From Pantoea vagans (GTDB taxonomy: Bacteria > Pseudomonadota > Gammaproteobacteria > Enterobacterales > Enterobacteriaceae), in contig NZ_CP011427.1 in NCBI RefSeq assembly GCF_001506165.1, positions 2,108,001 to 2,172,000 of the forward strand: a stretch of 64,000 nt of DNA. Reading direction: 5' to 3'. The notes under the pieces are model-generated. The model worked only from the letters and a program-made list of their open reading frames with translations, did no database searches and had not been told where the DNA came from. Position 1 is the stretch's first letter. Each line of letters opens with the position of its first letter. A program made the translations under genes and the position numbers. Below are positions 1-64,000 of this stretch, one piece after another.

Positions 1-826
1 AACTGTCGACCGCGTCTTCCCCCAACGAGCGACCACTGTGCAACGCGCCAAAATAGCAACCAAGCGTGGTGCTGGCATTATGGGCAATGATGGCAGTGAT
101 GCGCGGATGGTGATGCAGCAGGTCCTGTGTCAACGTCGAGACACTCTGTTGGCGTTCGTCACACTCGATGATCCAGTCGGCACGAAACGGCAATCCGTAT
201 TGCACTAAGGTGGCACAATAGCCGCCAATCCTCTCGGCGCGGGTTAAGGATGAACCCAATCCCCCCACCCACGCGATGCGCTGATGGCCCTGACGAATCA
301 GATATTCAGTCGCGATACGTGCAGCCTGGCTGTTGTCCGGACGCAGTGAATCCACCTTATCCAGGCTGCTGGCACGGGCCGCGCAGATCAAAGCAATGTT
401 CTGCTCCCGTGCCTGCACAATTAACGTCTCCGCCTGCGCCACCGCGCCGCCAAGCACAATGCCATCGGCACCCTGCGCCGCCAGGGAATCGAAACAGCGC
501 TGCAGATTTTGCCCGTGCTGACCACTTTGCGTCAGCACTAACACTTTACCCTGCGCCTCAAGGACCTCACTCAGACCGGCGGTCATCGCGGCATAAAAGG
601 GTTGGCTGAGATCGCGTACGATCAGGCCAATCACCCCGCTCTCCCCACCGCGCAAAATCGACGCTGAACGGTTACGCACATAGCCGAGTTGCTCAATCGC
701 CTGGTTCACCCGCTCCGCCGTCGCCGACGAGATGCGCCCTTTACCTGAGAGCACCAGAGAGACAGTAGAGACCGATACCCCGGCAGCCTGTGCGACATCG
801 TGGATAGTGGTTTTTTGCTGGGACAT
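1..826 (-). CDS. malI: Maltose regulon repressor MalI, C-terminus cut by window edge
   Basis: LacI/GalR-family repressor of malXY. The reading frame runs open from the ATG at 826 to the window edge (275 codons seen). The N-terminus carries the LacI helix-turn-helix (TIHDVAQAAGVSVSTVSLVL), followed by the periplasmic-binding-protein-like sensor domain. Sequence and position match E. coli MalI throughout. It is divergent from malX and faces two MalI-type operators. By family knowledge it represses malX-malY. With malX interrupted by the prophage, its main remaining target would be its own gene and the malX 5' stub. Confidence 0.95.
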   Translation of the reverse strand, partial: MSQQKTTIHDVAQAAGVSVSTVSLVLSGKGRISSATAERVNQAIEQLGYVRNRSASILRGGESGVIGLIVRDLSQPFYAAMTAGLSEVLEAQGKVLVLTQSGQHGQNLQRCFDSLAAQGADGIVLGGAVAQAETLIVQAREQNIALICAARASSLDKVDSLRPDNSQAARIATEYLIRQGHQRIAWVGGLGSSLTRAERIGGYCATLVQYGLPFRADWIIECDERQQSVSTLTQDLLHHHPRITAIIAHNASTTLGCYFGALHSGRSLGEDAVDS

Positions 827-863
827 CGCGTTCCGTTTCCAACAACTGATGAAGAAACAAAGA

Positions 864-879
864 GGTAAAACGTTACACT
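864..879. promoter_or_regulatory. Putative MalI operator, malI side
   Basis: GGTAAAACGTTACACT shares the first 11 bases with the better operator at 943-958 but has a poor right half. It lies about 40 bp upstream of malI, where autorepression is expected. Assigned by similarity to the known E. coli MalI site GATAAAACGTTTTATC. Confidence 0.5.
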
Positions 880-917
880 GATTTCTGGAAAAATAAAGCC
901 CAGCATTAGTCATGCTT

Positions 918-933
918 TGTGACTATAAACACG
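918..933. promoter_or_regulatory. Possible CRP site for malX/malI
   Basis: TGTGACTATAAACACG has a perfect left CRP half-site (TGTGA) with 6-bp spacing to a weak right half. CRP activates the divergent malX/malI promoters in E. coli, so the position fits. The match alone is weak. Confidence 0.35.
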
Positions 934-942
934 AAAACGCAT

Positions 943-958
943 GGTAAAACGTTTTATC
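943..958. promoter_or_regulatory. MalI operator, malX side
   Basis: GGTAAAACGTTTTATC differs by one base from the E. coli MalI operator. It is a near-perfect palindrome centred on ACGT, located about 48 bp upstream of the malX ATG. Confidence 0.8.
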
Positions 959-1005
959 ATTGTTTACCTAATTGATTACTTACCCCCTTTTTGCCAGGAG
1001 AGACT

Positions 1006-1198
1006 ATGTCCGCCAGCCGACCCAAAATGTCACTTTGGGAATTTTTCCAGAGTCTGGGTAAAACCTTTATGTTGCCTGTTGCCCTGCTGTCGTTCTGCGG
1101 CATCCTGCTGGGAATAGGCAGCTCACTCAGCAGCCATGATGTGCTGACGCTGATCCCGATGCTCGATCAGCCACTGCTGCAGTATCTGTTTATCTGGA
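1006..1198 (+). pseudogene. malX: malX 5' fragment (PTS maltose/glucose IIBC), cut by prophage
   Basis: First 64 codons of MalX, an EIICB permease of the glucose family. The start is the ATG at 1006 with AGGAG just upstream; the earlier in-frame TTG at 991 lies before this ribosome binding site. The reading frame matches E. coli MalX to Phe-Ile-Trp, then enters phage sequence at the attL core and stops at 1275. The missing 465 codons are at 53334-54731. Position 1198 is the first base of codon 65, so excision re-creates the frame exactly. As it stands the fragment encodes only the first membrane region and is not functional. Confidence 0.95.
1192..1198. other. attL: attL core of the prophage
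   Basis: ATCTGGA occurs here at the end of the malX 5' fragment and at 53328-53334 at the start of the malX 3' fragment. The flanks TTT/TTC extend it imperfectly to 10 bp. This is the only short direct repeat needed to rejoin malX in frame. Confidence 0.85.
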
Positions 1199-1263
1199 GA
1201 GAGGGGATTAGGAAACGGAAGTCGACTGAAGTCGCAACGTATCACGGTTTTTGTCAGAGCCTT

Positions 1264-1319
1264 ACCGCAAAATGATTCACTACATAGCACGTAGTAACAT
1301 CGTTTTGCGGTAATTTTTT
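1264..1319 (+). terminator. Inverted repeat and terminator just inside attL
   Basis: ACCGCAAAA (1264-1272) pairs with TTTTGCGGT (1303-1311), and ACTAC with GTAGT inside. A T-run follows (1314-1319). It would stop transcripts entering from the malX promoter. Confidence 0.6.
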
Positions 1320-1338
1320 GCCCCATACATGCCCCACT
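1319..1338. repeat. Probable integrase arm-type sites, left
   Basis: TGCCCCATACATGCCCCACT holds two TGCCCCA direct repeats. A near copy, TGCCCCACCGATGCCCCACT, lies at 53247-53266 inside the 3' end of int, so the pair flanks the element about 120 bp and 60 bp from the cores. This is the expected layout for tyrosine-recombinase arm sites. Confidence 0.6.
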
Positions 1339-1380
1339 CAAATGTTCGTCCCGCTCTTACCATAAAGCTAAAAAACCTCT

Positions 1381-1695
1381 GCCGCTTCGCTAGATTTTGT
1401 TTAGGACCATCCTAATATCTAATTGTCACTTCGATTTCTTTTGATGTTGACCACTAGCTCATTGGAAATGTTAGACACAGTATTGTGTCTGGCCCGGATG
1501 ACCGGACTCATCCGGGCTTTTTATTTACTTTGGGGTGGTGTGCCTTGAGTCCTTGTACATCGTCAGCATTCACACATTCAGAACATCTTTCACTTTCATC
1601 ACTCACCCTCAGAACTTGATACCGATTAAAAATGCTCGCCGCTTCGCTAGCTATTAATTGATGCCATCCTAAAATTAGGGTGTCGCTTCTACTTA
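1381..1695 (+). repeat. Repeated leader module upstream of small-RNA units
   Basis: Two copies, at 1381-1436 and 1638-1695, share GCCGCTTCGCTAG, then CCATCCTAA about 15 bp later, then GTC(A/G)CTTC. A weaker third copy (CTTCCTAATAT, then CTAATT) is at 2166-2195. TAATAT and TAAAAT sit at the same place in the two best copies and could be -10 boxes, but no good -35 is visible. The copies precede terminators at 1492 and 1745. Confidence 0.5.
1437..1527 (+). ncRNA. Small RNA candidate 1: hairpin plus terminator
   Basis: Hairpin AGACACA/TGTGTCT (1473-1490) is followed one base later by a 10-bp terminator helix, GCCCGGATGA/TCATCCGGGC (1492-1517), and a T-run. The 10 bases TGGAAATGTT at 1463-1472 recur before the same architecture at 3237-3246. 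The start is a guess from the upstream repeat. Confidence 0.5.
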
Positions 1696-1777
1696 CCTGT
1701 ACTAACGACAAACTCCGATTGATCATGATTCGCACCTTTTGTGCAGCCCGTAGGCCATCTGTGACGGGCTTTTTATT
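1690..1777 (+). ncRNA. Small RNA candidate 2: hairpin plus terminator
   Basis: Hairpin GCAC/GTGC (1732-1744) abuts terminator helix AGCCCGT/ACGGGCT (1745-1770) and a T-rich tail. It lies downstream of the second leader repeat. The start is not determined. Confidence 0.4.
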
Positions 1778-1869
1778 TTTGTAACTATCACTTCCGAAAC
1801 GGCACCAAATCCCCTAATCATCTCAGCAAATTCTTATCATGGAACTTTTCGGAACGTTCAAGAAACTAT

Positions 1870-1975
1870 TGCTATAATAGCGACGTATTCATATACACAC
1901 AGCAACCGTTATGCGTACGAAAAGAGAATTTCTCATTGAACGAATTTTTACCCGCCTCTGTGCGGGTTTTTTTGT
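1870..1975 (+). ncRNA. Small RNA candidate 3 with extended -10 promoter
   Basis: TGCTATAAT at 1870-1878 is a good extended -10 element, predicting a start near 1886. The transcript would end at the terminator ACCCGC/GCGGGT (1951-1968) with seven Ts, giving about 90 nt. No convincing reading frame with a ribosome binding site lies between. Confidence 0.5.
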
Positions 1976-2002
1976 GTTTAAAGACTGGATTATCCAAGGA
2001 CG

Positions 2003-2112
2003 ATCGTTATCATAAAGGCGTTCCAGTTCTCCTCGGAACTACCAACACTCCATTGATATGTCAGGCATTTAATTATTGCCGCCCGGACTCCATTGCTCCG
2101 GGCTTTTTTTGT
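2003..2112 (+). ncRNA. Small RNA candidate 4: hairpin plus terminator
   Basis: GGCA/TGCC hairpin (2064-2080) directly abuts GCCCGGA/TCCGGGC (2081-2103) followed by T7. It has the same two-hairpin layout as the units at 1473, 2823 and 3248. The 5' end is unknown. Confidence 0.5.
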
Positions 2113-2354
2113 GCCAAAAACGGTTACACCTGTATTCAGGCTTACCGGAGATTAATTGACTTCAGCCTTCCTAATATTTCTAATTACATTCCAGAATTAA
2201 CACTTTACTTACAAAGGTTAATTTTTGTTCCTAATTTTCAGACTATTACACTGTAATCAGATAATTTAACGAACCAAATTTTGTTGTAAGAGTGTTACAT
2301 TTTCCATTCAACATTAGTGATGTGATGTTGTACGTTACAAACTCCAATTTAACG

Positions 2355-2383
2355 CCCGCTCCATTTTGGAAGCGGGTTTTTTT
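2355..2383 (+). terminator. Plus-strand terminator in accessory array
   Basis: CCCGCT (2355-2360) pairs with AGCGGG (2371-2376), followed by T7. Between 2113 and 2355 no supported gene is seen. Confidence 0.7.
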
Positions 2384-2472
2384 CGTCTAAGCGGCTCAGA
2401 TCACAATAATCAACGTAGGAAAGAGCATGATGAATACAAACCAGAAGGTACGATAGTTTCCCCCCAAAGGTT

Positions 2473-2510
2473 GCCCGCGCTTAATCTCACTAGGATCGCG
2501 GGCTTTTTTT
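2473..2510 (+). terminator. Plus-strand terminator in accessory array
   Basis: GCCCGCG (2473-2479) pairs with CGCGGGC (2497-2503), followed by T7. No supported gene lies between it and the previous terminator. Confidence 0.7.
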
Positions 2511-2709
2511 GTGTAAGTAGACTAGATTTAAACTGGTACAGTCGGAAACGTGGAGGCGAGAATGCGATATCTTTTGCTGCCAGGTATTACTACGATTTTG
2601 CTAGTAGTTGTTGTGTTTCTGATGCAAGCACACTGGAGTCCCATGCTGTGATGACCGACCCCATCACAGCAGGCCAATAAGAACTATAAAAGATTACGCT
2701 GAACTCTCC

Positions 2710-2746
2710 GCACAGGGTGAACTCAAGGCACCCTGTGCTTTTTTTT
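2710..2746 (+). terminator. Strong plus-strand terminator in accessory array
   Basis: A perfect 10-bp helix, GCACAGGGTG/CACCCTGTGC (2710-2738), followed by eight Ts. The stretch 2511-2709 upstream has no gene I can support. Confidence 0.8.
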
Positions 2747-2764
2747 ATAGGCATCCTAGCAAAT

Positions 2765-2868
2765 TAAAAGCCTCATGCTATTTTTACACTGTCCCGTTCC
2801 AAACGGTATGACATCAGTTGCAGGCATAATATTTGCCGCCCGGATTACTTTGCTCCGGGCCTTTTTTG
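2765..2868 (+). ncRNA. Small RNA candidate 5: hairpin plus terminator
   Basis: GGCA/TGCC hairpin (2823-2837) abuts GCCCGGA/TCCGGGC (2838-2860) and a T-run. It is almost the same as the unit at 2064-2110. TGCTATTTT at 2777-2785 may be an extended -10. Confidence 0.5.
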
Positions 2869-2880
2869 CACAGAAGTGAT

Positions 2881-3081
2881 TCAACGGTTGTGCTGACGCA
2901 GCAAGTCCAAGACAACATCTACAGCTAAGTGGTAGTCATCTCCTTCAAAATTTTGCTTTACAACTTCTGTCAGAGAATCCTTAGTAAGCTCTTTTTGCTC
3001 TTCAAGAATGCACATGAGGGCCCCGCCTAATACCCCAATTACACGTGAGTGAAGATTTTCAAAATACTTTGCATCCTTCAT
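2881..3081 (-). CDS. Small conserved-looking phage protein, unknown function
   Basis: 66-residue acidic, helical protein with a clear ribosome binding site (GGAG) before the ATG at 3081. It has no membrane segment or cysteine pair. The N-terminal pattern (RVIGVLGGALMCIL) loosely recalls the DUF2767 family, but this is not secure. It is read leftward into the terminator array and is bracketed by plus-strand terminators at 2838 and 3264. Confidence 0.55.
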   Translation of the reverse strand: MKDAKYFENLHSRVIGVLGGALMCILEEQKELTKDSLTEVVKQNFEGDDYHLAVDVVLDLLRQHNR

Positions 3082-3230
3082 GGCGCACTCCGAGAATGAG
3101 AATTGTCTTAATCATTCTATATCATCCTGTAAAGAGTGAATTTTTGATTGGTCTCATCAGCAAAAAATAAAAGGCATACTAATATTCTTAAGTCCTGACT
3201 GCTTCCCCGTAGTTGAGGTCATGCTCTTAC

Positions 3231-3298
3231 TCTTAATGGAAATGTTTGGCATAAACTGATGCCGCCCGGGTGACTGATGTTTCCCGGGCTTTTTATTT
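3231..3298 (+). ncRNA. Small RNA candidate 6: hairpin plus terminator
   Basis: TGGAAATGTT (3237-3246), hairpin GGCAT/ATGCC (3248-3263), then terminator GCCCGGG/CCCGGGC (3264-3289) and a T-rich tail. The hairpin replaces AGACACA/TGTGTCT of candidate 1 by compensated changes. Confidence 0.5.
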
Positions 3299-3305
3299 TT
3301 AGGCA

Positions 3306-3695
3306 TTAAATTGGTGACCCATCCTGTTCGTGTATTGCGGTAACCTCGTGCGTTACCACTCCTACCACGGCCACATCCTCGAGTTGATCATCATCCAGAG
3401 TCAGTCCGTCATCGGTGATAATACGACTGGGATGTAGAAAGGCATGCCCCCATTCGTAATTTCCTGAGAGGTCCAGCAGAACAGCGTCACCATTCTGCGG
3501 TCGCCGCTTCTCGTCTACGATGCAACTTCGCCCATTCCACTCCACCAGGTAACAGGTACTGCTGGTTGTCATCAATTTCTGAACCGGGAGAGTCACCTCG
3601 CAACCGGCAGATCCGAATATCGAGTAGTGTAAGCCGGGGACAACATTTCCCTCTTCATTGCCCACGCTTTCTGAGTACTCTGCCCTGCGAACCAT
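3306..3695 (-). CDS. UmuD/S24-fold protein lacking the catalytic lysine
   Basis: 129 residues. The segment from about residue 48 to the end aligns by pattern with the C-terminal domain of UmuD/LexA-type S24 peptidases. NGRSC stands where GDSM is expected, RPQNGDAVLLDL matches the second strand, and VAVVGVVTHEV matches the UmuD ending. The serine is kept in a changed context, but the position of the catalytic lysine reads Gly/His, so autocleavage is doubtful. It lies downstream of the LexA-controlled gene at 3891-4142 on the same strand and may share its SOS promoter. UmuD-like proteins in other phages modulate SOS mutagenesis; the role here is inferred. Confidence 0.5.
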   Translation of the reverse strand: MVRRAEYSESVGNEEGNVVPGLHYSIFGSAGCEVTLPVQKLMTTSSTCYLVEWNGRSCIVDEKRRPQNGDAVLLDLSGNYEWGHAFLHPSRIITDDGLTLDDDQLEDVAVVGVVTHEVTAIHEQDGSPI

Positions 3696-3890
3696 ATTTC
3701 CCCCTTCCCGCTCTGCTTAAGGCCGTCTACTAAACGCCAAACTTCTGGCTTGTGGTTTGTGGTCGTCTAAGAGATTGAGCTGTGAAATGCCTTGGCTAAA
3801 AGTCGCCGAGCATTGCGCCTGCTTTCGTATAGCGCCGGATGAACGATGCGCTGAAGACATAGCACGAGTCCACATCAACCGGCGCGAAAA

Positions 3891-4142
3891 TCACATCCCA
3901 CCATTGGGATTGAAAACCTGAAACACGCGCTCTTCACCGTTTCTAGGGGAAATGTCGCGGAACGTCGTTGTGTTGGTTTCAATCCACTTATTTGCTTCAC
4001 TCAGGGAATACTCCCATTTGTAACGTTTAAGCACTGCAACAAAGTCGACTGTACTTATTGTTAAACGGCCCTCTACATCACGTTTAAGCGCCTGCCTGAA
4101 AGCCATCTTGATTTCATAGTCACGAGGCATTGTCATTACCAT
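3891..4142 (-). CDS. SOS-controlled small phage protein, unknown function
   Basis: 83 residues, or 81 or 79 if one of the closely spaced in-frame ATGs is used. It is a basic-to-neutral soluble protein with no recognised domain. A perfect LexA box lies 9 bp upstream of the first ATG, so expression should rise on DNA damage. In phages this position is used by antirepressors (Tum type), DinI-like proteins or UmuD homologues. Tum-like function is possible but not shown by sequence. Confidence 0.65.
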   Translation of the reverse strand: MVMTMPRDYEIKMAFRQALKRDVEGRLTISTVDFVAVLKRYKWEYSLSEANKWIETNTTTFRDISPRNGEERVFQVFNPNGGM

Positions 4143-4150
4143 TCAATAGG

Positions 4151-4168
4151 ACTGTATGTGCATACAGT
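4151..4168. promoter_or_regulatory. LexA (SOS) box
   Basis: ACTGTATGTGCATACAGT is a perfect palindrome with CTG-N10-CAG, matching the LexA consensus. It overlaps the expected promoter of the leftward gene that starts at 4142. Confidence 0.9.
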
Positions 4169-4333
4169 ATTATTTGTAAAAAGGAGTCTTTCAAGATCGT
4201 TAAGGTGAGGTTTTCGTAAAGCCTTTGGCGCATAACGAGATTTATTTTTTTTAATTGCTCCGTTTTGACAAATCATTTTGGAAACCTAAGCTTTATTAGC
4301 AACATACCGTTGCTTTCATGGACTGGGGAAATT

Positions 4334-4504
4334 ATGAAGAAGTTTTTAAGCGGATTAATCATTATTACAGGCCTTGTGACGCTGGCAGGATGCCATCATG
4401 AAAGCCCTGCTGTAGGCCATGATGGTCGACCACATGCACCAAGCGGCGAATCAGTACCTGGCGGCCCGCTGGGCAAAGGCCCGGCTGGTCAACCACAGAG
4501 TTAG
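4334..4504 (+). CDS. Small lipoprotein, phage moron
   Basis: 56 residues. Signal peptide with lipobox LAGC (Cys about residue 20), then a Gly/Pro/His-rich tail of about 36 residues. The ATG at 4334 is preceded by GGGGAA. The gene is followed after 5 bp by its own terminator (4510-4535), so it is a self-contained plus-strand transcription unit against the leftward tail operon. It probably changes the lysogen's envelope, perhaps as an exclusion factor (inference from position). Confidence 0.65.
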   Translation: MKKFLSGLIIITGLVTLAGCHHESPAVGHDGRPHAPSGESVPGGPLGKGPAGQPQS

Positions 4505-4509
4505 TCAGT

Positions 4510-4535
4510 GCCCGGCCACTGTGCCGGGCTTTTTT
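4510..4535 (+). terminator. Terminator of the small lipoprotein gene
   Basis: GCCCGGC (4510-4516) pairs with GCCGGGC (4523-4529), then T6. Confidence 0.85.
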
Positions 4536-4689
4536 ATGCTCCAGCACAGAACAATCCTAACCTCACTTTTGTAAGACCATTCCCACATCACTGCACTTCA
4601 CACAGTTTTAGCCTAATAGAGCTACACGCATACAGGATGTTGCGCGTTAGCGTACGAGTTTGCAGGTTAACCCTGCCATGAAACACTTT

Positions 4690-4713
4690 GCCCGCCGCTG
4701 AGCGGGCTTTTTT
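4690..4713 (+). terminator. Plus-strand terminator in accessory array
   Basis: GCCCGC (4690-4695) pairs with GCGGGC (4702-4707), then T6. No supported gene lies in 4536-4689; a short RNA is possible. Confidence 0.7.
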
Positions 4714-4832
4714 ATACGTGTTGCATGTAAAGGACGGCGGTAAAGAATTTTAAGTGGAGAGGATTGGAGTGAGCGACTAACCTTTGATCACCCACCCCGT
4801 AGTCTGCTTTAAGACGGGCGCGGTACATATCT

Positions 4833-4854
4833 GCCCCGTCGCCGGGGCTTTTTT
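4833..4854 (+). terminator. Last plus-strand terminator of the array, facing tfa
   Basis: GCCCCG/CGGGGC (4833-4848) then T6. It abuts the stop codon of the leftward tail-fibre assembly gene. No gene is seen in 4714-4832. Confidence 0.7.
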
Positions 4855-5308
4855 ACGCAGTTGGCTTTATCGGCCACTGAATATTAGGTGCATCACTGAT
4901 GTTGGTATCGTTCAGAACGTCAATGTAATCCATCCATGCATTAAGTGATTCAGTCTCAGCATCGCTAAGTTTGCGGCCCATCAAAAGCTTGGTCTGCCAT
5001 ACAGTGATGGCTTGAGTGGCTTCATCAAGTAAGCTCTTCCGTTCAGACGTGGCAATCGCCTGATAATCAGGAGGAGGTATTAGCTCAAGCCGAGGTCCCT
5101 TTTCGTCAAAAATCTGATAATATCCAGCAGGGCAATTCCAAAAATTTCGGTACTCTTCGATGTTCATTTCAACCAAATCATCAGGTTTTTCTAGGTATGT
5201 ATCCATTGCGGAAGCCAAATAAAAACCGCCTTTTTCGATGCTGAAATAATACATTTCGACAAACTCAGATTCTGCATTGCTCTCGTTAAATTCCTTCGCT
5301 TCTGCCAT
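4853..5308 (-). CDS. tfa: Tail fibre assembly chaperone (Tfa family)
   Basis: 151 residues from the ATG at 5308. The N-terminal part (FYLASAMDTY...PADYYQIF-like spacing) and the C-terminal block WQTKLLMGRKLSDAETESLNAW... with a following W-P motif are typical of caudoviral Tfa proteins, which help fold and trimerise the fibre. It starts 3 bp after the fibre stop codon, the usual pairing. It is the last gene of the leftward late operon. Confidence 0.85.
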   Translation of the reverse strand: MAEAKEFNESNAESEFVEMYYFSIEKGGFYLASAMDTYLEKPDDLVEMNIEEYRNFWNCPAGYYQIFDEKGPRLELIPPPDYQAIATSERKSLLDEATQAITVWQTKLLMGRKLSDAETESLNAWMDYIDVLNDTNISDAPNIQWPIKPTA

Positions 5309-5310
5309 TT

Positions 5311-6258
5311 TCAATATCCAATTGCAATAAAGTTTATACGACAAGCACTACTAACCTGATCTTTAACGTGAATGTCAAAGCTTGTATTACGAGTGGTCGA
5401 GTAGTTTATTATCCAGCAACTTGTTGCACCCGTACTGTCCCCAAGCACCGGGATACACACCATACAAGCCGTTGGGAACGCAGCTGGATAAGTAATAGTC
5501 GTTTCGCCAGAAGTGTTCAATGTAACAACAGCTGAGTGAACGAGAACTATATAATTTCGAGTGCTTGTTGCAACAACGAATCGGTTTGTGGCCGGTGATG
5601 TGAAGCCCATGTTACTCAATGTTGAGTTCAGTAAGGCTGCTGTAGCGAATGATAATGAACCTAAGCCTGTAATGTTGTTACCACCCATGGCGAGAGCTCC
5701 AGATATAGTGCCACCGGATTTCTGAAGCGCCCCCGTTATTCTAGAATCATCGCCTGCAGCCACAGTACCAGAGGCTGTCCCAACATCCTTTGATGACGAA
5801 TTACCAAGATCACTTTTATTGGCTTTCTCGTCTAGAGAGGACTGAAAACCATTAAATTGGTCCGCAATATAACCCCAGCTTGGACCAGTAAACTTTGTCA
5901 GGTCTGGCAATGTTACGGTGACAGAAGTATCGCTGCTGAAAACCTTCTGCCAGTTCACCTTATCAAAGTTAAATCCTCGTATTGCCTTAGCCACATCAGC
6001 CGCGACCTGAGCCGTGATTCCGACGAGAGCTGCATTGGGAAGGGCCGTCCAAGCTAATCCTGAAGTAGTTGGTCCATCGTAGGCAGTGGTTAGCGTCAAT
6101 GCTGTAGCCGAACCAACAGCCTGGACACCAAGTGTATAAGTCACCCCACCAACAACGGCGACCACTAGGTCATTTACTTTTAATTCTGTAGCAAAGTTAG
6201 TGCCTGTACCAGTAACGTCGGTTGAACCACTGGTGAGCGTAATAGTACCTGCTGGCAT
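5311..6258 (-). CDS. Side tail fibre protein
   Basis: 315 residues from the ATG at 6258 (GGAGG upstream). The N-terminal repeat region (TITLTSGSTDVTGTGTNF) is the attachment-type domain found in phage fibres. The middle has a short helical segment (QSSLDEKANKSDL) and ALQKSGGTISGAL repeats, and the C-terminus is a beta-rich receptor-binding domain with several cysteines. It is shorter than lambda Stf. It likely sets host range together with the tail tip. Confidence 0.85.
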   Translation of the reverse strand: MPAGTITLTSGSTDVTGTGTNFATELKVNDLVVAVVGGVTYTLGVQAVGSATALTLTTAYDGPTTSGLAWTALPNAALVGITAQVAADVAKAIRGFNFDKVNWQKVFSSDTSVTVTLPDLTKFTGPSWGYIADQFNGFQSSLDEKANKSDLGNSSSKDVGTASGTVAAGDDSRITGALQKSGGTISGALAMGGNNITGLGSLSFATAALLNSTLSNMGFTSPATNRFVVATSTRNYIVLVHSAVVTLNTSGETTITYPAAFPTACMVCIPVLGDSTGATSCWIINYSTTRNTSFDIHVKDQVSSACRINFIAIGY

Positions 6259-6420
6259 CGTTTCCTCCGGGCAATAAGAAAACCCAGCGCTCAAGCCGGG
6301 CTATGTACTCATTTCTGCTCAAATCAAGTAAATAAATCGATCGATAAGATCTAAATCATTCACTTCAATCGAACTGGCTGAGGTGATTTCATGCTGTATA
6401 CAAAAGAGGAAGGTATTTAT

Positions 6421-6645
6421 ATGAAGATGACATTCACTATCTCTGTAGCGTTATTAGCTTTGTCAGGTTGCGCATCTAATACGCCACCAATCTGCTTTAA
6501 CAAAGCGAAAATCACCAATCGCATATATGACGTTGCTGTATTTAAAATTGAAAACGGTAAATACCTTGCTGGAAATCCATTTCATACATGGGCGGATAAG
6601 TCGCAATTTGTCGACACTTCAGAATGCGACAAATTAAACCCCTAA
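6421..6645 (+). CDS. cor: Phage exclusion lipoprotein, Cor family
   Basis: 74 residues from the ATG at 6421, with GAGGAAGG upstream. Signal peptide and lipobox LSGC (Cys about residue 17), then PPIC...YDVAVFKI...W(A)DKSQF...C, the pattern of Cor from phi80/N15-type phages. Cor is an outer-membrane lipoprotein that inactivates the ferrichrome receptor FhuA and blocks phages using it. The gene is on the opposite strand to the tail operon and overlaps the 3' end of the next tail gene by 12 bp, the classic moron position beside tail-tip genes. Confidence 0.8.
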   Translation: MKMTFTISVALLALSGCASNTPPICFNKAKITNRIYDVAVFKIENGKYLAGNPFHTWADKSQFVDTSECDKLNP

Positions 6646-7608
6646 TGCCTGCCTGTAATAAGTGTCATAGATAGCTGTCTGTATGACCCCCGGCGGCCCA
6701 ATGCCCATTCCGGGCGGAGGGCTGTTTCCTGCCGGAACCTGATAGTTTGATTGTCTGTACAAATCCGTCCCATCAGCAGAATACAATCCATTCGACTGAA
6801 AGCCTGCGCTGTATAAGTTGTAACGCGTATAGCCAACTTCTGGGTAACCGGGATCGGCAGGGATACTGACCAGTACAGAAGGACCACTTGTGATTGCCAT
6901 AGGAACTGAATAGGAGCTCACCCCGCCAACTGACATCGCTAATGGGAGGCAGTTTTGGTGCCAGACTATTGTTCCGTTGTCATACATGAAAAAGCCAGAC
7001 TGAGGTATATTCACCATTACTTTGGAGAAAACATAAATCCGCGTAGCGGTCATAGGTAATGAACCGCCTAGGTTTGACCTGAACTGAAGTGCCACGAATC
7101 CATTTTGAGTTGTTTCAGTCCACATAACATGGTCAAAACCTGAAGAGGATATGCTTCTGTGGAACGCTATAAATGGCTGACCAGCAGGCACATTGGTTTG
7201 CAGAATCTGGTCGTATGTAGGCGTAAGGTCAACTACCTGACACAAATTAAAAGGAGTAAAGTTAGGTGCAATTTTAAATTTTGGTGGTGATGTGCTGTAG
7301 TCATTAAGAACAAATCCAGCGTAATTTAAAATAGATGTCGGTGATGCTGTGACAACCATTTTCACCTGCCCTTCAATTCCAGACCATGACGCTGTCTGGC
7401 CTGACATGGAAACTACCGATGTCTTTTGTGTTGTTCCGCTTGATAATGTTCCCCCTATGAGAGAAGCACTGAGCGTAAAGTTAGGGTAACTGTAAGATTT
7501 ACTGCCTGAACCACTTATAGAAACAATATCGACGATAAAGTTAAAGCCCATGCTATTAAGGACGTCATATGACGTCCCGTTAATAAAAGCAGTGAATCCA
7601 TTTGCCAT
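6634..7608 (-). CDS. Tail-tip associated protein downstream of J
   Basis: 324 residues, starting at the ATG at 7608 that overlaps the TAA of the J gene (TAATG), so translation is probably coupled. A beta-rich protein with serine/glycine-rich N-terminal half and a Pro/Gly-rich segment near the C-terminus (SPPPGMGIGPPG). It resembles uncharacterised proteins placed after J in enterobacterial siphophages (DUF6453-like). Likely a virion tip or receptor-contact component; no enzymatic motif is seen. Confidence 0.7.
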   Translation of the reverse strand: MANGFTAFINGTSYDVLNSMGFNFIVDIVSISGSGSKSYSYPNFTLSASLIGGTLSSGTTQKTSVVSMSGQTASWSGIEGQVKMVVTASPTSILNYAGFVLNDYSTSPPKFKIAPNFTPFNLCQVVDLTPTYDQILQTNVPAGQPFIAFHRSISSSGFDHVMWTETTQNGFVALQFRSNLGGSLPMTATRIYVFSKVMVNIPQSGFFMYDNGTIVWHQNCLPLAMSVGGVSSYSVPMAITSGPSVLVSIPADPGYPEVGYTRYNLYSAGFQSNGLYSADGTDLYRQSNYQVPAGNSPPPGMGIGPPGVIQTAIYDTYYRQALGV

Positions 7609-10600
7609 TAGCGAGAGGCTCCCATTGAGCAAACAAGCTGACCGCTGGCGTTATACCAGGCCGCGCCCCGGTTATCCACGACAAACCGGCCTTGGCCGGA
7701 AACGGGTCCATTTAGCTCGAAAGAGCCATCAGACTTCATAATTGTTCCCATCATTCCCGCCACATAGTTGGCGGAATACCAGGAGCCAATCTTCGCAAGC
7801 GTAATTCCGGCGTAATTTATGAAAGCATCATTGATGAACACCTGGCCGTTAACCGCGGCAAATGCCATCTGATAGTTACCCGCCTCACTACCGGTATAGA
7901 TACCGAACTGATCCGCATTGAAGGCAATGGTGGATTTGTAGGTGCTACCTGATGGCTCAATGCCGATCGCCATACCCGAACTGTAGAACTGGTCGTCACG
8001 CTCGATGCCAACCTGCAGCGTATAGAATGCCTTGGCTGTGCCATCGTCCTGAACAACAGCTGTAAGCTTCTCATTAACAGCTGCAGTAAGGTCACCCATC
8101 TGGGCCTGTACTTGGGTTTCAAGCTCGGCCATTGCCAGAGATACTGTAGCGATAGTTGTTTTCACTACAATCACGTCAGCGCGAACTTCACCATTAATGG
8201 CGAACTGATGGTCAACGATTGAGTTGTTATTGAGGGCGTTCTGCAGCATGCCTTCAATATTGGTGCTGATGTTTCCGGTGAGGTTTTCGAACGCCTCAGA
8301 GTTACGGATTCCTTCGTCAATCAGTTCAATCATGCCGGGAATGTCAGATGAAGCCTGCCCTGACACCTGAACGAATGGTGATACACCAAATGCATTTTTG
8401 GTGCGCACATACATGTAATACGTATGGTCGGCTTTTAAGCCATGCAGCGTCCACTGAGATGCGCGCCCGAGAAACTGTGCTTCATCATCTACCGCGCCAA
8501 TGCTGCTGGCCGGTACCTCTCCGGTGTACCAGAACTCGAATGATGTGTCGGTAGTCGCCGTGACATTCATCACCGGAACGATGTCAGCGGAGAAGATTCC
8601 AGGCGTCCACTGAATGAACGATGGTGCACCCGGCGCGCCGATCACCAGACTTACCTGTGTCTCAGCACCCTTCATGCCATTCTCATTACGACCGCGCACG
8701 CCCAGCGTGTAACTGCCAGCATCCAGCCCGTAAAAGTCATAGCGGAACTGGTCACTTTCATACTGCGCTACAACCTTGCCCTCTGTGCTGTACACATAAA
8801 GCTCGAACACGATTTTCTTGGTTAGCGTCGCCGTTTCCCACGTTGCCGTTACCTGCACAGTTTCGGTGTTGGTGTTGATGATCCGTAAGTTTTCGATGTT
8901 CGGCACGCGATAGCCATTCAGGGTATCGTTTGGCATTTCGAATACTGCGCCATCATCAACAATCGCCTGCTTGTTCGGGTCGTGCAGAGTGGCAGAGATG
9001 CTGTAGACCGAGTTGTTATCGTCTTCTGAAATACCCATGATGCGGAACAGACGCGGCGCCACTTCACCAGTGCTGATCACGAATACAGTGCCGTCTCGTA
9101 CCCAAGAGGGAGCCGTTTTTAGCGTAATCACGCGCCCCGCAACACTGGCAATCTCGTACTTAACAAATCTCCCGTTAGAGCCCATTAGCGACATTGAATC
9201 ACCGCCGCCGGCTAACGTTGAAACATCAGCATCCACAGTGATGGTTTTGGCGGCGTGAGAGATGATTCGACCGCCCAAGCGCGTGGCCGCATAGTTGTTA
9301 TCCATCACCTCAATGATATCTCCGGGAATGAAGCGGATCGCTTCACGCGCCATTTTGAAGGTGATCTTCTTGGTCTCTCGCTTGGCAGTCTCCAGCATCC
9401 ATTTTCCGGTGCGGTAAGCCTGCCCGCGAGAAGTGCAACCGAAAGCCTCCATCGTGGTTTCGTTGTAGCCGTAGCGGTCGATCATCTCGTCGTCGGAGAC
9501 GTATTCCTTAACCTGTTCCCAGCCGTTGTTCGGGTCAGTCCAGGAAACCACCACCGCGTTGTAACGTTCTGAGCGCTTCATCGAACTGTAGGTAAACAGG
9601 CCGTCTACCACGTTGGCATTGGTGATGGAAGCGACAGGGTCTTGCGGGTTGTCCAACATCACAGAGAAGCGCATGCCGTCCCACAGCGCGATGCCACGGA
9701 ACATACCGGCAATGTCATCCAACAGGTCGCGGGCGCTCTTCTGCTCAGTGATGTAGGCGTTTAGCGTGAAACGAGGCTCCTGCCCGCCGTAACCGTCATC
9801 AACGAGCTGATCGCAGAATTGTGAGAGAATGTACAGGCTGCCGTCATCCACATCGACATAGCCAGCGCGGCGCGCCAGACCGTAGCGGTTGTTCTTCACC
9901 AGCGCGCGGAATATCCATGCCGGGTTGTTCGTCCAGGCTGACTTAAATCCACCAAGCCAGATTCCGGTATGAGTGCGGGCGATCGGGTCGTAGTTATCCG
10001 GCACATCGACAATCAGGCCGCGCAGGTGGTACGTGCGCGTTGGCGTGTCGGTGTACTGGTCACGGTCAACCACGCATCCAGCAACGGCCGCATATGGGTA
10101 TGACAGATTGTCATCGGTGATTTCGGTAAAGCTGTTCCATACCGTGCCGTTGTTCAACAGGTCGCTGCTGCTGTCGGCGGTGACGCGGCGCAGGCGAATA
10201 TCAAAGGGCTTAGTCTCTGGCGCATCAAACAGGTGCGCTTCAAGATATTCTCCTGACTGCTTTCCGCTGATTGTCACCGTCTTCTGTGTCTGCCAGGCAC
10301 CGTTACCAACACGGGTTTCGATTACCATGGTGACAGCCGTCTCCAGCTGGTTTCCCTTCGTATCCTGCTGAACCAGACCAGATACACCAATGTTCATGCG
10401 CACGCGGTCAACATCGGTGTCGGTAACTGTACGCACCAGCGGCGTTCCCTGAGTCACATCGGTATTGACCACCGTTGTCGCTTCAATGGAGTTGAAACCG
10501 TTGATCGGTATCTGTGTTGCAGTTCCCGGCCGCCATGCCACGCTCACGCCGTTGATAGTCGCGTTACCTGCAGAATCTGTCACAGGCGTTTTGTTCAGCA

Positions 10601-10742
10601 TGAATGATGAGAGGTGACTTTGATCTACGGGTCCGTATATTGGACCTTCACTGATGAGGTCGAGAACGCGGAGGAATTGCTTTGATTTGAGGTTGTCGTC
10701 GATTAGTTTCGGAGTGCTGCCACCACCGCCGCCTGAGCCCAT
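7608..10742 (-). CDS. J: Tail tip / host specificity protein J
   Basis: 1044 residues, close to lambda J (1132). The N-terminus (SGGGGGSTPKLIDDNLKSKQF) and the phage-tail domain that follows are typical. Fibronectin type III-like repeats occupy about residues 620-800, then helical segments and a C-terminal receptor-binding part. J forms the central tail fibre and contacts the host receptor; with a Cor protein next door, FhuA is a reasonable receptor guess. Last of the L-K-I-J tip cluster. Confidence 0.92.
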   Translation of the reverse strand: MGSGGGGGSTPKLIDDNLKSKQFLRVLDLISEGPIYGPVDQSHLSSFMLNKTPVTDSAGNATINGVSVAWRPGTATQIPINGFNSIEATTVVNTDVTQGTPLVRTVTDTDVDRVRMNIGVSGLVQQDTKGNQLETAVTMVIETRVGNGAWQTQKTVTISGKQSGEYLEAHLFDAPETKPFDIRLRRVTADSSSDLLNNGTVWNSFTEITDDNLSYPYAAVAGCVVDRDQYTDTPTRTYHLRGLIVDVPDNYDPIARTHTGIWLGGFKSAWTNNPAWIFRALVKNNRYGLARRAGYVDVDDGSLYILSQFCDQLVDDGYGGQEPRFTLNAYITEQKSARDLLDDIAGMFRGIALWDGMRFSVMLDNPQDPVASITNANVVDGLFTYSSMKRSERYNAVVVSWTDPNNGWEQVKEYVSDDEMIDRYGYNETTMEAFGCTSRGQAYRTGKWMLETAKRETKKITFKMAREAIRFIPGDIIEVMDNNYAATRLGGRIISHAAKTITVDADVSTLAGGGDSMSLMGSNGRFVKYEIASVAGRVITLKTAPSWVRDGTVFVISTGEVAPRLFRIMGISEDDNNSVYSISATLHDPNKQAIVDDGAVFEMPNDTLNGYRVPNIENLRIINTNTETVQVTATWETATLTKKIVFELYVYSTEGKVVAQYESDQFRYDFYGLDAGSYTLGVRGRNENGMKGAETQVSLVIGAPGAPSFIQWTPGIFSADIVPVMNVTATTDTSFEFWYTGEVPASSIGAVDDEAQFLGRASQWTLHGLKADHTYYMYVRTKNAFGVSPFVQVSGQASSDIPGMIELIDEGIRNSEAFENLTGNISTNIEGMLQNALNNNSIVDHQFAINGEVRADVIVVKTTIATVSLAMAELETQVQAQMGDLTAAVNEKLTAVVQDDGTAKAFYTLQVGIERDDQFYSSGMAIGIEPSGSTYKSTIAFNADQFGIYTGSEAGNYQMAFAAVNGQVFINDAFINYAGITLAKIGSWYSANYVAGMMGTIMKSDGSFELNGPVSGQGRFVVDNRGAAWYNASGQLVCSMGASR

Positions 10743-10751
10743 GCTGTCACC

Positions 10752-11276
10752 TTAGCTGATAGAGATATTCCAGTCCTGATTGTTCGTGGTATCGATACCC
10801 AGGCTGATAACATTTGAGCCAACCACCATTTCACCGAGAAGTAGCGGCACCGGCCGCCCCTGTCCGATGCGGTTTTCCGCGCTGGTGAATGAGTTATTCG
10901 TGATGGAGTTGGCGTCCTGATCCGCTGATGTCTTCGTCTTCATATGCGAGGTCATGTAGAGCGAATACGCCACTGAGGCAACCGCCACGGCAACCATGAT
11001 CCATGCTGCGGCCACAGCCGAAATTGAACCCTCCACCACGGGAACGATAAGCACGCGTGCACCGTCTTTAACGTGGCGGTTCATGTGAAATTCGAGGTTG
11101 TCGCCGCAGACGTCGCTGCCATCGATGCGCATGCGGATCCGGGTGTTGTAGAAATCGCGTTTGAATGCGGGACACTGCGCCAGCAGAAGGCGTAACCCTT
11201 GTGCTGGCGTGTCGACGTTCATTGTGATCTGGCGGAAATGTCGTCGTAAATTCCCCGCAAATCCAAAAGTGAGCAT
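10752..11276 (-). CDS. I: Tail assembly protein I
   Basis: 174 residues. Ubiquitin-like N-terminal fold followed by a Gly/Ala-rich hydrophobic stretch (AVAAAWIMVAVAVASVAYSLYM, about 90-111) and a C-terminal segment that includes RPVPLLLGEMVVG. Matches lambda gpI in size and gene order. Required for assembly of the tail-tip initiator; not expected in the mature tail. Its start overlaps the 3' end of K. Confidence 0.85.
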   Translation of the reverse strand: MLTFGFAGNLRRHFRQITMNVDTPAQGLRLLLAQCPAFKRDFYNTRIRMRIDGSDVCGDNLEFHMNRHVKDGARVLIVPVVEGSISAVAAAWIMVAVAVASVAYSLYMTSHMKTKTSADQDANSITNNSFTSAENRIGQGRPVPLLLGEMVVGSNVISLGIDTTNNQDWNISIS

Positions 11277-11944
11277 TTTTCGTGTCTCCAGATGGAGTGA
11301 ATTAGAGGGACGTGAATCTGTCGCAGCGGCTCGCGGCGGCTGAGCTTGCCGTGAACTTCGTGGTGGAGAATGATGTTGTCACCCAGCCAGATCATTGCGT
11401 GGCACGGGTCGCATTCAGGGAATGCGCGCCGGATGATTACATCGCCTGGCTGAATGGCGTCGAAGCCAACCTGATGAAATCCGTTGGCCGCGATGTTTTT
11501 CAGATAGAGATTTTCACCGCGTACCCACCAACCGTTGGTTCGCTCGAAGTCCGGAAGGTCAATGCCGCAGAGGTGATAGGCATCGCGGAACAGCGTGTAG
11601 CAGTCCGTTTCACCGTGCACGAACCGGCGACCAAGCAGATGCGGCACCGGGCGAAACTTACGCAGCCGCCCGCTACTCGCCAGCCACCAATCAATCCCGG
11701 TTGCCAACTGCGCTACACGGTCAGCGCCGGATAGCACCAGCTTTGGTTCAGGATGAGAATGAAAAACGGCGGTGATTTCTCCCGCCGCTTCTGCTTCCAG
11801 CCACTCTCTGTCATCGATCCGGAAATTGCTCGCCGGATCAGGATGCGAGTTGCAACATCGCCACAGGCGATTGCCATTGATAATCAGCCCGCAAACCTCG
11901 TCACCCGATGAGGCGACATAGTTCAGGCATTCAGATTCAAGCAT
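11219..11944 (-). CDS. K: Tail tip assembly protein K (JAMM + NlpC/P60)
   Basis: 241 residues from the ATG at 11944, which overlaps the stop of L. The N-terminal Mov34/JAMM metalloprotease-like domain shows E...HSHP (FHSHPEP). The C-terminal NlpC/P60 domain shows the Cys nucleophile in HGETDCYTLF and a His in DPCHAMIWL. The same two-domain layout as lambda gpK, a peptidoglycan-processing protein of the tail tip. Confidence 0.9.
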   Translation of the reverse strand: MLESECLNYVASSGDEVCGLIINGNRLWRCCNSHPDPASNFRIDDREWLEAEAAGEITAVFHSHPEPKLVLSGADRVAQLATGIDWWLASSGRLRKFRPVPHLLGRRFVHGETDCYTLFRDAYHLCGIDLPDFERTNGWWVRGENLYLKNIAANGFHQVGFDAIQPGDVIIRRAFPECDPCHAMIWLGDNIILHHEVHGKLSRREPLRQIHVPLIHSIWRHEKCSLLDLRGIYDDISARSQ

Positions 11945-12648
11945 CAGGACACCTTGGCAGAACCGGGATAGCCGCCGTATGGCAGCGCGGAGGGTTTGGC
12001 GAATCGTAAACGGCACCCGCTGCGGTGCTTTGAGCACTTATCGCGGGACAGGTCAGATGTTGGATTGTCCTTCTCATCGGCCACCGCGCCGCCGGAATAG
12101 CCGCAGCCATCGCCGCGATACACCCACTGGCACACGTCAGCCAGGATGGTGCGCGCCGGGATAATGGCGTTATCACAGTCCACTGGCGTGGCGAGGTTGT
12201 AGGTGACAGTCTCGAACGTCTCTTCTGCCATCTCTTCGATGACATAGCGGGAGACAGCTTCCATCGTCGAATCTGCATCAGCATTACCGTTCGGGAAATT
12301 CACTGCGTCCAGATGCTTTACCAGTACCTGCCGGCGCGTCACCACGGCGCCCAGCGCATCATCGAAATCGTGGTTGATGCCGGTAATCAGACCGGTGATG
12401 TTCGCTACCTTCATCGTCGGGCGCGAATATGTCCCCTCCGATTTAACCTCGAAGCCTTCAACGTCGATCGGATAGGCCGAGTAAGCGCGCCCCTGCCAGA
12501 TGACATCGTTGTAATAGCCGTTTGTGCCCGCGTGAAAGCGGATAACATCGCCGCCGAACGACTGCAGATCGACTTCAAACAGGTCGAGCATCGCGCCGAC
12601 ATCGGCATCAACGCTTTCAATGATGAGTTCTGCTGGTATGTCTCTCAT
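11944..12648 (-). CDS. L: Minor tail protein L
   Basis: 234 residues. The C-terminal third carries four well-spaced cysteines (PVDC, ADVCQW, GDGCGY, RDKCSKHRSGC), as in lambda gpL, which binds an iron-sulphur cluster. Part of the tail-tip complex with M, H and J. Start overlaps the end of the M gene. Confidence 0.9.
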   Translation of the reverse strand: MRDIPAELIIESVDADVGAMLDLFEVDLQSFGGDVIRFHAGTNGYYNDVIWQGRAYSAYPIDVEGFEVKSEGTYSRPTMKVANITGLITGINHDFDDALGAVVTRRQVLVKHLDAVNFPNGNADADSTMEAVSRYVIEEMAEETFETVTYNLATPVDCDNAIIPARTILADVCQWVYRGDGCGYSGGAVADEKDNPTSDLSRDKCSKHRSGCRLRFAKPSALPYGGYPGSAKVS

Positions 12649-12998
12649 CGCGGCACCTGCTCAAACGTTCCGGTTAGCGTGTAAACACCTTTGTTCTTCT
12701 GCATCGACCAGGATCGGCATACATACAGCCCCTGAATGCCGGTATCAGGTGGCGTCCAGTAGAACGATTCAACAGCCATGCGAGCGACAAGGAAGGCTCG
12801 AACTTCCTTTGCCAAGTTTGGCCGTGAGCACTTGTCATCGTCATAGCCAATGAAGGTCAGCGGGTATTTACCCATGAGCGGATTGATACCATTTACCTGT
12901 CGCTGTTCGTAACGATCGCCCAACTTCACGACTGTGACATCAGGCGTGTCTTCGCCCGTAAAGCCCGATTGCGGGCTCCATGTGAAAGTTTTTGGCAT
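12645..12998 (-). CDS. M: Minor tail protein M
   Basis: 117 residues, begins MPKTFTWSPQSGF and contains GDRYEQR, diagnostic of the phage minor tail protein M family. In lambda, M joins the tape measure to the L/J tip. Starts 9 bp after the tape measure stop. Confidence 0.9.
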   Translation of the reverse strand: MPKTFTWSPQSGFTGEDTPDVTVVKLGDRYEQRQVNGINPLMGKYPLTFIGYDDDKCSRPNLAKEVRAFLVARMAVESFYWTPPDTGIQGLYVCRSWSMQKNKGVYTLTGTFEQVPR

Positions 12999-13006
12999 GG
13001 GATGTC

Positions 13007-16000
13007 CTATTTCTTGCGGGATTGAAGCATGCCACCCGGGCGAGTGCTTTGGTCTTTGATTTGATAAAGCGCCACCTGCTTCATCATGCCTGCCATCTTC
13101 TGCATTGTTGCGTCGTCAATGCCGTTGGTCGTCTGGATATGGAAATGCACTTCCTGCTGAATACCGCCGCCGCCATCACTTCCGCCGCCAATATCCTTAT
13201 TACTGATCACCGACCCGTTATCGCCGGGGATCATGTACTGGTTTCCATTGCTGGCCTTGAAGATTTCAGGCTTACCGCCTTCACCTACCCGGTAGATGCT
13301 GTTTCCGTCAACGGGCCCACCTTTTTCTCGGCCGCCGCCGTAGGAAATACTGCTAATTGCGCTGACCATCTGCCCCCCAGCTGCAACTGCCTGAGCAATC
13401 GCGGGAATGTTTGCAGGGTATGGAAGCGCCATTGCATTGCCTATGGCGGTTTGTAAGTTAAGTGCTGCCTGAGCAACTGCGAATCCTTTGCTTATGGCGA
13501 ACATGGCTTGGTAAGCAGCGCTAGACTTACCGGCAGCCTGCCCAATGGCATCTGCGACTGCACCGACAGAGTCAGATGTGGCGCCAAGCAAATTGCTCAT
13601 GTTCTGTTGGTAGGTCTGCCTTTCAGTTATCGCAATTTGCTCGCGAGCATTGGCAGCCTGTTGCTGAATAGAAGTTTTCGCATCTTCATACAATTGAGCA
13701 TTTTGAAGGTCAATTGCTTGATAGTTTGCGAGTGCTGCGAGTTTTTTCTGTTCTTGCTGGTCAATCTGAGCAACAGGATCAACAGCTTCGCCAGTAAGCG
13801 GGTTAACTGATGCCTTACCAGCTGCCACCTCCTGATTTGCAAAGTTTTGACCCTGTTTGATCTGTGCCTGTTGCTTGAGGGCGTTATTCTGGTCCCATAT
13901 CTTGGCCGCATACTCTCCTGCCTGAAGAATCTGAGCATCGGTAGCGCTTTTGCTTAGGGATTGTTGTGCCTGGAGAATGGCTTGCGAACGAGAAAGCTCT
14001 TTAGCTGAGTCCGCAACCTGATCAGACTTCTGACGAAGTACCTCCAACTTTTGCGCATCTGATTCAGCCTGCGATGAAGCTTTTTTTCCTCCCGCTGCTG
14101 AGGATTTTCGCGCGCTGGTATTCTTTTCTGTCGCGGCATATTCGTCTTGAAGTGCCTTAATGCGCTTGCTGTCTGTGATACCAGCATCTTCCGCATCATA
14201 TTGCGCCTGCAGTCTTGCGCGTGCTTCGCCCTCTAACCTGGATAACTCCAGTTTTCGCTTCGTGGACTTTTCAAGTTTGCTTAGTTCGTCTGCGGCCCCT
14301 GCACCAGCTATCTTTATCGGTTGGTTACTTGCCGAAGCATTGGCTTTTGAGATTGCTGCCAAATCTCCTACAAGCGCTGCAGCCTTATTACTGACTGCGT
14401 TGATTCCCTCTGCCTGTGCTGCCCAGCCATCGAGACCAAGAAACGAGTAAGTTCTGGCGCGGCGGGCAAACATGTCAGCCGTGCTGTTCAGGTCTGAAAT
14501 CTGCTGGGTCGCGCTTGGAACCTTTCCAGCAAGCCTGTCGATTGCCGCAGTTATGGAGTCGATAACATGAACCATTCCGGTGCTTGCGCCAGTGGTGTCA
14601 TTTATCTGCTTCACTAACTCCTGGAATGAAATCGTCAGGCTGTTTGTTGCCTGATCCACGGTGCGCGGTAGCTTTGAGAACTCCTGATTTACCAAACCTG
14701 TCTGCGTAATGATGGCATTCAGCGCATCCTCTGCTGATAACTTGCCCTCAAGCATGCGTTTGCGCAGCTCACCAACTGAAATGCCAAGGCCTGCCGCCAT
14801 CTGGCGCGCTAACTCAGGCATCTGCTCGATGATGGAGTTAAATTCCTCCGCGCGTACCGTTCCGCCTGCAATTGACTGCCCAAACTGGCGTAAAGCGTTA
14901 GCCATCTCTTCAGTAGATGAGCCACCAATGCGCCCAATTTTCTGAAGGGTATCTGTCAGTGTGAGGATCTGCGCGTTGCTTGCTCCAGCGCTCTTCAGGG
15001 ATGAGGTAAGTGTTTCCCAAAGCTTCTCTGTGTCCTTCAGACTGGAACCTGATGCAGACGCGATAGCTGAAAGCGCCTGAAACGTCTCTGCGCCCTCTTT
15101 CGCGCTTGAAGACAGTCGATCAATGCGCGCCTGCAGCTGCGTCATTGTGTCTGCAATTTCAAGGAACTGTTTGCCGTACTGAATCAACTGAGAGATAGCG
15201 ATAGCAGACGCTATTGCTGTCAGCCCGGTTTTCAGCCCGCCCATAATGCCGGTAGATTTCTGCTGAACAACATTAGCTTGGTCTTGGGCCTGCTTCAGGT
15301 CATAAAGTTTTCCGGCCAACTCCCCGATTTCTTTACGCTGTGTCGCTGTAGCTGTGGAACCGGCCTGTAAACGTGCCGCCAGCATCGCCGCGCTTCGTGC
15401 ACCATTCTTTTGTTCTTCAGTGAGAATAGCGATCTGCTGAGTCAGGCTGGAAGAAAGAGAGCGTAGTTTTGCCGCATCATTAGCCTGCTGTGCCGCCTGC
15501 TTGGATGCGAGCATAGTGGCGCGCGCTGACGCATCCTGGGCTGCCTTCATGTCGTAAAGCTTGCCGGTTAGTTCGCTAATGCGATTCTTTTGGTCCTGCG
15601 TTGCGCCTTCGCCCGCTTTTAACTGTGCTGCAAGGATAGCCGCGCTACGTGATCCTGACTCCATCTCAGTGCTAAACACCGATACGTCGCTTTCCAGTGA
15701 TGCTATGGCTGACTGAGCGCGCTGCATTGCCGCCGTATTTGCAGCAACTGACTTCGCTGACTCTGCAGCTGCTTCTTTAACGTCGAAAAGCTTACCGGCA
15801 AGATTACCAATTTCTTTTGTCTGCGCTTCAGATGCATCACCTGCTGCTATCAATTGTGCAGCCAGGACAGTGGCGCTGCGCGCTCCATTCTGGCTGGCCT
15901 CTTCTAGCACCGCGATTTCATTACCTAGGCGCTCCATAATCTTCGCCGCTTGGCTGGCATCGTCAGCGGCGCGGGCCACGGCTTTGCCGGTTTTTGATGC

Positions 16001-16150
16001 GGAACGCTCAAGCCCATCCATGTTACCTGATGCTTTGTCAGCACCTTTTCCCATGGCATCAAGCGCGGCGTTGGCCTGTGATGATCCCTGCAGAAGCGGG
16101 GCAATATCAGCGCCAACCTCGTAGTAAATGTCTCCGACTTTTTCTGACAT
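13007..16150 (-). CDS. Tail tape measure protein
   Basis: 1047 residues from the ATG at 16150 (GGAGATC upstream; a GTG one codon earlier is possible). Three or four internal repeats of about 70 residues with ARSA(T/A)xLAAQLxAG...LxGKLYDxKxA fill residues 60-290. Then come the conserved tape-measure domain (TDTLQKIGRIGGSSTEEMANALRQ), an Ala/Gln-rich coiled coil and a hydrophobic segment near residue 890-920. Length sets tail length. A terminator and a plus-strand moron lie upstream. Confidence 0.93.
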   Translation of the reverse strand: MSEKVGDIYYEVGADIAPLLQGSSQANAALDAMGKGADKASGNMDGLERSASKTGKAVARAADDASQAAKIMERLGNEIAVLEEASQNGARSATVLAAQLIAAGDASEAQTKEIGNLAGKLFDVKEAAAESAKSVAANTAAMQRAQSAIASLESDVSVFSTEMESGSRSAAILAAQLKAGEGATQDQKNRISELTGKLYDMKAAQDASARATMLASKQAAQQANDAAKLRSLSSSLTQQIAILTEEQKNGARSAAMLAARLQAGSTATATQRKEIGELAGKLYDLKQAQDQANVVQQKSTGIMGGLKTGLTAIASAIAISQLIQYGKQFLEIADTMTQLQARIDRLSSSAKEGAETFQALSAIASASGSSLKDTEKLWETLTSSLKSAGASNAQILTLTDTLQKIGRIGGSSTEEMANALRQFGQSIAGGTVRAEEFNSIIEQMPELARQMAAGLGISVGELRKRMLEGKLSAEDALNAIITQTGLVNQEFSKLPRTVDQATNSLTISFQELVKQINDTTGASTGMVHVIDSITAAIDRLAGKVPSATQQISDLNSTADMFARRARTYSFLGLDGWAAQAEGINAVSNKAAALVGDLAAISKANASASNQPIKIAGAGAADELSKLEKSTKRKLELSRLEGEARARLQAQYDAEDAGITDSKRIKALQDEYAATEKNTSARKSSAAGGKKASSQAESDAQKLEVLRQKSDQVADSAKELSRSQAILQAQQSLSKSATDAQILQAGEYAAKIWDQNNALKQQAQIKQGQNFANQEVAAGKASVNPLTGEAVDPVAQIDQQEQKKLAALANYQAIDLQNAQLYEDAKTSIQQQAANAREQIAITERQTYQQNMSNLLGATSDSVGAVADAIGQAAGKSSAAYQAMFAISKGFAVAQAALNLQTAIGNAMALPYPANIPAIAQAVAAGGQMVSAISSISYGGGREKGGPVDGNSIYRVGEGGKPEIFKASNGNQYMIPGDNGSVISNKDIGGGSDGGGGIQQEVHFHIQTTNGIDDATMQKMAGMMKQVALYQIKDQSTRPGGMLQSRKK

Positions 16151-16166
16151 CACGATCTCCGGGCAA

Positions 16167-16189
16167 TAAAAAACCCGCTCGAGGCGGGT
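16167..16189 (-). terminator. Terminator before the tape measure gene
   Basis: ACCCGC/GCGGGT helix (16173-16189) with six Ts on the minus strand (16167-16172), about 17 bp before the tape measure start. Late transcripts must be antiterminated by Q to pass. Confidence 0.7.
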
Positions 16190-16415
16190 CAGTCACTTTT
16201 AGCTTGGGGTTATTATCCCCTGATTGCAGCTATGACTTGGGGGCGCTGTAATTGTTCGATGAGGCTATAGGTTGTGCCCATTAGTCCCAGGACATGCTGT
16301 GATAAATACTTGTACCGCGTAGTCGCAGGATGGTGCAAAAGCCTTGACGTTGGGTTGCTCAAAACTTGCTGATCAAGGTATTTTGTATCTAACGAATAAT
16401 TAATGAGTAGAAACC

Positions 16416-16622
16416 ATGCCAGCGATCAATAAACGCATACAACTTGAATGCATCCTGGATGATATGGACGATGCACAGGTTGAAATTGTTCAACTAAAGA
16501 TGGTTATTGGTCTGATAATTGCTAAATTGCCACCCGAAAAAAGACAAGAAATTCTTCAGGAACTGCGCAGTTTTGGACTGGGCAATAGCGCTCAAGAGTT
16601 CACTCAGTTTGTAGTGGAATGA
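16416..16622 (+). CDS. Small plus-strand moron protein, unknown
   Basis: 68 residues, predicted largely helical with an amphipathic N-terminal half and KLPPEKRQEILQELRSF near the middle. No recognised family. It is opposite in direction to the tail operon, in the gap between the tail chaperone and tape measure genes. An A/T-rich stretch upstream (16380-16410) could hold its promoter. Confidence 0.55.
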   Translation: MPAINKRIQLECILDDMDDAQVEIVQLKMVIGLIIAKLPPEKRQEILQELRSFGLGNSAQEFTQFVVE

Positions 16623-16744
16623 GATGAAAATCTGAGAACTGATCTTCAATTTGGATGGAAAATATTCCGCCCCGGCAATAATTCTCATGCAGACCAATAA
16701 CAGGCAGATCTGATGGATGACAACATCCATATGGAAAAGAAAGC

Positions 16745-17431
16745 TTAATCAGGCGGGCTACTCAGCCTTTTTAACTTTCTATTCTTTCTAGCCAGATAAT
16801 CATCAGCCACCGCGTCATACTCTTCTTTAGTGAAGCCCTTCTGGTCCGGGAACTTCGCAGCCAGCAGCATCTGGAACTCGGTCATTGTGAGCTTTTCAGC
16901 CTCATCGCGAGACAACTCTAATCCGATACGCGCGGCGCTGATGTATTCAAAGGCATTGAATCCTGTCGTAGACTCGCCTCCCTCGTGGCGCTGCAGCTTT
17001 CTCACCTTAGCCTTACCGATTATGCCGTGCTGAATGAGCGATTGTGCGATCAGCACCATATCCGACACTGGCATGGCGCCCTTACGGTAAACAAAAGACC
17101 AGCGGCCAGTGCGTCCAGGGCGCAACTCACCAACCAATGAGCTGACATTGTCATCACAGCATGCGGAAAGCACATTCATAGCCGAATAAATCACGGGCTT
17201 ATTAAATTGCGGCCTGCCAATGTACGTCATCAACCACTGAGGGATGCCGCCATAAGCCGCGACAGAGCGCCGAATAAGGGACGTATACTCGTCGTTATGC
17301 AGGTCATAAAAGGCCTGAACTATCGATTCCGGATCGCCAATACGCATCATATTTGCGAAGGATGGACGGAAAAAGTAATCATGGTCGCCCATTGAGACCA
17401 GGCACTCGCCAATCTCTTTGTATGGTGTCAT
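16745..17431 (-). CDS. Tail assembly chaperone-type protein (DUF6246-like)
   Basis: 228 residues. It sits between the major tail protein and the tape measure, the place of lambda G/GT. It has no membrane segment or catalytic motif. Similar proteins in enterobacterial siphophages are called DUF6246. I see no separate T reading frame and no clear slippery heptamer, so frameshifting is not claimed. Confidence 0.7.
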   Translation of the reverse strand: MTPYKEIGECLVSMGDHDYFFRPSFANMMRIGDPESIVQAFYDLHNDEYTSLIRRSVAAYGGIPQWLMTYIGRPQFNKPVIYSAMNVLSACCDDNVSSLVGELRPGRTGRWSFVYRKGAMPVSDMVLIAQSLIQHGIIGKAKVRKLQRHEGGESTTGFNAFEYISAARIGLELSRDEAEKLTMTEFQMLLAAKFPDQKGFTKEEYDAVADDYLARKNRKLKRLSSPPD

Positions 17432-17480
17432 ATGGTCTCCATAAGCATTATCAGGGGCAGCACGCTACCCCTTGGAATGG

Positions 17481-18224
17481 TTACGAAGCGGTAACCGTTA
17501 CTGCGCAATTGGCGGTGAAACTGCCATCGGTAGATGTGAAGGTGATCGTCGCACTACCCGCTGCCACCGCAGTGACAAGGCCTGTATTGCTCACGGTGGC
17601 CTTAGTAGCATCTGAAGTTGTCCAGGTTCCGGTGCGGTCGGTTGCATCAGTTGGCTGGACTGCGCCCGTTAATTGGCGCGTAGCTCCAACGGCGAGCGAT
17701 GCTGTCGCCGGTGCAATAGTCACACCAGTTGCTGGAATGGTCTCGTCGGTGTCGATCACCTGAATGGTACTGGCATCACCCACCTTAAACTCAGTGGTGA
17801 TTGGCACAATGTCGTTGGTCCCGCCGCTAGAGCTAAGAGCAGTGATGTTCATGTAACCAATGAACGTGATTGGACCGTATTCTAGACGAACCCAAATACC
17901 AGGCTGTCGGCGGTTGGAGATCTCAGTGTGGTAATACTTAATCAAACGACCAACGCCATATTGATCAAGCTTGTCCTTCTTACGAACTTCACCCTCAAAA
18001 CTAATGGTGAAATCCGAGTTGGTTACGATAGTTTCAACATATCCCTTGCCGTCATCAGCATCACTGGTGACACTATTCGGGCTGAAGTCGAAACCTTTTG
18101 TTGTACCGGCCGCCAGTGCTTTCCATTCCGATTCCTGCGGCAGCGCATCGCTGCAGCCATCGGCAACTTCAAGCACAACGGCGCCACCGAACAAACGTTC
18201 GTTGCTGTTCTGGCATTCAGCCAT
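17481..18224 (-). CDS. Major tail tube protein with C-terminal Ig-like (Big_2) domain
   Basis: 247 residues, ATG at 18224 with AGAGGA upstream. Residues 1-155 are the tail tube fold. Residues about 165-247 are a bacterial Ig-like group 2 domain (VTIAPATASLAVGATRQLTGAVQP...GSATITFTSTDGSF). Lambda gpV also has a C-terminal Ig domain, which decorates the tail surface and may help adhesion. Confidence 0.9.
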   Translation of the reverse strand: MAECQNSNERLFGGAVVLEVADGCSDALPQESEWKALAAGTTKGFDFSPNSVTSDADDGKGYVETIVTNSDFTISFEGEVRKKDKLDQYGVGRLIKYYHTEISNRRQPGIWVRLEYGPITFIGYMNITALSSSGGTNDIVPITTEFKVGDASTIQVIDTDETIPATGVTIAPATASLAVGATRQLTGAVQPTDATDRTGTWTTSDATKATVSNTGLVTAVAAGSATITFTSTDGSFTANCAVTVTAS

Positions 18225-18245
18225 GTTTTATTCCTCTTTGACGTT

Positions 18246-18632
18246 TTAGGAGCTGCCGAAAGTGGCAACAAACTGAAGTCGATAGACCAGACGGCCTTCG
18301 GTGGTGAGAACGGGAGCAGGTATGCCACCAAGGTTTTGCAGATAGCCGATACAGTTGTCAGACATGGGGTTTCGCTGGACGTAGGAGATGATGGACTGAA
18401 CCACTTCATCAACTACACCGTTGCCGCCTTTGGCACCGACCACATCCAGAAGGACATAATATTCAGCACCAAGCTGGCTGCGTACCGCGCTACCACCATT
18501 TGGGCGAAATACCATGAACTTATCCGATTCTGTACCAGTGTCACTCCAGACAAGCAACTGCGTTTTAAACCCGTCCGTTAGACCTGCATCCACCATGTAA
18601 TTACGCACGCGCGTATGCATTGGAGGATTCAA
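18246..18632 (-). CDS. Tail terminator protein
   Basis: 128 residues if it starts at the TTG at 18632 (GGGAG 8 bp upstream, overlapping the previous stop) or 124 from the ATG at 18620. Size, position before the tail tube gene and the VVDEVVQSIISYVQRNP segment fit the lambda gpU-like tail terminator, which caps the tail and joins it to the head. Confidence 0.75.
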   Translation of the reverse strand: MNPPMHTRVRNYMVDAGLTDGFKTQLLVWSDTGTESDKFMVFRPNGGSAVRSQLGAEYYVLLDVVGAKGGNGVVDEVVQSIISYVQRNPMSDNCIGYLQNLGGIPAPVLTTEGRLVYRLQFVATFGSS

Positions 18633-18997
18633 AGCACCATCTCCCTTTTGATCGCTGCACTGATGGCATCGCGCGAATCCTCAAAGCCCTTGGACAGAAA
18701 CTCTTTCTGAGCGGTTGAGCGCTTGAAGTTTTGCGGGATATTAGGGTCGTGAACGTAGACGGCATAGTTGGCCGAATAACCTACGCGACCAACAATGCGT
18801 GTTCCGCTCGCAGTCACCTCACGGTACTGGCTATTTAGCAGCGTTGATGTGTCGATTGGGGTGTAGAGTGCCGCCTGAGACGAACCGATGATCAGCACGC
18901 TCTGGATGGCTCGCAAAACCCTCCGCCCCTGAATATCATTGATGACTGCATCAAGGTTTCTCTTAGCCTGCTCAACTCCACGTATTTTGATGCCCAT
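18629..18997 (-). CDS. Head-tail joining / tail completion protein (HK97 gp10-like)
   Basis: 122 residues from the ATG at 18997 with GGGAG upstream. Pattern MGIKIRGVEQAKRNLD...TPIDTSTLLNSQYREV...GYSANYAVYVHD matches the HK97 gp10 family of neck proteins. Part of the ordered neck gene cluster. Confidence 0.8.
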   Translation of the reverse strand: MGIKIRGVEQAKRNLDAVINDIQGRRVLRAIQSVLIIGSSQAALYTPIDTSTLLNSQYREVTASGTRIVGRVGYSANYAVYVHDPNIPQNFKRSTAQKEFLSKGFEDSRDAISAAIKREMVL

Positions 18998-18999
18998 GG

Positions 19000-19347
19000 T
19001 CACACTCCCGTGATGACCGCCCAGTCATCAGCAGTACGCTCGAACGTATCGGCGTACTGAATTGACTGCATGATTTCGTCAGCGCCCGCAGCCATGGGGT
19101 CAGACTCAGCCGATGCGCCGATCAGGATGTAGTCGCCAGGGGTAGCCAGCGCATATTCAGTCCAGATGGTGTTTTTAACGACCTTCTCTACACCGATAGC
19201 GCCGAGGCGTTTAGACAGGCCGCCCTGATAATCACAGGCGATGACTAACGGCTCCGACCATCCAAGCGAATCGCCATACTCATTGAGCCCGAGTCTGCGC
19301 CAGACGGTCGCCTGAGCCGTGTAAGACCAGCTCGCTAATGATGACAT
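19000..19347 (-). CDS. Neck protein, unknown detail
   Basis: 115 residues from the ATG at 19347. A compact soluble protein (SWSYTAQATVWRRLG start) in the head-tail connector cluster. Similar-sized minor structural proteins occupy this site in related siphophages. No catalytic motif. Confidence 0.65.
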   Translation of the reverse strand: MSSLASWSYTAQATVWRRLGLNEYGDSLGWSEPLVIACDYQGGLSKRLGAIGVEKVVKNTIWTEYALATPGDYILIGASAESDPMAAGADEIMQSIQYADTFERTADDWAVITGV

Positions 19348-19348
19348 T

Positions 19349-19516
19349 TCACGCCCTCCAGCCCAGTACAATGGGCTTTTCAGCGGCAACACGTCTGCAA
19401 TTGAACACCCACTCACCGCCGCTGTTGATGTAGCCGGTTGTTTCCCGGCCAGTGGACGTTTTAAGCCAGACGCGATCGTAAGGTTTCGGCGGTGATGATG
19501 GGGGTTGCCAGTTCAT
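19349..19516 (-). CDS. Small phage protein in neck cluster
   Basis: 55 residues from the ATG at 19516, which overlaps the stop of the gene upstream; it ends 2 bp before the next start. Pattern DRVWLKTSTGRETTGYINSGGEWVFNC suggests a small beta-barrel. Tight coupling on both sides supports that it is real. Confidence 0.65.
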   Translation of the reverse strand: MNWQPPSSPPKPYDRVWLKTSTGRETTGYINSGGEWVFNCRRVAAEKPIVLGWRA

Positions 19517-19893
19517 CAGCAGCCCCCGACAACTTCGAAGAAGCCAACCGACACGCCAGAAAGAGGCAGGCCAGCAAGACAGCCGTTCGTATCCCATGAC
19601 AGCAACTGCCTATACAGGTAATCCGTACCGGAGCTGTCGTAGGTGAACGAGCGTGAAGCGCCAGACGGGGCAGACTGAGAAGCTATCTTTCTGGCACCGG
19701 ACAGGGCGGCCAGTCTCGCGGCTGCATAGATAAGCATGAGCTTCTGCAGGCTTTCGGAGTAGCCCGCCCCGTCCATACATGTAGACGTGGCGTTTACCTG
19801 GTCGAGAAGTAACTGCAGGACAGCATCAGGAACCGTGAAGCCCAATTCAGCCATCAGCGGTTTGACGTCTCCCAGCGTGATTTGGGCTGCCAT
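19516..19893 (-). CDS. Head-tail connector protein (gp6-like position)
   Basis: 125 residues, helical N-terminal half (LMAELGFTVPDAVLQLLLDQVN) and a conserved-looking C-terminus ending in GGC. It sits where HK97 gp6-type or DUF7370 adaptor proteins are found in related phages. Confidence 0.65.
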   Translation of the reverse strand: MAAQITLGDVKPLMAELGFTVPDAVLQLLLDQVNATSTCMDGAGYSESLQKLMLIYAAARLAALSGARKIASQSAPSGASRSFTYDSSGTDYLYRQLLSWDTNGCLAGLPLSGVSVGFFEVVGGC

Positions 19894-19895
19894 GG

Positions 19896-20297
19896 TTATT
19901 TCGCCTTCTTGGTTGCTTCCACCAGGTCAGCTTCAGCTTTATCAGCACGGGCTTTCTCGGCTTCCAGTTCAGAAGCATGAGCAGTTTTCAGCTGTTTCAG
20001 CGCGGCTGCGTGGGCTTCATCCTTTGCATCTGCATCAGACTGGGAAATTTTCAACTGCTCCAGCGCGACGTTCAGTTGATCCTGAAGCGCAAAAGTGTCA
20101 GTGCTATCCGGCGCTGACGGCGTGGCCACTTCGAATACCAGTTTTTCACTGGCCTTCTCTTTGGATGTCTCAGCCTTGCCTTGCTCGACCCACTTTTCAG
20201 CGATCGCGCTGTCCACGTCATAAACCTTACCAACCTCCAGTTTCTGGAAGTTGGCACCAGCAAAGAGGTTTGCTGCGATGATCTTTACGAGTGCCAT
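19896..20297 (-). CDS. Small head-cluster protein with coiled coil
   Basis: 133 residues. N-terminal 40 residues form a small domain (LFAGANFQKLEVGKVYDVDSA), and the C-terminal half is an Ala/Glu/Lys-rich coiled coil. It lies between major capsid and connector genes. Possibly a head accessory protein; function unknown. Confidence 0.6.
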   Translation of the reverse strand: MALVKIIAANLFAGANFQKLEVGKVYDVDSAIAEKWVEQGKAETSKEKASEKLVFEVATPSAPDSTDTFALQDQLNVALEQLKISQSDADAKDEAHAAALKQLKTAHASELEAEKARADKAEADLVEATKKAK

Positions 20298-20306
20298 GAT
20301 CTTTCC

Positions 20307-21383
20307 TTAGCTCGAGGCGTGGATGACAGAGAAGTGGCCGTTGATGTCCTGCTTAACCATCAGGCCAGCAGCACCCCATGTGCGCCAGATGTAATCGCTG
20401 TTGTAGAACTGGCGCGGATCGGCAACAGTGCCGAAAGCCTGACCTACGATTGGGGCGATAACACCGGCCGCCAGCGGAACAATCACGATTTCATTGCCTG
20501 ACAGTTCGGAATCTTCTTTGATTGCCGAGATACCAGCCAGTTTCGCAATTTCTTCCAGCACGGTTCGCAGAGAGTTCACATCGAAATACTGTTCCCAGTT
20601 CGACATGATTTCGCTTGAGACGTACCAGGTCTGCTGACCGTACTGCATGTTTTGCAACTTCAATACATCACGCAGCGCGATAGCGCCCGCACGCATGGCT
20701 TTCACATCGGTGCTGGTTGCGAAGTTAACTGTCAGAGTCACTTGGGCGACACGTTCATCGTGGCGTAAGCCCTTCCACGTTTTACCGTCGAAGTTGATGA
20801 AGTTGCCCGCCGGATCGCGGAAGCCTTCCCAGATGTAGTCTACATACTGACGGCGAACATCATTCACCGAACCAGCCTGCGCATCAGCCAGAGAAGCCAA
20901 TGCAGAGCCTTTGTTGAAGACCGGATCACGCCAGTTGAACTTGAAGCCAGAATCATGGATAGGAACCATGGTGCCGTCGAAGGTGTAGGACTTCGCATCA
21001 AGTGCCGCACCAATCTGGCCGGACATGGAAGTGTGAGCCCAGCCGCGACCGCCGGTGCGAGCGTACTCATACACTGACTCTTCCAGGCGAACTGAGCGAG
21101 ACAGCGGCATCAGGTCGTTAAGAAGCGTGAACTCAGTGTTTGGCTCGAACTCAGCCAGAACGGTCTGGTCATACGCGCGGTACAGGCGACGAATATCGTC
21201 GACTGCGTTAACTGCATCCAGTTGCGGGGCATTGGCCGCTTCACCACGTACACGGGTGCGGGCAATGAAGTCAGCAGCAGCCTGAGCGCTGGCATTACGG
21301 GCAAACTCCAGTTCGCGGAACTGAGCAGTGTTTGCCTCAAGGTTGCGCGTCTCAGTTGCCATTCGGGTGGAGAATACAAACAT
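20307..21383 (-). CDS. Major capsid protein
   Basis: 358 residues from the ATG at 21383, preceded by GGAGCACC; an upstream in-frame extension has no ribosome binding site. Size, position after the protease/scaffold gene, and the pattern LDAVNAVDDIRRLYRAYDQTVLAEF...SGFKFNWRDP fit HK97-fold capsid proteins of this group of siphophages. Confidence 0.85.
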   Translation of the reverse strand: MFVFSTRMATETRNLEANTAQFRELEFARNASAQAAADFIARTRVRGEAANAPQLDAVNAVDDIRRLYRAYDQTVLAEFEPNTEFTLLNDLMPLSRSVRLEESVYEYARTGGRGWAHTSMSGQIGAALDAKSYTFDGTMVPIHDSGFKFNWRDPVFNKGSALASLADAQAGSVNDVRRQYVDYIWEGFRDPAGNFINFDGKTWKGLRHDERVAQVTLTVNFATSTDVKAMRAGAIALRDVLKLQNMQYGQQTWYVSSEIMSNWEQYFDVNSLRTVLEEIAKLAGISAIKEDSELSGNEIVIVPLAAGVIAPIVGQAFGTVADPRQFYNSDYIWRTWGAAGLMVKQDINGHFSVIHASS

Positions 21384-21393
21384 TCGGTGCTCC

Positions 21394-21834
21394 TTACTTA
21401 ATGACAACGCGCAGGAGATCACCTGCAGTCGCGATGGTGGTTGAGCGGTCTTCTTCCACAAAGGCGCGGATAGATTCATCAGCAGCTAACGCTTTTACAC
21501 GACCATTGGCGATCGACAGCGGTTGGCCCTTGGTGTAGGTGCCAGTCGCGGCCGGCACGTTGAAGAAGACACCAGGCGTTGGGTGCATCGCTACAACCCA
21601 ATCGCCCGCGGCAATCGTGTCATCAACCGTTTTGCAGCGCAGATAGTCATAGTTAGCCACATACAGGATCGCCTCTTCGTTACCATCTACCGAGGCAGTG
21701 AACTTTTTCGTGGTGTTATCGAAGAAGCCAATGGTGCCGGGTTGAGTGTCAGCCGCCGCGGCGCCTTCACGATGAAGTTGCGGATTAGCAAAAATGCCAC
21801 CCGCATGGATGACGTGCTTTCCATCTTTAGCCAT
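21394..21834 (-). CDS. Head decoration / structural cement protein
   Basis: 146 residues, beta-rich, Gly/Ala/Thr-rich, with no signal sequence. Located between the DUF2213 protein and the major capsid protein, as small capsid cement or DUF2190-like proteins are. It likely binds the capsid surface. Confidence 0.65.
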   Translation of the reverse strand: MAKDGKHVIHAGGIFANPQLHREGAAAADTQPGTIGFFDNTTKKFTASVDGNEEAILYVANYDYLRCKTVDDTIAAGDWVVAMHPTPGVFFNVPAATGTYTKGQPLSIANGRVKALAADESIRAFVEEDRSTTIATAGDLLRVVIK

Positions 21835-21837
21835 TTC

Positions 21838-23034
21838 TTACTCCGGCATTTCGCTGAATGAATTGGTGTTGTTTACCTGACGCAGACCGCCGTTCAGACC
21901 CGTGGTTGACTGGCATTGCGCATACAAGCCGTCGAGAGCAGCGCCATCGAGGGCATTAACCGCCAGATCTTCAAGCTGGAACTTCGCTTTAACCGCGGCG
22001 CGCTTTTCGGTCTTCTCTTTGTCAGAGTTAACGGCGAGGCCGTTTTCAATGGTGCTCAGTTTTTCGGCGAAGGGCTTGAACCATGCCGGAGCCTCTTCGC
22101 TGTTAGTGGCGGTTTCTTTGGCTTTGCGGTCAGCCTCTTCTTTATCTTTCTTGGCCTTTTCATCAGTTGCAGCTTTCGCTGTTGCTTCTTCGGTGGCCAT
22201 CTGGTTGTAAGCGTCCATCAGCTCAGCATCGGACTTACCTTCAACGTCAATGCCTTTCGCTTTCAGCGCATTTGTGATGAGTTCTTTCATCGGGTTTGCT
22301 TCCTCTTTGACGGAATTGCTGTTGGCGCTGAAAAACGCCTTAAGCTGGGTAAAAAATGATTTGAGTGCGGGGTCATGCGGTGAATCGGTATCTGGTGAAT
22401 GGCCTTCCGAAAGGTTGACGACTTCCAGCTCTTGTTCGGTGCCATCGGAGTTGACGAAGATGCCAACGCCCTCTTCTGGCGTCCCAGCCCCAGGTTCATC
22501 GAGCAACACGGCAACGTGGTCAAACATCATGTTCGTGGCGATTTCGTTGTATTTTTTGCCCTTCGATTCACCATTTGCAGCTATGCCGGAATAAAGCAGG
22601 CCGGTAGAGATGTGAATTGGGTCCACATTGGCTTTGGATGCCATTTCGTCCAAGCGGTTGATCAGGCGCTTGCCATTGTCACTGCCTTCGGCATAGCGGC
22701 GGTCAACGTACATGTCGCCAGTGACTTTGCCGTCAACGTGGCTGACGTTCTGGAGCCATGCGCCTACGTGGTAGTTGTTTACTGCGCGGACATCGCGGGC
22801 CGATACGTGCTTGCCGTCCACCTTTGGGTGACCGAACGGCATCGGATTTCGCTCAAGCGTGTTAAACGCCTTTTCAATTTCTGCTGCCGGGTACAACTTC
22901 CGGTTCATCACGATGTCATCGACAACGGGCGTGATTCCGCGAACCACAATATGTGGCTTCCCGTCGATGGTTTCAGTGGTGATGTTTGAAGCGGAGTTGA
23001 CGACGGTCAGCACGTTTACGCGGTTGCGCTTCAT
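21838..23034 (-). CDS. DUF2213 capsid maturation protein (protease/scaffold)
   Basis: 398 residues. Residues 1-190 are the DUF2213 domain (NRKLYPAAEIEKAFNTLERNPMPFGHPKVDGKH; HISTGLL; MMFDHVAVLL), thought to be a prohead protease. The Glu/Lys/Ala-rich region at 255-330 looks like a scaffold. A fused protease-scaffold is usual for this family; no separate scaffold gene is seen. Confidence 0.85.
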   Translation of the reverse strand: MKRNRVNVLTVVNSASNITTETIDGKPHIVVRGITPVVDDIVMNRKLYPAAEIEKAFNTLERNPMPFGHPKVDGKHVSARDVRAVNNYHVGAWLQNVSHVDGKVTGDMYVDRRYAEGSDNGKRLINRLDEMASKANVDPIHISTGLLYSGIAANGESKGKKYNEIATNMMFDHVAVLLDEPGAGTPEEGVGIFVNSDGTEQELEVVNLSEGHSPDTDSPHDPALKSFFTQLKAFFSANSNSVKEEANPMKELITNALKAKGIDVEGKSDAELMDAYNQMATEEATAKAATDEKAKKDKEEADRKAKETATNSEEAPAWFKPFAEKLSTIENGLAVNSDKEKTEKRAAVKAKFQLEDLAVNALDGAALDGLYAQCQSTTGLNGGLRQVNNTNSFSEMPE

Positions 23035-23059
23035 GCTGTGTCCTCATGGGGGTGATAGG

Positions 23060-24022
23060 TTAAGCGGCCTGCTGCCACTCCTTGCGCTCTTTGAGCAGCC
23101 TCTCAACAAGGCCGGTATTCACTATCTTGCCGTCATCATCGAGGATGACCGGTATCTGGCTGCAATAGCAGTGATAGCGGTTGCCGTCACGGCTATACCA
23201 CTCACGCACCTCGTCAACAGTGCGTGTTTTCCCATGCCAGAAAGCATGAGTTGTTCGCGTGGTTGGCTTTAAGGCTGATAGGTGCAGTAACGCGGTATTG
23301 AGGCCAAGCCGTTCTTTTGACCATTCTGTTTCATTCCATTGAGCCTCGCGCAAAGCGCCAACCTGCTCGGTCTGCGCCATGTTCTTGGCTCTCGCCATCG
23401 ATACATCAAGCCGCTTGCTGACGATCCGCGCGGTTTCCCGTGGGTTAATTCCCCGGCCAATCGCATCGGAAATCACGTTAGCCAAGTCACCACGCGCCCT
23501 GTCGGATTCGAGTAGCCAGTCGCTGTACGTAGAGACGTAGGCCGCCGCCACCTGATTCTGATAAGCAGGACTGCTTAGCAGTTGCGCCAGCGTGGTCTGC
23601 TGCTCATATATCGGAGACTGCACGGACAGATTCGTGAAAGCCTGATGCGTGCCGCGCTCATACTCGTCAGATACGTAACTCAGCGCCCACAGGTTATTAC
23701 TGCCACCTTCGAGCAATGCGTCATCGAGGATGATTTGAATGCGCTGTAACAGGTCAGCCAGTTGGGTTGCCGTCATGTCGTAGACATATGCGCCTGCATT
23801 CACCTTGTAGATGACATTGCCGTGCAACGCATGCGACTGTTGGTTGGTGCCACGCTCCCGGCCAGTTAGTCGCTCATCGAACAACTGCTTTAACGCCACC
23901 TTGATGCGGTAGTAGCGGTTGACAATGTCGCGGAACATCCTGTTAACTGGCCTGGCGGACTGTGTCGGATCTGCCTTGTTGCGGGGTATTACCGGCGTCC
24001 GGATTAGCTGGAGGGTCGTCAC
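23060..24022 (-). CDS. Head morphogenesis protein (SPP1 gp7 / Mu gpF type)
   Basis: 320 residues from a GTG at 24022 that overlaps the portal gene by 80 bp; the ATG at 23938 is the alternative. The N-terminal RNKADPTQSARPVNRMFRD pattern is typical of this family, which favours the long form. The C-terminal part (MARAKNMAQTEQVGALREA...RTTHAFWHGKTRTVDE...CYCSQIPV) is the gp7/gpF domain. A few copies bind the portal inside the head. Confidence 0.85.
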   Translation of the reverse strand: MTTLQLIRTPVIPRNKADPTQSARPVNRMFRDIVNRYYRIKVALKQLFDERLTGRERGTNQQSHALHGNVIYKVNAGAYVYDMTATQLADLLQRIQIILDDALLEGGSNNLWALSYVSDEYERGTHQAFTNLSVQSPIYEQQTTLAQLLSSPAYQNQVAAAYVSTYSDWLLESDRARGDLANVISDAIGRGINPRETARIVSKRLDVSMARAKNMAQTEQVGALREAQWNETEWSKERLGLNTALLHLSALKPTTRTTHAFWHGKTRTVDEVREWYSRDGNRYHCYCSQIPVILDDDGKIVNTGLVERLLKERKEWQQAA

Positions 24023-25409
24023 TTAGCGGGTCTCCCGGTGGCACCGTTGGCGGCAATTCGTTTTCTGGCAGCGGCTCCAGCTCTCCAACAGCACGAATCT
24101 CGTTCTGTTCAATCGCCGGGGTGCCATACGCTGCCTGTGTTTTCTGTGCCACATCTGCCATTGCCTGCATGTTGGCGATCTTCTCTTTCTCGCTCGGGGC
24201 GAGTAAGTCAGACCAGGCCAATGTGACTTCGCCGGATGATGGCGGGTCAATTACGCCAATCGTCCATAGACGCTCAAGAAGTGTTGTTACCACTGCGGTC
24301 ATGAATCCCCAGCGGCGGCCATTGCAGCGCTTAGCCCAGTCGGCTTTGTCTTCATCAGAAGCAAGGCGCCCGGTCTGCTGCCCAAACTGAATGGTGAACG
24401 GACATTGAATTGATGCAGCGAACTCGTTGGCGGTGACTGTCCATGTCGGCTGCGGATCGGCTGCGGCCACAGAGAGAACTGATGTTGTGCCTGACTGAGT
24501 TACCAGAGCTGAATCAGTGCCGCGGTTAAGCTTTTGCATTTTCTCATTCATCGCCTCGCCGATATTGGCGTATCCAGCTTCTTTAGCCTGGGCGGCAATG
24601 GTAGCCATATCGGTCTGAGAATCGAATGCGATGCCGAGCTGGCGGCTGGCGTTTTTTAGGAAGCCTTCAGAGCTGCCCCCGGAGACCTTCTCCAGATCGA
24701 GAAGTTTGTTGTAGCCAGCTCGTAAGAAAGGTACGCCTGATAGCATGTTCTCATCTTCTGAGCCTTCACTCAGGATGAGGATCCGCTCAGGGTGCACCGT
24801 GACGCCGCGCACTACGCCATAGGTGCCATCATCGCCCACGGGCTGCTCGTTGAAGTTGTAACTGAGCGGCTGGCTGTAGGTTTCCGACATTGTGTCAGTG
24901 TCGAAGTTGCCAGGCTTAACCTGCGATTCCCATGCGGGGATTAGCTTAACAATGGCTTTTTCTTTGAGCTTTGCTACGACGTTACGGTCTACCGGCTGGC
25001 TCCACTCACGACCATCCCGAAACTGGATGAGAATTGCCGAGTACCGGCCAATGAGGTTGCGGCGATCCGCATCCTTAATTTTTGGCCAGTGCTTCTTCAA
25101 CACCTTAGTGACCATCGTTTCCCAGGCGGTGGTTTTGGTAGACTCTTTTGCTTCATCGCCATCGATGATGGTTGGATGATCTACCCAGCAACTATCCAGC
25201 ACTTTATGCACCGCCGCGTGAGCCACAGCGTTACGCTCGTAAGCGCGATAATACTGTTCAAACCCAATCTGGTCGGGATAACCGAATTCGTCCCATAATT
25301 TGGTTCGCTTCGTATTACCATTAACCCCGGCATAAAGGGAGCGCAGACGCCCCACGGTAGCGGCCAGCGCGTTTACTAGGAAGCTTTCCCCCGGTTTTAA
25401 TTCACTCAC
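23943..25409 (-). CDS. Portal protein (DUF1073-type)
   Basis: 488 residues. The central region (GFEQYYRAYERNAVAHAAVHKVLDSCW; PFLRAGYNKLLDLEKVSGGSSEGFLKN; FGQQTGRLASDEDKADW) matches the DUF1073 portal family, which includes proteins fused to or named after the anti-CBASS Acb1 domain. No Acb1 C-terminal phosphodiesterase domain is visible here; the C-terminus is Pro/Asp-rich and disordered. Forms the DNA entry ring. Confidence 0.88.
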   Translation of the reverse strand: MSELKPGESFLVNALAATVGRLRSLYAGVNGNTKRTKLWDEFGYPDQIGFEQYYRAYERNAVAHAAVHKVLDSCWVDHPTIIDGDEAKESTKTTAWETMVTKVLKKHWPKIKDADRRNLIGRYSAILIQFRDGREWSQPVDRNVVAKLKEKAIVKLIPAWESQVKPGNFDTDTMSETYSQPLSYNFNEQPVGDDGTYGVVRGVTVHPERILILSEGSEDENMLSGVPFLRAGYNKLLDLEKVSGGSSEGFLKNASRQLGIAFDSQTDMATIAAQAKEAGYANIGEAMNEKMQKLNRGTDSALVTQSGTTSVLSVAAADPQPTWTVTANEFAASIQCPFTIQFGQQTGRLASDEDKADWAKRCNGRRWGFMTAVVTTLLERLWTIGVIDPPSSGEVTLAWSDLLAPSEKEKIANMQAMADVAQKTQAAYGTPAIEQNEIRAVGELEPLPENELPPTVPPGDPLSDDPPANPDAGNTPQQGRSDTVRQAS

Positions 25410-25418
25410 TGGTGCTCC

Positions 25419-26891
25419 TTAGAAGAAGATTGCGCCGACTGACTTGTGGTTGTTCTTCGCAACAGCGAAGTAGCGGAACCCATCGGAGCCGTGTGATGTG
25501 TGATCGTGAAGTGGCTTGTCTTTCCAGCAGCCGCGTTTGTCGTCCCACTCTTTGCGATAGCCTTCGAGATGGGTGATACCTTCTGAGCACTTTTCTTCGT
25601 CGAATACGCACTTAGGCAGGATTTCACGCACGGACTCAATGCCGGTATCAACACCAGTTTTCGGCACAACTTTGAATGTCATGGAATATGTCTGACCGTC
25701 GATTTCGTATCCTTCACGCGCCAACTCTTTGCGGGATTTGGCATCTGATCCAAACTCACGGTTTTCGATATCGTGCGGCCCCCAGTGCTCACCGTACTCA
25801 TAGCCACGATCTTTCAGCACCTTCATGTAATGGCGCAGACCTTCACCGCTGTTCTCGTAGTAGTCGATGACATGAAATTCCTCGCCAACTTCGCGTACGA
25901 ACCAGATAGCCGTTGAGTCACCCACGCCGATATCCCAGAACGTGTGAACCGGCAGGTGTGAGTTATCAGGCAAGGTGCCAATGCGTTTGTTGGTATAGAG
26001 CCAGCGAAACTGCTTGGCGTAGTACGCGCCCTCGACAGATTGCTGGAATGCTTCAGCGGGTATCGTTGGATACTCGCGCTTCATGTCATCGCCGAGCGTC
26101 TTCTCTTTGGCGTAGTACCAGGCTCTCTGGCGCTCGTTGAGGATGACTCCGTGCTTGGCTTCCATCTCATCGAAATAATCAACCAGGCGCTGAGGTAACG
26201 CCTCTACCGGGTCGATTGCATAGAGAGGATTCTTCCACCAAGAGAAGAAGAAAAACTTCCAGTCGAGGTTTGATAGCTGCTTACCCTGCAGCTGAGCTTT
26301 CTCTGCTGTCTGGCAGTAATCGAAGAAGTAACTGGCACGACCTTCAGCTGTGCTTTCGATGGTGGTGAAGCAATCGCTTGATACCGCCTCAAAGGCACCG
26401 GTGACAATCTCGCGAGCTTTTTCAGGAAATTTGGCGCATATCTTCCCGAACTCTGACACGTGCAGGAAACGCAGCGTTCCGCCACGGAATGAGGTGCTGA
26501 CGTAGAGTGATCCGCCCTTCTTGAAAACCAGTTCGCCAGCTGAGTCATTGCTCGCAGGATTTGCCGCTCTGATTTCCGCTGGCAGTAGGTCATAGGCATA
26601 CTTGACCTTTTCGCGAAACAGGCGCTTAGCGTCATTCAGCGTATGGGCGATCAGCGCACACTTCGCAGCCTCGAACAAGGCTGCATCCAACTGGATAATG
26701 CAGACTTCGGTGGTAAAGCCAAGCTGGCGCGCTTTGAGGATGATATTGCGGGTGTGCATGCCATTGAAGTATTCAAGCTGCTCCGGCGTCATTTTGAACC
26801 GGACTGGCTTACCTTCTTTGTTGGTGATCCAGTAGAGGTTGTTCAGTCGCCAGAGCTTGTCACGCAGAAGCGCGAGGTGTTCTGGCTTCAT
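25419..26891 (-). CDS. terL: Terminase large subunit
   Basis: 490 residues. The N-terminal ATPase region has an adenine-binding Q-like motif (MTPEQLEYF), a Walker A-like KARQLGFTTE and a Walker B-like FLHVSEFGK. The C-terminal nuclease region includes HTFWDIGVGDSTAIWF with an acidic residue. Starts 2 bp after the terS stop. Packages DNA with the portal. Confidence 0.92.
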   Translation of the reverse strand: MKPEHLALLRDKLWRLNNLYWITNKEGKPVRFKMTPEQLEYFNGMHTRNIILKARQLGFTTEVCIIQLDAALFEAAKCALIAHTLNDAKRLFREKVKYAYDLLPAEIRAANPASNDSAGELVFKKGGSLYVSTSFRGGTLRFLHVSEFGKICAKFPEKAREIVTGAFEAVSSDCFTTIESTAEGRASYFFDYCQTAEKAQLQGKQLSNLDWKFFFFSWWKNPLYAIDPVEALPQRLVDYFDEMEAKHGVILNERQRAWYYAKEKTLGDDMKREYPTIPAEAFQQSVEGAYYAKQFRWLYTNKRIGTLPDNSHLPVHTFWDIGVGDSTAIWFVREVGEEFHVIDYYENSGEGLRHYMKVLKDRGYEYGEHWGPHDIENREFGSDAKSRKELAREGYEIDGQTYSMTFKVVPKTGVDTGIESVREILPKCVFDEEKCSEGITHLEGYRKEWDDKRGCWKDKPLHDHTSHGSDGFRYFAVAKNNHKSVGAIFF

Positions 26892-26893
26892 GG

Positions 26894-27493
26894 TTACCCC
26901 TTGGCTAAATCATCCATCAGATCGGAAAGTTTCTTCGTTGACTCGTCGCCGGTTGGTCCGTCGATATCGTAAGCCTGTCTCTCAAGGCCAATCAGCGTTT
27001 TGAGGGTATCGGATAAATCTTTCATCGACTTCACTCGGCCCGGCATGCTGATGACCTTATGATAAATCTCGTTGAGTTTGTCGTAGCCCTTATCATCAGG
27101 CTGATACATCAACTCGCCCAACTGCTGAAGCGCTGGCACGTCCGCGCACTCTGCTTCGAGTTCATCAAACAAAGAGTTGGCAATATTTCTTGCACGCCGG
27201 ATGTCACCGCGATGCTCCATGCGAACGCTGGCTATTACCTCTGCGTTTGCCTCAATTAGTATCCGTTCGTTGGTAGCCGTTTCAGTGGATACCTTTTTGG
27301 ATACCTCACGTTTGGATACCAGCGCATCAGCTTTGGCTTTTATCTTCGCCTTTAGGTCGCGCTCCCATCCATCGCGTTTGGCACGTTTGTTTATGGCGCC
27401 GTGAGTAATGCCATGTTGTGAAGCTATTTCTCGGATAGACATCAAACCAGCACGGTAAGCCAATTCGATGGCCTCCCAATCTGGTGATGCCAT
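26894..27493 (-). CDS. terS: Terminase small subunit
   Basis: 199 residues from the ATG at 27493 with GGAG upstream; a GTG two codons earlier is possible. N-terminal helix-turn-helix (SIREIASQHGITHGAINKRAKRDGW) for DNA recognition, then a long coiled coil. An intrinsic terminator overlaps the leader immediately upstream. Confidence 0.9.
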   Translation of the reverse strand: MASPDWEAIELAYRAGLMSIREIASQHGITHGAINKRAKRDGWERDLKAKIKAKADALVSKREVSKKVSTETATNERILIEANAEVIASVRMEHRGDIRRARNIANSLFDELEAECADVPALQQLGELMYQPDDKGYDKLNEIYHKVISMPGRVKSMKDLSDTLKTLIGLERQAYDIDGPTGDESTKKLSDLMDDLAKG

Positions 27494-27502
27494 ATTCACT
27501 CC

Positions 27503-27526
27503 AATAAAAAACCGCCCGTAGGCGGT
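27503..27526 (-). terminator. Terminator between structured RNA and terS
   Basis: On the minus strand ACCGCC-TACG-GGCGGT is followed by TTTTTTATT. It ends the tRNA-like RNA and lies about 10 bp before the terS start, so terS needs antitermination or its own promoter. Confidence 0.8.
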
Positions 27527-27531
27527 TAGTT

Positions 27532-27746
27532 TGTCAGGGTGGGATTCGAACCCACGGTCTTGCAGTATTGGTCACGGCACCACTGCTTGATTCAGCTAGT
27601 GTCACGCTTTGTCCCGTCGAAGCTTTCGCTAAGCCATCTCGCGCACCTGACTTCTAAATCATACACCAGCTTCGCACCGTGACTAACAGTTATCCCTTGT
27701 CGGTGGATTCAGTCACGCCGCTCCCTGCTGGTCACTTTACCTGACA
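27532..27746 (-). ncRNA. Structured RNA with tRNA-like acceptor and T-arm
   Basis: Read on the minus strand: 5' TGTCAGG (27746-27740) pairs perfectly with 3' CCTGACA (27538-27532). A perfect T-arm, GTGGG-TTCGAAT-CCCAC (27555-27539), abuts the 3' acceptor strand as in tRNA. Internal helices are ACCAGC/GCTGGT (27732-27727 with 27670-27665) and CGTGACT/AGTCACG (27717-27711 with 27684-27678). A second start, GTCAGG at 27651-27646, would give a shorter form of about 120 nt. No D-arm or anticodon arm of normal form is visible and no CCA is encoded. An intrinsic terminator follows. Class unknown. Confidence 0.6.
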
Positions 27747-27792
27747 GCAGTGGTATTCTACTAAAAAGAGAAAATTAACGGGCTTCTAAACG

Positions 27793-28128
27793 ATGCTTAC
27801 CAGTAAACAGAACTATGCTTTGAAAATCATGATGTCACTGAGTGAGGAAAAAGTTACTCCTGTCAGAGAGTTAATTTCAGAAATTTCAATTTCTGTTAGT
27901 TACCTTGAAAGCCTGATCGCAGTGCTCAGGGATGAAGGCTTAGTTAAGAGTATGCCCGGCATGTATGGTGGTTACGCCCTGTCCCGGAGTCCCGCAATCA
28001 TCACGGTGGCTGATATTTTGGCTGCCTTCATCCAGTCAGCTACTCCTTATCCTGTGGTAAAAGCTCTTACATCCGTTTCGCTTAGAGATTTAAAGGATTC
28101 GGCTAAAATTACTAATCTCGAGTCATAG
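27793..28128 (+). CDS. Rrf2-family transcriptional regulator, moron
   Basis: 111 residues. The Rrf2 winged-helix pattern is clear (LTSKQNYALKIMMSLSE...SVSYLESLIAVLRDEGLVKSMPGMYGGYALSR). It lacks the three-cysteine Fe-S loop of IscR, so sensing, if any, is different. Plus strand, against the leftward late operon, next to the structured RNA. Probably expressed in the lysogen and could adjust host genes (inference). Confidence 0.8.
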   Translation: MLTSKQNYALKIMMSLSEEKVTPVRELISEISISVSYLESLIAVLRDEGLVKSMPGMYGGYALSRSPAIITVADILAAFIQSATPYPVVKALTSVSLRDLKDSAKITNLES

Positions 28129-28243
28129 TGGCGTGAATATCATCATTTGCACAGTTCGTTAATTTACTGCTGCAATCCGGCTATTTGCTTTCCGTCCCTA
28201 CAATTCGAACGTATAAAGTGAATCATTCCTGCTCATTCGCAGC

Positions 28244-28558
28244 TCAGGCATGGGAAGCCACCCGGGCAGCATGAGAAGCCATTGCATTCTGCTTGAATGA
28301 CTTCACTCGGGAAATCGCATAGCGTATCGCTTTTATCCAGCGAGGGTCGGCTGAAATTATCAGGGAGTTTTTTAGCGAAGTATGTAAACCACTCCATACC
28401 ATGATGCGTACAGACACATCTCTCCCCAGCCTGTGGTTGAAGTGAGTTAAGATTGAGTTGATTGCTTCTTTGGTTTGCTGGTAGCCGTCCCCCATCTGAT
28501 ACATGCCCGCCAGACGTTTAATCTGAATTTCACACTCAGTCGCAATGTCATCTTGCAT
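28244..28558 (-). CDS. Phage protein of unknown function
   Basis: 104 residues, ATG at 28558 with GGAGC upstream. Basic, largely helical (IKRLAGMYQMGDGYQQTKEAINSILTHF), no cysteine motif or membrane segment. It lies between the lysis cassette and terminase on the late strand. The 300 bp upstream (28559-28861) are AT-rich with nothing else recognised. Confidence 0.6.
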   Translation of the reverse strand: MQDDIATECEIQIKRLAGMYQMGDGYQQTKEAINSILTHFNHRLGRDVSVRIMVWSGLHTSLKNSLIISADPRWIKAIRYAISRVKSFKQNAMASHAARVASHA

Positions 28559-28861
28559 GATAAGCTCCGTTTTCGTCTTTGAAATTTGACTTAACGAAGA
28601 AAAGTGTAGTTGCTACCACTCAAATTTTCGACCAATTTAACTTCGAGTACGGCAGAGATTTTATCAACCAAACGAATCGGATACTTAAATATTGACAATG
28701 GGTTATATTTAAATTGCGCGCTATTTACTTAAGAAATGTCTGGTATTTGTCATTATTACCAAAAGTTTCCGTCAAATCCCGGCAACATATTTTGAAAGGT
28801 ATACAATTCACCCCGCACTGGTAATGTGCCTTAGTGCATATTCCATGATTAACGAGCAGCA

Positions 28862-29077
28862 TTAATAGCTGACAACCCTGTGTGTGACATCTCCCGCCGT
28901 AGTCCGATACGGCGGATTTTTTTTCCAGTCAGAATTTACCTGCTCTTGCAGAACAGCCTTCATTAACGCCCCTCTATCACAACCCTTCACCTCACAGATT
29001 TTCATATGTTCAGCTATTGCCAAGCTTTGTACCAGGCCTGCCATCGGTAAGTGTTGAGTCGGAGCGTTCTCACACAA
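28862..29077 (-). CDS. Small protein after Rz1, uncertain
   Basis: 71 residues, overlapping the 3' end of Rz1. No good ribosome binding site at 29077 or at the internal ATG at 29044. A plus-strand hairpin with T8 (CCGCCGTA/TACGGCGG, 28896-28925) lies within its C-terminal codons, which weakens the case. Unknown function if real. Confidence 0.35.
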   Translation of the reverse strand: MCENAPTQHLPMAGLVQSLAIAEHMKICEVKGCDRGALMKAVLQEQVNSDWKKNPPYRTTAGDVTHRVVSY

Positions 29078-29253
29078 TCCGCATTCTCAACATCCGATTG
29101 CAAGTCTGCATCACTGTCCTTTCCCGCCGGACTGAGTTTGCATGGCGGGCTCATCAAATCCTGCGATATTGTTGGCCGCGTCGATTGCTCGCTGCCGCAG
29201 GCTGACAGCAGCATCATCAAAACGGCACACAGTGCGATTCGGATCCTGAACAT
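29014..29253 (-). CDS. Rz1: Spanin outer-membrane subunit Rz1
   Basis: 79 residues in the +1 frame, starting inside Rz and running past its stop. Signal peptide with lipobox LLSAC (Cys about residue 19). Like lambda Rz1 it should be an outer-membrane lipoprotein that pairs with Rz to fuse the membranes at lysis. The C-terminal tail is longer than in lambda and less proline-rich. Confidence 0.85.
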   Translation of the reverse strand: MFRIRIALCAVLMMLLSACGSEQSTRPTISQDLMSPPCKLSPAGKDSDADLQSDVENADCVRTLRLNTYRWQAWYKAWQ

Positions 29254-29494
29254 ATTTCACCACGTCGCGTGTAATGGTTCGATAGATGACTTTTCCATCA
29301 GCGTTGGCGGCTGCCGCTCTCTGCTCAATGGGAACCAGCTTGGATTCGGCCTTCTGTTTCTTGATTGCATATTCAGCGTTAACTTTGGCGCTGTGGGCAT
29401 ACCAGCCATTAAGGTAACGAACCTGCCCGTAAACTAAAGCCGCGACAATCATCAATGCGATGGTAATCAGAACGGATCGCAGGCTAAATGTCAT
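29111..29494 (-). CDS. Rz: Spanin inner-membrane subunit Rz
   Basis: 127 residues from the ATG at 29494, overlapping the endolysin stop (ATGA). One N-terminal membrane segment ([18 protein letters not shown]) then a periplasmic helical coiled coil with [20 protein letters not shown]. Standard i-spanin architecture. Confidence 0.88.
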
Positions 29495-29982
29495 TTCTGC
29501 CCCCACAAGCAAACTTCGCGCTCAATCTCACGGCGATTCATTAACCCTTTCCACTTTTGTCCCCCCGCGTATACCCATCGGCGCAACTGGTCGCAGGCGC
29601 CAGCGGTGTCTCCCTGGTTGATGCGCTGAAGTAGAGTCGAGGTTTTGAAGTTGCCAGCGCCAACGTTATAGGCGAACGAGTAGATAGCAGCGCGGGTTTC
29701 ATCCGGTATTGGCTTTTTGATATAGGGGTCAATCTGAGCAGCTGTTGTGCGCAGATCCTTATCGAGTAGCGCGCGGCATTCCAGTTCTGTGTAGGTCTTA
29801 CCAAGCATGATGTCTATGCCAGTGTGCCCATAACAAACAGTCCAGATACCGGCCACGTCTTTATATGGGGTGTATTCAACGCCTTCAAGTGAAGGGATGA
29901 GCGTTGTAGCAATAGCAATCGCGCCAGCCCCGCCGCCTACGGCAGCAACTAGCTTTTTCCGTAGAGACGGGGATAGGGACAT
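29491..29982 (-). CDS. SAR endolysin (muramidase, GH24)
   Basis: 163 residues. The Glu-x8-Asp-x5-Thr triad is present at E33, D42, T48. Residues 11-30 form a weakly hydrophobic, Gly/Ala-rich signal-anchor-release segment, so the enzyme should be exported by Sec and activated when released, as in phage 21. Pairs with a pinholin upstream. Confidence 0.92.
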
Positions 29983-29984
29983 GT

Positions 29985-30230
29985 TTACTGATCCTGTGGT
30001 GGGTTTGGAACGTATCCACGACGCAGAGCGGCTTCATAAGCACGTGTCTGCCGATTTTTGTAATACAGATTCACCAGGAAGGTGGCGATACCGATTACCA
30101 CGCCGCTGATTACTGCAATCTGGTTCCAGTCGAGGTCATGAATCCATTGCGACACACTACCTCCGCAGACCAGCGTGCCAGAGACGCAATAGCTGGCACC
30201 TGATGCAAGTTTGTCAGGCATAATTTTCAT
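29985..30230 (-). CDS. Pinholin, phage 21 S-type, dual start
   Basis: 81 residues from the ATG at 30230, preceded by GGGGTTGG. The N-terminus [11 protein letters not shown] mirrors MKSMDKIS of S21, including the second start at Met4 that in S21 separates antiholin and holin. Two membrane segments (about 10-28 and 36-55) and a charged tail. The pairing with a SAR endolysin supports a pinholin mechanism. Confidence 0.85.
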
Positions 30231-30295
30231 ATCCAACCCCATTTAGGGGATCCGCTTTTAAGATTTTGCCGAGGGATGAAGAAAGCGAACCCGGT

Positions 30296-30362
30296 TATAA
30301 TTTCAACTGCTGAGGAAGAAACTTTCCAGAGTTCGACATAACCCGCCTTGCGCGGGTTTTCT
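30296..30362 (+). ncRNA. Possible short plus-strand RNA opposite the late operon
   Basis: TATAAT at 30296-30301 could start a transcript of about 50 nt that ends at the terminator ACCCGC/GCGGGT (30341-30357) with T4-CTTTT. No good -35 is visible. Confidence 0.35.
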
Positions 30363-30450
30363 TTTGCCAGTAGTCGAAAAAAAAGATGCCCGCCACCACT
30401 TGGGGATATTCCTTGAGGTCATAGGGATTGGCAGGGGCGAAAACGATAAA

Positions 30451-30468
30451 GGCTCGCCGAAGCGAGCC
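30451..30468 (-). terminator. Leftward terminator after the RNA array, before the holin
   Basis: GGCTCGC-TTCG-GCGAGCC on the minus strand, followed by TTTATCGTTTT. Late transcription into the lysis genes must read through it. Confidence 0.7.
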
Positions 30469-30488
30469 CTTATATACGTGAATTTGGA

Positions 30489-30598
30489 ATTGCTATGCCG
30501 GGTGCCTCCCGGTGATAAGTACCAGCCAATACTTACCGCTTGAGACCGATCTTGGGAGTAAAGCTGACGCCCCTCCGCATAGGGGGATTCATAGCAAT
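30489..30598 (-). ncRNA. Pseudoknot RNA copy 1 (C4/P4-CI-like)
   Basis: Closing helix ATTGCTATG/CATAGCAAT (9 bp). On the plus strand the inner parts are CCGGG-TGCCT-CCCGG (30498-30512), helix TAAGT/ACTTA (30516-30535) whose loop CAGC (30523-30526) can pair with GCTG (30563-30566), and hairpin CCCCT/AGGGG (30570-30585). The same elements recur in five other copies with compensating changes. Confidence 0.75.
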
Positions 30599-30620
30599 AT
30601 TATCATATTAGCAGGTTGCC

Positions 30621-30721
30621 GGAACGCCGGGTGCCTCCCGGTGAACGAAGTGCAGCCACCTCCGTCCGCAAACTTGCGCTGGTTCTTGGCTGATGCCCCG
30701 CCGCTTAGGGGGATTCGTTCC
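30621..30721 (-). ncRNA. Pseudoknot RNA copy 2 (C4/P4-CI-like)
   Basis: Closing helix GGAACG/CGTTCC. CCGGG-TGCCT-CCCGG at 30627-30641. Helix ACGAAG/CTCCGT with one A-C on the plus strand, which is a U-G wobble on the minus strand. Loop CAGCCA (30653-30658) pairs fully with TGGCTG (30687-30692), two bases before the CCCC/GGGG hairpin. Confidence 0.75.
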
Positions 30722-30736
30722 AACACTGAATATAAC

Positions 30737-30857
30737 ATACGGTGCCGGGTGCCTCCCGGTGAACAAAGCCAGTACACTCTGTCCGCGTTAGTCCCGTCTT
30801 GGAGAAAAATGCCGCCCCATTCACTGCCGCCCCGCCGCACAGGGGGATTCACCGTAT
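30737..30857 (-). ncRNA. Pseudoknot RNA copy 3 (C4/P4-CI-like)
   Basis: Closing helix ATACGGTG/CACCGTAT. CCGGG-TGCCT-CCCGG at 30745-30759. Helix ACAAAG/CTCTGT (U-G on the minus strand at one pair). Loop CAGT (30770-30773) pairs with ACTG (30823-30826). Longer than the others by an insertion in the variable region. Confidence 0.75.
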
Positions 30858-30887
30858 TATTATAATAACACACCAAAATTAATCTGC

Positions 30888-31002
30888 TGCGGTGCCGGGT
30901 GCCTCCCGGTGAGTAAGTACAGCCATGCTTACCCGCGATTAGGCTTGTTGTTACTCAGGAGAGTAATAGCTGCCGCCCCTTCGCATAGAGGGATTCACCG
31001 CA
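30888..31002 (-). ncRNA. Pseudoknot RNA copy 4 (C4/P4-CI-like)
   Basis: Closing helix TGCGGTG/CACCGCA. CCGGG-TGCCT-CCCGG at 30895-30909. Helix GTAAG/CTTAC (30913-30932) with loop CAGC (30920-30923) pairing with GCTG (30969-30972). The last hairpin has one C-A mismatch on the plus strand, which is G-U on the minus strand. Confidence 0.75.
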
Positions 31003-31145
31003 TTGGTCTAAATGTAGACCAGATACGCTTGATTATGAAGACTATTCATAATTTTAAGTTGGCATACGAAATCTCAATCAAACATAAAGCAACTGAACTT
31101 CAACTACGTGCCCCTGATCGATTAACTTATTATCTCATAAACAAA

Positions 31146-31169
31146 AGCCCCGTCGGTTAGGACGGGGCT
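31146..31169 (-). terminator. Leftward terminator inside the RNA array region
   Basis: AGCCCCGTC/GACGGGGCT is a perfect 9-bp helix; on the minus strand it is followed by TTTGTTT. The surrounding 31003-31407 has no supported gene; a second hairpin (AAGCACAG/CTGTGCTT) is at about 31275-31296. Confidence 0.6.
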
Positions 31170-31407
31170 CAGGGCCTGGTATGCGAGATGAATGATTGGA
31201 CGATAAAACAAATAACACCAGGCAACAGTTTATTTACTAAATCACTATTATCATGTCAAGTTTGACGTAGTAAAGCACAGCTTAACCTGTGCTTCTGAAA
31301 TTGGTGCGCCCGTTTATCGTCATTGATTAGGTAACAATCCATCGTTAGATGTGGCGCATTGAAATGATACACAATCAATACTAGCCGTAATCTTCGGCAT
31401 TTCAACA

Positions 31408-31647
31408 ATGTTAATTTTTAATTTTGACGTAGAACAAAGCTCAGCAGTTTACGTCTATCAATATCGTAGTAAAGCCGTGCAGGTACAAATCCGAAAGCGC
31501 CAATCGGATTTCAAGTCTGGAAGCATCATCGATGAAAAACGTCAGGAATTCGAAAAAACGCCAATGAAAGACCTGATTAAGAATGTGCTTAAGGTATTTA
31601 AACTGATTACGCGTATATTACTCGGCGGGTACTACCCAATCTCTTGA
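31408..31647 (+). CDS. Small plus-strand protein, possible moron
   Basis: 79 residues, basic, with a hydrophobic C-terminal helix (VFKLITRILLGGYYPIS). AT-rich codon use unlike the late genes. No strong ribosome binding site, but a plus-strand terminator follows within 20 bp, suggesting a real transcription unit. No family recognised. Confidence 0.4.
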   Translation: MLIFNFDVEQSSAVYVYQYRSKAVQVQIRKRQSDFKSGSIIDEKRQEFEKTPMKDLIKNVLKVFKLITRILLGGYYPIS

Positions 31648-31663
31648 AGAAACTTGAATTTTT

Positions 31664-31695
31664 ATCCCGGAACTTATCATTTCGGGATCTTTTTT
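31664..31695 (+). terminator. Terminator after the 31408-31647 gene
   Basis: ATCCCG (31664-31669) pairs with CGGGAT (31683-31688), then CT6. Confidence 0.7.
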
Positions 31696-31747
31696 CAAAA
31701 AGGCCCACCAAGGTGAGCCATGCTTTGCTGAAGCATTATGGCTTATC

Positions 31748-31857
31748 TGCGATGCCGCTCGTTAGACGGTGAGTAAGGTACAGTCCCCTTAGCCGCTTGC
31801 TCAGACAGCCCTCCAGAGCTTTGACTGTTGCCACGCCACTAGGCGTGATTCACCGCA
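31748..31857 (-). ncRNA. Pseudoknot RNA copy 5, divergent (C4/P4-CI-like)
   Basis: Primary sequence is largely changed but the fold is kept. Closing helix TGCGATG/CACCGCA (one A-C, U-G on the minus strand), CCG/CGG in place of CCGGG/CCCGG, and helix TAAGG/CCTTA. Loop ACAGTC (31780-31785) pairs fully with GACTGT (31823-31828), and hairpin CACGCC/GGCGTG replaces CCCCT/AGGGG. This copy is the strongest evidence that the structure is selected. Confidence 0.7.
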
Positions 31858-31968
31858 TTAACCCCAGCATATAGTTAAGCAATATTTAAGTGAAGTCATT
31901 TTATGTCAATATTTTGACTTGATACTAAATGCTCTTTGCATTTAAAGCCGCTAATGGAAACAGAAGGG

Positions 31969-32038
31969 CCGCCGTCAAGGATTTTAACCCCGTCCTCTGG
32001 CACTAGTGCCAGCGCTCTGTCCAATAAGCTAACGGCGG
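31969..32038 (-). tRNA. tRNA-like gene with 6-nt anticodon loop
   Basis: On the minus strand the 70 nt fold as a complete cloverleaf. The acceptor is CCGCCGT/ACGGCGG (7 bp). The D-arm is GCTT-ATTGGACA-GAGC, with U8, A14 and GG in place. The anticodon stem is CTGGC/GCCAG with a loop of only six bases (ACTAGT). The T-arm is CGGGG-TTAAAAT-CCTTG with two G-U pairs and A in place of C56. No CCA is encoded. It lies between Q and the lysis genes, where some lambdoid phages carry tRNA genes. With a 6-nt loop it is probably a degenerate tRNA or a decoy, so amino acid identity is not assigned. Confidence 0.6.
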
Positions 32039-32106
32039 ATTAATTGACATACAGGAATAGAATCAGCTGATGATTTTAACCTACACGCCACAAAGAGATT
32101 ATAGTC

Positions 32107-32213
32107 GCTACAGCGCCGGGTGCCTCCCGGTGGGCTCGTAAACAATCAACGATACCCGCATGTTAACGCACTTCGATTGTTATGCCCCTCCGCAAAGGGG
32201 GATACGTTGTAGC
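32107..32213 (-). ncRNA. Pseudoknot RNA copy 6 (C4/P4-CI-like)
   Basis: Closing helix GCTACAGCG/CGTTGTAGC. CCGGG-TGCCT-CCCGG at 32116-32130. Helix TCGT/ACGA. Loop AACAATC (32141-32147) pairs with GATTGTT (32175-32181), the longest pseudoknot of the set (7 bp). Hairpin CCCCT/AGGGG at 32185-32200. First copy downstream of Q in the direction of late transcription. Confidence 0.75.
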
Positions 32214-32259
32214 AAAAAAGAATTTAGCATTTGATTAAAACTATATGATTTTAGTAAAT

Positions 32260-32292
32260 AAAAAAAACGCCTACGGCAGCTAACCTTGGCGC
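32260..32292 (-). terminator. Probable tR'-type terminator downstream of Q
   Basis: On the minus strand GCGCC pairs with GGCGT around a 16-nt loop, followed by T7ATTT. It lies 140 bp after Q, where lambda has pR'-tR'. I could not identify pR' with confidence in 32293-32427. Confidence 0.45.
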
Positions 32293-32427
32293 TTCTAATC
32301 ATTCACAGATAATGGAACTGCTCAGTCCGCTTTGCTTCCCGAGCGTAAACTGAATATGCCAGGTCGCCCGCCCTTTGTCTTTAGCTATTGGTGCTATAAA
32401 TTCTCTTCCATCATTATTTTAGGGGAT

Positions 32428-33030
32428 TTAATTCTCCATTTCACGCTTAATTGCGTAAAACATTTCCCCTTCAAGGATGTCCAGTGCCCATTCCATTCTG
32501 TTTCGGGCTTCCTTGAGGCTTATGCCCGTGAAATAGATCAGAGATGCACTTATGTTTTGCACGCTCTTGCGTTTGCAATAACGTAATCTGGCTACGTTTT
32601 TAATCGGGTTGTCCTTACCGAATGTTTTCACCATAACCGATTCAACAAAGGCAGCATCATCTGATTCTTTGGCGAGAGCAATGATGTTTGCTGTTGAGGT
32701 TTGCGGCATCAGCAGGTCACGGGCTTTGCGGAATAACTCTTTTCCGCGCAAACCTTCACAGTGAAGCTCTGATACGATTTTCTCAATCTGCCTGCCCTTC
32801 TGTTCGCTCCATTCGCAACGCATCATAAGGCGGCCGATAACGTTCACTTCTCCCCGATCGTAATCTTCATTGCCGAGGTGCTGCCCCCATACGGTGAGCA
32901 TGTTACGCACCCACGCCTGTTGAGATGAGTTGATAGTCTTCCACCCGTTACCAAACAGGCGGCGCATGTCCGCAGCGCTGCGTACACCGGCAAGCCTGAC
33001 GAGTTGCTGGAAGTCTCGTTCAATGCGCAT
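32428..33030 (-). CDS. Q: Putative late antiterminator Q
   Basis: 200 residues, basic, starting inside the end of ylcG. It occupies the Q position (after NinG and YlcG, before the late region) and resembles phage proteins of the DUF1133/antiterminator group (GEVNVIGRLMMRCEWSEQKGRQIEKI). It has no zinc finger like lambda Q. Assignment rests mainly on position. It should allow RNA polymerase to pass the leftward terminators at 32260, 31146, 30451, 27503 and 16167. Confidence 0.65.
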   Translation of the reverse strand: MRIERDFQQLVRLAGVRSAADMRRLFGNGWKTINSSQQAWVRNMLTVWGQHLGNEDYDRGEVNVIGRLMMRCEWSEQKGRQIEKIVSELHCEGLRGKELFRKARDLLMPQTSTANIIALAKESDDAAFVESVMVKTFGKDNPIKNVARLRYCKRKSVQNISASLIYFTGISLKEARNRMEWALDILEGEMFYAIKREMEN

Positions 33031-33145
33031 GTCTGAGCCTCTTGAGTTTTGCTGAGTTACAGATGATCCGATAGTTGATTTCCCCCAAGCCAGGCATTCG
33101 CAGGAGCGTGAATCGGAGCCACTTCTTTTTGAGGTATTCGGTCAT
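33020..33145 (-). CDS. ylcG: YlcG-family small protein
   Basis: 41 residues from the ATG at 33145 (AAGGAG upstream), overlapping NinG stop and Q start. The pattern W-x-R-x-x-L-x-R-x-P-G...YRI...AK matches E. coli DLP12 YlcG, which lies at the same place between ninG-like genes and Q. Function unknown. Confidence 0.75.
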   Translation of the reverse strand: MTEYLKKKWLRFTLLRMPGLGEINYRIICNSAKLKRLRHAH

Positions 33146-33759
33146 GCTGCTTCGCTCCTTTGTGCGATCAGCTCGCGTGTCTTTTGACGGTAGTGTGCTG
33201 CTAGTTCCTGCAACTCTTCCCGCGTCCACTTGCTAATAGGGTGTGGCCCCATAAGGCGATCGAAAGCATCCTGCCCAATTTTCTTAATCAGGTTTGGCGT
33301 GTAGTTTTCGATGTTTCCTGAGAGGTGCTGATTGCAGGGAACGCACTGCTTATGGCAGTTGGTTTCGTCATAACGTGTGGCCGGCGATGCACCGCGGGTA
33401 CGGTAATGACCAGCATCATATTTTCCATCGTGAAAGCGACCGCAACTTATGCATGGAGCGGCGGCATCGCGGGTGCGGATAAACTCGTTGAAGGCGGCTT
33501 GAGCTTGTTTGTGGAAGTGTCTGAGGGGCTGTAGTGCTAACTTGCGAATCTTGAGGTGGCGTGTTTCCTGCTGTGCTTCTTTCTTTCTGAACTTGTCCTG
33601 CTGCTGTATCCGTTTCTTTCTGGCTGCTGTTGCGAGATGGTTTATCAGTTCGTCCTGGTGCTCATCGCAACACCACCACTGATAAAGAGTAAGAGGCTTA
33701 TAGCGCTTTTTACATATTCTGCATTTACGCACTTTAGGTATTTTCCTTTCTTCAGGCAT
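33142..33759 (-). CDS. ninG: Recombination protein NinG/Rap
   Basis: 205 residues from the ATG at 33759 (AGGAGAGG upstream). N-terminal zinc finger CRICKKRY...WWCCDEH and the NinG core with CISCGRFHDGKYDAGHYRTRG...CHKQCVPCNQHLSGN. Rap is a Holliday-junction endonuclease in lambda. Confidence 0.92.
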   Translation of the reverse strand: MPEERKIPKVRKCRICKKRYKPLTLYQWWCCDEHQDELINHLATAARKKRIQQQDKFRKKEAQQETRHLKIRKLALQPLRHFHKQAQAAFNEFIRTRDAAAPCISCGRFHDGKYDAGHYRTRGASPATRYDETNCHKQCVPCNQHLSGNIENYTPNLIKKIGQDAFDRLMGPHPISKWTREELQELAAHYRQKTRELIAQRSEAA

Positions 33760-34078
33760 TGCACCTCTCCTTACTGCGGTCATCATAATATCTGAGGTCG
33801 TCGCCCTTTAGCGGCATAAGGTATTTGGATGGGAAAATACACCAGCCATAATTTCTGAAATCCCTTAATGAGACGGACATTTTGCCAACACATACAATGT
33901 CACCTACACACAGCCAGCCGCCTGTGTTAGAAGGCATTTTTCCGCAAGTGCCATCTGGTGCATTGAAAAATTCTCCAGCCTGGACCCAACTCAGTAATGT
34001 TACAGACTTTCCGACGTTCTCAGGATTCACTGAGTCAATTACCAAGGCAACGCAACCTGCTTCAAGTCCTGATTTCAT
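33752..34078 (-). CDS. Nin-region protein of unknown function
   Basis: 108 residues from the ATG at 34078 (TGGAGA upstream). A small beta-rich protein (CVALVIDSVNPENVGKSVTLLSW...GWCIFPSKYLMPL). Overlaps the NinG start. Similar small proteins occur in nin regions of other enterobacterial phages; function not known to me. Confidence 0.6.
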   Translation of the reverse strand: MKSGLEAGCVALVIDSVNPENVGKSVTLLSWVQAGEFFNAPDGTCGKMPSNTGGWLCVGDIVCVGKMSVSLRDFRNYGWCIFPSKYLMPLKGDDLRYYDDRSKERCNA

Positions 34079-34234
34079 CGGATTTTCTCCATATGAACAC
34101 ATTTGGTCCTAATTCACATTCATAAGGACCCGGAAGTTTAAAAGCTATTACAGGGAAGACATGGTTAAAACTTCGGACGTTATCTTTGTTCTAATTTAAA
34201 TATTAGATGGTAAATACAGAATTGCATGATGGAG

Positions 34235-34453
34235 TTATGACACTTCATCTGTGCGATTCTTTTGCACATAATCGGGCCAATATTTACTGAGGATGATTGC
34301 TGGTACCTTCAGCTTCAGACCGAGCGAGTGCGCCTTACTTGTTACAGCTGACACCGATTTGTTTATAGCGGCAGCCATGACGTGCACAGGAACTTTTCCG
34401 GCGACGCGTTCGATATAAGCCAGATCCTTATCGGACCATGTCTTTTTAGCCAT
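34235..34453 (-). CDS. Small helix-turn-helix nin-region protein
   Basis: 72 residues. WSDKDLAYIERVAGKVPVHVMAAAINKSVSAVTSKAHSLGL is a SANT/HTH-like DNA-binding segment. Its start overlaps the NinB stop. Probably a small DNA-binding protein; target unknown. Confidence 0.65.
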   Translation of the reverse strand: MAKKTWSDKDLAYIERVAGKVPVHVMAAAINKSVSAVTSKAHSLGLKLKVPAIILSKYWPDYVQKNRTDEVS

Positions 34454-34904
34454 TTTGATTGTCCTTCAGTTTTTGATATTCGCTATCGTGGGGAATGGTC
34501 AGTGACAGCCCGAACTGCCCGCACCACTTTTCAACCTGATTCAGGAAGAAATGCATGTCTCCGGTATCGAGGCTGGAAGTGTGGCGTGGTTCGTAGGTGG
34601 TGACCTTCTCGCCGGTAACGAAGTCGGTGTAAGTGATTTCTTCACAGCCCAGGTAAGTTCTTTTGAGGTTGCGCTTTACCCATTCAGGTGTGGCATCGAT
34701 ACGGCCGGACTTAATGAGGTATTCGCTGATTTCGCCAAACCACATATGGGCCAGGTTGTTCTGCGAAAGGCTACGTTTTTCTTTCCAAGGCCTGAGTATT
34801 AGCCGGTAGCATTCGCCAGATTCGAGCAAAGGCAGTAACTGTTGCCCCACGTCGAGGAAGTTCGATTTGTGCAACCGAACCCCTTTATTTGAGATGTCGG
34901 CCAT
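34446..34904 (-). CDS. ninB: Recombination protein NinB (Orf-like)
   Basis: 152 residues. YRLILRPWKEKRSLSQNNLAHMWFGEIS and the following KRNLKRTYLG... are typical of NinB, a single-strand DNA-binding recombination mediator in lambda. First of the nin-type genes here. Confidence 0.9.
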   Translation of the reverse strand: MADISNKGVRLHKSNFLDVGQQLLPLLESGECYRLILRPWKEKRSLSQNNLAHMWFGEISEYLIKSGRIDATPEWVKRNLKRTYLGCEEITYTDFVTGEKVTTYEPRHTSSLDTGDMHFFLNQVEKWCGQFGLSLTIPHDSEYQKLKDNQNG

Positions 34905-34960
34905 ATAATTTAACTGGTTTATTTTTAAGTTTTGCTTGATTTCCCTGGTGCTTAGTTTAC

Positions 34961-35098
34961 TTAACGGTGAGGGTAAGCCCAGGAGTGGTCAATGCCCATT
35001 GATGATAAAATTCCGGTAATGGCTAAGTAAGCCAATACCAGCGTGAAGATAACAATTGCTGTAATTTCAAGTGACTTTAAAACATGATGCTTAGCCAT
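34961..35098 (-). CDS. Small membrane protein
   Basis: 45 residues, ATG at 35098 with GAGGG upstream. One membrane segment (AIVIFTLVLAYLAITGIL, about 14-31) between a basic N-terminus and a short tail ending YPHR. No homologue recognised. Between NinB and the TGT-like gene in the replication/nin operon. Confidence 0.6.
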   Translation of the reverse strand: MAKHHVLKSLEITAIVIFTLVLAYLAITGILSSMGIDHSWAYPHR

Positions 35099-35283
35099 AA
35101 ATATCCCTCTTCAGTTTGTGTGTATTGAACCTCCTTACTGAAAATACGATGTTACCGGTAAAGTGCAAGTCGAATTCACACTTTGAAACGTAAAGCAGAA
35201 CTTATTGATTTTTTGCGTTGCGAACTTAAACCGCTTCGCTTTAGGGCAATCATCGCCTTAATTTCGAATTTTCCTAAGCCCCC

Positions 35284-36042
35284 CTATACAGCCAGCTGAA
35301 GTTGCATGTTGAATTTATCCCGATGCTCACAATAGATGAGCGAGCCGGGACTATTATGCGACTCAATGCGCTCAACCATTAGGGCGGCGCGAGTCTCTTT
35401 TGAGGCCGGCGCGTATGCACCAGACCACGCCTTGTCGATTCCTATATTTCTGGCAACGTTCGTGCTATCGGCGCTGGCAAGCGGAAGTTTGGTGAAGATG
35501 AGCGGGTTCAGCATACGCAGGCCGTGAAGCTTGGTGATGGGTTGCCCGTAATCATCGGTGACATGGCGAATCAGGTCTTTCATGCGCGCCACTGCGATGT
35601 TTGGCCGCTTAACGTCATACTCGCCACAACTGCCTATCGCCACCCGCGGATACGTGTTGCACAGTCGAATAAATCGCTCGTCACTTTCGTTCATGTGCCA
35701 TACCGGTACACCATAGAAAACACCGTGCGGCCATTCCTCGAGTAATGCCTCGTTCTCAGCTTCACCACCATCGATGACGTCAGGGATTATCGCGAAGTCG
35801 AAGCCAGGATTATTTTTCCAGCGCGCTACAAACTCGTAATAATCGCTCCACTCGATTTTATTCCGGCCAGCTGCTTTCCAAGCAGTAAACGCGCCGTTAT
35901 CGAGGGCGAATGACTGGCAGTATTCAGAGGCGAGGTTAATCTGGCTTGCGTGGGCAAAGGATATGAATGCGTGCCGGGCTTTCCACGCTTTGATGGCGCA
36001 GGTGTCAGGCGTTATTGGTCCGCCGTGATAATGGATCATCAT
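35284..36042 (-). CDS. TGT/DpdA-like enzyme, possible 7-deazaguanine DNA modification
   Basis: 252 residues. Motifs fit the tRNA-guanine transglycosylase superfamily. ALDNGAF (Asp48) stands for the SDSGGF substrate-binding Asp of TGT, and FAIIPDVIDGG (Asp88) for the next strand. VAIGSCG and HGLRMLNP follow. ADSTNVARN (Asp192) matches the D-x5-RN nucleophile region. The TGT zinc-binding cysteines are absent, and the protein is much shorter than TGT, as in phage DpdA proteins that insert 7-deazaguanines into DNA. No preQ0 synthesis genes are in the window, so host precursor would be needed. Lies next to P in the early operon. Confidence 0.55.
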   Translation of the reverse strand: MMIHYHGGPITPDTCAIKAWKARHAFISFAHASQINLASEYCQSFALDNGAFTAWKAAGRNKIEWSDYYEFVARWKNNPGFDFAIIPDVIDGGEAENEALLEEWPHGVFYGVPVWHMNESDERFIRLCNTYPRVAIGSCGEYDVKRPNIAVARMKDLIRHVTDDYGQPITKLHGLRMLNPLIFTKLPLASADSTNVARNIGIDKAWSGAYAPASKETRAALMVERIESHNSPGSLIYCEHRDKFNMQLQLAV

Positions 36043-36129
36043 TTAACTCCATGTTCGCTGTGAATGCATACCCTGTTTTCTACCGGCAATCGTTGGATAA
36101 AGGCACGAAGCAACTGCAGTTTCCATCGC

Positions 36130-36825
36130 TCATGACTTACCTCGCTTCAGGGTGGCACGGAGCATCGCAATGCCTTCCTGCGCTTTCTCGTTAGTTGATG
36201 GGATAGAGAGCTTTAACAGCTGCTTACGCGGCTCGGGTATTTCTTCTCCAGCTTCGATGCGCTGTGACATCTTGCGCAGCTCAGAGCGGCATTTCACGCG
36301 TAGTTCGGGTTCACTCAGATTGTTAGCTCGCATCATGCTGTACAGGCCGGTGACCATCCAGTATTCGGCGTTGCTGCCCCACGGATAGTCTTCTGCCGTA
36401 ACGTAACCGCCGCGTCTGGCGCAGTAGGTCATCACAAGCGAATACAGCATGTCTTCGTCTGGCAGCCCAGCAGCGAAAAATGAGCCCTTCTTGCACCATG
36501 CGATGAACTCACCAGGTGACGGCAGGAAAGGCGAACCGCTGGCACGCGCTTCACGCATACCGGCTGAAAGTTGCTGGCGATTGTGAATGCCGTTCTCTGC
36601 GAAAGCGGCGATCCACTGGCGCTTGGCTGCTGCTTCGTCTTCCGGACGCTTCCAGGCGGTGCTTACTGATGCCGGGAAGACCTGCTTCAGGTTGGTGAAT
36701 AGCGCATCAACCAGACGTTCCACGTCTTCGTGTACACCGCGTTCGACAGGTGGCGGTCCATCACCAGCCATGCGGGCCAGCGCGCTACTGTCACGTTTTT
36801 GAATTGCTGATACGAGTTGTCTCAT
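36130..36825 (-). CDS. P: Replication protein P
   Basis: 231 residues, overlapping the stop of O. Lambda P pattern: N-terminal RQLVSAIQKRDSSALARM, then VDALFTNLKQVFPASVSTAW, PFLPSPGEFIAWCKKG and VTAEDYPW. P loads host DnaB helicase at the phage origin. Confidence 0.92.
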   Translation of the reverse strand: MRQLVSAIQKRDSSALARMAGDGPPPVERGVHEDVERLVDALFTNLKQVFPASVSTAWKRPEDEAAAKRQWIAAFAENGIHNRQQLSAGMREARASGSPFLPSPGEFIAWCKKGSFFAAGLPDEDMLYSLVMTYCARRGGYVTAEDYPWGSNAEYWMVTGLYSMMRANNLSEPELRVKCRSELRKMSQRIEAGEEIPEPRKQLLKLSIPSTNEKAQEGIAMLRATLKRGKS

Positions 36826-37739
36826 AGAAATTCATTCTCCCAGGCCTCGCGGCTGTTCCAGTGATGAGTGGACTCTTGTGGCGCAGATGCATGTCGGTTG
36901 CGGTTTGATTGGTTCATCTGAGCCTTAAGCGTGTCCCACTTTTCGCGAAGCTTTACAGGACTCATGACATTGGTTTGCCAGAAGGCATCGGTGTTAGCCC
37001 ATTTGAACAATTCGCAGATTTCATGATGGGTGCACTTCAGCGCATTGCGCATCAGGCGAATATCGTTAGACCAAGCTGGCCAGTTAGGCTCCTGAGCTGT
37101 CGGAGAGACGATGAGTACCTTCGTGAAAATCCACTCTGCCGCTTTCAGGTCGTCGGCTGTACCCCACTTATCGCCTTTCGGTGACTGTACAGCTGCATCA
37201 GGACGAAGAGCAGGAAGCTGCTTAAGGGGTGAGTCTGAGGATTCGAAAGAATTCTCAGACGTAGTGTTTTTATTAATGTTCTTGTTCTTATATTGGGTGG
37301 CTACCGTTTTCGGGAAGGTTTTTCCTGATTTCGGGAAGGATTTTCCCGGTTTCGGGAATTTTGTTCCCGTTTCCGGTTTGTCTAAAATCCACGCTGAAAT
37401 TTCAGTATTTACCCCTACAAGTTTCATCATCCCCTGCTTATGGCTGAAGATGATATTTCTCTCTGCCAGAGATTTGATAGCATCCGATACGTGCGTGTCG
37501 CTCAGCCCCGTCAACTCAGCAATCACAGTGTTCGTTACCCTGTCCTGCTTTTTGTTCCATCCGTAAGTGAGCCATATCACCGCTTCAAAACATTGCCATT
37601 CCCGACCCGATAATTTGAGGCGCGGTTTAAGCTTCTGAATCTCGTTGGCGACCTTGGTATACCCGTTGGACAGGTCGGCCATATGACCTCCTGTTTGTTC
37701 AGTTTTCTTTGGAAATGAAATGACTTTAGCTAGGTTCAT
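36822..37739 (-). CDS. O: Replication initiator O
   Basis: 305 residues from the ATG at 37739 (GGGAGG upstream), overlapping the ParB-like gene. N-terminal winged-helix DNA-binding domain (GYTKVANEIQKLKPRLKLSGREW...LTGLSDTHVSDAIKSLAERNII). The centre contains the 7-residue repeats FPKPGKS-FPKSGKT-FPKTV, which are the coding reading of the origin iterons. The C-terminus (residues 200-300) contacts P. Confidence 0.9.
   Translation of the reverse strand: MNLAKVISFPKKTEQTGGHMADLSNGYTKVANEIQKLKPRLKLSGREWQCFEAVIWLTYGWNKKQDRVTNTVIAELTGLSDTHVSDAIKSLAERNIIFSHKQGMMKLVGVNTEISAWILDKPETGTKFPKPGKSFPKSGKTFPKTVATQYKNKNINKNTTSENSFESSDSPLKQLPALRPDAAVQSPKGDKWGTADDLKAAEWIFTKVLIVSPTAQEPNWPAWSNDIRLMRNALKCTHHEICELFKWANTDAFWQTNVMSPVKLREKWDTLKAQMNQSNRNRHASAPQESTHHWNSREAWENEFL
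37307..37373. repeat. ori: Replication origin iterons inside O
   Basis: Three tandem 21-bp repeats, each an inverted repeat of the form GGGAA-N6-TTCCC when read on the minus strand, with spacing kept by seven codons. An AT-rich stretch (about 37265-37297) is adjacent, as in lambda ori. Confidence 0.75.
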
Positions 37740-38566
37740 GAATCCTCCCACTTACCGGGAGTACCAGCGCGATAGTCAGTTAAGATCGCCATGACTTCTT
37801 GTACGCTCTTTGAATCGATATAAAGAATTGAATGACCTTCAGCACTTTCCCCACTTTGAGCATCAGAAATGAGCTCAGCCAGGCGACGTGCTTTGGTTGC
37901 ACTAAATTTAGGAATGGCCGCACTAAGCGACAGTTTTTTCTTTCCAGCCGCTTTAGCTTTTGCCATCTGCTCGGATGCTATGCTTCCGGCATTAGGACCA
38001 TGCTCACGAGCCAGAGCCACAGCGGTAGACGGTGCAACTTCGCCAGTCTTAACCATGCCTATTAGCTCATCACCACATGTCAGAAGCTGAAGGTGGTGAT
38101 CAACATCGGCCACAGATCGCTTTACCTTGCTGGCGATTTCGCTCACTGACCAACCCTGATTTTCCAGACGCTGATAAGCTGCTGCGCGTTCCAGTGAAGT
38201 CAGCGGCTTGCCCTGGCTACTGGTAACCATGAAGGCAATGCGATCGGCTTCGGTACCGGAAAAGTCTTTGCACTCAAGGCGGGGAATTTCTGTACCGGAT
38301 TCTGTAGCCAGAAGCGCACCGTGATAGCGGTGGTGACCATCGATGATCTTGATGCCCTTGTCAGTTACCTGCACCGCCAGAGGCGGGACAAATTCTCCAG
38401 CGATATACGCATCGCGGAATTCTTCGATGTGTGCCTGGTCGATTTCACGCACGTTGTAACCCGGCTCGATGTACAGTTCCGCCAGCGGTACCAGAAACGT
38501 TTTCTTAACCGTGGTCTCGGTGCCGTTCTTTTCTTTGCCCTTGTAATGCAGTGATAAACTACTCAT
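37736..38566 (-). CDS. ParB/Srx-fold DNA-binding protein
   Basis: 276 residues from the ATG at 38566 (AGGAG upstream). ParB N-terminal domain with DGHHRYHGAL (about 82-91), the CTP-binding/nuclease-like region, then an HTH (TSLERAAAYQRLENQGWSVSEIASKVKRSVADVDHHL). C-terminus lacks a clear dimerisation domain. No ParA is present, so plasmid-type partition is unlikely; a replication or regulatory role next to O is inferred. Confidence 0.8.
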   Translation of the reverse strand: MSSLSLHYKGKEKNGTETTVKKTFLVPLAELYIEPGYNVREIDQAHIEEFRDAYIAGEFVPPLAVQVTDKGIKIIDGHHRYHGALLATESGTEIPRLECKDFSGTEADRIAFMVTSSQGKPLTSLERAAAYQRLENQGWSVSEIASKVKRSVADVDHHLQLLTCGDELIGMVKTGEVAPSTAVALAREHGPNAGSIASEQMAKAKAAGKKKLSLSAAIPKFSATKARRLAELISDAQSGESAEGHSILYIDSKSVQEVMAILTDYRAGTPGKWEDS

Positions 38567-38602
38567 AATTACTCCTGTATGTTGATCCAGTGAACCCATA
38601 CA

Positions 38603-38875
38603 TCAGGCGCTGAAACTGTTCCCGCAGTTCGGCGCTTTTTCTTTTCCCATCGCAGCAGCTACCGCTTGTCGGGCAACCTCTGCGATCAGGCTCGTTTCCC
38701 ATACCTTCTCCAGCAGCACGAAAACCGTTGCCATATCGCGCAGGTTTAAGCGGCTTACTTTCGATTCATGCCATCCAGCTTCATCAGCCAAAACACGCTG
38801 GCCTTTGTGTGTCAGGCGAGATCGGAGTTCTGTTTCCACTTCATTGATTAACTTGCTGTTTCTTGCACTGTCCAT
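38603..38875 (-). CDS. cII: Lysogeny activator CII
   Basis: 90 residues, lambda CII-like: helix-turn-helix around RVLADEAGWHESKVSRLNLRDMATVFVLLEKVWE, then EVARQAVAAAMGKEKAP. Located between nutR and the replication genes, exactly as in lambda. Activates the establishment promoter for cI and the int promoter. Confidence 0.85.
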   Translation of the reverse strand: MDSARNSKLINEVETELRSRLTHKGQRVLADEAGWHESKVSRLNLRDMATVFVLLEKVWETSLIAEVARQAVAAAMGKEKAPNCGNSFSA

Positions 38876-38974
38876 ATTCGATAATTCCTTTTAGAAGTTG
38901 ATAGACGTGACAAAGCCGAAGCAAATGCCACGTTTGATGTGTTTGTTTCATTGGATTCGCTTTTCAGCGACGTA

Positions 38975-39001
38975 GGACAGGTTGTCCGTTTTTAGAGAGC
39001 G
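38975..39001 (-). promoter_or_regulatory. nutR: nutR (boxA and boxB)
   Basis: On the minus strand boxA CGCTCTCTAAAAA is followed by boxB hairpin GGACA-ACC-TGTCC and then TACGTCGCTGAAAAGC. The same arrangement is at 41957-41985 with a different but still paired boxB. Confidence 0.8.
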
Positions 39002-39009
39002 GTTGCTGC

Positions 39010-39213
39010 TTATGCGGCTTGTACGTCACGCTTACTACTAGGGAACGGCTTAAGTTCCTCAGCAATCACCTTGCCATTTTCGAGAATGGTTACGGTGATA
39101 TTTCTCCCTGATGAAAGAGCTTTACTTATGGCGCTTTGGCGAACATTGAAGATTTCAGCTGCCTTTTCTTGCCCGTTTCGGGAGACGAAATCTGATAGAG
39201 GCAATCTTTCCAT
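39010..39213 (-). CDS. cro: Cro repressor
   Basis: 67 residues from the ATG at 39213 (AAGGAG upstream; the longer reading frame from 39237 lacks one). Aligns along its length with lambda Cro: QEKAAEIFNVRQSAISKAL is the recognition HTH, and AEELKPFPS ends the core. Expressed from pR. Confidence 0.93.
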   Translation of the reverse strand: MERLPLSDFVSRNGQEKAAEIFNVRQSAISKALSSGRNITVTILENGKVIAEELKPFPSSKRDVQAA

Positions 39214-39237
39214 TGAGGTCTCCTTAATAACAATCAC

Positions 39238-39312
39238 ATTATCACCAATAGTAATTAAATAGTCAACACTGTTGGTGATTGGTGATTATTCCTTGCGGTT
39301 ATAAAATAGTTG
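39238..39312. promoter_or_regulatory. OR region with pR and pRM
   Basis: pR, leftward: -35 TTGACT (39266-39261), 17-bp spacer, -10 GATAAT (39243-39238). pRM, rightward: -10 TATAAA (39300-39305) gives a start within a few bases of the cI ATG at 39314, so cI mRNA is essentially leaderless, as in lambda. Operator-like TATCACCA/TGGTGAT motifs occur three times, and two are also at OL. Confidence 0.85.
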
Positions 39313-39313
39313 T

Positions 39314-40021
39314 ATGAAAAAGAAGCCATTAACACCTGAACAAGTCGCTGACGCCTTAAGGCTTAAAGCGATCTTTGAAAGCAAGAAAAAAGAACTTGGA
39401 TGGTCTCAGGAGACCTTAGCCGAGCACATCGGCATGGGACAAAGCGGCATAGCTCAGTTACTAAATGGATCCAATGCAATTGGAGCTTCGCATGCTGCAA
39501 AGCTTGCAAAGGCATTGAAGGTGACGGTTGAAGATTTCAGCCCCTCGATAGCTCTTGAGATAAAAGAGATGAACGAGTCACTTATGGGCTCGTCTGTAGT
39601 TAGAACTCATTATGAATACCCGCTGTTTACATACGTACAAGCTGGTGATTTCTCTGAGGTAGGAAGCTATACAGTAAGAGATGCAAAGGCGCACGTTCCG
39701 ACTACTAAAAAGGCCAGTGAGAAAGCTTTTTGGTTAGAAGTTAAAGGTCATTCTATGACTGCCCCGCAAGGAGTGCGCCCTAGCTTTCCAGAAGGGATGC
39801 TAATCCTAGTTGATCCAGCAGAGGATGTTGAGTCTGGAGACTTCTGCATTGCCTCAGCAAACGGTGATAGTGAAGTAACTTTCAAGAAGTACGAAAAAGA
39901 TGCCGGTGTTAGCTATCTGGTACCGCTGAATCCTGCCTATCGAACGCTGGATTGCGATCACAGCTGTCGCATCATCGGCAAGGTGGTTAAGGCTCAGTGG
40001 CCGGAAGAGACGTTTGGATAG
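39314..40021 (+). CDS. cI: CI repressor (HTH + S24 peptidase)
   Basis: 235 residues. N-terminal HTH at about 32-55 ([20 protein letters not shown]). Cleavage dipeptide Ala110-Gly111, Ser147 in GHSM and Lys191 or Lys192 as the dyad. These features predict RecA-stimulated self-cleavage and SOS induction. No ribosome binding site precedes the ATG. Confidence 0.95.
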
Positions 40022-40029
40022 AGGTACAA

Positions 40030-40107
40030 ATGCCAGATGAACACATTACCGCCATAATGATTATCATCATCGGCATCCTTATCCTGGTCTGGCTGATGAG
40101 GCCATAG
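40030..40107 (+). CDS. Tiny membrane protein after cI
   Basis: 25 residues, almost wholly one membrane helix (ITAIMIIIIGILILVWLM). Starts 8 bp after cI with GAGG upstream, so probably co-expressed from pRM. No homologue recognised. Confidence 0.5.
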   Translation: MPDEHITAIMIIIIGILILVWLMRP

Positions 40108-40132
40108 TGAGCCTAGCAAGAAAGGATTTAGC

Positions 40133-40231
40133 ATGAAAATTGGATATCTGTTTCCAGTAGCGATCATTGTTGCTGGTATAACACTTCTGGTGTGGTTCAT
40201 CGCAAGTGGAGCTTATGCGCCAGGCGGCTAA
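40133..40231 (+). CDS. Second tiny membrane protein after cI
   Basis: 32 residues with one membrane helix (YLFPVAIIVAGITLLVWFIA) and a short tail. AAGGA upstream of the ATG. Its size and hydrophobicity resemble the preceding gene. The two may act together or be duplicates that diverged. Confidence 0.5.
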   Translation: MKIGYLFPVAIIVAGITLLVWFIASGAYAPGG

Positions 40232-40269
40232 TCGCAGGAAGATAGGTTTGATAATTAAGGAGAATCATT

Positions 40270-40482
40270 TTGGATGATGCAGATTTGGCACAAGAGCGCG
40301 AAGAAGCCCATCTGGCGGCGTCAATGTCAGCACGTAAGCCGAGGCTGGTTAGCCGAAACGGTAAATGCATTTGGTGCGAGGATGAAGAAGTCATAGCAGA
40401 TACAGCCTTCTGCTCAGCTGAATGTGATGAGGACTATCACAAATACCAGCGCGAGATGAAGCAGCGCATTTCTGGTGAGTAG
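40270..40482 (+). CDS. Small zinc-ribbon protein (DUF2116-like)
   Basis: 70 residues from a TTG at 40270, with AAGGAG 7 bp upstream. CIWC...FCSAEC gives a four-cysteine zinc ribbon. Resembles DUF2116-type phage proteins. In the cI operon downstream of the two membrane peptides. Confidence 0.65.
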   Translation: MDDADLAQEREEAHLAASMSARKPRLVSRNGKCIWCEDEEVIADTAFCSAECDEDYHKYQREMKQRISGE

Positions 40483-40561
40483 TGGCTGAAGATACGTTTG
40501 GATGATAGTTGAAGATTTACTGTATAAACGATCAGGTTTAGACTAATGCACAGGACGGGCA

Positions 40562-41485
40562 TTGATGGATAGTGATGATATGAAGTTTAGAATAGTTTAC
40601 GATGGACCAGCTCTGGATACGCATGAAATGGATGTGCGTGATCTTGCGCCTGCACTGCTGTCGCTATCAGATGCCTTGGAAGAAGCTGGGAAAACTATTT
40701 ATGGAAGAGAAAAGCGCATATCAGTCAAAGTTAACGCATCTTTCAGGGCCGGGTCATTTGGAGTTGATTTAATTGCGCAATCATCATCATTAACAAGTCA
40801 AATTATGGGTGTCTTCTCAGGAAATAACGCCTCTGCTGCCTGCAACATCATAAGTCTTGTTGGCTTTGGATATTACGCTACAAAAGAATCCTACAAAGGA
40901 CTCATCCAACTAATAAAGTGGATTGGACCGAGGAAAATAAAAAGAATTGAGCCAACATTTGATGGTTGTACAACTATTATAGTTGATGATGAAAGCGAGA
41001 TTTTTGACGATCAAGTCGTTGAACTTTACAAGAATAAAAAACTTAGGCGATCCCTTGAGAAGGTGATTACCAAACCCTTGGAAAAAGATGGGATTGATAG
41101 TTTTGCAGTAACCATCGATAATGGAAAAACATTTGTAGAAGTAAGTAAAGATGAGGCAATTTATTTCAAAGTAGATGGGGTAGCCGAAACTATTATTTCT
41201 GAATCTACGACTGAAAAGGCTCTTCAGCCTATTGATATCTCTTTCAGGGAAGGCAAAAGATGGCAATTTTCTGATGGCGGATCTTTATTTGAAGCAGAGG
41301 TTAGTGACCAGCACTTTATTGAAGCCATTGACAATCAGACGGTCGCCTTCGCTAAGGGAGATCTTTTATTGGTTGATTTAAAGGTTACTCAATTTCTAGC
41401 TGAAAAGGGAATTAAGACTACTTTTGAAATTATTAACGTTAAGAAAATAATAAATCCTCAACGGCAAATCGACTTCCCATTTTGA
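40562..41485 (+). CDS. Rex-position protein, candidate superinfection exclusion factor
   Basis: 307 residues, AT-rich codon use. N-terminal domain (FRIVYDGPALDTHEMDVRDLAPALLSLSDAL), a short hydrophobic segment near 93-112 (SAACNIISLVGFGYYATKES), and a C-terminal beta-rich domain. Similar uncharacterised proteins are found in many bacteria. It lies between cI and pL, the place of lambda rexAB, and would be expressed in the lysogen, so an exclusion or defence role is a reasonable inference. No catalytic motif recognised. Confidence 0.6.
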   Translation: MMDSDDMKFRIVYDGPALDTHEMDVRDLAPALLSLSDALEEAGKTIYGREKRISVKVNASFRAGSFGVDLIAQSSSLTSQIMGVFSGNNASAACNIISLVGFGYYATKESYKGLIQLIKWIGPRKIKRIEPTFDGCTTIIVDDESEIFDDQVVELYKNKKLRRSLEKVITKPLEKDGIDSFAVTIDNGKTFVEVSKDEAIYFKVDGVAETIISESTTEKALQPIDISFREGKRWQFSDGGSLFEAEVSDQHFIEAIDNQTVAFAKGDLLLVDLKVTQFLAEKGIKTTFEIINVKKIINPQRQIDFPF

Positions 41486-41537
41486 TCGAAATTTGTAAAC
41501 GCGAAGTATTATAATCCAGCCGCCGCGCCAGGTTTTT

Positions 41538-41723
41538 TCATGCCACCGGCAACCAACCCGTCCTGACCAGTTCCGCAGCATCCCTGTAGACCCCCTTCCC
41601 GATCACGTTCGTTTCCCGCCGTCGCATCTCCTCCAGTTTCTCCGATAGCGTGTATTCAGTTATCAACTCATCACTGAATTTTAGTTCAAGCACCGCCGTG
41701 CCGATTGCCGTGGTGATCATCAC
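41538..41723 (-). CDS. Small protein between rex position and pL, uncertain
   Basis: 61 residues, leftward, convergent with the rex-position gene. No strong ribosome binding site. The composition (LKFSDELITEYTLSEKLEEMRRRET) is plausible for a small helical protein, but no family is recognised. Confidence 0.35.
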   Translation of the reverse strand: MMITTAIGTAVLELKFSDELITEYTLSEKLEEMRRRETNVIGKGVYRDAAELVRTGWLPVA

Positions 41724-41870
41724 TGCACGTTCTTCGTTTAGTTCGAAAAGTCATCAACTCAATTTTCACTCAAATCAGCATATCACAACTGCGACTTTGC
41801 GGGCTTTATAGTACCTATTGAAAATAAATTCCCTTTCAAATCATAAAATTCATCACCGCTCGTAATTTAA

Positions 41871-41913
41871 TATCACCACTAGTGTTGACTATAAAATTAC
41901 TATTGGTGATACT
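41871..41913 (+). promoter_or_regulatory. pL and OL
   Basis: -35 TTGACT (41885-41890), 17-bp spacer, -10 GATACT (41908-41913). The core is nearly the same as pR. Operator motifs TATCACCA (41871) and TGGTGATA overlap it, as at OR. Confidence 0.85.
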
Positions 41914-41956
41914 AAGCCTATCAGCAGGACGCTGGCTAACAACGAAACGGATAACA

Positions 41957-41985
41957 CGCTCTTGTAAAAACGGTGACGGATCACC
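41957..41985 (+). promoter_or_regulatory. nutL: nutL (boxA and boxB)
   Basis: boxA CGCTCTTGTAAAAA, then boxB GGTGA-CGGA-TCACC, then TACGTGGCTGAAAAGC. Compared with nutR, both arms of boxB changed together while flanking bases stayed the same. Confidence 0.85.
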
Positions 41986-42107
41986 TACGTGGCTGAAAAG
42001 CCAACTAATACCAAAGCGTGAGTTTTGGGATGGGAAAGTGCAGCCCACCGAGGCGAGCCGAAGATAAGCACCGGCGCCCATCACTAAAATTCACTCAGGA
42101 GGTATCT

Positions 42108-42434
42108 ATGACACGCAGAACTCAATTCACTGGTTCAGCTGCAGGTCGTCGACGAGAACGCCGTGCAGGCCTCCAGAGCGAAGCCAGCAACAGTTCAGAA
42201 GTAATGCACCGCCCTACTCCAAATCGCGTCGTGTTGCAGTGCAAGCGCAGGGTAACACCAAGCGTTAATCGCGCAGTCGACACCGAGACTGATTATCACA
42301 AGCAGATTCTGGCGGGTGCCGCAGCATATGTTGAATACCGCATCAGCAGCAAATTTCAGAAGGTCAGCAACGAAGCGGGTCGTCAGATTCATGCGGTGCA
42401 GAAAATGCGAGGCAAGTCGATCCCATTGATATGA
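42108..42434 (+). CDS. N: Antitermination protein N
   Basis: 108 residues from the ATG at 42108 (AGGAGG upstream). Arginine-rich motif GRRRERRAGLQSE near the N-terminus matches TRRRERRAEKQA of lambda N. The C-terminus KMRGKSIPLI is almost identical to lambda KIKGKSIPLI. Binds boxB RNA at nutL/nutR. Confidence 0.93.
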   Translation: MTRRTQFTGSAAGRRRERRAGLQSEASNSSEVMHRPTPNRVVLQCKRRVTPSVNRAVDTETDYHKQILAGAAAYVEYRISSKFQKVSNEAGRQIHAVQKMRGKSIPLI

Positions 42435-42491
42435 GGTGAGTAAAGTTGAATGGTCTGAACTGCCAACACATTGCGCTGGCATTTAAAATGT

Positions 42492-42854
42492 TCAGTTCTT
42501 AGGAAGAGTTTTATCAGAAGCTTCACTTACACCGGTAATATCATTAAGACCGTCATGATTAATTTCTTCGTCAGCACCATCAACCGCTCTGGAGATGCTC
42601 AACAAATTTTGAAGTTCGCTTAACAATAATGCAGCGTCTGACTTCAACACCTCATCGGTCTCTACTGAATCAATAACTGTGTTGATAGCTTTATTTGCTC
42701 CCTCTATCATCTCGGTAACGCCGCCCTGCTTCCCTACAGCTAAAACAAGTGCACTTATCAGTAGGGATTGAGCTTCAACACGGGCTGTTAATTGTTTCAT
42801 CTCCGCATCAATGTGGGAAATTTTGGCAAGCATGCTTAAGACAACGTTTTTCAT
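42492..42854 (-). CDS. Early-region protein of unknown function
   Basis: 120 residues, helical and acidic, begins MKNVVLSMLAKISHIDAEMKQLTARVEAQ with heptad-like spacing. Leftward, against the pL operon, downstream of N. No family recognised. Confidence 0.55.
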   Translation of the reverse strand: MKNVVLSMLAKISHIDAEMKQLTARVEAQSLLISALVLAVGKQGGVTEMIEGANKAINTVIDSVETDEVLKSDAALLLSELQNLLSISRAVDGADEEINHDGLNDITGVSEASDKTLPKN

Positions 42855-43014
42855 GTCATTGACCCCATAAAACTTGGATCATAACTTCAGAAAGGAGCGC
42901 TGCAAACAACATAGTTCCTAAAATTTCTAACCCGTCTCATGCCAAATTTTTGAAACCTAAAATGTGGTTACTTTTTCATCAACCGATAAACATCGAGCAA
43001 CATCAGTTACTTAC

Positions 43015-43140
43015 TCACTTTCGCCGACAGCGTTCGGAACACTTGCGAACCTCATCCCAGCACTTTTCCCATTTTTTACGCCAAGTAAAGGGGCGGCCAC
43101 AAACTGTGCAAATTTTGGTTGGGAGTTCGTTTTTATTCAC
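43015..43140 (-). CDS. DUF2256 zinc-finger protein
   Basis: 41 residues from a GTG at 43140 (AAGGA upstream) overlapping the stop of the gene before it. Contains the full family signature: [19 protein letters not shown] then W(D)EV(R)KCSERCRRK with four cysteines. In other bacteria DUF2256 genes often lie near photolyase/cryptochrome genes; in a prophage it is unusual. Function unknown. Confidence 0.75.
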
Positions 43141-43396
43141 GGTGTTCCTTATGAGATTTGGCCTCAACAAGAATCAGCGGACATTTCCTCACTTTACAGG
43201 CTTGGGAATACGCCAATTCACATACATCGCAAATACTTCTTACTTCAGACTGATATTCGTACTCCATGTAATAACGGAAGTTGCCACCATTCGTATCTGT
43301 TCGCCAGAAACGGAGGGGTTCCAGTAGTTCATCTAGCTGCCTGAAAGTCAGGCCTGTGGGGTTATGAAAACCCACTCTTACGCGATAAGTAGTCAT
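43133..43396 (-). CDS. Phage protein coupled to DUF2256 gene
   Basis: 87 residues from the ATG at 43396. [33 protein letters not shown]... then a cysteine-rich end ([20 protein letters not shown]). Probably forms an operon with the DUF2256 gene, which it overlaps by 8 bp. On the minus strand against the pL operon. The plus-strand reading frames here are shadows. Confidence 0.6.
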
Positions 43397-43472
43397 GATT
43401 TGATAATCCCTAACCCTCTGATTTGTTACAACCCGGTAATTAATCTCGCTGTGATAGGGATTTCCTAAATAC

Positions 43473-43498
43473 ACCCGCCTCTGAGCGGGTATTTTTTT
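43473..43498 (+). terminator. Terminator in the pL operon
   Basis: ACCCGC/GCGGGT (43473-43490) then AT7. N should let polymerase pass it. The following GCCCGCAGGAGAAGG contains the ribosome binding site of the next gene. Confidence 0.75.
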
Positions 43499-43515
43499 GC
43501 CCGCAGGAGAAGGAA

Positions 43516-44628
43516 ATGAGTGAAACAACGGATTTAGTCGTCATCGAAAAGTCGAACGCGATGGCGGTGTTTACTACCAAAGAGCAGCTCGACCCGATCA
43601 TTGAAGCAATCGAGAAAGAGGCGCGCAGCCTTGTTCCTGATGTCACCACGAAGAAAGGCCGTGATGCTATTGCATCAATGGCGCATAAGGTGGCCCGCTC
43701 TAAAACCTATATCGACAACGCAGGCAAGGAGCTGGTTGCCGAGCTTAAAGCCCTGCCTAAGCAGATTGACGAAAGCCGCCGCGTGGTGCGTGAGCGTCTT
43801 GACGCTCTAAAGGATGAAGTGCGTCGACCACTTAATGAGTGGGAGCAGGCAGAAGACGAACGCAAGCAGGCATTACGGCAGCGATTGGCTGACCTCAGGG
43901 CGCTGGCAGACGTTATTGACGATGCAGGTAACTATCTGCCGTCCTCTGACATTCAGGCCCGTCTCAGTGAAGCCAAAGCAGTGACGCTGGATGACACTTG
44001 GCAGGAAATTGCCACTGAAGCAGGTGTGGCTAAGGATGCCACAGTGCAGAAGCTGGAATCCGCGGTAATTGTAGCCAAACAGCGTGAAGACCAGGCCGCT
44101 GAACTCGAGCGCCTCCGCAAAGAAGCGGAAGAGAAAGCGCGCCGCGATCACGAAGAGAAGTTGAAGCAGGAAGCCGCTGAAGCCGCCCGCCGTGAAGCCG
44201 AACAGAAAGCACAGGTTGAGCACGAAGCAGCAGAGCGCCGCGAAGCAGAGTTGAAGGCCAAAGCAGAACAGGCAGAGCGTGACCGTATCGCCGCACAGGA
44301 ACGTGCAGAGCGCGAAGCCAGGGAAGCGCAGGAGCGAACCGCCAGACTGGCGCAGGAAGCTCGTGAGCAGGCTGAACGCGAGAAGCAGGCAGCCATCGCC
44401 GAAGAGCAGCGCAAAGCCAAAGCGGCGGAGGATGCCCGCCTGGCTGAAGAGAAACGCATCGCCGACGAAACTGCAAAGCGCGCAGCAAACGAAGCGCACC
44501 GCAAAGCAGTGGGTACCGCTGTAGTTAACGCGCTGATCGCTAACGCTGGCCTGTCACGCGAAGCAGCTATCGCCACTCTGGTAGCGCTGAAAGACGGCCT
44601 GATTCCTCACACCACCATCAATTACTGA
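43516..44628 (+). CDS. Coiled-coil protein of the recombination operon (DUF1351-like)
   Basis: 370 residues, good AGGAGAAGG site. N-terminal 110 residues: AIEKEARSLVPDVTTKKGRDAIASMAHKVARSKTYID is a conserved phage domain. Residues 195-330 are a long Glu/Ala/Arg/Lys coiled coil (TolA-like by composition only). C-terminal globular domain ends GLIPHTTINY. Commonly found just upstream of recE/recT or similar genes; may assist recombination. Confidence 0.7.
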   Translation: MSETTDLVVIEKSNAMAVFTTKEQLDPIIEAIEKEARSLVPDVTTKKGRDAIASMAHKVARSKTYIDNAGKELVAELKALPKQIDESRRVVRERLDALKDEVRRPLNEWEQAEDERKQALRQRLADLRALADVIDDAGNYLPSSDIQARLSEAKAVTLDDTWQEIATEAGVAKDATVQKLESAVIVAKQREDQAAELERLRKEAEEKARRDHEEKLKQEAAEAARREAEQKAQVEHEAAERREAELKAKAEQAERDRIAAQERAEREAREAQERTARLAQEAREQAEREKQAAIAEEQRKAKAAEDARLAEEKRIADETAKRAANEAHRKAVGTAVVNALIANAGLSREAAIATLVALKDGLIPHTTINY

Positions 44629-44662
44629 TCACCCAATCTAACCAACACCAAGGAAACCCACG

Positions 44663-44842
44663 ATGTCATATGCAATCGCGGGCGATGCCATCGTGGCTCG
44701 CCCTAGCTTTACCACGCCTGTAATCAACCAGTTCGCATTCAAATTATCAGGTGCAGACGTTATGCACTGGCAGCCAAAAAGCCGCTTGCAGCAGCTTTGG
44801 GAGCGTTTGGTTGAAGTTATCACGCAGGACGGCAACCCATGA
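44663..44842 (+). CDS. Small early protein
   Basis: 59 residues, ATG at 44663 with AAGGAAA upstream; its stop overlaps the next start (ATGA). Soluble, with a C-terminal amphipathic helix (RLQQLWERLVEVITQDG). No family recognised. Confidence 0.55.
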   Translation: MSYAIAGDAIVARPSFTTPVINQFAFKLSGADVMHWQPKSRLQQLWERLVEVITQDGNP

Positions 44843-44982
44843 AATCAGAACAAAAAGCCGAGCAGTACCAGAAGCAACAGGAAACGTGGGACCGCCAACG
44901 CGCCGAGTTACTGAAGCGCTCCAACGGCTTCACCTTCATCAACGCTTTTTTGCAGCGCCTGATCATGGGGGAACGCAAATGA
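44839..44982 (+). CDS. Small early protein, Gln-rich
   Basis: 47 residues, overlaps both neighbours by 4 bp (ATGA). Helical, Gln/Lys/Glu-rich N-terminus (EQKAEQYQKQQETWDRQRAELL). Unknown function; tight coupling supports expression. Confidence 0.55.
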   Translation: MKSEQKAEQYQKQQETWDRQRAELLKRSNGFTFINAFLQRLIMGERK

Positions 44983-45296
44983 AATTCCGCCTGCACAACA
45001 AAGACGGAAAAGAGGTTCAGGCCATTGCCAACAGCCTGCCGGATGGCGAACTACAGATCATCGCAGCACGTGTTGACGAAATCATGAATAAGCGCGGCAT
45101 GAGCCCTATTGTGGCGCCAGCCTGCGCATGGATGCTTCGCCACTTCGACCATGAAGCCATGGGCATGTTTGACATGGATGATGAGCTGGAAATGGCAGCT
45201 GACGCATTCATGCGCGACATGATGATCACCGCCGCTAAGCGCGAGCGGGCAATTGAAATCTGGAAGCACAAACACAGTTACGACGAGGTGGCGTGA
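44979..45296 (+). CDS. Early-region protein of unknown function
   Basis: 105 residues from the ATG at 44979, coupled to the previous stop. Acidic middle (HFDHEAMGMFDMDDELEMAADAFM). No recognised domain. Directly upstream of recE. Confidence 0.6.
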   Translation: MKFRLHNKDGKEVQAIANSLPDGELQIIAARVDEIMNKRGMSPIVAPACAWMLRHFDHEAMGMFDMDDELEMAADAFMRDMMITAAKRERAIEIWKHKHSYDEVA

Positions 45297-46114
45297 TGGA
45301 ACCGGGCATTTACTTCGATATCAGCAATGAGGCGTATCACCATGGCGCCGGGATCAGCAAATCACAGCTGGACGACATTTCGATTAACCCCGCCATTTTC
45401 CAGTGGCGCAAAGAAGCGCCGGAAGACGAAGAGAAGAAATCGGCACTCGACATGGGAACGGCACTTCACTGCTTGCTGCTCGAGCCGGAAGAGTTCGATA
45501 AGCGCTTCATCATCGCACCGGAGTTTAACCGCCGAACCAACGAGGGCAAGGCGAGCGAAAAAGCCTTCCTGGCGGATTGCAGCGGCATGGGTATGACGGT
45601 CATGGATGCCGAACAGGGGCGCAAGTTGCAACTGATGCGCACCAGCGCCCTCGCCCACCCCGCCGCGCGCTGGCTGCTTGAAGCTGAGGGCCATCAGGAA
45701 GCCTCGATTTACTGGAACGATGACCAGACCGGTGAGTTGTGCCGGATTCGGCCTGACAAATTCCTCACCGGGCAGCCAGTCATCGTGGACGTGAAGAAGG
45801 TGGCGGACATGAGCCGCTTCGCCCGCCACGTTGAAGAGTTCCGCTACCACGTTCAGGACGCCTACTACCGCGAAGGCTACAGCAAGCACTTCGGCGAATA
45901 CCCGCTTTTCGTTTTCATCGCCGTCAGCGAGTCGATTGATTGCGGCCGGTACCCGGTTCGCGTGTTCCAGCTATGTGAGGATGACGTCACGGTTGGTTAT
46001 GACCTGTTCCGCCGCGACCTGACCGCCTACCACGAATGCATGCAGTCCGGTAACTGGGGCGGCATTGAAGAAATCACGCGCCCTGAGTGGGCTAAGAGAA
46101 AGGATTACGCATGA
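45296..46114 (+). CDS. recE: RecE-type exonuclease (exonuclease VIII C-terminal domain)
   Basis: 272 residues, equivalent to the nuclease domain of Rac RecE. N-terminal PGIYFDISNEAYHHGAGISKSQLDDI and MGTALHCLLLEPE, then nuclease motifs CRIRPDKF and VIVDVKKV (D...D-x-K). Degrades double-stranded DNA 5'-3' and feeds RecT. Stop overlaps the recT start. Confidence 0.92.
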   Translation: MEPGIYFDISNEAYHHGAGISKSQLDDISINPAIFQWRKEAPEDEEKKSALDMGTALHCLLLEPEEFDKRFIIAPEFNRRTNEGKASEKAFLADCSGMGMTVMDAEQGRKLQLMRTSALAHPAARWLLEAEGHQEASIYWNDDQTGELCRIRPDKFLTGQPVIVDVKKVADMSRFARHVEEFRYHVQDAYYREGYSKHFGEYPLFVFIAVSESIDCGRYPVRVFQLCEDDVTVGYDLFRRDLTAYHECMQSGNWGGIEEITRPEWAKRKDYA

Positions 46115-47010
46115 GCAACGAACTGACGCAGTCACCAGTCAATGAGGCTGACACTAAGGCAGCCATCTTCAGCCCGAGCGGCCTGCAGAAGTTACAGGCG
46201 TTTGCCAATGTGATGGCAGAAGGTCGCGCAACGGTACCGGCACATCTGGCCGGCAAGCCTGCTGACTGTCTGGCGATCGCTCTGCAGGCCGCGCAATGGG
46301 GAATGAACCCCTACGCAGTCGCGCAGAAAACGCATCTGGTTAACGGCACACTGGGATATGAAGCTCAGTTGGTTAACGCAGTAATCACCAGCTCAACCGC
46401 TGTGCAGGGGCGTTTTAAATATGAATATGGCGGCGACTGGGAGAAGTTTAAGCCGGGGGCAGCTAACGCGGCCAATGAGCGAGGCTTGTTTGTGCGCGTC
46501 GGCGCAGTGCTGCGCGGTGAAACTGACGTCACCTGGGGTGAACCGCTATTTATGGAGTACGTCACCACGCGTAATTCCCCGCTATGGAAAACGGCACCAA
46601 AACAGCAGTTGGCTTATCTGGCCGTCAAATACTGGGCGCGCCTTTACTGCCCTGATGTGATCCTTGACGTTTATACGCCAGACGAGTTCGAGCCACAGCA
46701 GCGGTCAGAACGTGATGTTACTCCGGCGCGCAGCCGTGCCGACCTGAACAACCTGATCAACAACAAGACAGAAACACAGCAGCCTGAGCGCGAAATTAAC
46801 CCAGCGACGAACACCAGTGCCCCAAAGCGCACGCCGGATGAACTGCTTGCAGATTTTACCGAAGAGGCTGGAAAGGCGGATTCAATTGACCGCCTGGACA
46901 AGTGCTACAAATACGCCTCGAAGCATCTGGCGGAGCAAGCAGAACTGCTTGATCAGGCAACCAACACCTACCTCAATCACAAATCGCGACTGGAAGAATC
47001 CGGATCGTAA
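46111..47010 (+). CDS. recT: RecT single-strand annealing protein
   Basis: 299 residues. RecT core: ALQAAQWGMNPYAVAQKTHLVNGTLGYEAQLVNAVI and GEPLFMEYVTTRNSPLWKTAPKQQLAYLAVKYW. Works with RecE in phage recombination and possibly circularisation. Confidence 0.93.
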   Translation: MSNELTQSPVNEADTKAAIFSPSGLQKLQAFANVMAEGRATVPAHLAGKPADCLAIALQAAQWGMNPYAVAQKTHLVNGTLGYEAQLVNAVITSSTAVQGRFKYEYGGDWEKFKPGAANAANERGLFVRVGAVLRGETDVTWGEPLFMEYVTTRNSPLWKTAPKQQLAYLAVKYWARLYCPDVILDVYTPDEFEPQQRSERDVTPARSRADLNNLINNKTETQQPEREINPATNTSAPKRTPDELLADFTEEAGKADSIDRLDKCYKYASKHLAEQAELLDQATNTYLNHKSRLEESGS

Positions 47011-47674
47011 TTATGCGCAGCATCCCTCAGTACCGGAGAAACGGACGCCCAAACCAAGGCTTTAAGGAGAAAACCGTTTATTAACTCATCAAAAAACCAA
47101 TGACAGGGGGCGAATTAAGCGCCCTTTTTCAAATGTCACTCGGTGAGTTTAACGCGCTCATGCAAGGCTACCTTCGTGGTTAAATGGCAGTGATTAACGC
47201 CAGCGCATCGATTAGGTTGAAGAAATGATTCCCGGTAAGTTTGGCCTACCAAGGCAGATGAGCCCTGAAGCGAAAGAGGCGGACCTGATTATGCGGCTGC
47301 CGAACGCCGTAGCCTCGATTAAGATGACGGCGGGCATGCCAGATTCTTGAAAATGTTGAGCCTGATGCGTTCCTGCCCCCCCGATCAATCCTCGCTAGGC
47401 ACCCGTACTTTTCCTGCAGCACTACAATGATCTCAGAGAAGTAGCCATGGCTTAACACCGCTCTCGCGGCGTATCAATCAAATCGAACGCGATTAAGTGG
47501 ATGCACCGCCGCAAATTAGCGGTCGAATACCCTACGTCAACAGTTACGTATGCTTTATATATAAGTCCAATTATTTAAACTTTTAATTAGAATAAATCAT
47601 AGGAAAATTATATAATTAAAAATCCCTTAATCCCCAAATTGAAAGCGCAGTTTAAAAACTGCGCTTTGATTACC
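47011..47674. other. Interval after recT with tiny reading frames
   Basis: No gene of normal size. Three short plus-strand frames are possible: 47013-47084 (23 residues), 47100-47183 (27 residues) and 47225-47350 (41 residues, MIPGKFGLPRQMSPEAKEADL). They may be remnants of a longer phage gene. From about 47510 the sequence becomes very AT-rich. Confidence 0.3.
47642..47667. terminator. Bidirectional terminator at the DUF2971 gene end
   Basis: Perfect inverted repeat AAAGCGCAGTTT/AAACTGCGCTTT, T-rich on one side and A-rich on the other. It separates the rightward recombination operon from the leftward DUF2971 gene. Confidence 0.75.
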
Positions 47675-48451
47675 TCACTGATTATTGATACTTATAATAT
47701 GAGAGTGTACATCCACCCTCTCCAAGCCCCATGAGTCATCTTTTAACCTGCAAAAGTAGACTTTTGCATCAGGGAAATACTTTTTGGTTTTATTAATGAC
47801 TAGTTCAACATATTCCTTGTGGTATGAGTTTCTCATTCCAAAATATATTTCCTTCACTGCGGCCCGCTCAATACTTTCTATAAAGCTCTTCTTAGTTCTA
47901 CCAGTATTTCTTATTACTCTAACCTCTTCCTCATAAGACCATTCTTGGGCTTTCATGAGGAATACCCTTTGCATGGTTTCTAAATTTTCATACTCAAACC
48001 TATGAGCTCCACCTTCAAAAAATTGATAGTTATCACTTTTTAAATAATGGTGAAATGGTCTCGTTTTAGTGTAAATAACACTACCAAACTTTGCTGGCAA
48101 AACATTTTTCGACTCATCGTTTAACCCAGCTTCATTCACATCTATACCTATAACCATCCCAGCATGCGCGTGATTATTTATGTCAAGGCTTATAAAATTT
48201 CTATTCGAAAACTTATGCCCATAAGCATAATGCGACCACATTAAAGAATTCAGTGGATTTCTGGAGAGGGATAATGCCCCATAACATTGAGATAAAGTCA
48301 TCAAATTCCAGTCGTGATTTTTTGAACCATCATATTTAAGCGCTGCAGCTTCAAAAGGATCATTCAGTTCATCAATCCTAGTGAACCTTACCGAAGGACT
48401 CCTTAATAAAAATCTTGAAAGATTAAGCCTGTGATATTTATAAAGAATCAA
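47675..48451 (-). CDS. DUF2971 protein, possible defence moron
   Basis: 258 residues. Starts ILYKYHRLN and has RFTRIDELNDPFEAAA, the DUF2971 signature, and EWSYEEEVRVI in the middle, typical of the family. The coding sequence and flanks are much more AT-rich than the adjacent genes, which suggests recent acquisition. Leftward in a rightward operon, with its own terminator. DUF2971 proteins are often found in defence islands, but the mechanism is unknown to me. Confidence 0.75.
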   Translation of the reverse strand: MILYKYHRLNLSRFLLRSPSVRFTRIDELNDPFEAAALKYDGSKNHDWNLMTLSQCYGALSLSRNPLNSLMWSHYAYGHKFSNRNFISLDINNHAHAGMVIGIDVNEAGLNDESKNVLPAKFGSVIYTKTRPFHHYLKSDNYQFFEGGAHRFEYENLETMQRVFLMKAQEWSYEEEVRVIRNTGRTKKSFIESIERAAVKEIYFGMRNSYHKEYVELVINKTKKYFPDAKVYFCRLKDDSWGLERVDVHSHIISINNQ

Positions 48452-48585
48452 AACGCCCCCTTTAGTTTAACTTTAAATCCTGATTGCCAATCATAGTTGC
48501 TTTAGAGGCATAAAAATGATGCCCCATTCAAAAATCCCATAAATTAAGTTGAAAATCGATTAGTTAAATTTAGGAGTATTAGGAA

Positions 48586-49470
48586 ATGACTAAAAAACAG
48601 CGTTCAGTCTATGTGAATGCTCTTGAGACTTTAAGAACTGCATCGGTGCACCAACTAAAGCAGGTTGGCGACCAGTGGCGCACCCCTGATCCAATCTGGT
48701 GGGGCATTAATTCGCTGTACGGCCCTTTCGTGCTCGACCTGTTTGCCGATCGCGAGAACAACAAATGCGAGGCGTATTACTCCGCCGAAGATAATGCGCT
48801 AACGCAGGACTGGTCAGCCCGGCTGGCGGAACTGAATGGCGCAGCGTATGCGAACCCGCCTTACAGTCGAGCCAGTGAGCACGATGGGCATTACATCACC
48901 GGCATGCGCCACATCATCGCCCACACCATGGCAATGCGTGAGCTTGGCGGGCGATATGTCTATTTCATCAAAGCGGCAACCGCCGAGACGTGGTGGCCGG
49001 AAGAAGCGGATCACGTTGCCTTTGTGCGCGGGCGCATCAGTTTCGACTTGCCAGAATGGTACCGGCCAGAGGAAGGCCAGCCAGCAGAATCATCAGCCGG
49101 GTTCGGCGCAGCGATCGCTGTGTTCGATAAGAACTGGCGCGGGCCGAAAATGGACTATGTCAGCCGGGAAGAGCTGGAGATGCGCGGCGCAGCAATGATG
49201 TCGATGATTGAACGCGCAGCAGGCAAGATGGCGCGACAGATTCAGCTGCAAAATATTCCTGAAATTATTCCTGAAACAGGTAACCGTGTCTGGCCCGCAG
49301 AAGTCACGTTGATTGCGAAGCAGATCCCCGCGCTTCATTCAATTGAAGATGGACACCATCAGAAGGTGATGCAGCACATAAACCGCATGTTGCTTGAACG
49401 CCACCCGTCAGCAGAAATCATCACCGCAGCTCAGTCGCTAACCGCATCGTTTGGAGAACAAGTCCTATGA
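48586..49470 (+). CDS. Phage DNA N6-adenine methyltransferase
   Basis: 294 residues, AGGAG upstream. QVGDQWRTPDPIWWGIN and FVLDLFADRENNKCEAYYSAEDNAL give the phage Dam-type SAM-binding start, and AYANPPYSR is the NPPY catalytic motif. Probably protects phage DNA from restriction or timing signals. Overlaps the cytosine methyltransferase start. Confidence 0.88.
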   Translation: MTKKQRSVYVNALETLRTASVHQLKQVGDQWRTPDPIWWGINSLYGPFVLDLFADRENNKCEAYYSAEDNALTQDWSARLAELNGAAYANPPYSRASEHDGHYITGMRHIIAHTMAMRELGGRYVYFIKAATAETWWPEEADHVAFVRGRISFDLPEWYRPEEGQPAESSAGFGAAIAVFDKNWRGPKMDYVSREELEMRGAAMMSMIERAAGKMARQIQLQNIPEIIPETGNRVWPAEVTLIAKQIPALHSIEDGHHQKVMQHINRMLLERHPSAEIITAAQSLTASFGEQVL

Positions 49471-51326
49471 GGGAAATCATCGTCGATAACTTCGCCGGCG
49501 GCGGCGGAGCCAGTACCGGTATTGAAATGGCTACCGGCCGCAGCGTGGACATTGCCATCAACCACGACGAAAACGCGATCGCCATGCACACCACCAACCA
49601 TCCGGACACGCTGCACTACTGCGAATCGGTGTTTAATATTGACCCGGTCGCGGCGACTTCTGGCGCGCCGGTTGGACTGGCCTGGTTCTCCCCCGACTGC
49701 CGCCACTTCAGCAAAGCGAAGGGCAGCAAGCCTGTTAAAAAAGAGATTCGCGGCCTGGCTTGGATTGTCATCCGCTGGGCACTGGCTAAGCGTCCGCGCG
49801 TTGTGATGCTTGAGAACGTGGAAGAGTTTAAAACGTGGGGCCCGCTGCTGGACAGTGAAGACCGTCCGGATCCGGCGCGAGCGGGAGAAACCTTCGCGGC
49901 ATTCGTTGGCATGTTGAGCACCGGCATTCCGGCGGATCATCCGGCGCTGGATGAGGTGTGCGACTTCCTACAGATCGGCCGTCACAGTGGAGACGCCCGC
50001 CGCCTTGTCGCCGGATTGCGCTATACGGTCGAATACCGGGAGCTGCGCGCCTGTGACTATGGCGCGCCAACTATCCGCAAACGCTTCTTCATGGTGATGC
50101 GCTGCGACGGTCAGCCAGTGACGTGGCCACAGCCATCGCATGGTGATCCAAAAAGCCTGGCTGTGCAGTCAGGACATTTGAAGCCATGGAGAACCGCGGC
50201 TGAATGCATCGACTGGTCAATTCCCTGCCCCAGCATTTTTGGACGCAGTAAGCCGCTGGCCGAAAATACGATGAAGCGCATCGCTCGCGGCATTCAGCGC
50301 TTCGTAACCGACAACCCAACGCCTTTCATCGTGAAGTGCAATCACACCACCAGCAAAGGCGGTTATGACTGTTTCCGGGGCCAGTCACTGGATGACCCAC
50401 TTCAGACGATTACCCGCAAGCATGGGTATGCCGTGGTCGCGCCGATTTTTGCTGGTACCGGCGGATCAACATTTCAAATGAAGCCGCGCCCGGTTGATAA
50501 GCCTTTTTTTACGCTGCTGACTCAGAACCGCACCAACATTGTCTGCTCTATGCTTGCGCCGGTCATCTCCCGCCAGTTCGGTAACAGTGTTGGTCACCCG
50601 GTTGATGAACCAGCGGGAACGGTCACAGCTGGCGGCGGCGGGCATAGCGCGTTAGTCGTGCCAACAATGATTCAGATGGGATATGGTGAGCGCCCCGGAC
50701 AAGCGCCGCGCGTTCTCGATATAGACAAGCCAGTTGGAACCGTTACCGCCGGGGGCAATAAGTTTGCCCTCGCGACCGCTTTCCTCGCCAAACACTTCGG
50801 TGGCAACTATACCGGCCCCGGCGCCGCGTTGGATGGGCCAGCGCATACGGTGACCACCACCGATCATCATGCGCTGGTTACGTCGAACCTGATTAAGTTT
50901 CGCGGTACCAACACCGGCCAACCTACCGACACGCCGCTGCACACCATCACCGCCAGCGGCACCCACCTGGGCGAGGTGCGCGCTTTCCTGATGAAGTATT
51001 ACGGGAACGAGAAAGGCGGCGTTGGCCTGAATGAACCGCTTGGCACCGTCACCACCAATGACCGGTTCGGCCTGATCACGGTTGATGGCACCGATTATCA
51101 GATAGTCGATATCGGCATGCGCATGCTGCAGCCTCACGAACTCTACGCGGCGCAAGGCTTCCCTTCCTGGTACGTCATTGATCAGGACTTTCGCGGCAAG
51201 AAATACGCCAAAGACAAACAGGTTGCCCGCTGCGGCAACGCGGTACCGCCGCCGTTCGCTGAAGCCCTGGTGCGCGCCAATCTTCCAGAGATGTGCTCAC
51301 CGCTAGCAAGAGAGAAAATTGCATGA
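49467..51326 (+). CDS. DNA cytosine-5 methyltransferase
   Basis: 619 residues. Motif I DNFAGGGGASTGIEMA; catalytic motif IV in the phage variant FSPDCRHFSKAKG (Cys in SPDC instead of PPCQ); motif VI ENVEEF. Residues 330-540 contain several repeats of the form (P)xxTVTxxxxxAL(V/I)xxx (target-recognition region). C-terminal motif X region QPHELYAAQGFPSWYVI...QVARCGNAVPPPFAEALV. Coupled to the adenine methyltransferase; no restriction enzyme is nearby. Confidence 0.92.
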   Translation: MREIIVDNFAGGGGASTGIEMATGRSVDIAINHDENAIAMHTTNHPDTLHYCESVFNIDPVAATSGAPVGLAWFSPDCRHFSKAKGSKPVKKEIRGLAWIVIRWALAKRPRVVMLENVEEFKTWGPLLDSEDRPDPARAGETFAAFVGMLSTGIPADHPALDEVCDFLQIGRHSGDARRLVAGLRYTVEYRELRACDYGAPTIRKRFFMVMRCDGQPVTWPQPSHGDPKSLAVQSGHLKPWRTAAECIDWSIPCPSIFGRSKPLAENTMKRIARGIQRFVTDNPTPFIVKCNHTTSKGGYDCFRGQSLDDPLQTITRKHGYAVVAPIFAGTGGSTFQMKPRPVDKPFFTLLTQNRTNIVCSMLAPVISRQFGNSVGHPVDEPAGTVTAGGGGHSALVVPTMIQMGYGERPGQAPRVLDIDKPVGTVTAGGNKFALATAFLAKHFGGNYTGPGAALDGPAHTVTTTDHHALVTSNLIKFRGTNTGQPTDTPLHTITASGTHLGEVRAFLMKYYGNEKGGVGLNEPLGTVTTNDRFGLITVDGTDYQIVDIGMRMLQPHELYAAQGFPSWYVIDQDFRGKKYAKDKQVARCGNAVPPPFAEALVRANLPEMCSPLAREKIA

Positions 51327-51556
51327 TGTCGACACAAACTGAAAACGCGCTCCGGGCGGTAGCGCGCAAGTGCCGGTCAGATATATTGGCCGCGCTTAAA
51401 GATAAGCCGCGATCAGAACGCGACGGCATCATTACCGCCATTCTCGATCGCCACGCCAAAACTATTGATTGCCTGCCGCCAAATACGTTCAGGCCTAAAA
51501 CCTGGCTGATCCACTATGTGCGGCGAATTGATAAAGAAATGCGGACGGCAAAATGA
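51323..51556 (+). CDS. Small phage protein after methyltransferase
   Basis: 77 residues from the ATG at 51323, overlapping the methyltransferase stop. Basic and helical (ALRAVARKCRSDILAALKDKPRSERDGIITAILDRHAK). Unknown function. Ends overlapping the next gene. Confidence 0.6.
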   Translation: MMSTQTENALRAVARKCRSDILAALKDKPRSERDGIITAILDRHAKTIDCLPPNTFRPKTWLIHYVRRIDKEMRTAK

Positions 51557-51654
51557 CTGCCACATGCGATGAAGTCGACACGGGCTGGGTTATCACAAAC
51601 CTGGCCCTTTTTATTGCCCTGCTGCTGGCGTGGCTTTGGCCGCCTAAACAATAA
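51553..51654 (+). CDS. Tiny membrane protein
   Basis: 33 residues, one membrane helix (WVITNLALFIALLLAWLW). Start overlaps the previous stop (ATGA), which supports coupled translation. Unknown role. Confidence 0.5.
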   Translation: MTATCDEVDTGWVITNLALFIALLLAWLWPPKQ

Positions 51655-51721
51655 ATTTTGAAATGCAGCCACATTCCACCCGCTACCCATTTGTAGCGAT
51701 ATACCAAAATCCGGAGAGCCA

Positions 51722-51970
51722 ATGGAAAACCTTATTCAACTGACACCCAATAAATGGGTGTCCGAGTCCGTTCTCACCACAGTAACCGGCATGACCAAAC
51801 ACATGATCCAGCACGCCCGCCGCTCTACCTGGATGGAAGGCCGTGAGTATAAGCATGTCTCACCAGACCTCGCGCCGAAAGAAAACAGCACCATCATGTA
51901 CTGCCTGCCAGAAATAAATCACTGGATTGAGAAGCAGCGCCCAGCGATCCGCAGAAAGATTTCTGCTTAA
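51722..51970 (+). CDS. xis: Excisionase (DUF1233-like)
   Basis: 82 residues. LTPNKWVSESVLTTVTGMTKHMIQHARRSTWMEGREYKHV is the excisionase-type winged helix of phages with this kind of integrase. It lies 32 bp upstream of int. Directs excision, which here would also repair malX. Confidence 0.85.
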   Translation: MENLIQLTPNKWVSESVLTTVTGMTKHMIQHARRSTWMEGREYKHVSPDLAPKENSTIMYCLPEINHWIEKQRPAIRRKISA

Positions 51971-52002
51971 ATGTCGGCTCCATCAACAACCGAGGAAAGC
52001 GA

Positions 52003-53280
52003 ATGGCTAGCTATCCAACCGGCGTAGAGAACCACGGAGGGTCTCTGCGTATCTGGTTCATATACCAAGGCAAGCGAGTAAGGGAGAGTCTTGGAGTGCC
52101 TGATACACCCAAGAACAGGAAGATGGCAGGAGAGCTGCGCACATCGGTGTGCTATGCAATCAAGACCGGGAACTTTGACTACAGCAAGCAGTTTCCGGAT
52201 TCAGCTAATGTCGAAAAGTTTGGAGGGAAAAGGCAGCCGGTGACACTGTCACAGCTGGCTCAAAAGTGGATGTCGCTGAAAGAGCTCGAGTTGACGAAAA
52301 CGGCACGCATCCACTACCTCTCATACATCAGGTCAGTATTTGAGGTGCTGGGTGAGCAAAGATATGCGAACAGCATTACGCAGGAAGATATGCTTCAGGC
52401 AAGAAAGATGCTTTTGAACGGATATCAAAGGCCAAGAGGAAGAGACCACCGACCACTGGAAGGAAGAAAGGCAACAACAGTGAATGGATACATCGCCTGC
52501 ATAAGGGGTATGTTCTCGTTTGCAGTGCGGAATGGTTACATGGATCAAAACCCACTTGATGGGGTGTCGCCGCTCAAGAAAGAGAGGCCAAATCCTGATC
52601 CGCTCACGCGTGAAGAGTATGATCGCGTGTTAGATATGTGCCCTTCTGACCAGATGCAGAACATGATCATCTTTGCCGTGAATACCGGTATGCGCCACGG
52701 TGAGATTTACGCTTTGGCCTGGGAAGATATCGACACAGTCAACTGGACGGCAAAGATAGTGCGCGGCGAGTCCCTCGCCAATCACTTCACGCCACCCAAG
52801 ACAGAATCAGGGATCAGGACGGTTCAGCTATCAGCGCCAGCGATTGAAGCTCTAAAGCGACAAATGCCGCTCACCAGAATGGGTAAGCAGCACGAAATCA
52901 AGGTTCACCTTAGGCAGAATGGCGAAAAGCGCATTGACCTGTGCACATTCATTTTTTCTCCGCACCTGACCGCGATGAATGGGAGGTCTGAGGATTACTA
53001 TACTAACGGTTCTCTTGGGTCAGCATGGCGAACAATTTTGCGACGGGCAGGAGTCCGACACCGCAAAGCCTACGAAACGCGCCACACGTTTGCATGCTGG
53101 GCATTAGGTGCCGGAGTTAACCCGAACTTTGTTGCTAACCAGATGGGCCACTCTTCTGCACAGATGATTTATACCGTTTATGGAAAATGGATGACAGAAA
53201 ACAACCTTGATCAGATGGCGGTGTTGAACGCTGAATTTTCAAGAAATGCCCCACCGATGCCCCACTGTAAAACAGCCTGA
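52003..53280 (+). CDS. int: Tyrosine-recombinase integrase
   Basis: 425 residues. N-terminal AP2-like arm-binding region (GGSLRIWFIYQGKRVRESLG), core-binding domain, and catalytic domain with Arg in NTGMRHGEIYALAW, Arg-His in YETRHTFACWALG, His in MGHSS and the Tyr nucleophile in YTVYGKW. Similar to phage 21/e14-type integrases. The last codons contain the right arm-type repeats. Confidence 0.95.
   Translation: MASYPTGVENHGGSLRIWFIYQGKRVRESLGVPDTPKNRKMAGELRTSVCYAIKTGNFDYSKQFPDSANVEKFGGKRQPVTLSQLAQKWMSLKELELTKTARIHYLSYIRSVFEVLGEQRYANSITQEDMLQARKMLLNGYQRPRGRDHRPLEGRKATTVNGYIACIRGMFSFAVRNGYMDQNPLDGVSPLKKERPNPDPLTREEYDRVLDMCPSDQMQNMIIFAVNTGMRHGEIYALAWEDIDTVNWTAKIVRGESLANHFTPPKTESGIRTVQLSAPAIEALKRQMPLTRMGKQHEIKVHLRQNGEKRIDLCTFIFSPHLTAMNGRSEDYYTNGSLGSAWRTILRRAGVRHRKAYETRHTFACWALGAGVNPNFVANQMGHSSAQMIYTVYGKWMTENNLDQMAVLNAEFSRNAPPMPHCKTA
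53247..53266. repeat. Probable integrase arm-type sites, right
   Basis: TGCCCCACCGATGCCCCACT, matching 1319-1338 at 17 of 20 positions. It codes for the end of Int. Confidence 0.6.
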
Positions 53281-53327
53281 ACGTAAAATACTGTTTTTAA
53301 AGTCACTTTCCCCCTCAATCGTTATTC

Positions 53328-53334
53328 ATCTGGA
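53328..53334. other. attR: attR core of the prophage
   Basis: ATCTGGA, identical to 1192-1198, 48 bp after the int stop. Its last A is also the A of the first ATG of the malX 3' fragment. Confidence 0.85.
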
Positions 53335-54731
53335 TGGCCAAGCTGGGCTCATTTGCCTTCAGCTACTTGCCGGTCATGTTCGCGATTGCTATCCCGCTGG
53401 GCATGGCGCGAGAGAATAAAGGCGTGGCCGCCTTCGCCGGTTTTGTCGGTTATGCCGTGCTCAACCTCAGCGTCAACTTCTGGCTGAACATCAATGGCAT
53501 TTTGCCTACCACTGATGCGGCCGTGCTGAAAGCCAATAACGTACAGAACATTCTCGGCATTCAGTCGATCGACACCGGTATTCTCGGCGCGGTGATTGTG
53601 GGTGTGGTGGTGTTTTGGCTGCATGAGCGCTTCCACAACATCCGTCTGCCAGACGCACTGGCCTTCTTTGGCGGCACGCGTTTTGTACCGATTGTGACCA
53701 CGGTGGTGATGGGCCTGCTGGGCCTGGTGGTGCCATTGATCTGGCCATTCTTTGCCCGTGCGATAACCGGTTTAGGTTGGGTCATTAACAGCGCAGGTGA
53801 ATTTGGTCCGATGATCTTCGGTACCGGCGAACGTTTACTGCTGCCCTTCGGTCTGCAACATATTCTGGTGGCAATCATCCGTTTCACTGATGCCGGCGGC
53901 ACCCTGGACGTGTGCGGCAAAAGTGTCAGCGGCGCGTTGACCATATTCCAGGCACAGTTAGCCTGCCCAGAGACCCATGGCTTTGCCGAGAGTGCCACGC
54001 GCTTCCTGTCGCAAGGCAAGATGCCAGCCTTCCTCGGTGGATTGCCGGGTGCGGCGCTGGCGATTTATCACTGCGCCCGTCCTGAGAATCGTCATAAAAT
54101 TAAAGGATTGCTGATCTCTGGCGTGGTGGCCTGCGTGGTCGGTGGCACTACCGAACCGATTGAATTCCTGTTCCTGTTTGTCGCGCCCGTGTTGTACTTA
54201 ATCCATGCGCTGCTGACTGGTTTAGGTTTTACCGTGATGGCAATCCTCGGCGTGACTATTGGTAATACCGACGGCAACGTCATCGACTTCTTCGTATTCG
54301 GCGTGCTGCACGGCCTCTCCACGAAGTGGTATTGGGTGCCGGTGATCGCTGCCGTGTGGTTTGTCGGTTATTACGCGATTTTCCGTTTCGCCATCACTCG
54401 CTTCAATATCAAAACCCCTGGCCGAGAAGCAGAAACCAGCAGTGTTGAACAACAGGTGAGTCGTGCTGGCGTGGGGAAATCCGGTTACAACACACCGGCT
54501 ATTCTGGCGGCACTGGGTGGCATTGAAAACATCACTTCGCTGGATAACTGCCTGACCCGCCTGCGCTTGTCCATCGCGGACATGAGCAAAGTGGATGATG
54601 CCGCGTTGAAAGCCAATGGTGCGATTGGCGTGGTCCATCTCAATCAAACCAGTTTGCAAGTGGTGATTGGCCCGCAAGTCCAGTCGGTGAAAGATGAGAT
54701 GGCACACCTGATGAGCACCTCGGTGGCATGA
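53334..54731 (+). pseudogene. malX: malX 3' fragment (PTS maltose/glucose IIBC)
   Basis: 465 codons, residues 65-529 of MalX. Contains EIIC membrane helices, the conserved region VVGGTTEPIEFLFLFVAP, and the EIIB domain with the phosphorylation-site Cys in SLDNCLTRLRLS. It happens to begin with ATG but has no ribosome binding site. The first membrane segment is missing, so function is unlikely while the prophage is present. Confidence 0.95.
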
Positions 54732-55906
54732 TGGATATGTTTGATTTTAATCGTGTGGTAGATCGCCACGGCAGTTGGTGTACGCAGTGGGATTTTGTTG
54801 CTGACCGCTTCGGCGTGGCGAATCTGCTGCCTTTCACCATCTCAGATATGGATTTCGCGACCGCGCCCTGCATTCTTGATGCCCTGCAACAGCGTGTGGC
54901 ACACGGTGTGTTTGGCTACAGCCGCTGGCAGCATGATGATTTCCTCGCTGCCCTGCAGCACTGGATGCAGCGCCGCTTTAGCACAACCGTCGCCGCCGAG
55001 TCACTGGTCTACGGCCCGTCGGTGATCTACATGGTGGCGCAGATGCTGCGCCACTGGACCCAGCCCGGTGACGAAGTGCTGATCCATACGCCAGCTTACG
55101 ATGCGTTCTACAACACCATCAACGGCAACCAACGCCGCGTGCTGGAACTGCCTCTACAGCGTCAGGGCAACAGCTGGCTCTGTGATATGGCTCAGTTGGA
55201 GACATTGCTGGCGCGGCCGCAATGCAAAGTGATGCTGCTGTGCAGCCCACACAATCCTACTGGCAAAGTATGGCAGAAGGCGGAATTGCAGCAGATGTCC
55301 TCGCTGTGCGAACGTTACGGTGTGAAGGTGATCAGCGACGAGATCCATATGGATATGGTTCTTGGCTCGGAGCGCCATACGCCGTGGAGCGAGGTGGCGC
55401 AGTCCGGATGGGCGTTGTTCACCTCTGCATCTAAGAGCTTCAATATTCCGGCGCTGACCGGGGCCTGGGGCATCATCCCAGATGCCACCGATCGCCAGGC
55501 GTGGTTCCACGCGCTCAAACAGCAGGATGGTTTGTCGTCTCCGGCGGTGATGGCCGTCGCTGCTACCATCGCAGCCTATCGTGAGGGTGCGCCCTGGCTC
55601 GATGCTCTGCGGGACTACCTGAAGCAGAATATGCAGCATATTGCCCTGCGGCTGAATGGCGCATTTCCGGATCTCGACTGGCAGCCGCCTGCGGCAACCT
55701 ATCTGGCATGGATTGACCTTAATCCCCTCGGTATTGATGAGCAGGCCCTGCAACAGCAGTTAATCCATCACTACAAGGTGGCGATCATGCCGGGTTCTAC
55801 TTACGGCGAAGCCAGCCGAGGGTATTTGCGTCTTAATGCTGGCTGCCCGCGCAGCAAGCTGGATGAGGGTCTGGATCGTTTGCTGGCGGCTTTACACACC
55901 GGTTAA
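54728..55906 (+). CDS. malY: MalY, PLP-dependent cystathionine beta-lyase / MalT inhibitor
   Basis: 392 residues, matching E. coli MalY (390). PLP lysine in SASKSFN (about 230) and class-I aminotransferase fold motifs [11 protein letters not shown] and ISDEIHMD. Overlaps the malX stop (ATGA). In E. coli it also represses MalT activity. Separation from the malX promoter by the prophage may reduce expression (inference). Confidence 0.95.
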
Positions 55907-56024
55907 TAGCCTGTGGATGCTGATTATTTCAGCATCCCTTTCTCGCTTTGCGCAAATCACTGGCGCTGTTGCGCAAGATGTTTTTATAATGCTCTGCACT
56001 TTATGTAACTTTAGCGAGTGCGAC

Positions 56025-57023
56025 ATGATTGACCTGAAACTCCCCCTGACTGACATCCACCGCCATCTTGATGGCAACATCCGCGCACAAACTATTCTTG
56101 ATTTAGGCCGCCAGTTTAATCTTGCTCTGCCTGCTCATACCCTCGACGAACTGCGTCCGCACGTGCAAGTCACCGCCAACGAACCGGATTTGGTCAGCTT
56201 CCTGCAAAAACTGGATTGGGGCGTAAAAGTTTTGGGCGATCTCGATGCCTGTCGCCGCATTGCGCTGGAAAACGTCGAAGATGCCGCCCGTGCAGGTATT
56301 CACTATGCAGAACTGCGCTTCTCGCCGGGTTATATGGCCATGACCCACAATCTGCCGATTGCCGGTGTGGTTGAAGCCGTCATTGATGGCGTGCGTGCAG
56401 GCGCAAAACAGTATGGTGTGGATGTCAATCTGATCGGCATCATGAGCCGCACCTTCGGTGATGAAGCCTGTCTGCGTGAACTGGAAGGTTTACTGGCACA
56501 CCGTGATGGCATCACGGCGGTGGATCTGGCAGGCGACGAGTTAGGTTTCCCGGGCAGTGAGTTCCTCAGTCACTTCAATCGCGCCCGTGACGCCGGTTTC
56601 CGTATTACCGTGCACGCCGGTGAAGCCGCAGGCCCGGAAAGCATCTGGCAGGCCATTCGTGAGCTGGGTGCCGAACGTATCGGCCACGGTGTGAAAGCGA
56701 TTGAAGATCGTGCGCTGATGGATTTCCTCCCCGAGCAGCGCATTGGCGTGGAGTCATGCCTCACGTCAAACATTCAGACCAGCACCGTTGCCTCGCTGGC
56801 CACCCATCCGCTGAAGGCCTTCCTGCAGCATGGCATTCTCGCCACCATCAATACGGATGATCCTGCAGTTCAGGGTGTGGAACTGGCACATGAGTATCAG
56901 GTTGCCGCACCGCAGGCAGGGTTAACCGTCGCAGAGATGCGTCAGGTACAGGAAAATGGCGTGACCATTGCCTTCCTGAGTGATGCAGAGAAAGCGGCGC
57001 TGCGAGCGCGCGTCGCGGGATAA
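56025..57023 (+). CDS. add: Adenosine deaminase
   Basis: 332 residues from the ATG at 56025. Zinc ligands in [10 protein letters not shown], catalytic HAGE in [20 protein letters not shown], and NTDDPAV. Converts adenosine to inosine in purine salvage. Same neighbours as in E. coli (malY and ydgJ). Confidence 0.95.
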
Positions 57024-57028
57024 ATAAT

Positions 57029-57129
57029 AAGGTGCGCAAAAATGCGCACCTTACAATATTGGGCCACCCTAAAAGGTGATTATCCCAATCTGCGCATCAT
57101 AAATTGTACGGTCACCATTTATGGTGACC
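57029..57129. repeat. Intergenic palindromes between convergent add and ydgJ
   Basis: AAGGTGCGCA-AAAA-TGCGCACCTT near 57029-57052 and GGTCACCATTTATGGTGACC at 57110-57129. Close relatives are at 61820-61839 and 61930-61949, and a GC-rich one at 59230-59247. They look like a dispersed REP-like family and could terminate add and ydgJ. Confidence 0.55.
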
Positions 57130-57166
57130 GTTTCAATCAACGCACAGCCTGTATCAGGTTATCCTG

Positions 57167-58207
57167 TTACTTCAGCGACATCGTCTGGCGCTTCTCGGCA
57201 GACTGCAGACCCAGTTCGATCAGCTCCATCACCTGAATTGCCTCTTCAGCCTCGACCGGGTTTGCTCCGGTGCCGGCAATCGCATCACGAATGCCTGCAT
57301 AGTAGGCTGGATAGTTGCCCGGCAGCGTTAACAGCTCTTTTTCCACCATCACATCGCCTTCCGCCAGTGTCAGTGTGCCGTTGCGCATGTCGTAGCCCCA
57401 GTCCTCACGCGGTGGACGTTCGCCCGCTTTCAGACGATCTTCCTGCGGGTCCAGGCCATATTTCACGTAGCTCCCACGCGTGCCGTGCACCACGAAACGC
57501 GCTGACTCAGCCGCCACCAACATGCTGGCGTGCAGCACCACGCGGCGGGTAGGATAGGTCAGTACCGCATGGAAGTAGTCGGTGGTTTGTGCGCCTGGGC
57601 GCAGCTCGGCCATATCCACATTGATCGCCACCGGTGGACCAAACAGCTGCAGCGCCTGGTCCAGCACATGCGGCCCCAGATCAAACCAGATACCGCTGCC
57701 CGGCCCTTTCATCTCACGCCAGCGCTGACGCACTTCAGGACGGAAACGGTCAAAATGGGATTCCAGATAACGCACGTCGCCCAGCGTACCGTCCGCCAGT
57801 AAGGTTTTCAGCGTCAGGAAATCGCTGTCCCAACGACGGTTGTGGAATACCGACAGCAGCAGCCCTTTGGCTTTGGCTAACGCGTCCAGTTCACGCGCTT
57901 GTGACAACGTCACGGTAAACGGTTTATCGACAACCACATGCTTACCGGCATTGAGCGCTGCTTTTGCCAGCGGGAAGTGGGTATCGTTCGGGGTAGGAAT
58001 TACAATCAGTTGCAGTGTCGGGTCATCCAGCAACGCTTGCGGATCCGCCACCACCTGCACCGATGGCCAGTCAGCGTGCACTTTGCTGGCATCGCTGCTG
58101 GAGATCGCGGCCAGTTCAACACCCGGCGTTCCGGCGATCAAAGGTGCATGGAAGGTTTTACTGGCAAAGCCGTAGCCCATCAGGCCGACACGTAATTTAT
58201 CGCTCAT
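57167..58207 (-). CDS. ydgJ: Gfo/Idh/MocA-family oxidoreductase YdgJ
   Basis: 346 residues from the ATG at 58207 (GAGGA upstream; an ATG two codons earlier is possible). N-terminal Rossmann fold GLMGYGFASKTFHAPLI, the EKP-like motif VVDKPFTVT, and the C-terminal dehydrogenase domain with DLGPHVLDQAL. Highly similar to E. coli YdgJ. Substrate not established. Confidence 0.9.
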   Translation of the reverse strand: MSDKLRVGLMGYGFASKTFHAPLIAGTPGVELAAISSSDASKVHADWPSVQVVADPQALLDDPTLQLIVIPTPNDTHFPLAKAALNAGKHVVVDKPFTVTLSQARELDALAKAKGLLLSVFHNRRWDSDFLTLKTLLADGTLGDVRYLESHFDRFRPEVRQRWREMKGPGSGIWFDLGPHVLDQALQLFGPPVAINVDMAELRPGAQTTDYFHAVLTYPTRRVVLHASMLVAAESARFVVHGTRGSYVKYGLDPQEDRLKAGERPPREDWGYDMRNGTLTLAEGDVMVEKELLTLPGNYPAYYAGIRDAIAGTGANPVEAEEAIQVMELIELGLQSAEKRQTMSLK

Positions 58208-58284
58208 TCTCATTCCTCTTGTTCGTTACCAGACTGATTTAAGACGAATCAGTCAGTAAGAACAAGGTGGAATCACCTGAAAAC

Positions 58285-59202
58285 TCAGGAGATCGCACTC
58301 CGTGCCGATTGCCAGCTCTCCTGAGCCACTAAAGCATCGTGTGCATCCTGGCTACGCCGACGGAAATCACTGGGGCTGACACCCACCCGTTTGCGGAACA
58401 CGCGAGAGAAATAGAGTTGGTCGTCATAACCCACTTCACGACCGACCGAGGCAATCGGTTCCTGGGTAGTTTGCAGCAGCAACTTGGCGCGGATAACGCG
58501 CTGATCCTCGCGCCAGCGCAGCAAGTTGATGCCCATTTGCTCACGGAACAGATGCGCCAGCCGCGAAGGCGATAAACAGACATGCCGTGCCACTTCCTCA
58601 ATTTTGACTTCACTCGCCAGATGATTGGTGACGTACTGGCAGGCCTCAATCACGCGCGGATCGCGGATTTGCTGATGGCTCCGTGGGTCCTCTTCCACGG
58701 CACGCAGCAGCAACCGTTCGAGCAGATTCATTGCCAGTTCTTCCGCAAAGCGACGCCCCGAATTGTGCGTTTGCTCGATACTGGCAAACAGGCGATCGAA
58801 TTCAGCACGCTGCGCCTCAGACAGGCGCAAACGCCCTACGCCCTGGCTCTCATCCTGCCACTGCAGCCAGTCGGTCCAGTAAGCGCGTGGGCGGAAATAG
58901 ACCCAGCGATGGAACCAACAAGGGCTGTCCGGGGAACGGCCATAGTAGTGTGGCGTTTTTGGCTGGAACAGCAGCAGGTCACCCGGCTCACAATCAAAAG
59001 CCGATTCACCATCAAATACCCGCCCCTGACCTTTGATGGTCAGATTCAGGATGTAGCCCTTCATACCCAGAGGGCGGTCAATAAAGAAATCCAACTGATC
59101 GTTGGCATTAATTGGCGTCAGCCCCGCCACCAGCCAGGCGTTGAACGGGTAGCCCGGTAATAAGGGGTTCTGCTGCTCATTTGGCGGTTCACGATGGTAC
59201 AT
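58285..59202 (-). CDS. araC: Arabinose regulator AraC
   Basis: 305 residues from the ATG at 59202 (GAGGG upstream). N-terminal arabinose-binding cupin ([41 protein letters not shown]) and C-terminal double HTH ([38 protein letters not shown]). Closely matches E. coli AraC. Here it is at the end of the araFGH cluster. Confidence 0.95.
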
Positions 59203-59229
59203 AGTGCCCTCACTGAAACGTAATTTGCG

Positions 59230-59247
59230 GGCGGCCTGGAGGCCGCC
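59230..59247. repeat. Intergenic palindrome between araH and araC
   Basis: GGCGGCC-TGGA-GGCCGCC, a 7-bp perfect helix in the 61 bp between the genes. It may attenuate araFGH transcription before araC. Confidence 0.5.
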
Positions 59248-59263
59248 GCTACAGAATCCAGCA

Positions 59264-60250
59264 TTAGATCGCTTTATTTTTCTGTTTGTAGCGGTCAAAA
59301 ATCACCGCCGCTAACAGTATCAAACCGCGCACCACATACTGTGAGAACGGCGAGATATTCAATAAATTCATCGCATTCTCAACCGTGCCTAAAATCAGTA
59401 CCCCGGCCACCACATAGGAAATTTTGCCGATGCCGCCTTTCAGTGATACTCCGCCGAGCACACACGCAGAGATCACAATCAACTCATAGCCCAGCGATGT
59501 CATCGGCTGGCCGCTGGTCATACGTGATGCCAGAATAATACCCGCGGCTGCCGACACCAGACCTGACAAAATGAAGATGATGATGCGCGTGCGCACCACC
59601 GGCACCCCTGCCAGTCTCGCCGCCTCCTCATTGCCGCCGATCGCCAGCGTATTGCGGCCAAAGGTGGTTTTGTTGAGCAGGAATCCGAAGACAATCATGG
59701 TCGCAATAGTGAGCCAAATGGGGGCCGGCACACCCAACCAGTTGGCGTAGCCGAGGGTGAAGAAACGTTCATCTTCAATACCCACCGCTTTACCATCCGA
59801 GAAGATGTACGCCAGGCCGCGCACAATCTGCATGGTCGCCAGGGTGGTGATCAACGCATTGATCTTCAGCCGGGCAATCACAAAACCGTTGATAAACCCG
59901 GTGGCCATGCCCAGCAGCAAACCCGCTGCCACACCGATCCACAGGCTTTCCGTCATGTTGATCACGACAGCGGTGACCACGCCAGCGCAGGCGATCACGG
60001 AGGCGACAGACAAGTCGAAATCGCCGGAAGCGAGGCAGAACAGCATCCCGCACGCCACCATGCCCGACATCGACATTGCCAGCCCCAGCCCTTTCATGTT
60101 GATCAGTGAACCAAAATTCGGCACAAAGATGGCGCAGACGATAAACAGCAGCGCGAATACCACCAGCATGCCGAAGTTGTCCCAAATCCGCCCCAGTTGC
60201 AGGCCATGGCGCTGCGCGGGTGGCGTGTTGGAAGTGGTAGATGAAGCCAT
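59264..60250 (-). CDS. araH: L-arabinose ABC transporter permease AraH
   Basis: 328 residues with about nine or ten membrane segments. Family motifs include [25 protein letters not shown] and [34 protein letters not shown]. High-affinity arabinose import with AraG and AraF. Confidence 0.93.
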
Positions 60251-60267
60251 TATTGCTCTCCTTTACA

Positions 60268-61791
60268 TCAGGCCACGGCGGCCGCTTGAGTGGTTTTCGG
60301 CATCGCCAGGCTCAGCGTCAGCTGTTCCGTGGCCGCATCGTGTGTGAGTTCACCGGCAATTTCCCCTTCGCGCATCACAATGATGCGGTCCGCTAATCCC
60401 ATCACTTCGGGCAGATCGCTGGAGGCAAACAGCACCGCGATCCCTTTATTGGCCAGCTGATAAATCAGGTTGTAGATTTCGTGTTTAGCGCCGACATCAA
60501 TACCGCGCGTCGGCTCATCCAGCAGGATCACGTTCATCTCTTCCGACAACCAGCGGCCCAGGATCGCCTTCTGCTGGTTGCCACCGGAGAGATTCATGAT
60601 CAGCTGTTGCGGGCCGGGGGTTTTGATGTTGAGCGATCGGATGTGGATATCGGCGTTTTTCGCTTCCCAACTGGCATTAATCAGACAACCGGCGGTGAGA
60701 TTGTGGCGACGCGCGCTGATGTTGATGTTGTCTCGCACCGAGTGCACCGGAATGATGCCTTCGGTCTTACGATCTTCCGGGCACAACATGATCCCGGCGC
60801 GAATGGCATCAATCGGCTGGCGAATGTTGAGCTGTTTGCCATCCAGCGTCACCGTACCGCCACGCAATTTGGTGGCGCCAAACAGCCCTTTCATCAATTC
60901 GCTGCGTCCGGCACCGACCAGCCCAAACAAACCGACAATTTCACCGGCTCTTACCTGGAGGGAAATCGGCATACGCACGCCCTTCGCTTCGACGTTTTCC
61001 AGCTGCAGGCGTACCTTGCCGAGCGCGCGGGGTGCGTAGCCGTAGATATCGCCGAGATTGCGCCCGACCATGGCCTGCACCAAATCATCGTGATCGGTAT
61101 TTTTCATGTCGGTAAAAGTGCGCACATAGCGGCCATCTTTGAACACCGTAATGGCATCGCTCAGGGCAAAGATCTCCTCCATACGGTGAGATACGTACAG
61201 CACCGTGCGGCCTTGGTCGCGCAGTTGTCGGATCACACGGAACAGATGCTCAATTTCACGAGCCGAGAGCGAACTGGTCGGCTCATCAAACGCGATAATG
61301 CGCGCGTTACGGGCCAGCGCTTTCGCAATCTCTACCATCTGCCACTGCCCCAACGACAGATATTTCAAAGGCATATCCGGATCGATATCCATGCCGAGGT
61401 TCTTAAGCTGTAAATCGGCCTCGTAGCGCAGCAGCTTACGATTAACCAAGCCACGTTTGTGCGGCAGTTGGCCGAGATAGATATTCTCCGCGACGCTCAT
61501 TTCCGGCACCAGATGCAGTTCCTGGTAAATAATCGCCACGCCCGCATCCAACGCCTCAACGGTGTTGTTGAAGGTTTTCACCTCCCCTTTAATACGGATT
61601 TCACCCTCTGTGGGCTGATAGCTGCCGCTCAAAATCTTTAACAGCGTCGATTTCCCGGCACCGTTTTCGCCCATCAGCGCGTGCACTTCCCCGGCGCGGC
61701 ACTGGAATGAGATGTCCTGCAGCGCTTTCACGCCGGGAAAGGTTTTGCAAATGCCATGAAAAGAGAGAAAAGCGGAATCAGTGCTATTCAT
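60268..61791 (-). CDS. araG: L-arabinose ABC transporter ATPase AraG
   Basis: 507 residues, two ABC domains. First Walker [13 protein letters not shown], signature [15 protein letters not shown], Walker [12 protein letters not shown]. The second domain has the degenerate loop [13 protein letters not shown], signature [15 protein letters not shown] and Walker [13 protein letters not shown]. Typical sugar importer ATPase. Confidence 0.95.
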
Positions 61792-61819
61792 GGAAACTCC
61801 TGAATCATGCTGGATCTCA

Positions 61820-61949
61820 GGTGCGCATGAATGCGCACCCTACACATATCGCGTTCGTCATTCGTAAGCTCGCCTTTAACAGCGACCTCAATCGGTTCAC
61901 ATATCGCGTTCATCATTTGCCATTCGTAGGGTCGCCATTAATGGCGACC
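61820..61949. repeat. REP-like palindromes between araF and araG
   Basis: GGTGCGCA-TGAA-TGCGCACC (61820-61839), an imperfect GCTCGCC...GCGACC element, and the perfect 20-bp palindrome GGTCGCCATTAATGGCGACC (61930-61949). CACATATCGCGTTC appears twice between them. Likely stabilises the araF part of the mRNA by analogy with other binding-protein operons. Confidence 0.6.
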
Positions 61950-61957
61950 TCCATCAA

Positions 61958-62941
61958 TTACATCAGCCCTTTCTTCGCCAACTCAGTTTTAAAGTTGTCG
62001 CGGGTGATCAGCACTACGTCTGTGACTTCGGTAAATTTCGGTGGCTCTTCACCTTTGGTCACCCAGTTGTAGAGCATCTGGCTGCTCTTATAACCGTGCA
62101 CATCCGGGCTAGGCAGCAGCGATCCGTAGAATCCGGTGGGTGCGCCTTTTGACAGTTCACTGACCGCATCCACGCCGTTGATACCAATGCCAATCACGTC
62201 AGGAGCTTTAAAGCCTTGCCCCTCAGTCGCACGCACGCCGCCCAACACGGTGTTGTCATTCATGCCGACAATCAGCCAGTGTTTGACTTCTGGATGCTGC
62301 ACCAACAGCGAGTTACCGGCATCAAAGGCGCCAGGAATATCATTCGATTTGGTGGGTACCTGATAGATCTGTTTTTCCGGGAAGCCGGCTGCTTTCAACG
62401 CATCCATCGAGCCGCCAGTACGACGACGCGCGGTATCCAGTTCGTTTGCAGTGATCGCCATCACGCCGGTCTCTTTCACATCCCAACCGCGTTTTTGCAT
62501 CTCTTTATACAGCTCCTGCCCCTGACGCTCGCCAATCTTGGTCGCGGCCATCATCACCAGCGGCACGGTATCCATTGGCTTGCCTTTAGCAGTGACGAAC
62601 TGGTCATCTACCGCGATGACTTTCAGGCCATAACCACGCGCTTTGGCGGCAATGGCGGAGCCTAACTTGGGATCGGGCGTGCAGATCACGAAACCTTTGG
62701 CACCGCTCGCCGCCAGGCTATCGATGGCATTCAGCGTTTTTTCGCCATCCGGTACCGCGATTTTGATGACCTCAAAGCCGAGATCTTTGCCCGCTTTGTC
62801 GGCGAATTTCCATTCAGTCTGGAACCAAGGTTCCTCCGGTTGTTTAACGAGGAAACCGAGTTTCATGGTCTCGGCGATAGCGGATTGTGACATAACCGCG
62901 GCGAGACCTACCGCCGCCAGCGCTTTAGTGAATTTATGCAT
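61958..62941 (-). CDS. araF: L-arabinose-binding periplasmic protein AraF
   Basis: 327 residues from the ATG at 62941 (GGAGAG upstream). Signal peptide with ALAAVGLAAVMSQSAIAE, then the mature protein starting ETMKLGFLVKQPEEPWFQTEWKF. Closely matches E. coli AraF. Confidence 0.95.
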   Translation of the reverse strand: MHKFTKALAAVGLAAVMSQSAIAETMKLGFLVKQPEEPWFQTEWKFADKAGKDLGFEVIKIAVPDGEKTLNAIDSLAASGAKGFVICTPDPKLGSAIAAKARGYGLKVIAVDDQFVTAKGKPMDTVPLVMMAATKIGERQGQELYKEMQKRGWDVKETGVMAITANELDTARRRTGGSMDALKAAGFPEKQIYQVPTKSNDIPGAFDAGNSLLVQHPEVKHWLIVGMNDNTVLGGVRATEGQGFKAPDVIGIGINGVDAVSELSKGAPTGFYGSLLPSPDVHGYKSSQMLYNWVTKGEEPPKFTEVTDVVLITRDNFKTELAKKGLM

Positions 62942-63307
62942 GATGCTCTCCGGCACAATGGTGTTTTATCGCTGTTAATAACGAATCGGTGTAAACGCTA
63001 CCAATCAGATTTCACGTTCGGGTACAGCGCAAAATCAGCGCGTTAGCTCAAGGTTTGTACAAAGGCTGTGCAAACGCTGGGCTAGTTGTAGCGGGAATGG
63101 AAAGGAAAAATGTAGAGCGGTATCACATCCCAAAACGATGACAAAATCCTCCATATATTCAGCGAAATTAACCAGTCATTAACTTTTGCTGCCGATCACA
63201 CATCCTCGTCGATAGCAGAAAAGTGCATGTTCTCAGCCAGCGATGACTAACCGCTTAAACAGCCGCATTCCAGGATAGAGCCAGATAACTCACACAGGAG
63301 AATCCCA
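62942..63307. promoter_or_regulatory. Divergent araF / araB control region
   Basis: 366 bp without a gene. Two AraC-like half-sites of the TAGC-N7-TCCATA type are visible: TGAC-AAAATCC-TCCATA (63139-63155) and TAGC-AGAAAAG-TGCATG (63213-63229). GATCACA at 63194-63200 may be half of a CRP site. Promoter boxes are not clear. Confidence 0.5.
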
Positions 63308-64000
63308 ATGGGTGCTGGCGCCATAACAATTGGGCTGGATTTTGGCAGTGACTCGGTGCGTGCCCTCGCCGTGGAGTGCCACAGTGGTAAAGAGCTGGAA
63401 AAAGCCGTGGTGAACTATCCACGCTGGGCGAAGGGTGATTTCTGCGATGCGCACGCCAATCGCTTTCGCCATCATCCACAAGACTATATTGATGCGTTAG
63501 AACAGGCGGTAGTCGCGGTAGTGCAAGCGTTATCACCGCAACAGCGTGCAGCTGTGGTCGGCATCGGCGTGGATTCCACGGGTTCCACCCCCGCACCGAT
63601 TGATCGTGAGGGCCAGGTTCTGGCGTTAAGACCGGAATTCGCCACCAACCCGAATGCCATGTTCGTATTGTGGAAAGATCACACCGCTATCGAAGAAGCG
63701 GAAGAGATTAACCAGCTGTGCCGTAACGGTCATTTCACTGATTACACCCGCTACATTGGCGGCGTGTACTCATCGGAGTGGTTCTGGGCCAAGATTCTGC
63801 ACGTGTCGCGCAGCGATGCTGCAGTGCGTGACGCGGCAGTGTCTTGGGTGGAACTGTGCGACTGGGTGCCCGCTTTGCTGAGCGGTAACACGGCACCAGC
63901 ACAGCTACGTCGTGGACGCTGCGCCGCCGGTCACAAATCGCTTTGGCATCCTGAATGGGGTGGCTTACCACCCGCCGATTTTTTCCGCGCCCTCGATCCA
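63308..64000 (+). CDS. araB: L-ribulokinase AraB, cut by window edge
   Basis: 231 codons seen. The ATG at 63308 has AGGAG upstream. FGGY kinase start [18 protein letters not shown] (phosphate 1 motif), [31 protein letters not shown] and [15 protein letters not shown] match E. coli AraB. First gene of the araBAD operon. Confidence 0.97.

Follow-up and report, generated by a model that had tools for sequence, protein, structure and literature searches.

The stretch of DNA analyzed here (the window) comprises 64,000 nucleotides from Pantoea vagans and includes a prophage in which six related RNA elements are present at positions 30489-32213. The initial annotation had described a six-copy RNA array between the antitermination gene Q and the lysis genes, and this layout was borne out by six elements of 107-123 nt, all of which lie on the late (minus) strand. 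On one side of the array is a gene for a Q-like antitermination protein (32428..33030, minus) that matches phrog_753 (E 6e-49) and has no Pfam or NCBIfam match. On the other side, also on the minus strand, are genes for a holin (29985..30242, PF04971), an endolysin (29491..29982, PF00959) and an Rz-like spanin (29111..29512, phrog_2536). Additionally, a minus-strand tRNA-like element with a visible cloverleaf and an abnormal anticodon arm (31966..32038; tRNA-??? by ARAGORN, 41.7 bits with RF00005) occurs between copies 6 and 5, and the one ORF scanned inside the array (31408-31647, plus, 79 aa) matches nothing in Pfam, PHROG or NCBIfam.

The six elements are paralogous copies of the phage sRNA family STnc100 (RF02076). 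Matches to RF02076 in the array region reach an E value of 1.8e-16, and the Rfam gathering cut-off of 47 bits is passed by five of the six copies (c1, c2, c3, c4 and c6), with c5 below it. Model R1, a covariance model trained on 23 relatives that include c1 and c3 of the array, recovers all four held-out copies (c2, c4, c5 and c6). The shared fold consists, in order, of a closing helix P1, the joint AAUC, a hairpin P2, a strand that forms a pseudoknot with the P3 loop, a variable linker that ends in GC, the hairpin P3 itself, and a near-invariant hairpin P4 (altered in c5) with the 3' strand of P1 immediately next to it. All five closing helices and all six pseudoknot pairings listed in the initial annotation can be read in the sequence.

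Individual copies vary in their helices. Copy 1 (30489..30598; RF02076 78.3 bits, R1 90.9 bits as a member of the training set) has the P1 helix ATTGCTATG/CATAGCAAT and the pseudoknot CAGC/GCTG, while copy 2 (30618..30724; 62.1 and, held out, 76.8 bits) has GGAACG/CGTTCC and CAGCCA/TGGCTG. Copy 3 (30736..30858; 77.7 and 91 bits, also in the training set) closes with ATACGGTG/CACCGTAT and pairs CAGT/ACTG in the pseudoknot, and copy 4 (30886..31004; 63.1 and, held out, 80.8 bits) closes with TGCGGTG/CACCGCA and has CAGC/GCTG with a G-U extension. These four form a tight block in the order c4-c3-c2-c1 with spacers of 27, 11 and 19 nt and a terminator-like hairpin after c1 only. Copy 6 (32107..32213; 53.3 and, held out, 64.0 bits) has the P1 helix GCTACAACG/CGCTGTAGC with one A-C mismatch, and the pseudoknot AACAATC/GATTGTT. 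Copy 5 (31746..31859; RF02076 33.5 bits) is divergent, with a shortened P4, the pseudoknot ACAGTC/GACTGT and a P2 of CACGC/GCGTG that replaces CCCCT/AGGGG. It had been described as keeping the fold with almost no sequence in common; the fold is retained (R1 36.7 bits, held out), but the wording was overstated as the first 13 nt of c5 and c4 are identical.

The case for structure rests on covariation. Among 23 aligned relatives, two-sided changes occur at every pair of the closing helix, the pseudoknot and P3; 92.1% of cells pair across the structure as a whole (76.0, sd 1.0, when shuffled and 40-45% when slid), and the covariation score is 0.496 as compared with 0.176 for shuffled and 0.08-0.09 for slid alignments. 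In a wider set the pseudoknot has at least four Watson-Crick pairs in 53 of 59 non-redundant relatives, formed by 49 different strands, a count reached in none of 2000 permutations; the remaining six relatives have fewer than four. This set originally comprised 60 elements, of which one (L265, Acidobacteria) was removed as a chance match, and a MAFFT alignment of 43 sequences (A1) was excluded from all counts as P3 was misaligned in it. Judged by these comparisons, the pseudoknot is real and family-wide, and the earlier proposal of a covarying pseudoknotted fold is sustained. R1 was run on all 120 viral loci and on 90 of 119 genome loci; 29 of these 90 come from outside of Enterobacterales and gave one weak match of 22.3 bits. 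Folding energy was discarded as proof of a structured RNA, as it is unremarkable on the minus strand (z -0.8 to -2.0) and two plus strands score lower (-3.6 and -3.0). Coding repeats are also disfavored, as the element lengths differ by non-multiples of three.

The orientation of the Rfam match, together with the excess of G-U over A-C pairs in P3, indicates that the RNA strand is the minus strand, as had been proposed. These P3 pairs number 36 to 0 when both are penalized alike and 71 to 46 when both are allowed alike; these figures replace a count of 78 to 0, in which the choice of P3 with G-U allowed had introduced a bias. The corresponding P1 count of 16 to 8 has the same kind of bias. On the minus strand, P1 of copy 6 contains an A-C.

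The elements had also been thought to be made with the late transcript. They do lie on the late strand, but doubt that this is the sole route arises from promoter-like sites just upstream of elements. Across the family, a sigma-70-like site at -16..-7 reaches the score threshold of 8.5 in 28 of 57 upstream regions (two of the 59 elements, without 160 nt upstream, were excluded); at each of ten other positions, 2-8 of the 57 regions do so. Shuffling of whole regions gives 7.1 (sd 2.4, maximum 14, 200 rounds) and shuffling that keeps local composition gives 9.5 (sd 2.6, maximum 18, 300 rounds). The motif TGnTAnnnT is found upstream in 11 of 57 (control 0-1). A terminator-like hairpin occurs within 120 nt after the element in 26 of 59 cases, versus 4 of 59 when a control stretch on the upstream side was examined. 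Statistically, family members are thus shown to tend to carry a sigma-70-like promoter that would be placed for RNA start at P1, and many to carry a putative terminator shortly after P1. This combination of an own promoter with, often, a terminator-like hairpin makes many of the elements look like separate genes, beyond the late transcript. RpoD binding at STnc100 has been reported for Salmonella LT2 (PMC10794520).

Within the array, extended -10-like sites precede c2 (TGTTATATT, 30729..30737, score 9.5), c3 (TGTTATTAT, 30862..30870, score 8.5) and c6 (TGCTAAATT, 32221..32229, score 8.5), all on the minus strand, as is the promoter-like TTGACA-17-AATATT upstream of c5 (31881..31909; 10 of 12 consensus matches). 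The site before c1 (TGCTAATAT, 30605..30613, minus) scores 7.5, which is under the threshold. A promoter scan of the array region returned 7 promoter-like sites versus 4.3 expected, and a terminator scan of both strands returned 5 terminator-like sites versus 3.3 expected by chance. Terminator-like hairpins follow c1 and c5 but none of the other four copies. That of c1 (30450..30471, minus, fold z -4.3) comprises GGGCTCGCTTCGGCGAGCC and a U-poor tail, and is missing from the terminator scan output; that of c5 (31702..31719, minus, fold z -2.0) is followed by TTTTTGAAAA and was returned by the scan, as was a minus-strand hairpin upstream of c4 (31145..31170). The hairpin of c1 is also present after the last copy of a second array in the same genome. 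A further minus-strand hairpin with T8 lies between Q and c6 (32260..32296, fold z -2.4); it is missing from the scan output and, by analogy, would occupy the place of lambda tR'.

The six-copy layout, which the initial annotation regarded as unfamiliar, is the largest that we have seen, but smaller arrays exist in other prophages, for example three copies in Fels-1. Tandem arrays occur at 8 of 49 loci (198 genomes). A four-copy array has non-phage genes as neighbors, with no Pfam-recognized phage gene in the 10 neighboring ORFs scanned out of 17 of at least 90 aa. Given this array and the upstream promoter-like sites, these RNAs probably do not depend on late read-through alone. The whole array gave no blastn match to named phages at 1e-5, although single copies do match them.

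We consider it somewhat better than an even chance that the members of this paralogous STnc100 array with its conserved fold are separate sRNA genes, the most likely role of the elements being, by analogy with relatives, that of Hfq-assisted trans-acting sRNAs. Each copy would be made in the lysogen from its own promoter, here often of the extended -10 type, and after induction Q-dependent read-through would provide a second source. The RNAs of the c4-c3-c2-c1 block may be individually started or cut apart in the AU-rich spacers. The least certain step is that Hfq would help these RNAs to act in trans on RNAs of the host or the phage, as it does for characterized relatives. The P2, P4 and pseudoknot core would then constitute a stabilizing scaffold, with the variable linker and flanks differing between copies, so that the array may supply a wider set or dose of regulators. 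Points against this explanation include the restriction of terminator-like hairpins to c1 and c5, the poor U-tract after c1, the subthreshold site before c1, the failure of R1 to match the place of the relative pasD, and the high ribosome-footprint coverage reported for some STnc100 copies of EDL933 (PMC5331693). The trans-acting reading is further weakened by the fact that the most conserved parts are folded, unlike the usual single-stranded seed.

A possible, though rather improbable, alternative is that the folded core binds a host protein such as an RNA chaperone, a ribonuclease, the ribosome or a defense protein, with the array raising the dose and target pairing being secondary. The best-conserved letters are those of P2, the AAUC joint, the GC that precedes P3, and P4: close relatives differ by 0.2% in the P2 stem, 0% in AAUC and 1.5% before P3, versus 10-14% in the linker and P1, figures that are biased for P2 and P4 because elements were picked partly by these hairpins. 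The invariance of P4 is not evidence, since pattern-fetched loci share P4 by construction. In P1, P3 and the pseudoknot it is mainly the pairing, rather than the letters, that is preserved. Multi-copy arrays suit titration, and the EDL933 footprint coverage could reflect nuclease resistance or binding (PMC5331693). However, the partner protein is putative and the Hfq association of relatives fits trans-acting sRNAs equally well. A CsrA sponge in particular was rejected, as the GGA in the P2 loop is inconstant (GGA, GGC and GGT all occur).

A broader and quite speculative extension is that STnc100, PasD and a sister clade form one superfamily of pseudoknotted phage RNAs near the starts of early-left and late operons, whose conserved core would bind a host factor, such as an RNA chaperone or RNA polymerase, and would not be a pairing seed, with late arrays as dose amplifiers. 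Members of the sister clade (clade 2) score under the Rfam cut-off; at 9 of 15 places examined they follow a phage repressor gene that has the same orientation. In the clade 2 alignment the further pair types, one of five measures, were not above shuffles (195 of 500 were as high).

It is unlikely that the elements are cis-acting RNAs of phage operons, involved in put-like antitermination or in processing of late or early messages. This reading draws on eight named phages, in seven of which the late strand carries the element before the lysis genes (in six of the seven, a gene with an antitermination protein annotation precedes it), and on the repressor-side position of the sister clade, a neighborhood like that in which HK022 putL acts downstream of PL (PMC9378689). 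However, in one named phage cor and a tail-fibre gene flank the element, one array has no recognized phage genes nearby, and the elements tend toward their own promoter and terminator. HK022 put is likewise a phage RNA near early operon starts, but it consists of two stem-loops of ~70 nt (PMC9378689), unlike the STnc100-type element in fold and length. Kinship with put was rejected, as NC_002166 27000-40751, in which the put sites were not pinpointed, has no match to R1 (E up to 10) or R2 (E up to 1); four TAAGTG places in this stretch are unlike the sequence upstream of clade 2.

Less probable still is that the copies are passive hitch-hikers, decaying functionless duplicates in a slot downstream of Q that tolerates inserts. 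This slot does take "morons" (PMC4104026), c5 is divergent, and an abnormal tRNA-like element lies between copies, but across the family P1, P3 and the pseudoknot show two-sided changes and the promoter-like sites keep one spacing, which indicates selection in the family. Furthermore, c1 and c2 differ little from the corresponding copies of this genome's second array, and the helix changes all preserve pairing. Finally, the kinship with C4 / P4-CI immunity RNA proposed in the initial annotation can be dismissed: C4 antisense RNA is also a small folded phage RNA, and C4 and isrK occur in two fetched prophage contigs (L070 and L263), yet cmscan of 30240-32440 on both strands gave no match to C4 (RF01695) or c4-a1b1 (RF03163) at E up to 1 while STnc100 matches instead, and the same Rfam library detects C4 in L070 and L263.

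The diverse pseudoknot strands, the promoter at P1 and the sister clade offer testable handles in the form of probes, compensatory mutants and RNA ends. In addition, a correct fold bears on the reading of sequence variants because the family partially overlaps EcOnc27 (sRNA103), an Hfq-binding RNA located next to stx2 in prophages carried by disease strains (PMC12711010).

Among known systems, type III toxin-antitoxin loci (ToxI-like) have pseudoknot repeats adjoining a ToxN-type endoribonuclease gene. The isrI and AsxR-type sRNAs are, like the array elements, Hfq-related sRNAs of lambdoid prophages, and AsxR and EcOnc01 genes occupy the same PR' moron slot (PMC4104026). They are other families; besides STnc100, no Rfam family exceeds its cut-off in the window, and isrI occurs among STnc100 copies in three other loci (L167, L204 and L267). 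PasD has Hfq-dependent stability and RIL-seq partners (PMC8550237; PMC13192938) and is said to share an ancestor with STnc100; its copies are described as widely separated and not in tandem (PMC13192938). In NC_049952, the position assigned to pasD gives a weak RF02076-like match (38.3 bits) and, by eye, shows a 7-bp pseudoknot (AATGATC/GATCATT), and is missed by R1 at E up to 0.01; the P4 of the PasD-like sequence differs from that of STnc100 elements. From its place before an esterase gene, we infer that L327:3307-3511 is PasD. STnc100 itself is among the most abundant bacterial sRNA annotations in one survey, the table of which gives no function (PMC9029176), and in EDL933 11 copies are tabulated with one confirmed by Northern blot (PMC5331693). 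The Rfam family and the array share sequence, nested fold, phage late location and strand. The array pseudoknot is absent from the nested STnc100 structure line of cmscan, a kind of line that cannot display pseudoknots, and promoter placement at P1 is without description in the excerpts of STnc100 literature considered. The RNA family is a catalogued but poorly understood one, to which the analysis adds features that point to a knotted fold, an on-switch of its own before many copies, and repeated copying. Where the array differs from STnc100 as known is in its six copies within one interval, a natural case of sRNA gene amplification within one prophage.

The six elements of the array, c1 (30489-30598), c2 (30618-30724), c3 (30736-30858), c4 (30886-31004), c5 (31746-31859) and c6 (32107-32213), all lie on the minus strand of 30489-32213, within a window taken from a genome of 4.31 Mb on one contig. 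In order of transcription, c6 is followed by a tRNA-like element, c5, a terminator-like hairpin, a gap, a second such hairpin, c4, c3, c2, c1 and a final terminator-like hairpin. The array is preceded by a Q-like antitermination gene (phrog_753), with NinG and NinB further upstream, and is followed 3' by holin, endolysin, Rz and small terminase subunit genes, all on the minus strand. The interval is the Q-to-lysis segment of a lambdoid prophage, and the six-element array that the initial annotation placed there is borne out. The tRNA-like element (31966-32038, minus strand) has recognisable acceptor, D- and T-type arms, with a predicted anticodon stem of 6 bp, a loop of 4 nt and a 2-nt anticodon according to ARAGORN; a tRNA-Arg(TCT) occupies the same interval of the second prophage of this genome (L322:12977-13052). 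Additionally, 31408-31688, within the array, contains on the plus strand an ORF of 79 aa followed by a terminator-like hairpin of the same strand; the ORF has no match in Pfam, PHROG or NCBIfam. A phage-encoded queuine tRNA-ribosyltransferase-like protein (phrog_887) is found at 35284-36042 (minus strand), and by eye L322:10287-11042 of the second prophage and locus L252 show related ORFs.

A cmscan of the window gave four matches over cut-off, every one to the phage sRNA family STnc100 (RF02076) on the minus strand (c1, c3, c4 and c6). Searching the whole genome with RF02076 added c2, at 62.1 bits, and three further copies that form a second array at 1077148-1077585, about 1.06 Mb from the first, while c5, at 33.5 bits, falls below the cut-off of 47. 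The proposed kinship with C4 immunity RNA did not hold, as cmscan of the array region returned no match to C4 or the C4 target family at E up to 1 and the same model library detected C4 in two other loci (L070 and L263).

Read on the RNA strand, the fold comprises a closing helix (P1), AAUC, hairpin P2, the pseudoknot strand, a variable linker ending in GC, hairpin P3 (whose loop contains the pseudoknot partner), a single A, hairpin P4 and P1'. From 277 records we obtained 150 distinct elements, 60 at below 80% identity, and 59 after one chance match was dropped. The pseudoknot was assessed as the longest Watson-Crick run between the 14 nt after P2 and the P3 loop, and its mean was 5.14 in native elements versus 3.35 (sd 0.13, maximum 3.85) with loops permuted among elements, none of 2000 permutations being as high. 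Control strands 12-20 nt further on gave mean runs of 2.8-3.0. At least four pseudoknot pairs form in 53 of the 59 elements, with 49 distinct pseudoknot strands. In an alignment of 23 sequences, at least one two-sided change occurs at every pair of P1 (8), the pseudoknot (6) and P3 (9), in one of four P2 pairs and in none of five P4 pairs, the invariance of P4 being built in because loci were fetched by its sequence; 77.8% of pseudoknot cells are paired in fixed columns. The pseudoknot and covariation initially described are thus upheld, and folding energies alone do not decide. Outside this alignment P2 is replaced in low-scoring relatives, c5 having CACGC/GCGTG, the third Fels-1 copy CCCG/CGGG and a sister clade GCG/CGC, as read by eye from the letters, with counts existing for the sister clade alone (12 sequences). 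The minus strand as source of the RNA is likewise supported, both by the RF02076 matches, all minus, and by the picked P3 stems, which hold 36 G-U and 0 A-C pairs when both were penalised alike during P3 picking, and 71 and 46 when both were allowed alike; favouring A-C alone gave 33 and 55. A former count of 78 to 0 was set aside, since that pick had favoured G-U.

The sister clade (clade 2) scores about 40-50 bits with the model built from the 23 relatives (R1), and shares P4 and P1 with STnc100 copies, with GCGGCUNNGCGCNCGC as P2 and long pseudoknots (for example GACTGACA/TGTCAGTC, AAGGTTG/CAACCTT and CAGTTAA/TTAACTG). We saw 18 distinct cores, one of them in 14 places. Among 12 sequences pairing is 96.6% versus 93.9% shuffled and 33-41% slid, and the covariation score is 0.140 versus 0.091; further pair types are no better than shuffles. 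No over-cut-off Rfam match covers these elements in 14 loci, and the copy in this genome reaches 29 bits for RF02076, under cut-off. A model from 12 sister-clade elements (R2) recovers all window copies but c5, five in total, helped by the P4 common to both types; the window itself gave no clade-2 match. Clade-2 elements, such as L322:4824-4960, L038:3514-3637 and L070:7164-7286, often lie 3' of phage repressor genes on the same strand: of 15 places inspected in 14 loci, 9 have an upstream same-strand ORF for a phage repressor or a regulator related to one. Both types occur together in the second prophage and in L054. In genomes G153 and G144 a further element is found on the opposite strand to the late array, at distances of about 12 and 28 kb. 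A second hairpin-bounded sequence, e.g. GAGAGCATTT...CTAAGTGCTCTC, directly precedes the clade-2 element in L307, L146, L054 and L252, and a similar one follows it in L049 and L093; this may be a further structured RNA.

Of 198 genomes of the bacterial family, 31 contain R1 matches, as do 14 of 394 genomes at order level (6 of 114 genera); among 369 genomes sampled from the class, R1 matched only this genome, apart from one marginal hit. RF02076 matched 38 of the 198, 26 of them over cut-off. Clustering the 65 R1 hits of family genomes within 2 kb on one contig, under stricter filters that may overlook weak copies, gave 49 loci, of which 41 are singles and eight are arrays with 6, 4, 3, 3, 2, 2, 2 and 2 copies. 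This genome accounts for two of these arrays and G183 for three. Additionally, G519 has five copies across 4 kb, Leclercia sp. 29361 (L167) four in 1.1 kb with a fifth 4 kb further, and Salmonella phage Fels-1 three (RF02076). A Q-like gene lies ahead of the array in all five loci with flanking ORFs tested (L318, L319, L322, L323 and L325), and a holin or endolysin is among the tested ORFs after it in four. With one E. coli-type copy as query, 115 of 50,697 phage records match at E up to 1, short pieces counted. In seven of eight phage regions inspected, lysis genes follow the element on its own strand, and in six of these an annotated antitermination protein gene precedes it, with none so annotated in Citrobacter phage Chris1; in the eighth, Erwinia phage vB_EhrS_49, it lies between cor and a downstream tail-fibre gene. 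Genes for tRNAs (Arg-TCT, Met, Asn, Lys) occur in 6 of 21 loci scanned, and isrI (RF01392) sRNA genes are interleaved with STnc100 copies in three of nine (L167, L204 and L267). The interval appears to serve as a general island for sRNAs and tRNAs.

One four-copy array of G183 (L320:9641-11125, minus strand) is surrounded by non-phage genes. Pfam recognises no phage gene in 10 scanned of its 17 ORFs of at least 90 aa, eight of the ten having matches such as transposase or MFS and formate transporters, and at a distance of 9 kb there is a STAXI RNA, likewise a marker of mobile elements. By eye its copies retain P1, P2, P4 and promoter-like upstream sequence, and equal-scoring copies occur in a Superficieibacter contig (L275). 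This array is possibly the remnant of a lost prophage with its RNAs retained.

Individual elements look like genes. Among 57 elements with 160 nt upstream, partly non-independent as some come from related arrays, 28 have a sigma-70-like promoter (score threshold 8.5) whose -10 hexamer begins between 16 and 7 nt ahead of P1; ten other windows of 10 nt yielded 2 to 8 each. Shuffling the whole stretch gave 7.1 (sd 2.4, maximum 14, 200 rounds), and shuffles keeping local composition 9.5 (sd 2.6, maximum 18, 300 rounds). TGnTAnnnT occupies this position in 11 of 57 and elsewhere in 0-1; the RNA would start at the first P1 pairs. The threshold is reached upstream of c2 to c6, with c1 below it (7.5), and the extended -10 TG is present at c1, c2, c3 and c6. 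Extended -10 promoters need little -35 sequence, which would allow copies to stand 11-27 nt apart. A terminator-like hairpin lies within 120 nt downstream of 26 of 59 elements; a control stretch taken upstream has one in 4 of 59.

The published accounts of the STnc100 family within our coverage, most subscription papers lying outside it, describe neither a pseudoknot nor a promoter placed at P1 nor tandem arrays of STnc100, and by title none of the papers retrieved on prophage sRNA, pseudoknot, tandem and antiterminator Q concerns this family; multiple STnc100 copies per genome have already been described. A role as scaffold, rather than as trans-acting sRNA genes, would agree with conservation being concentrated in the folded parts. 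We favour trans-acting sRNA genes by analogy, because of the Hfq and RIL-seq properties of relatives and an STnc100-type match with a pseudoknot at the pasD place. The pasD place of NC_049952 matches RF02076 at 38.3 bits and by eye carries the same pseudoknot in new letters; R1 does not recover it at E up to 0.01. A common ancestor has been stated for PasD and STnc100 in a study that took structures from RNAfold and RNAalifold and whose main text lacks the word 'pseudoknot' (PMC13192938). PasD is Hfq-dependent with RIL-seq partners (PMC8550237), and EcOnc27, which partially overlaps STnc100, binds Hfq (PMC12711010).
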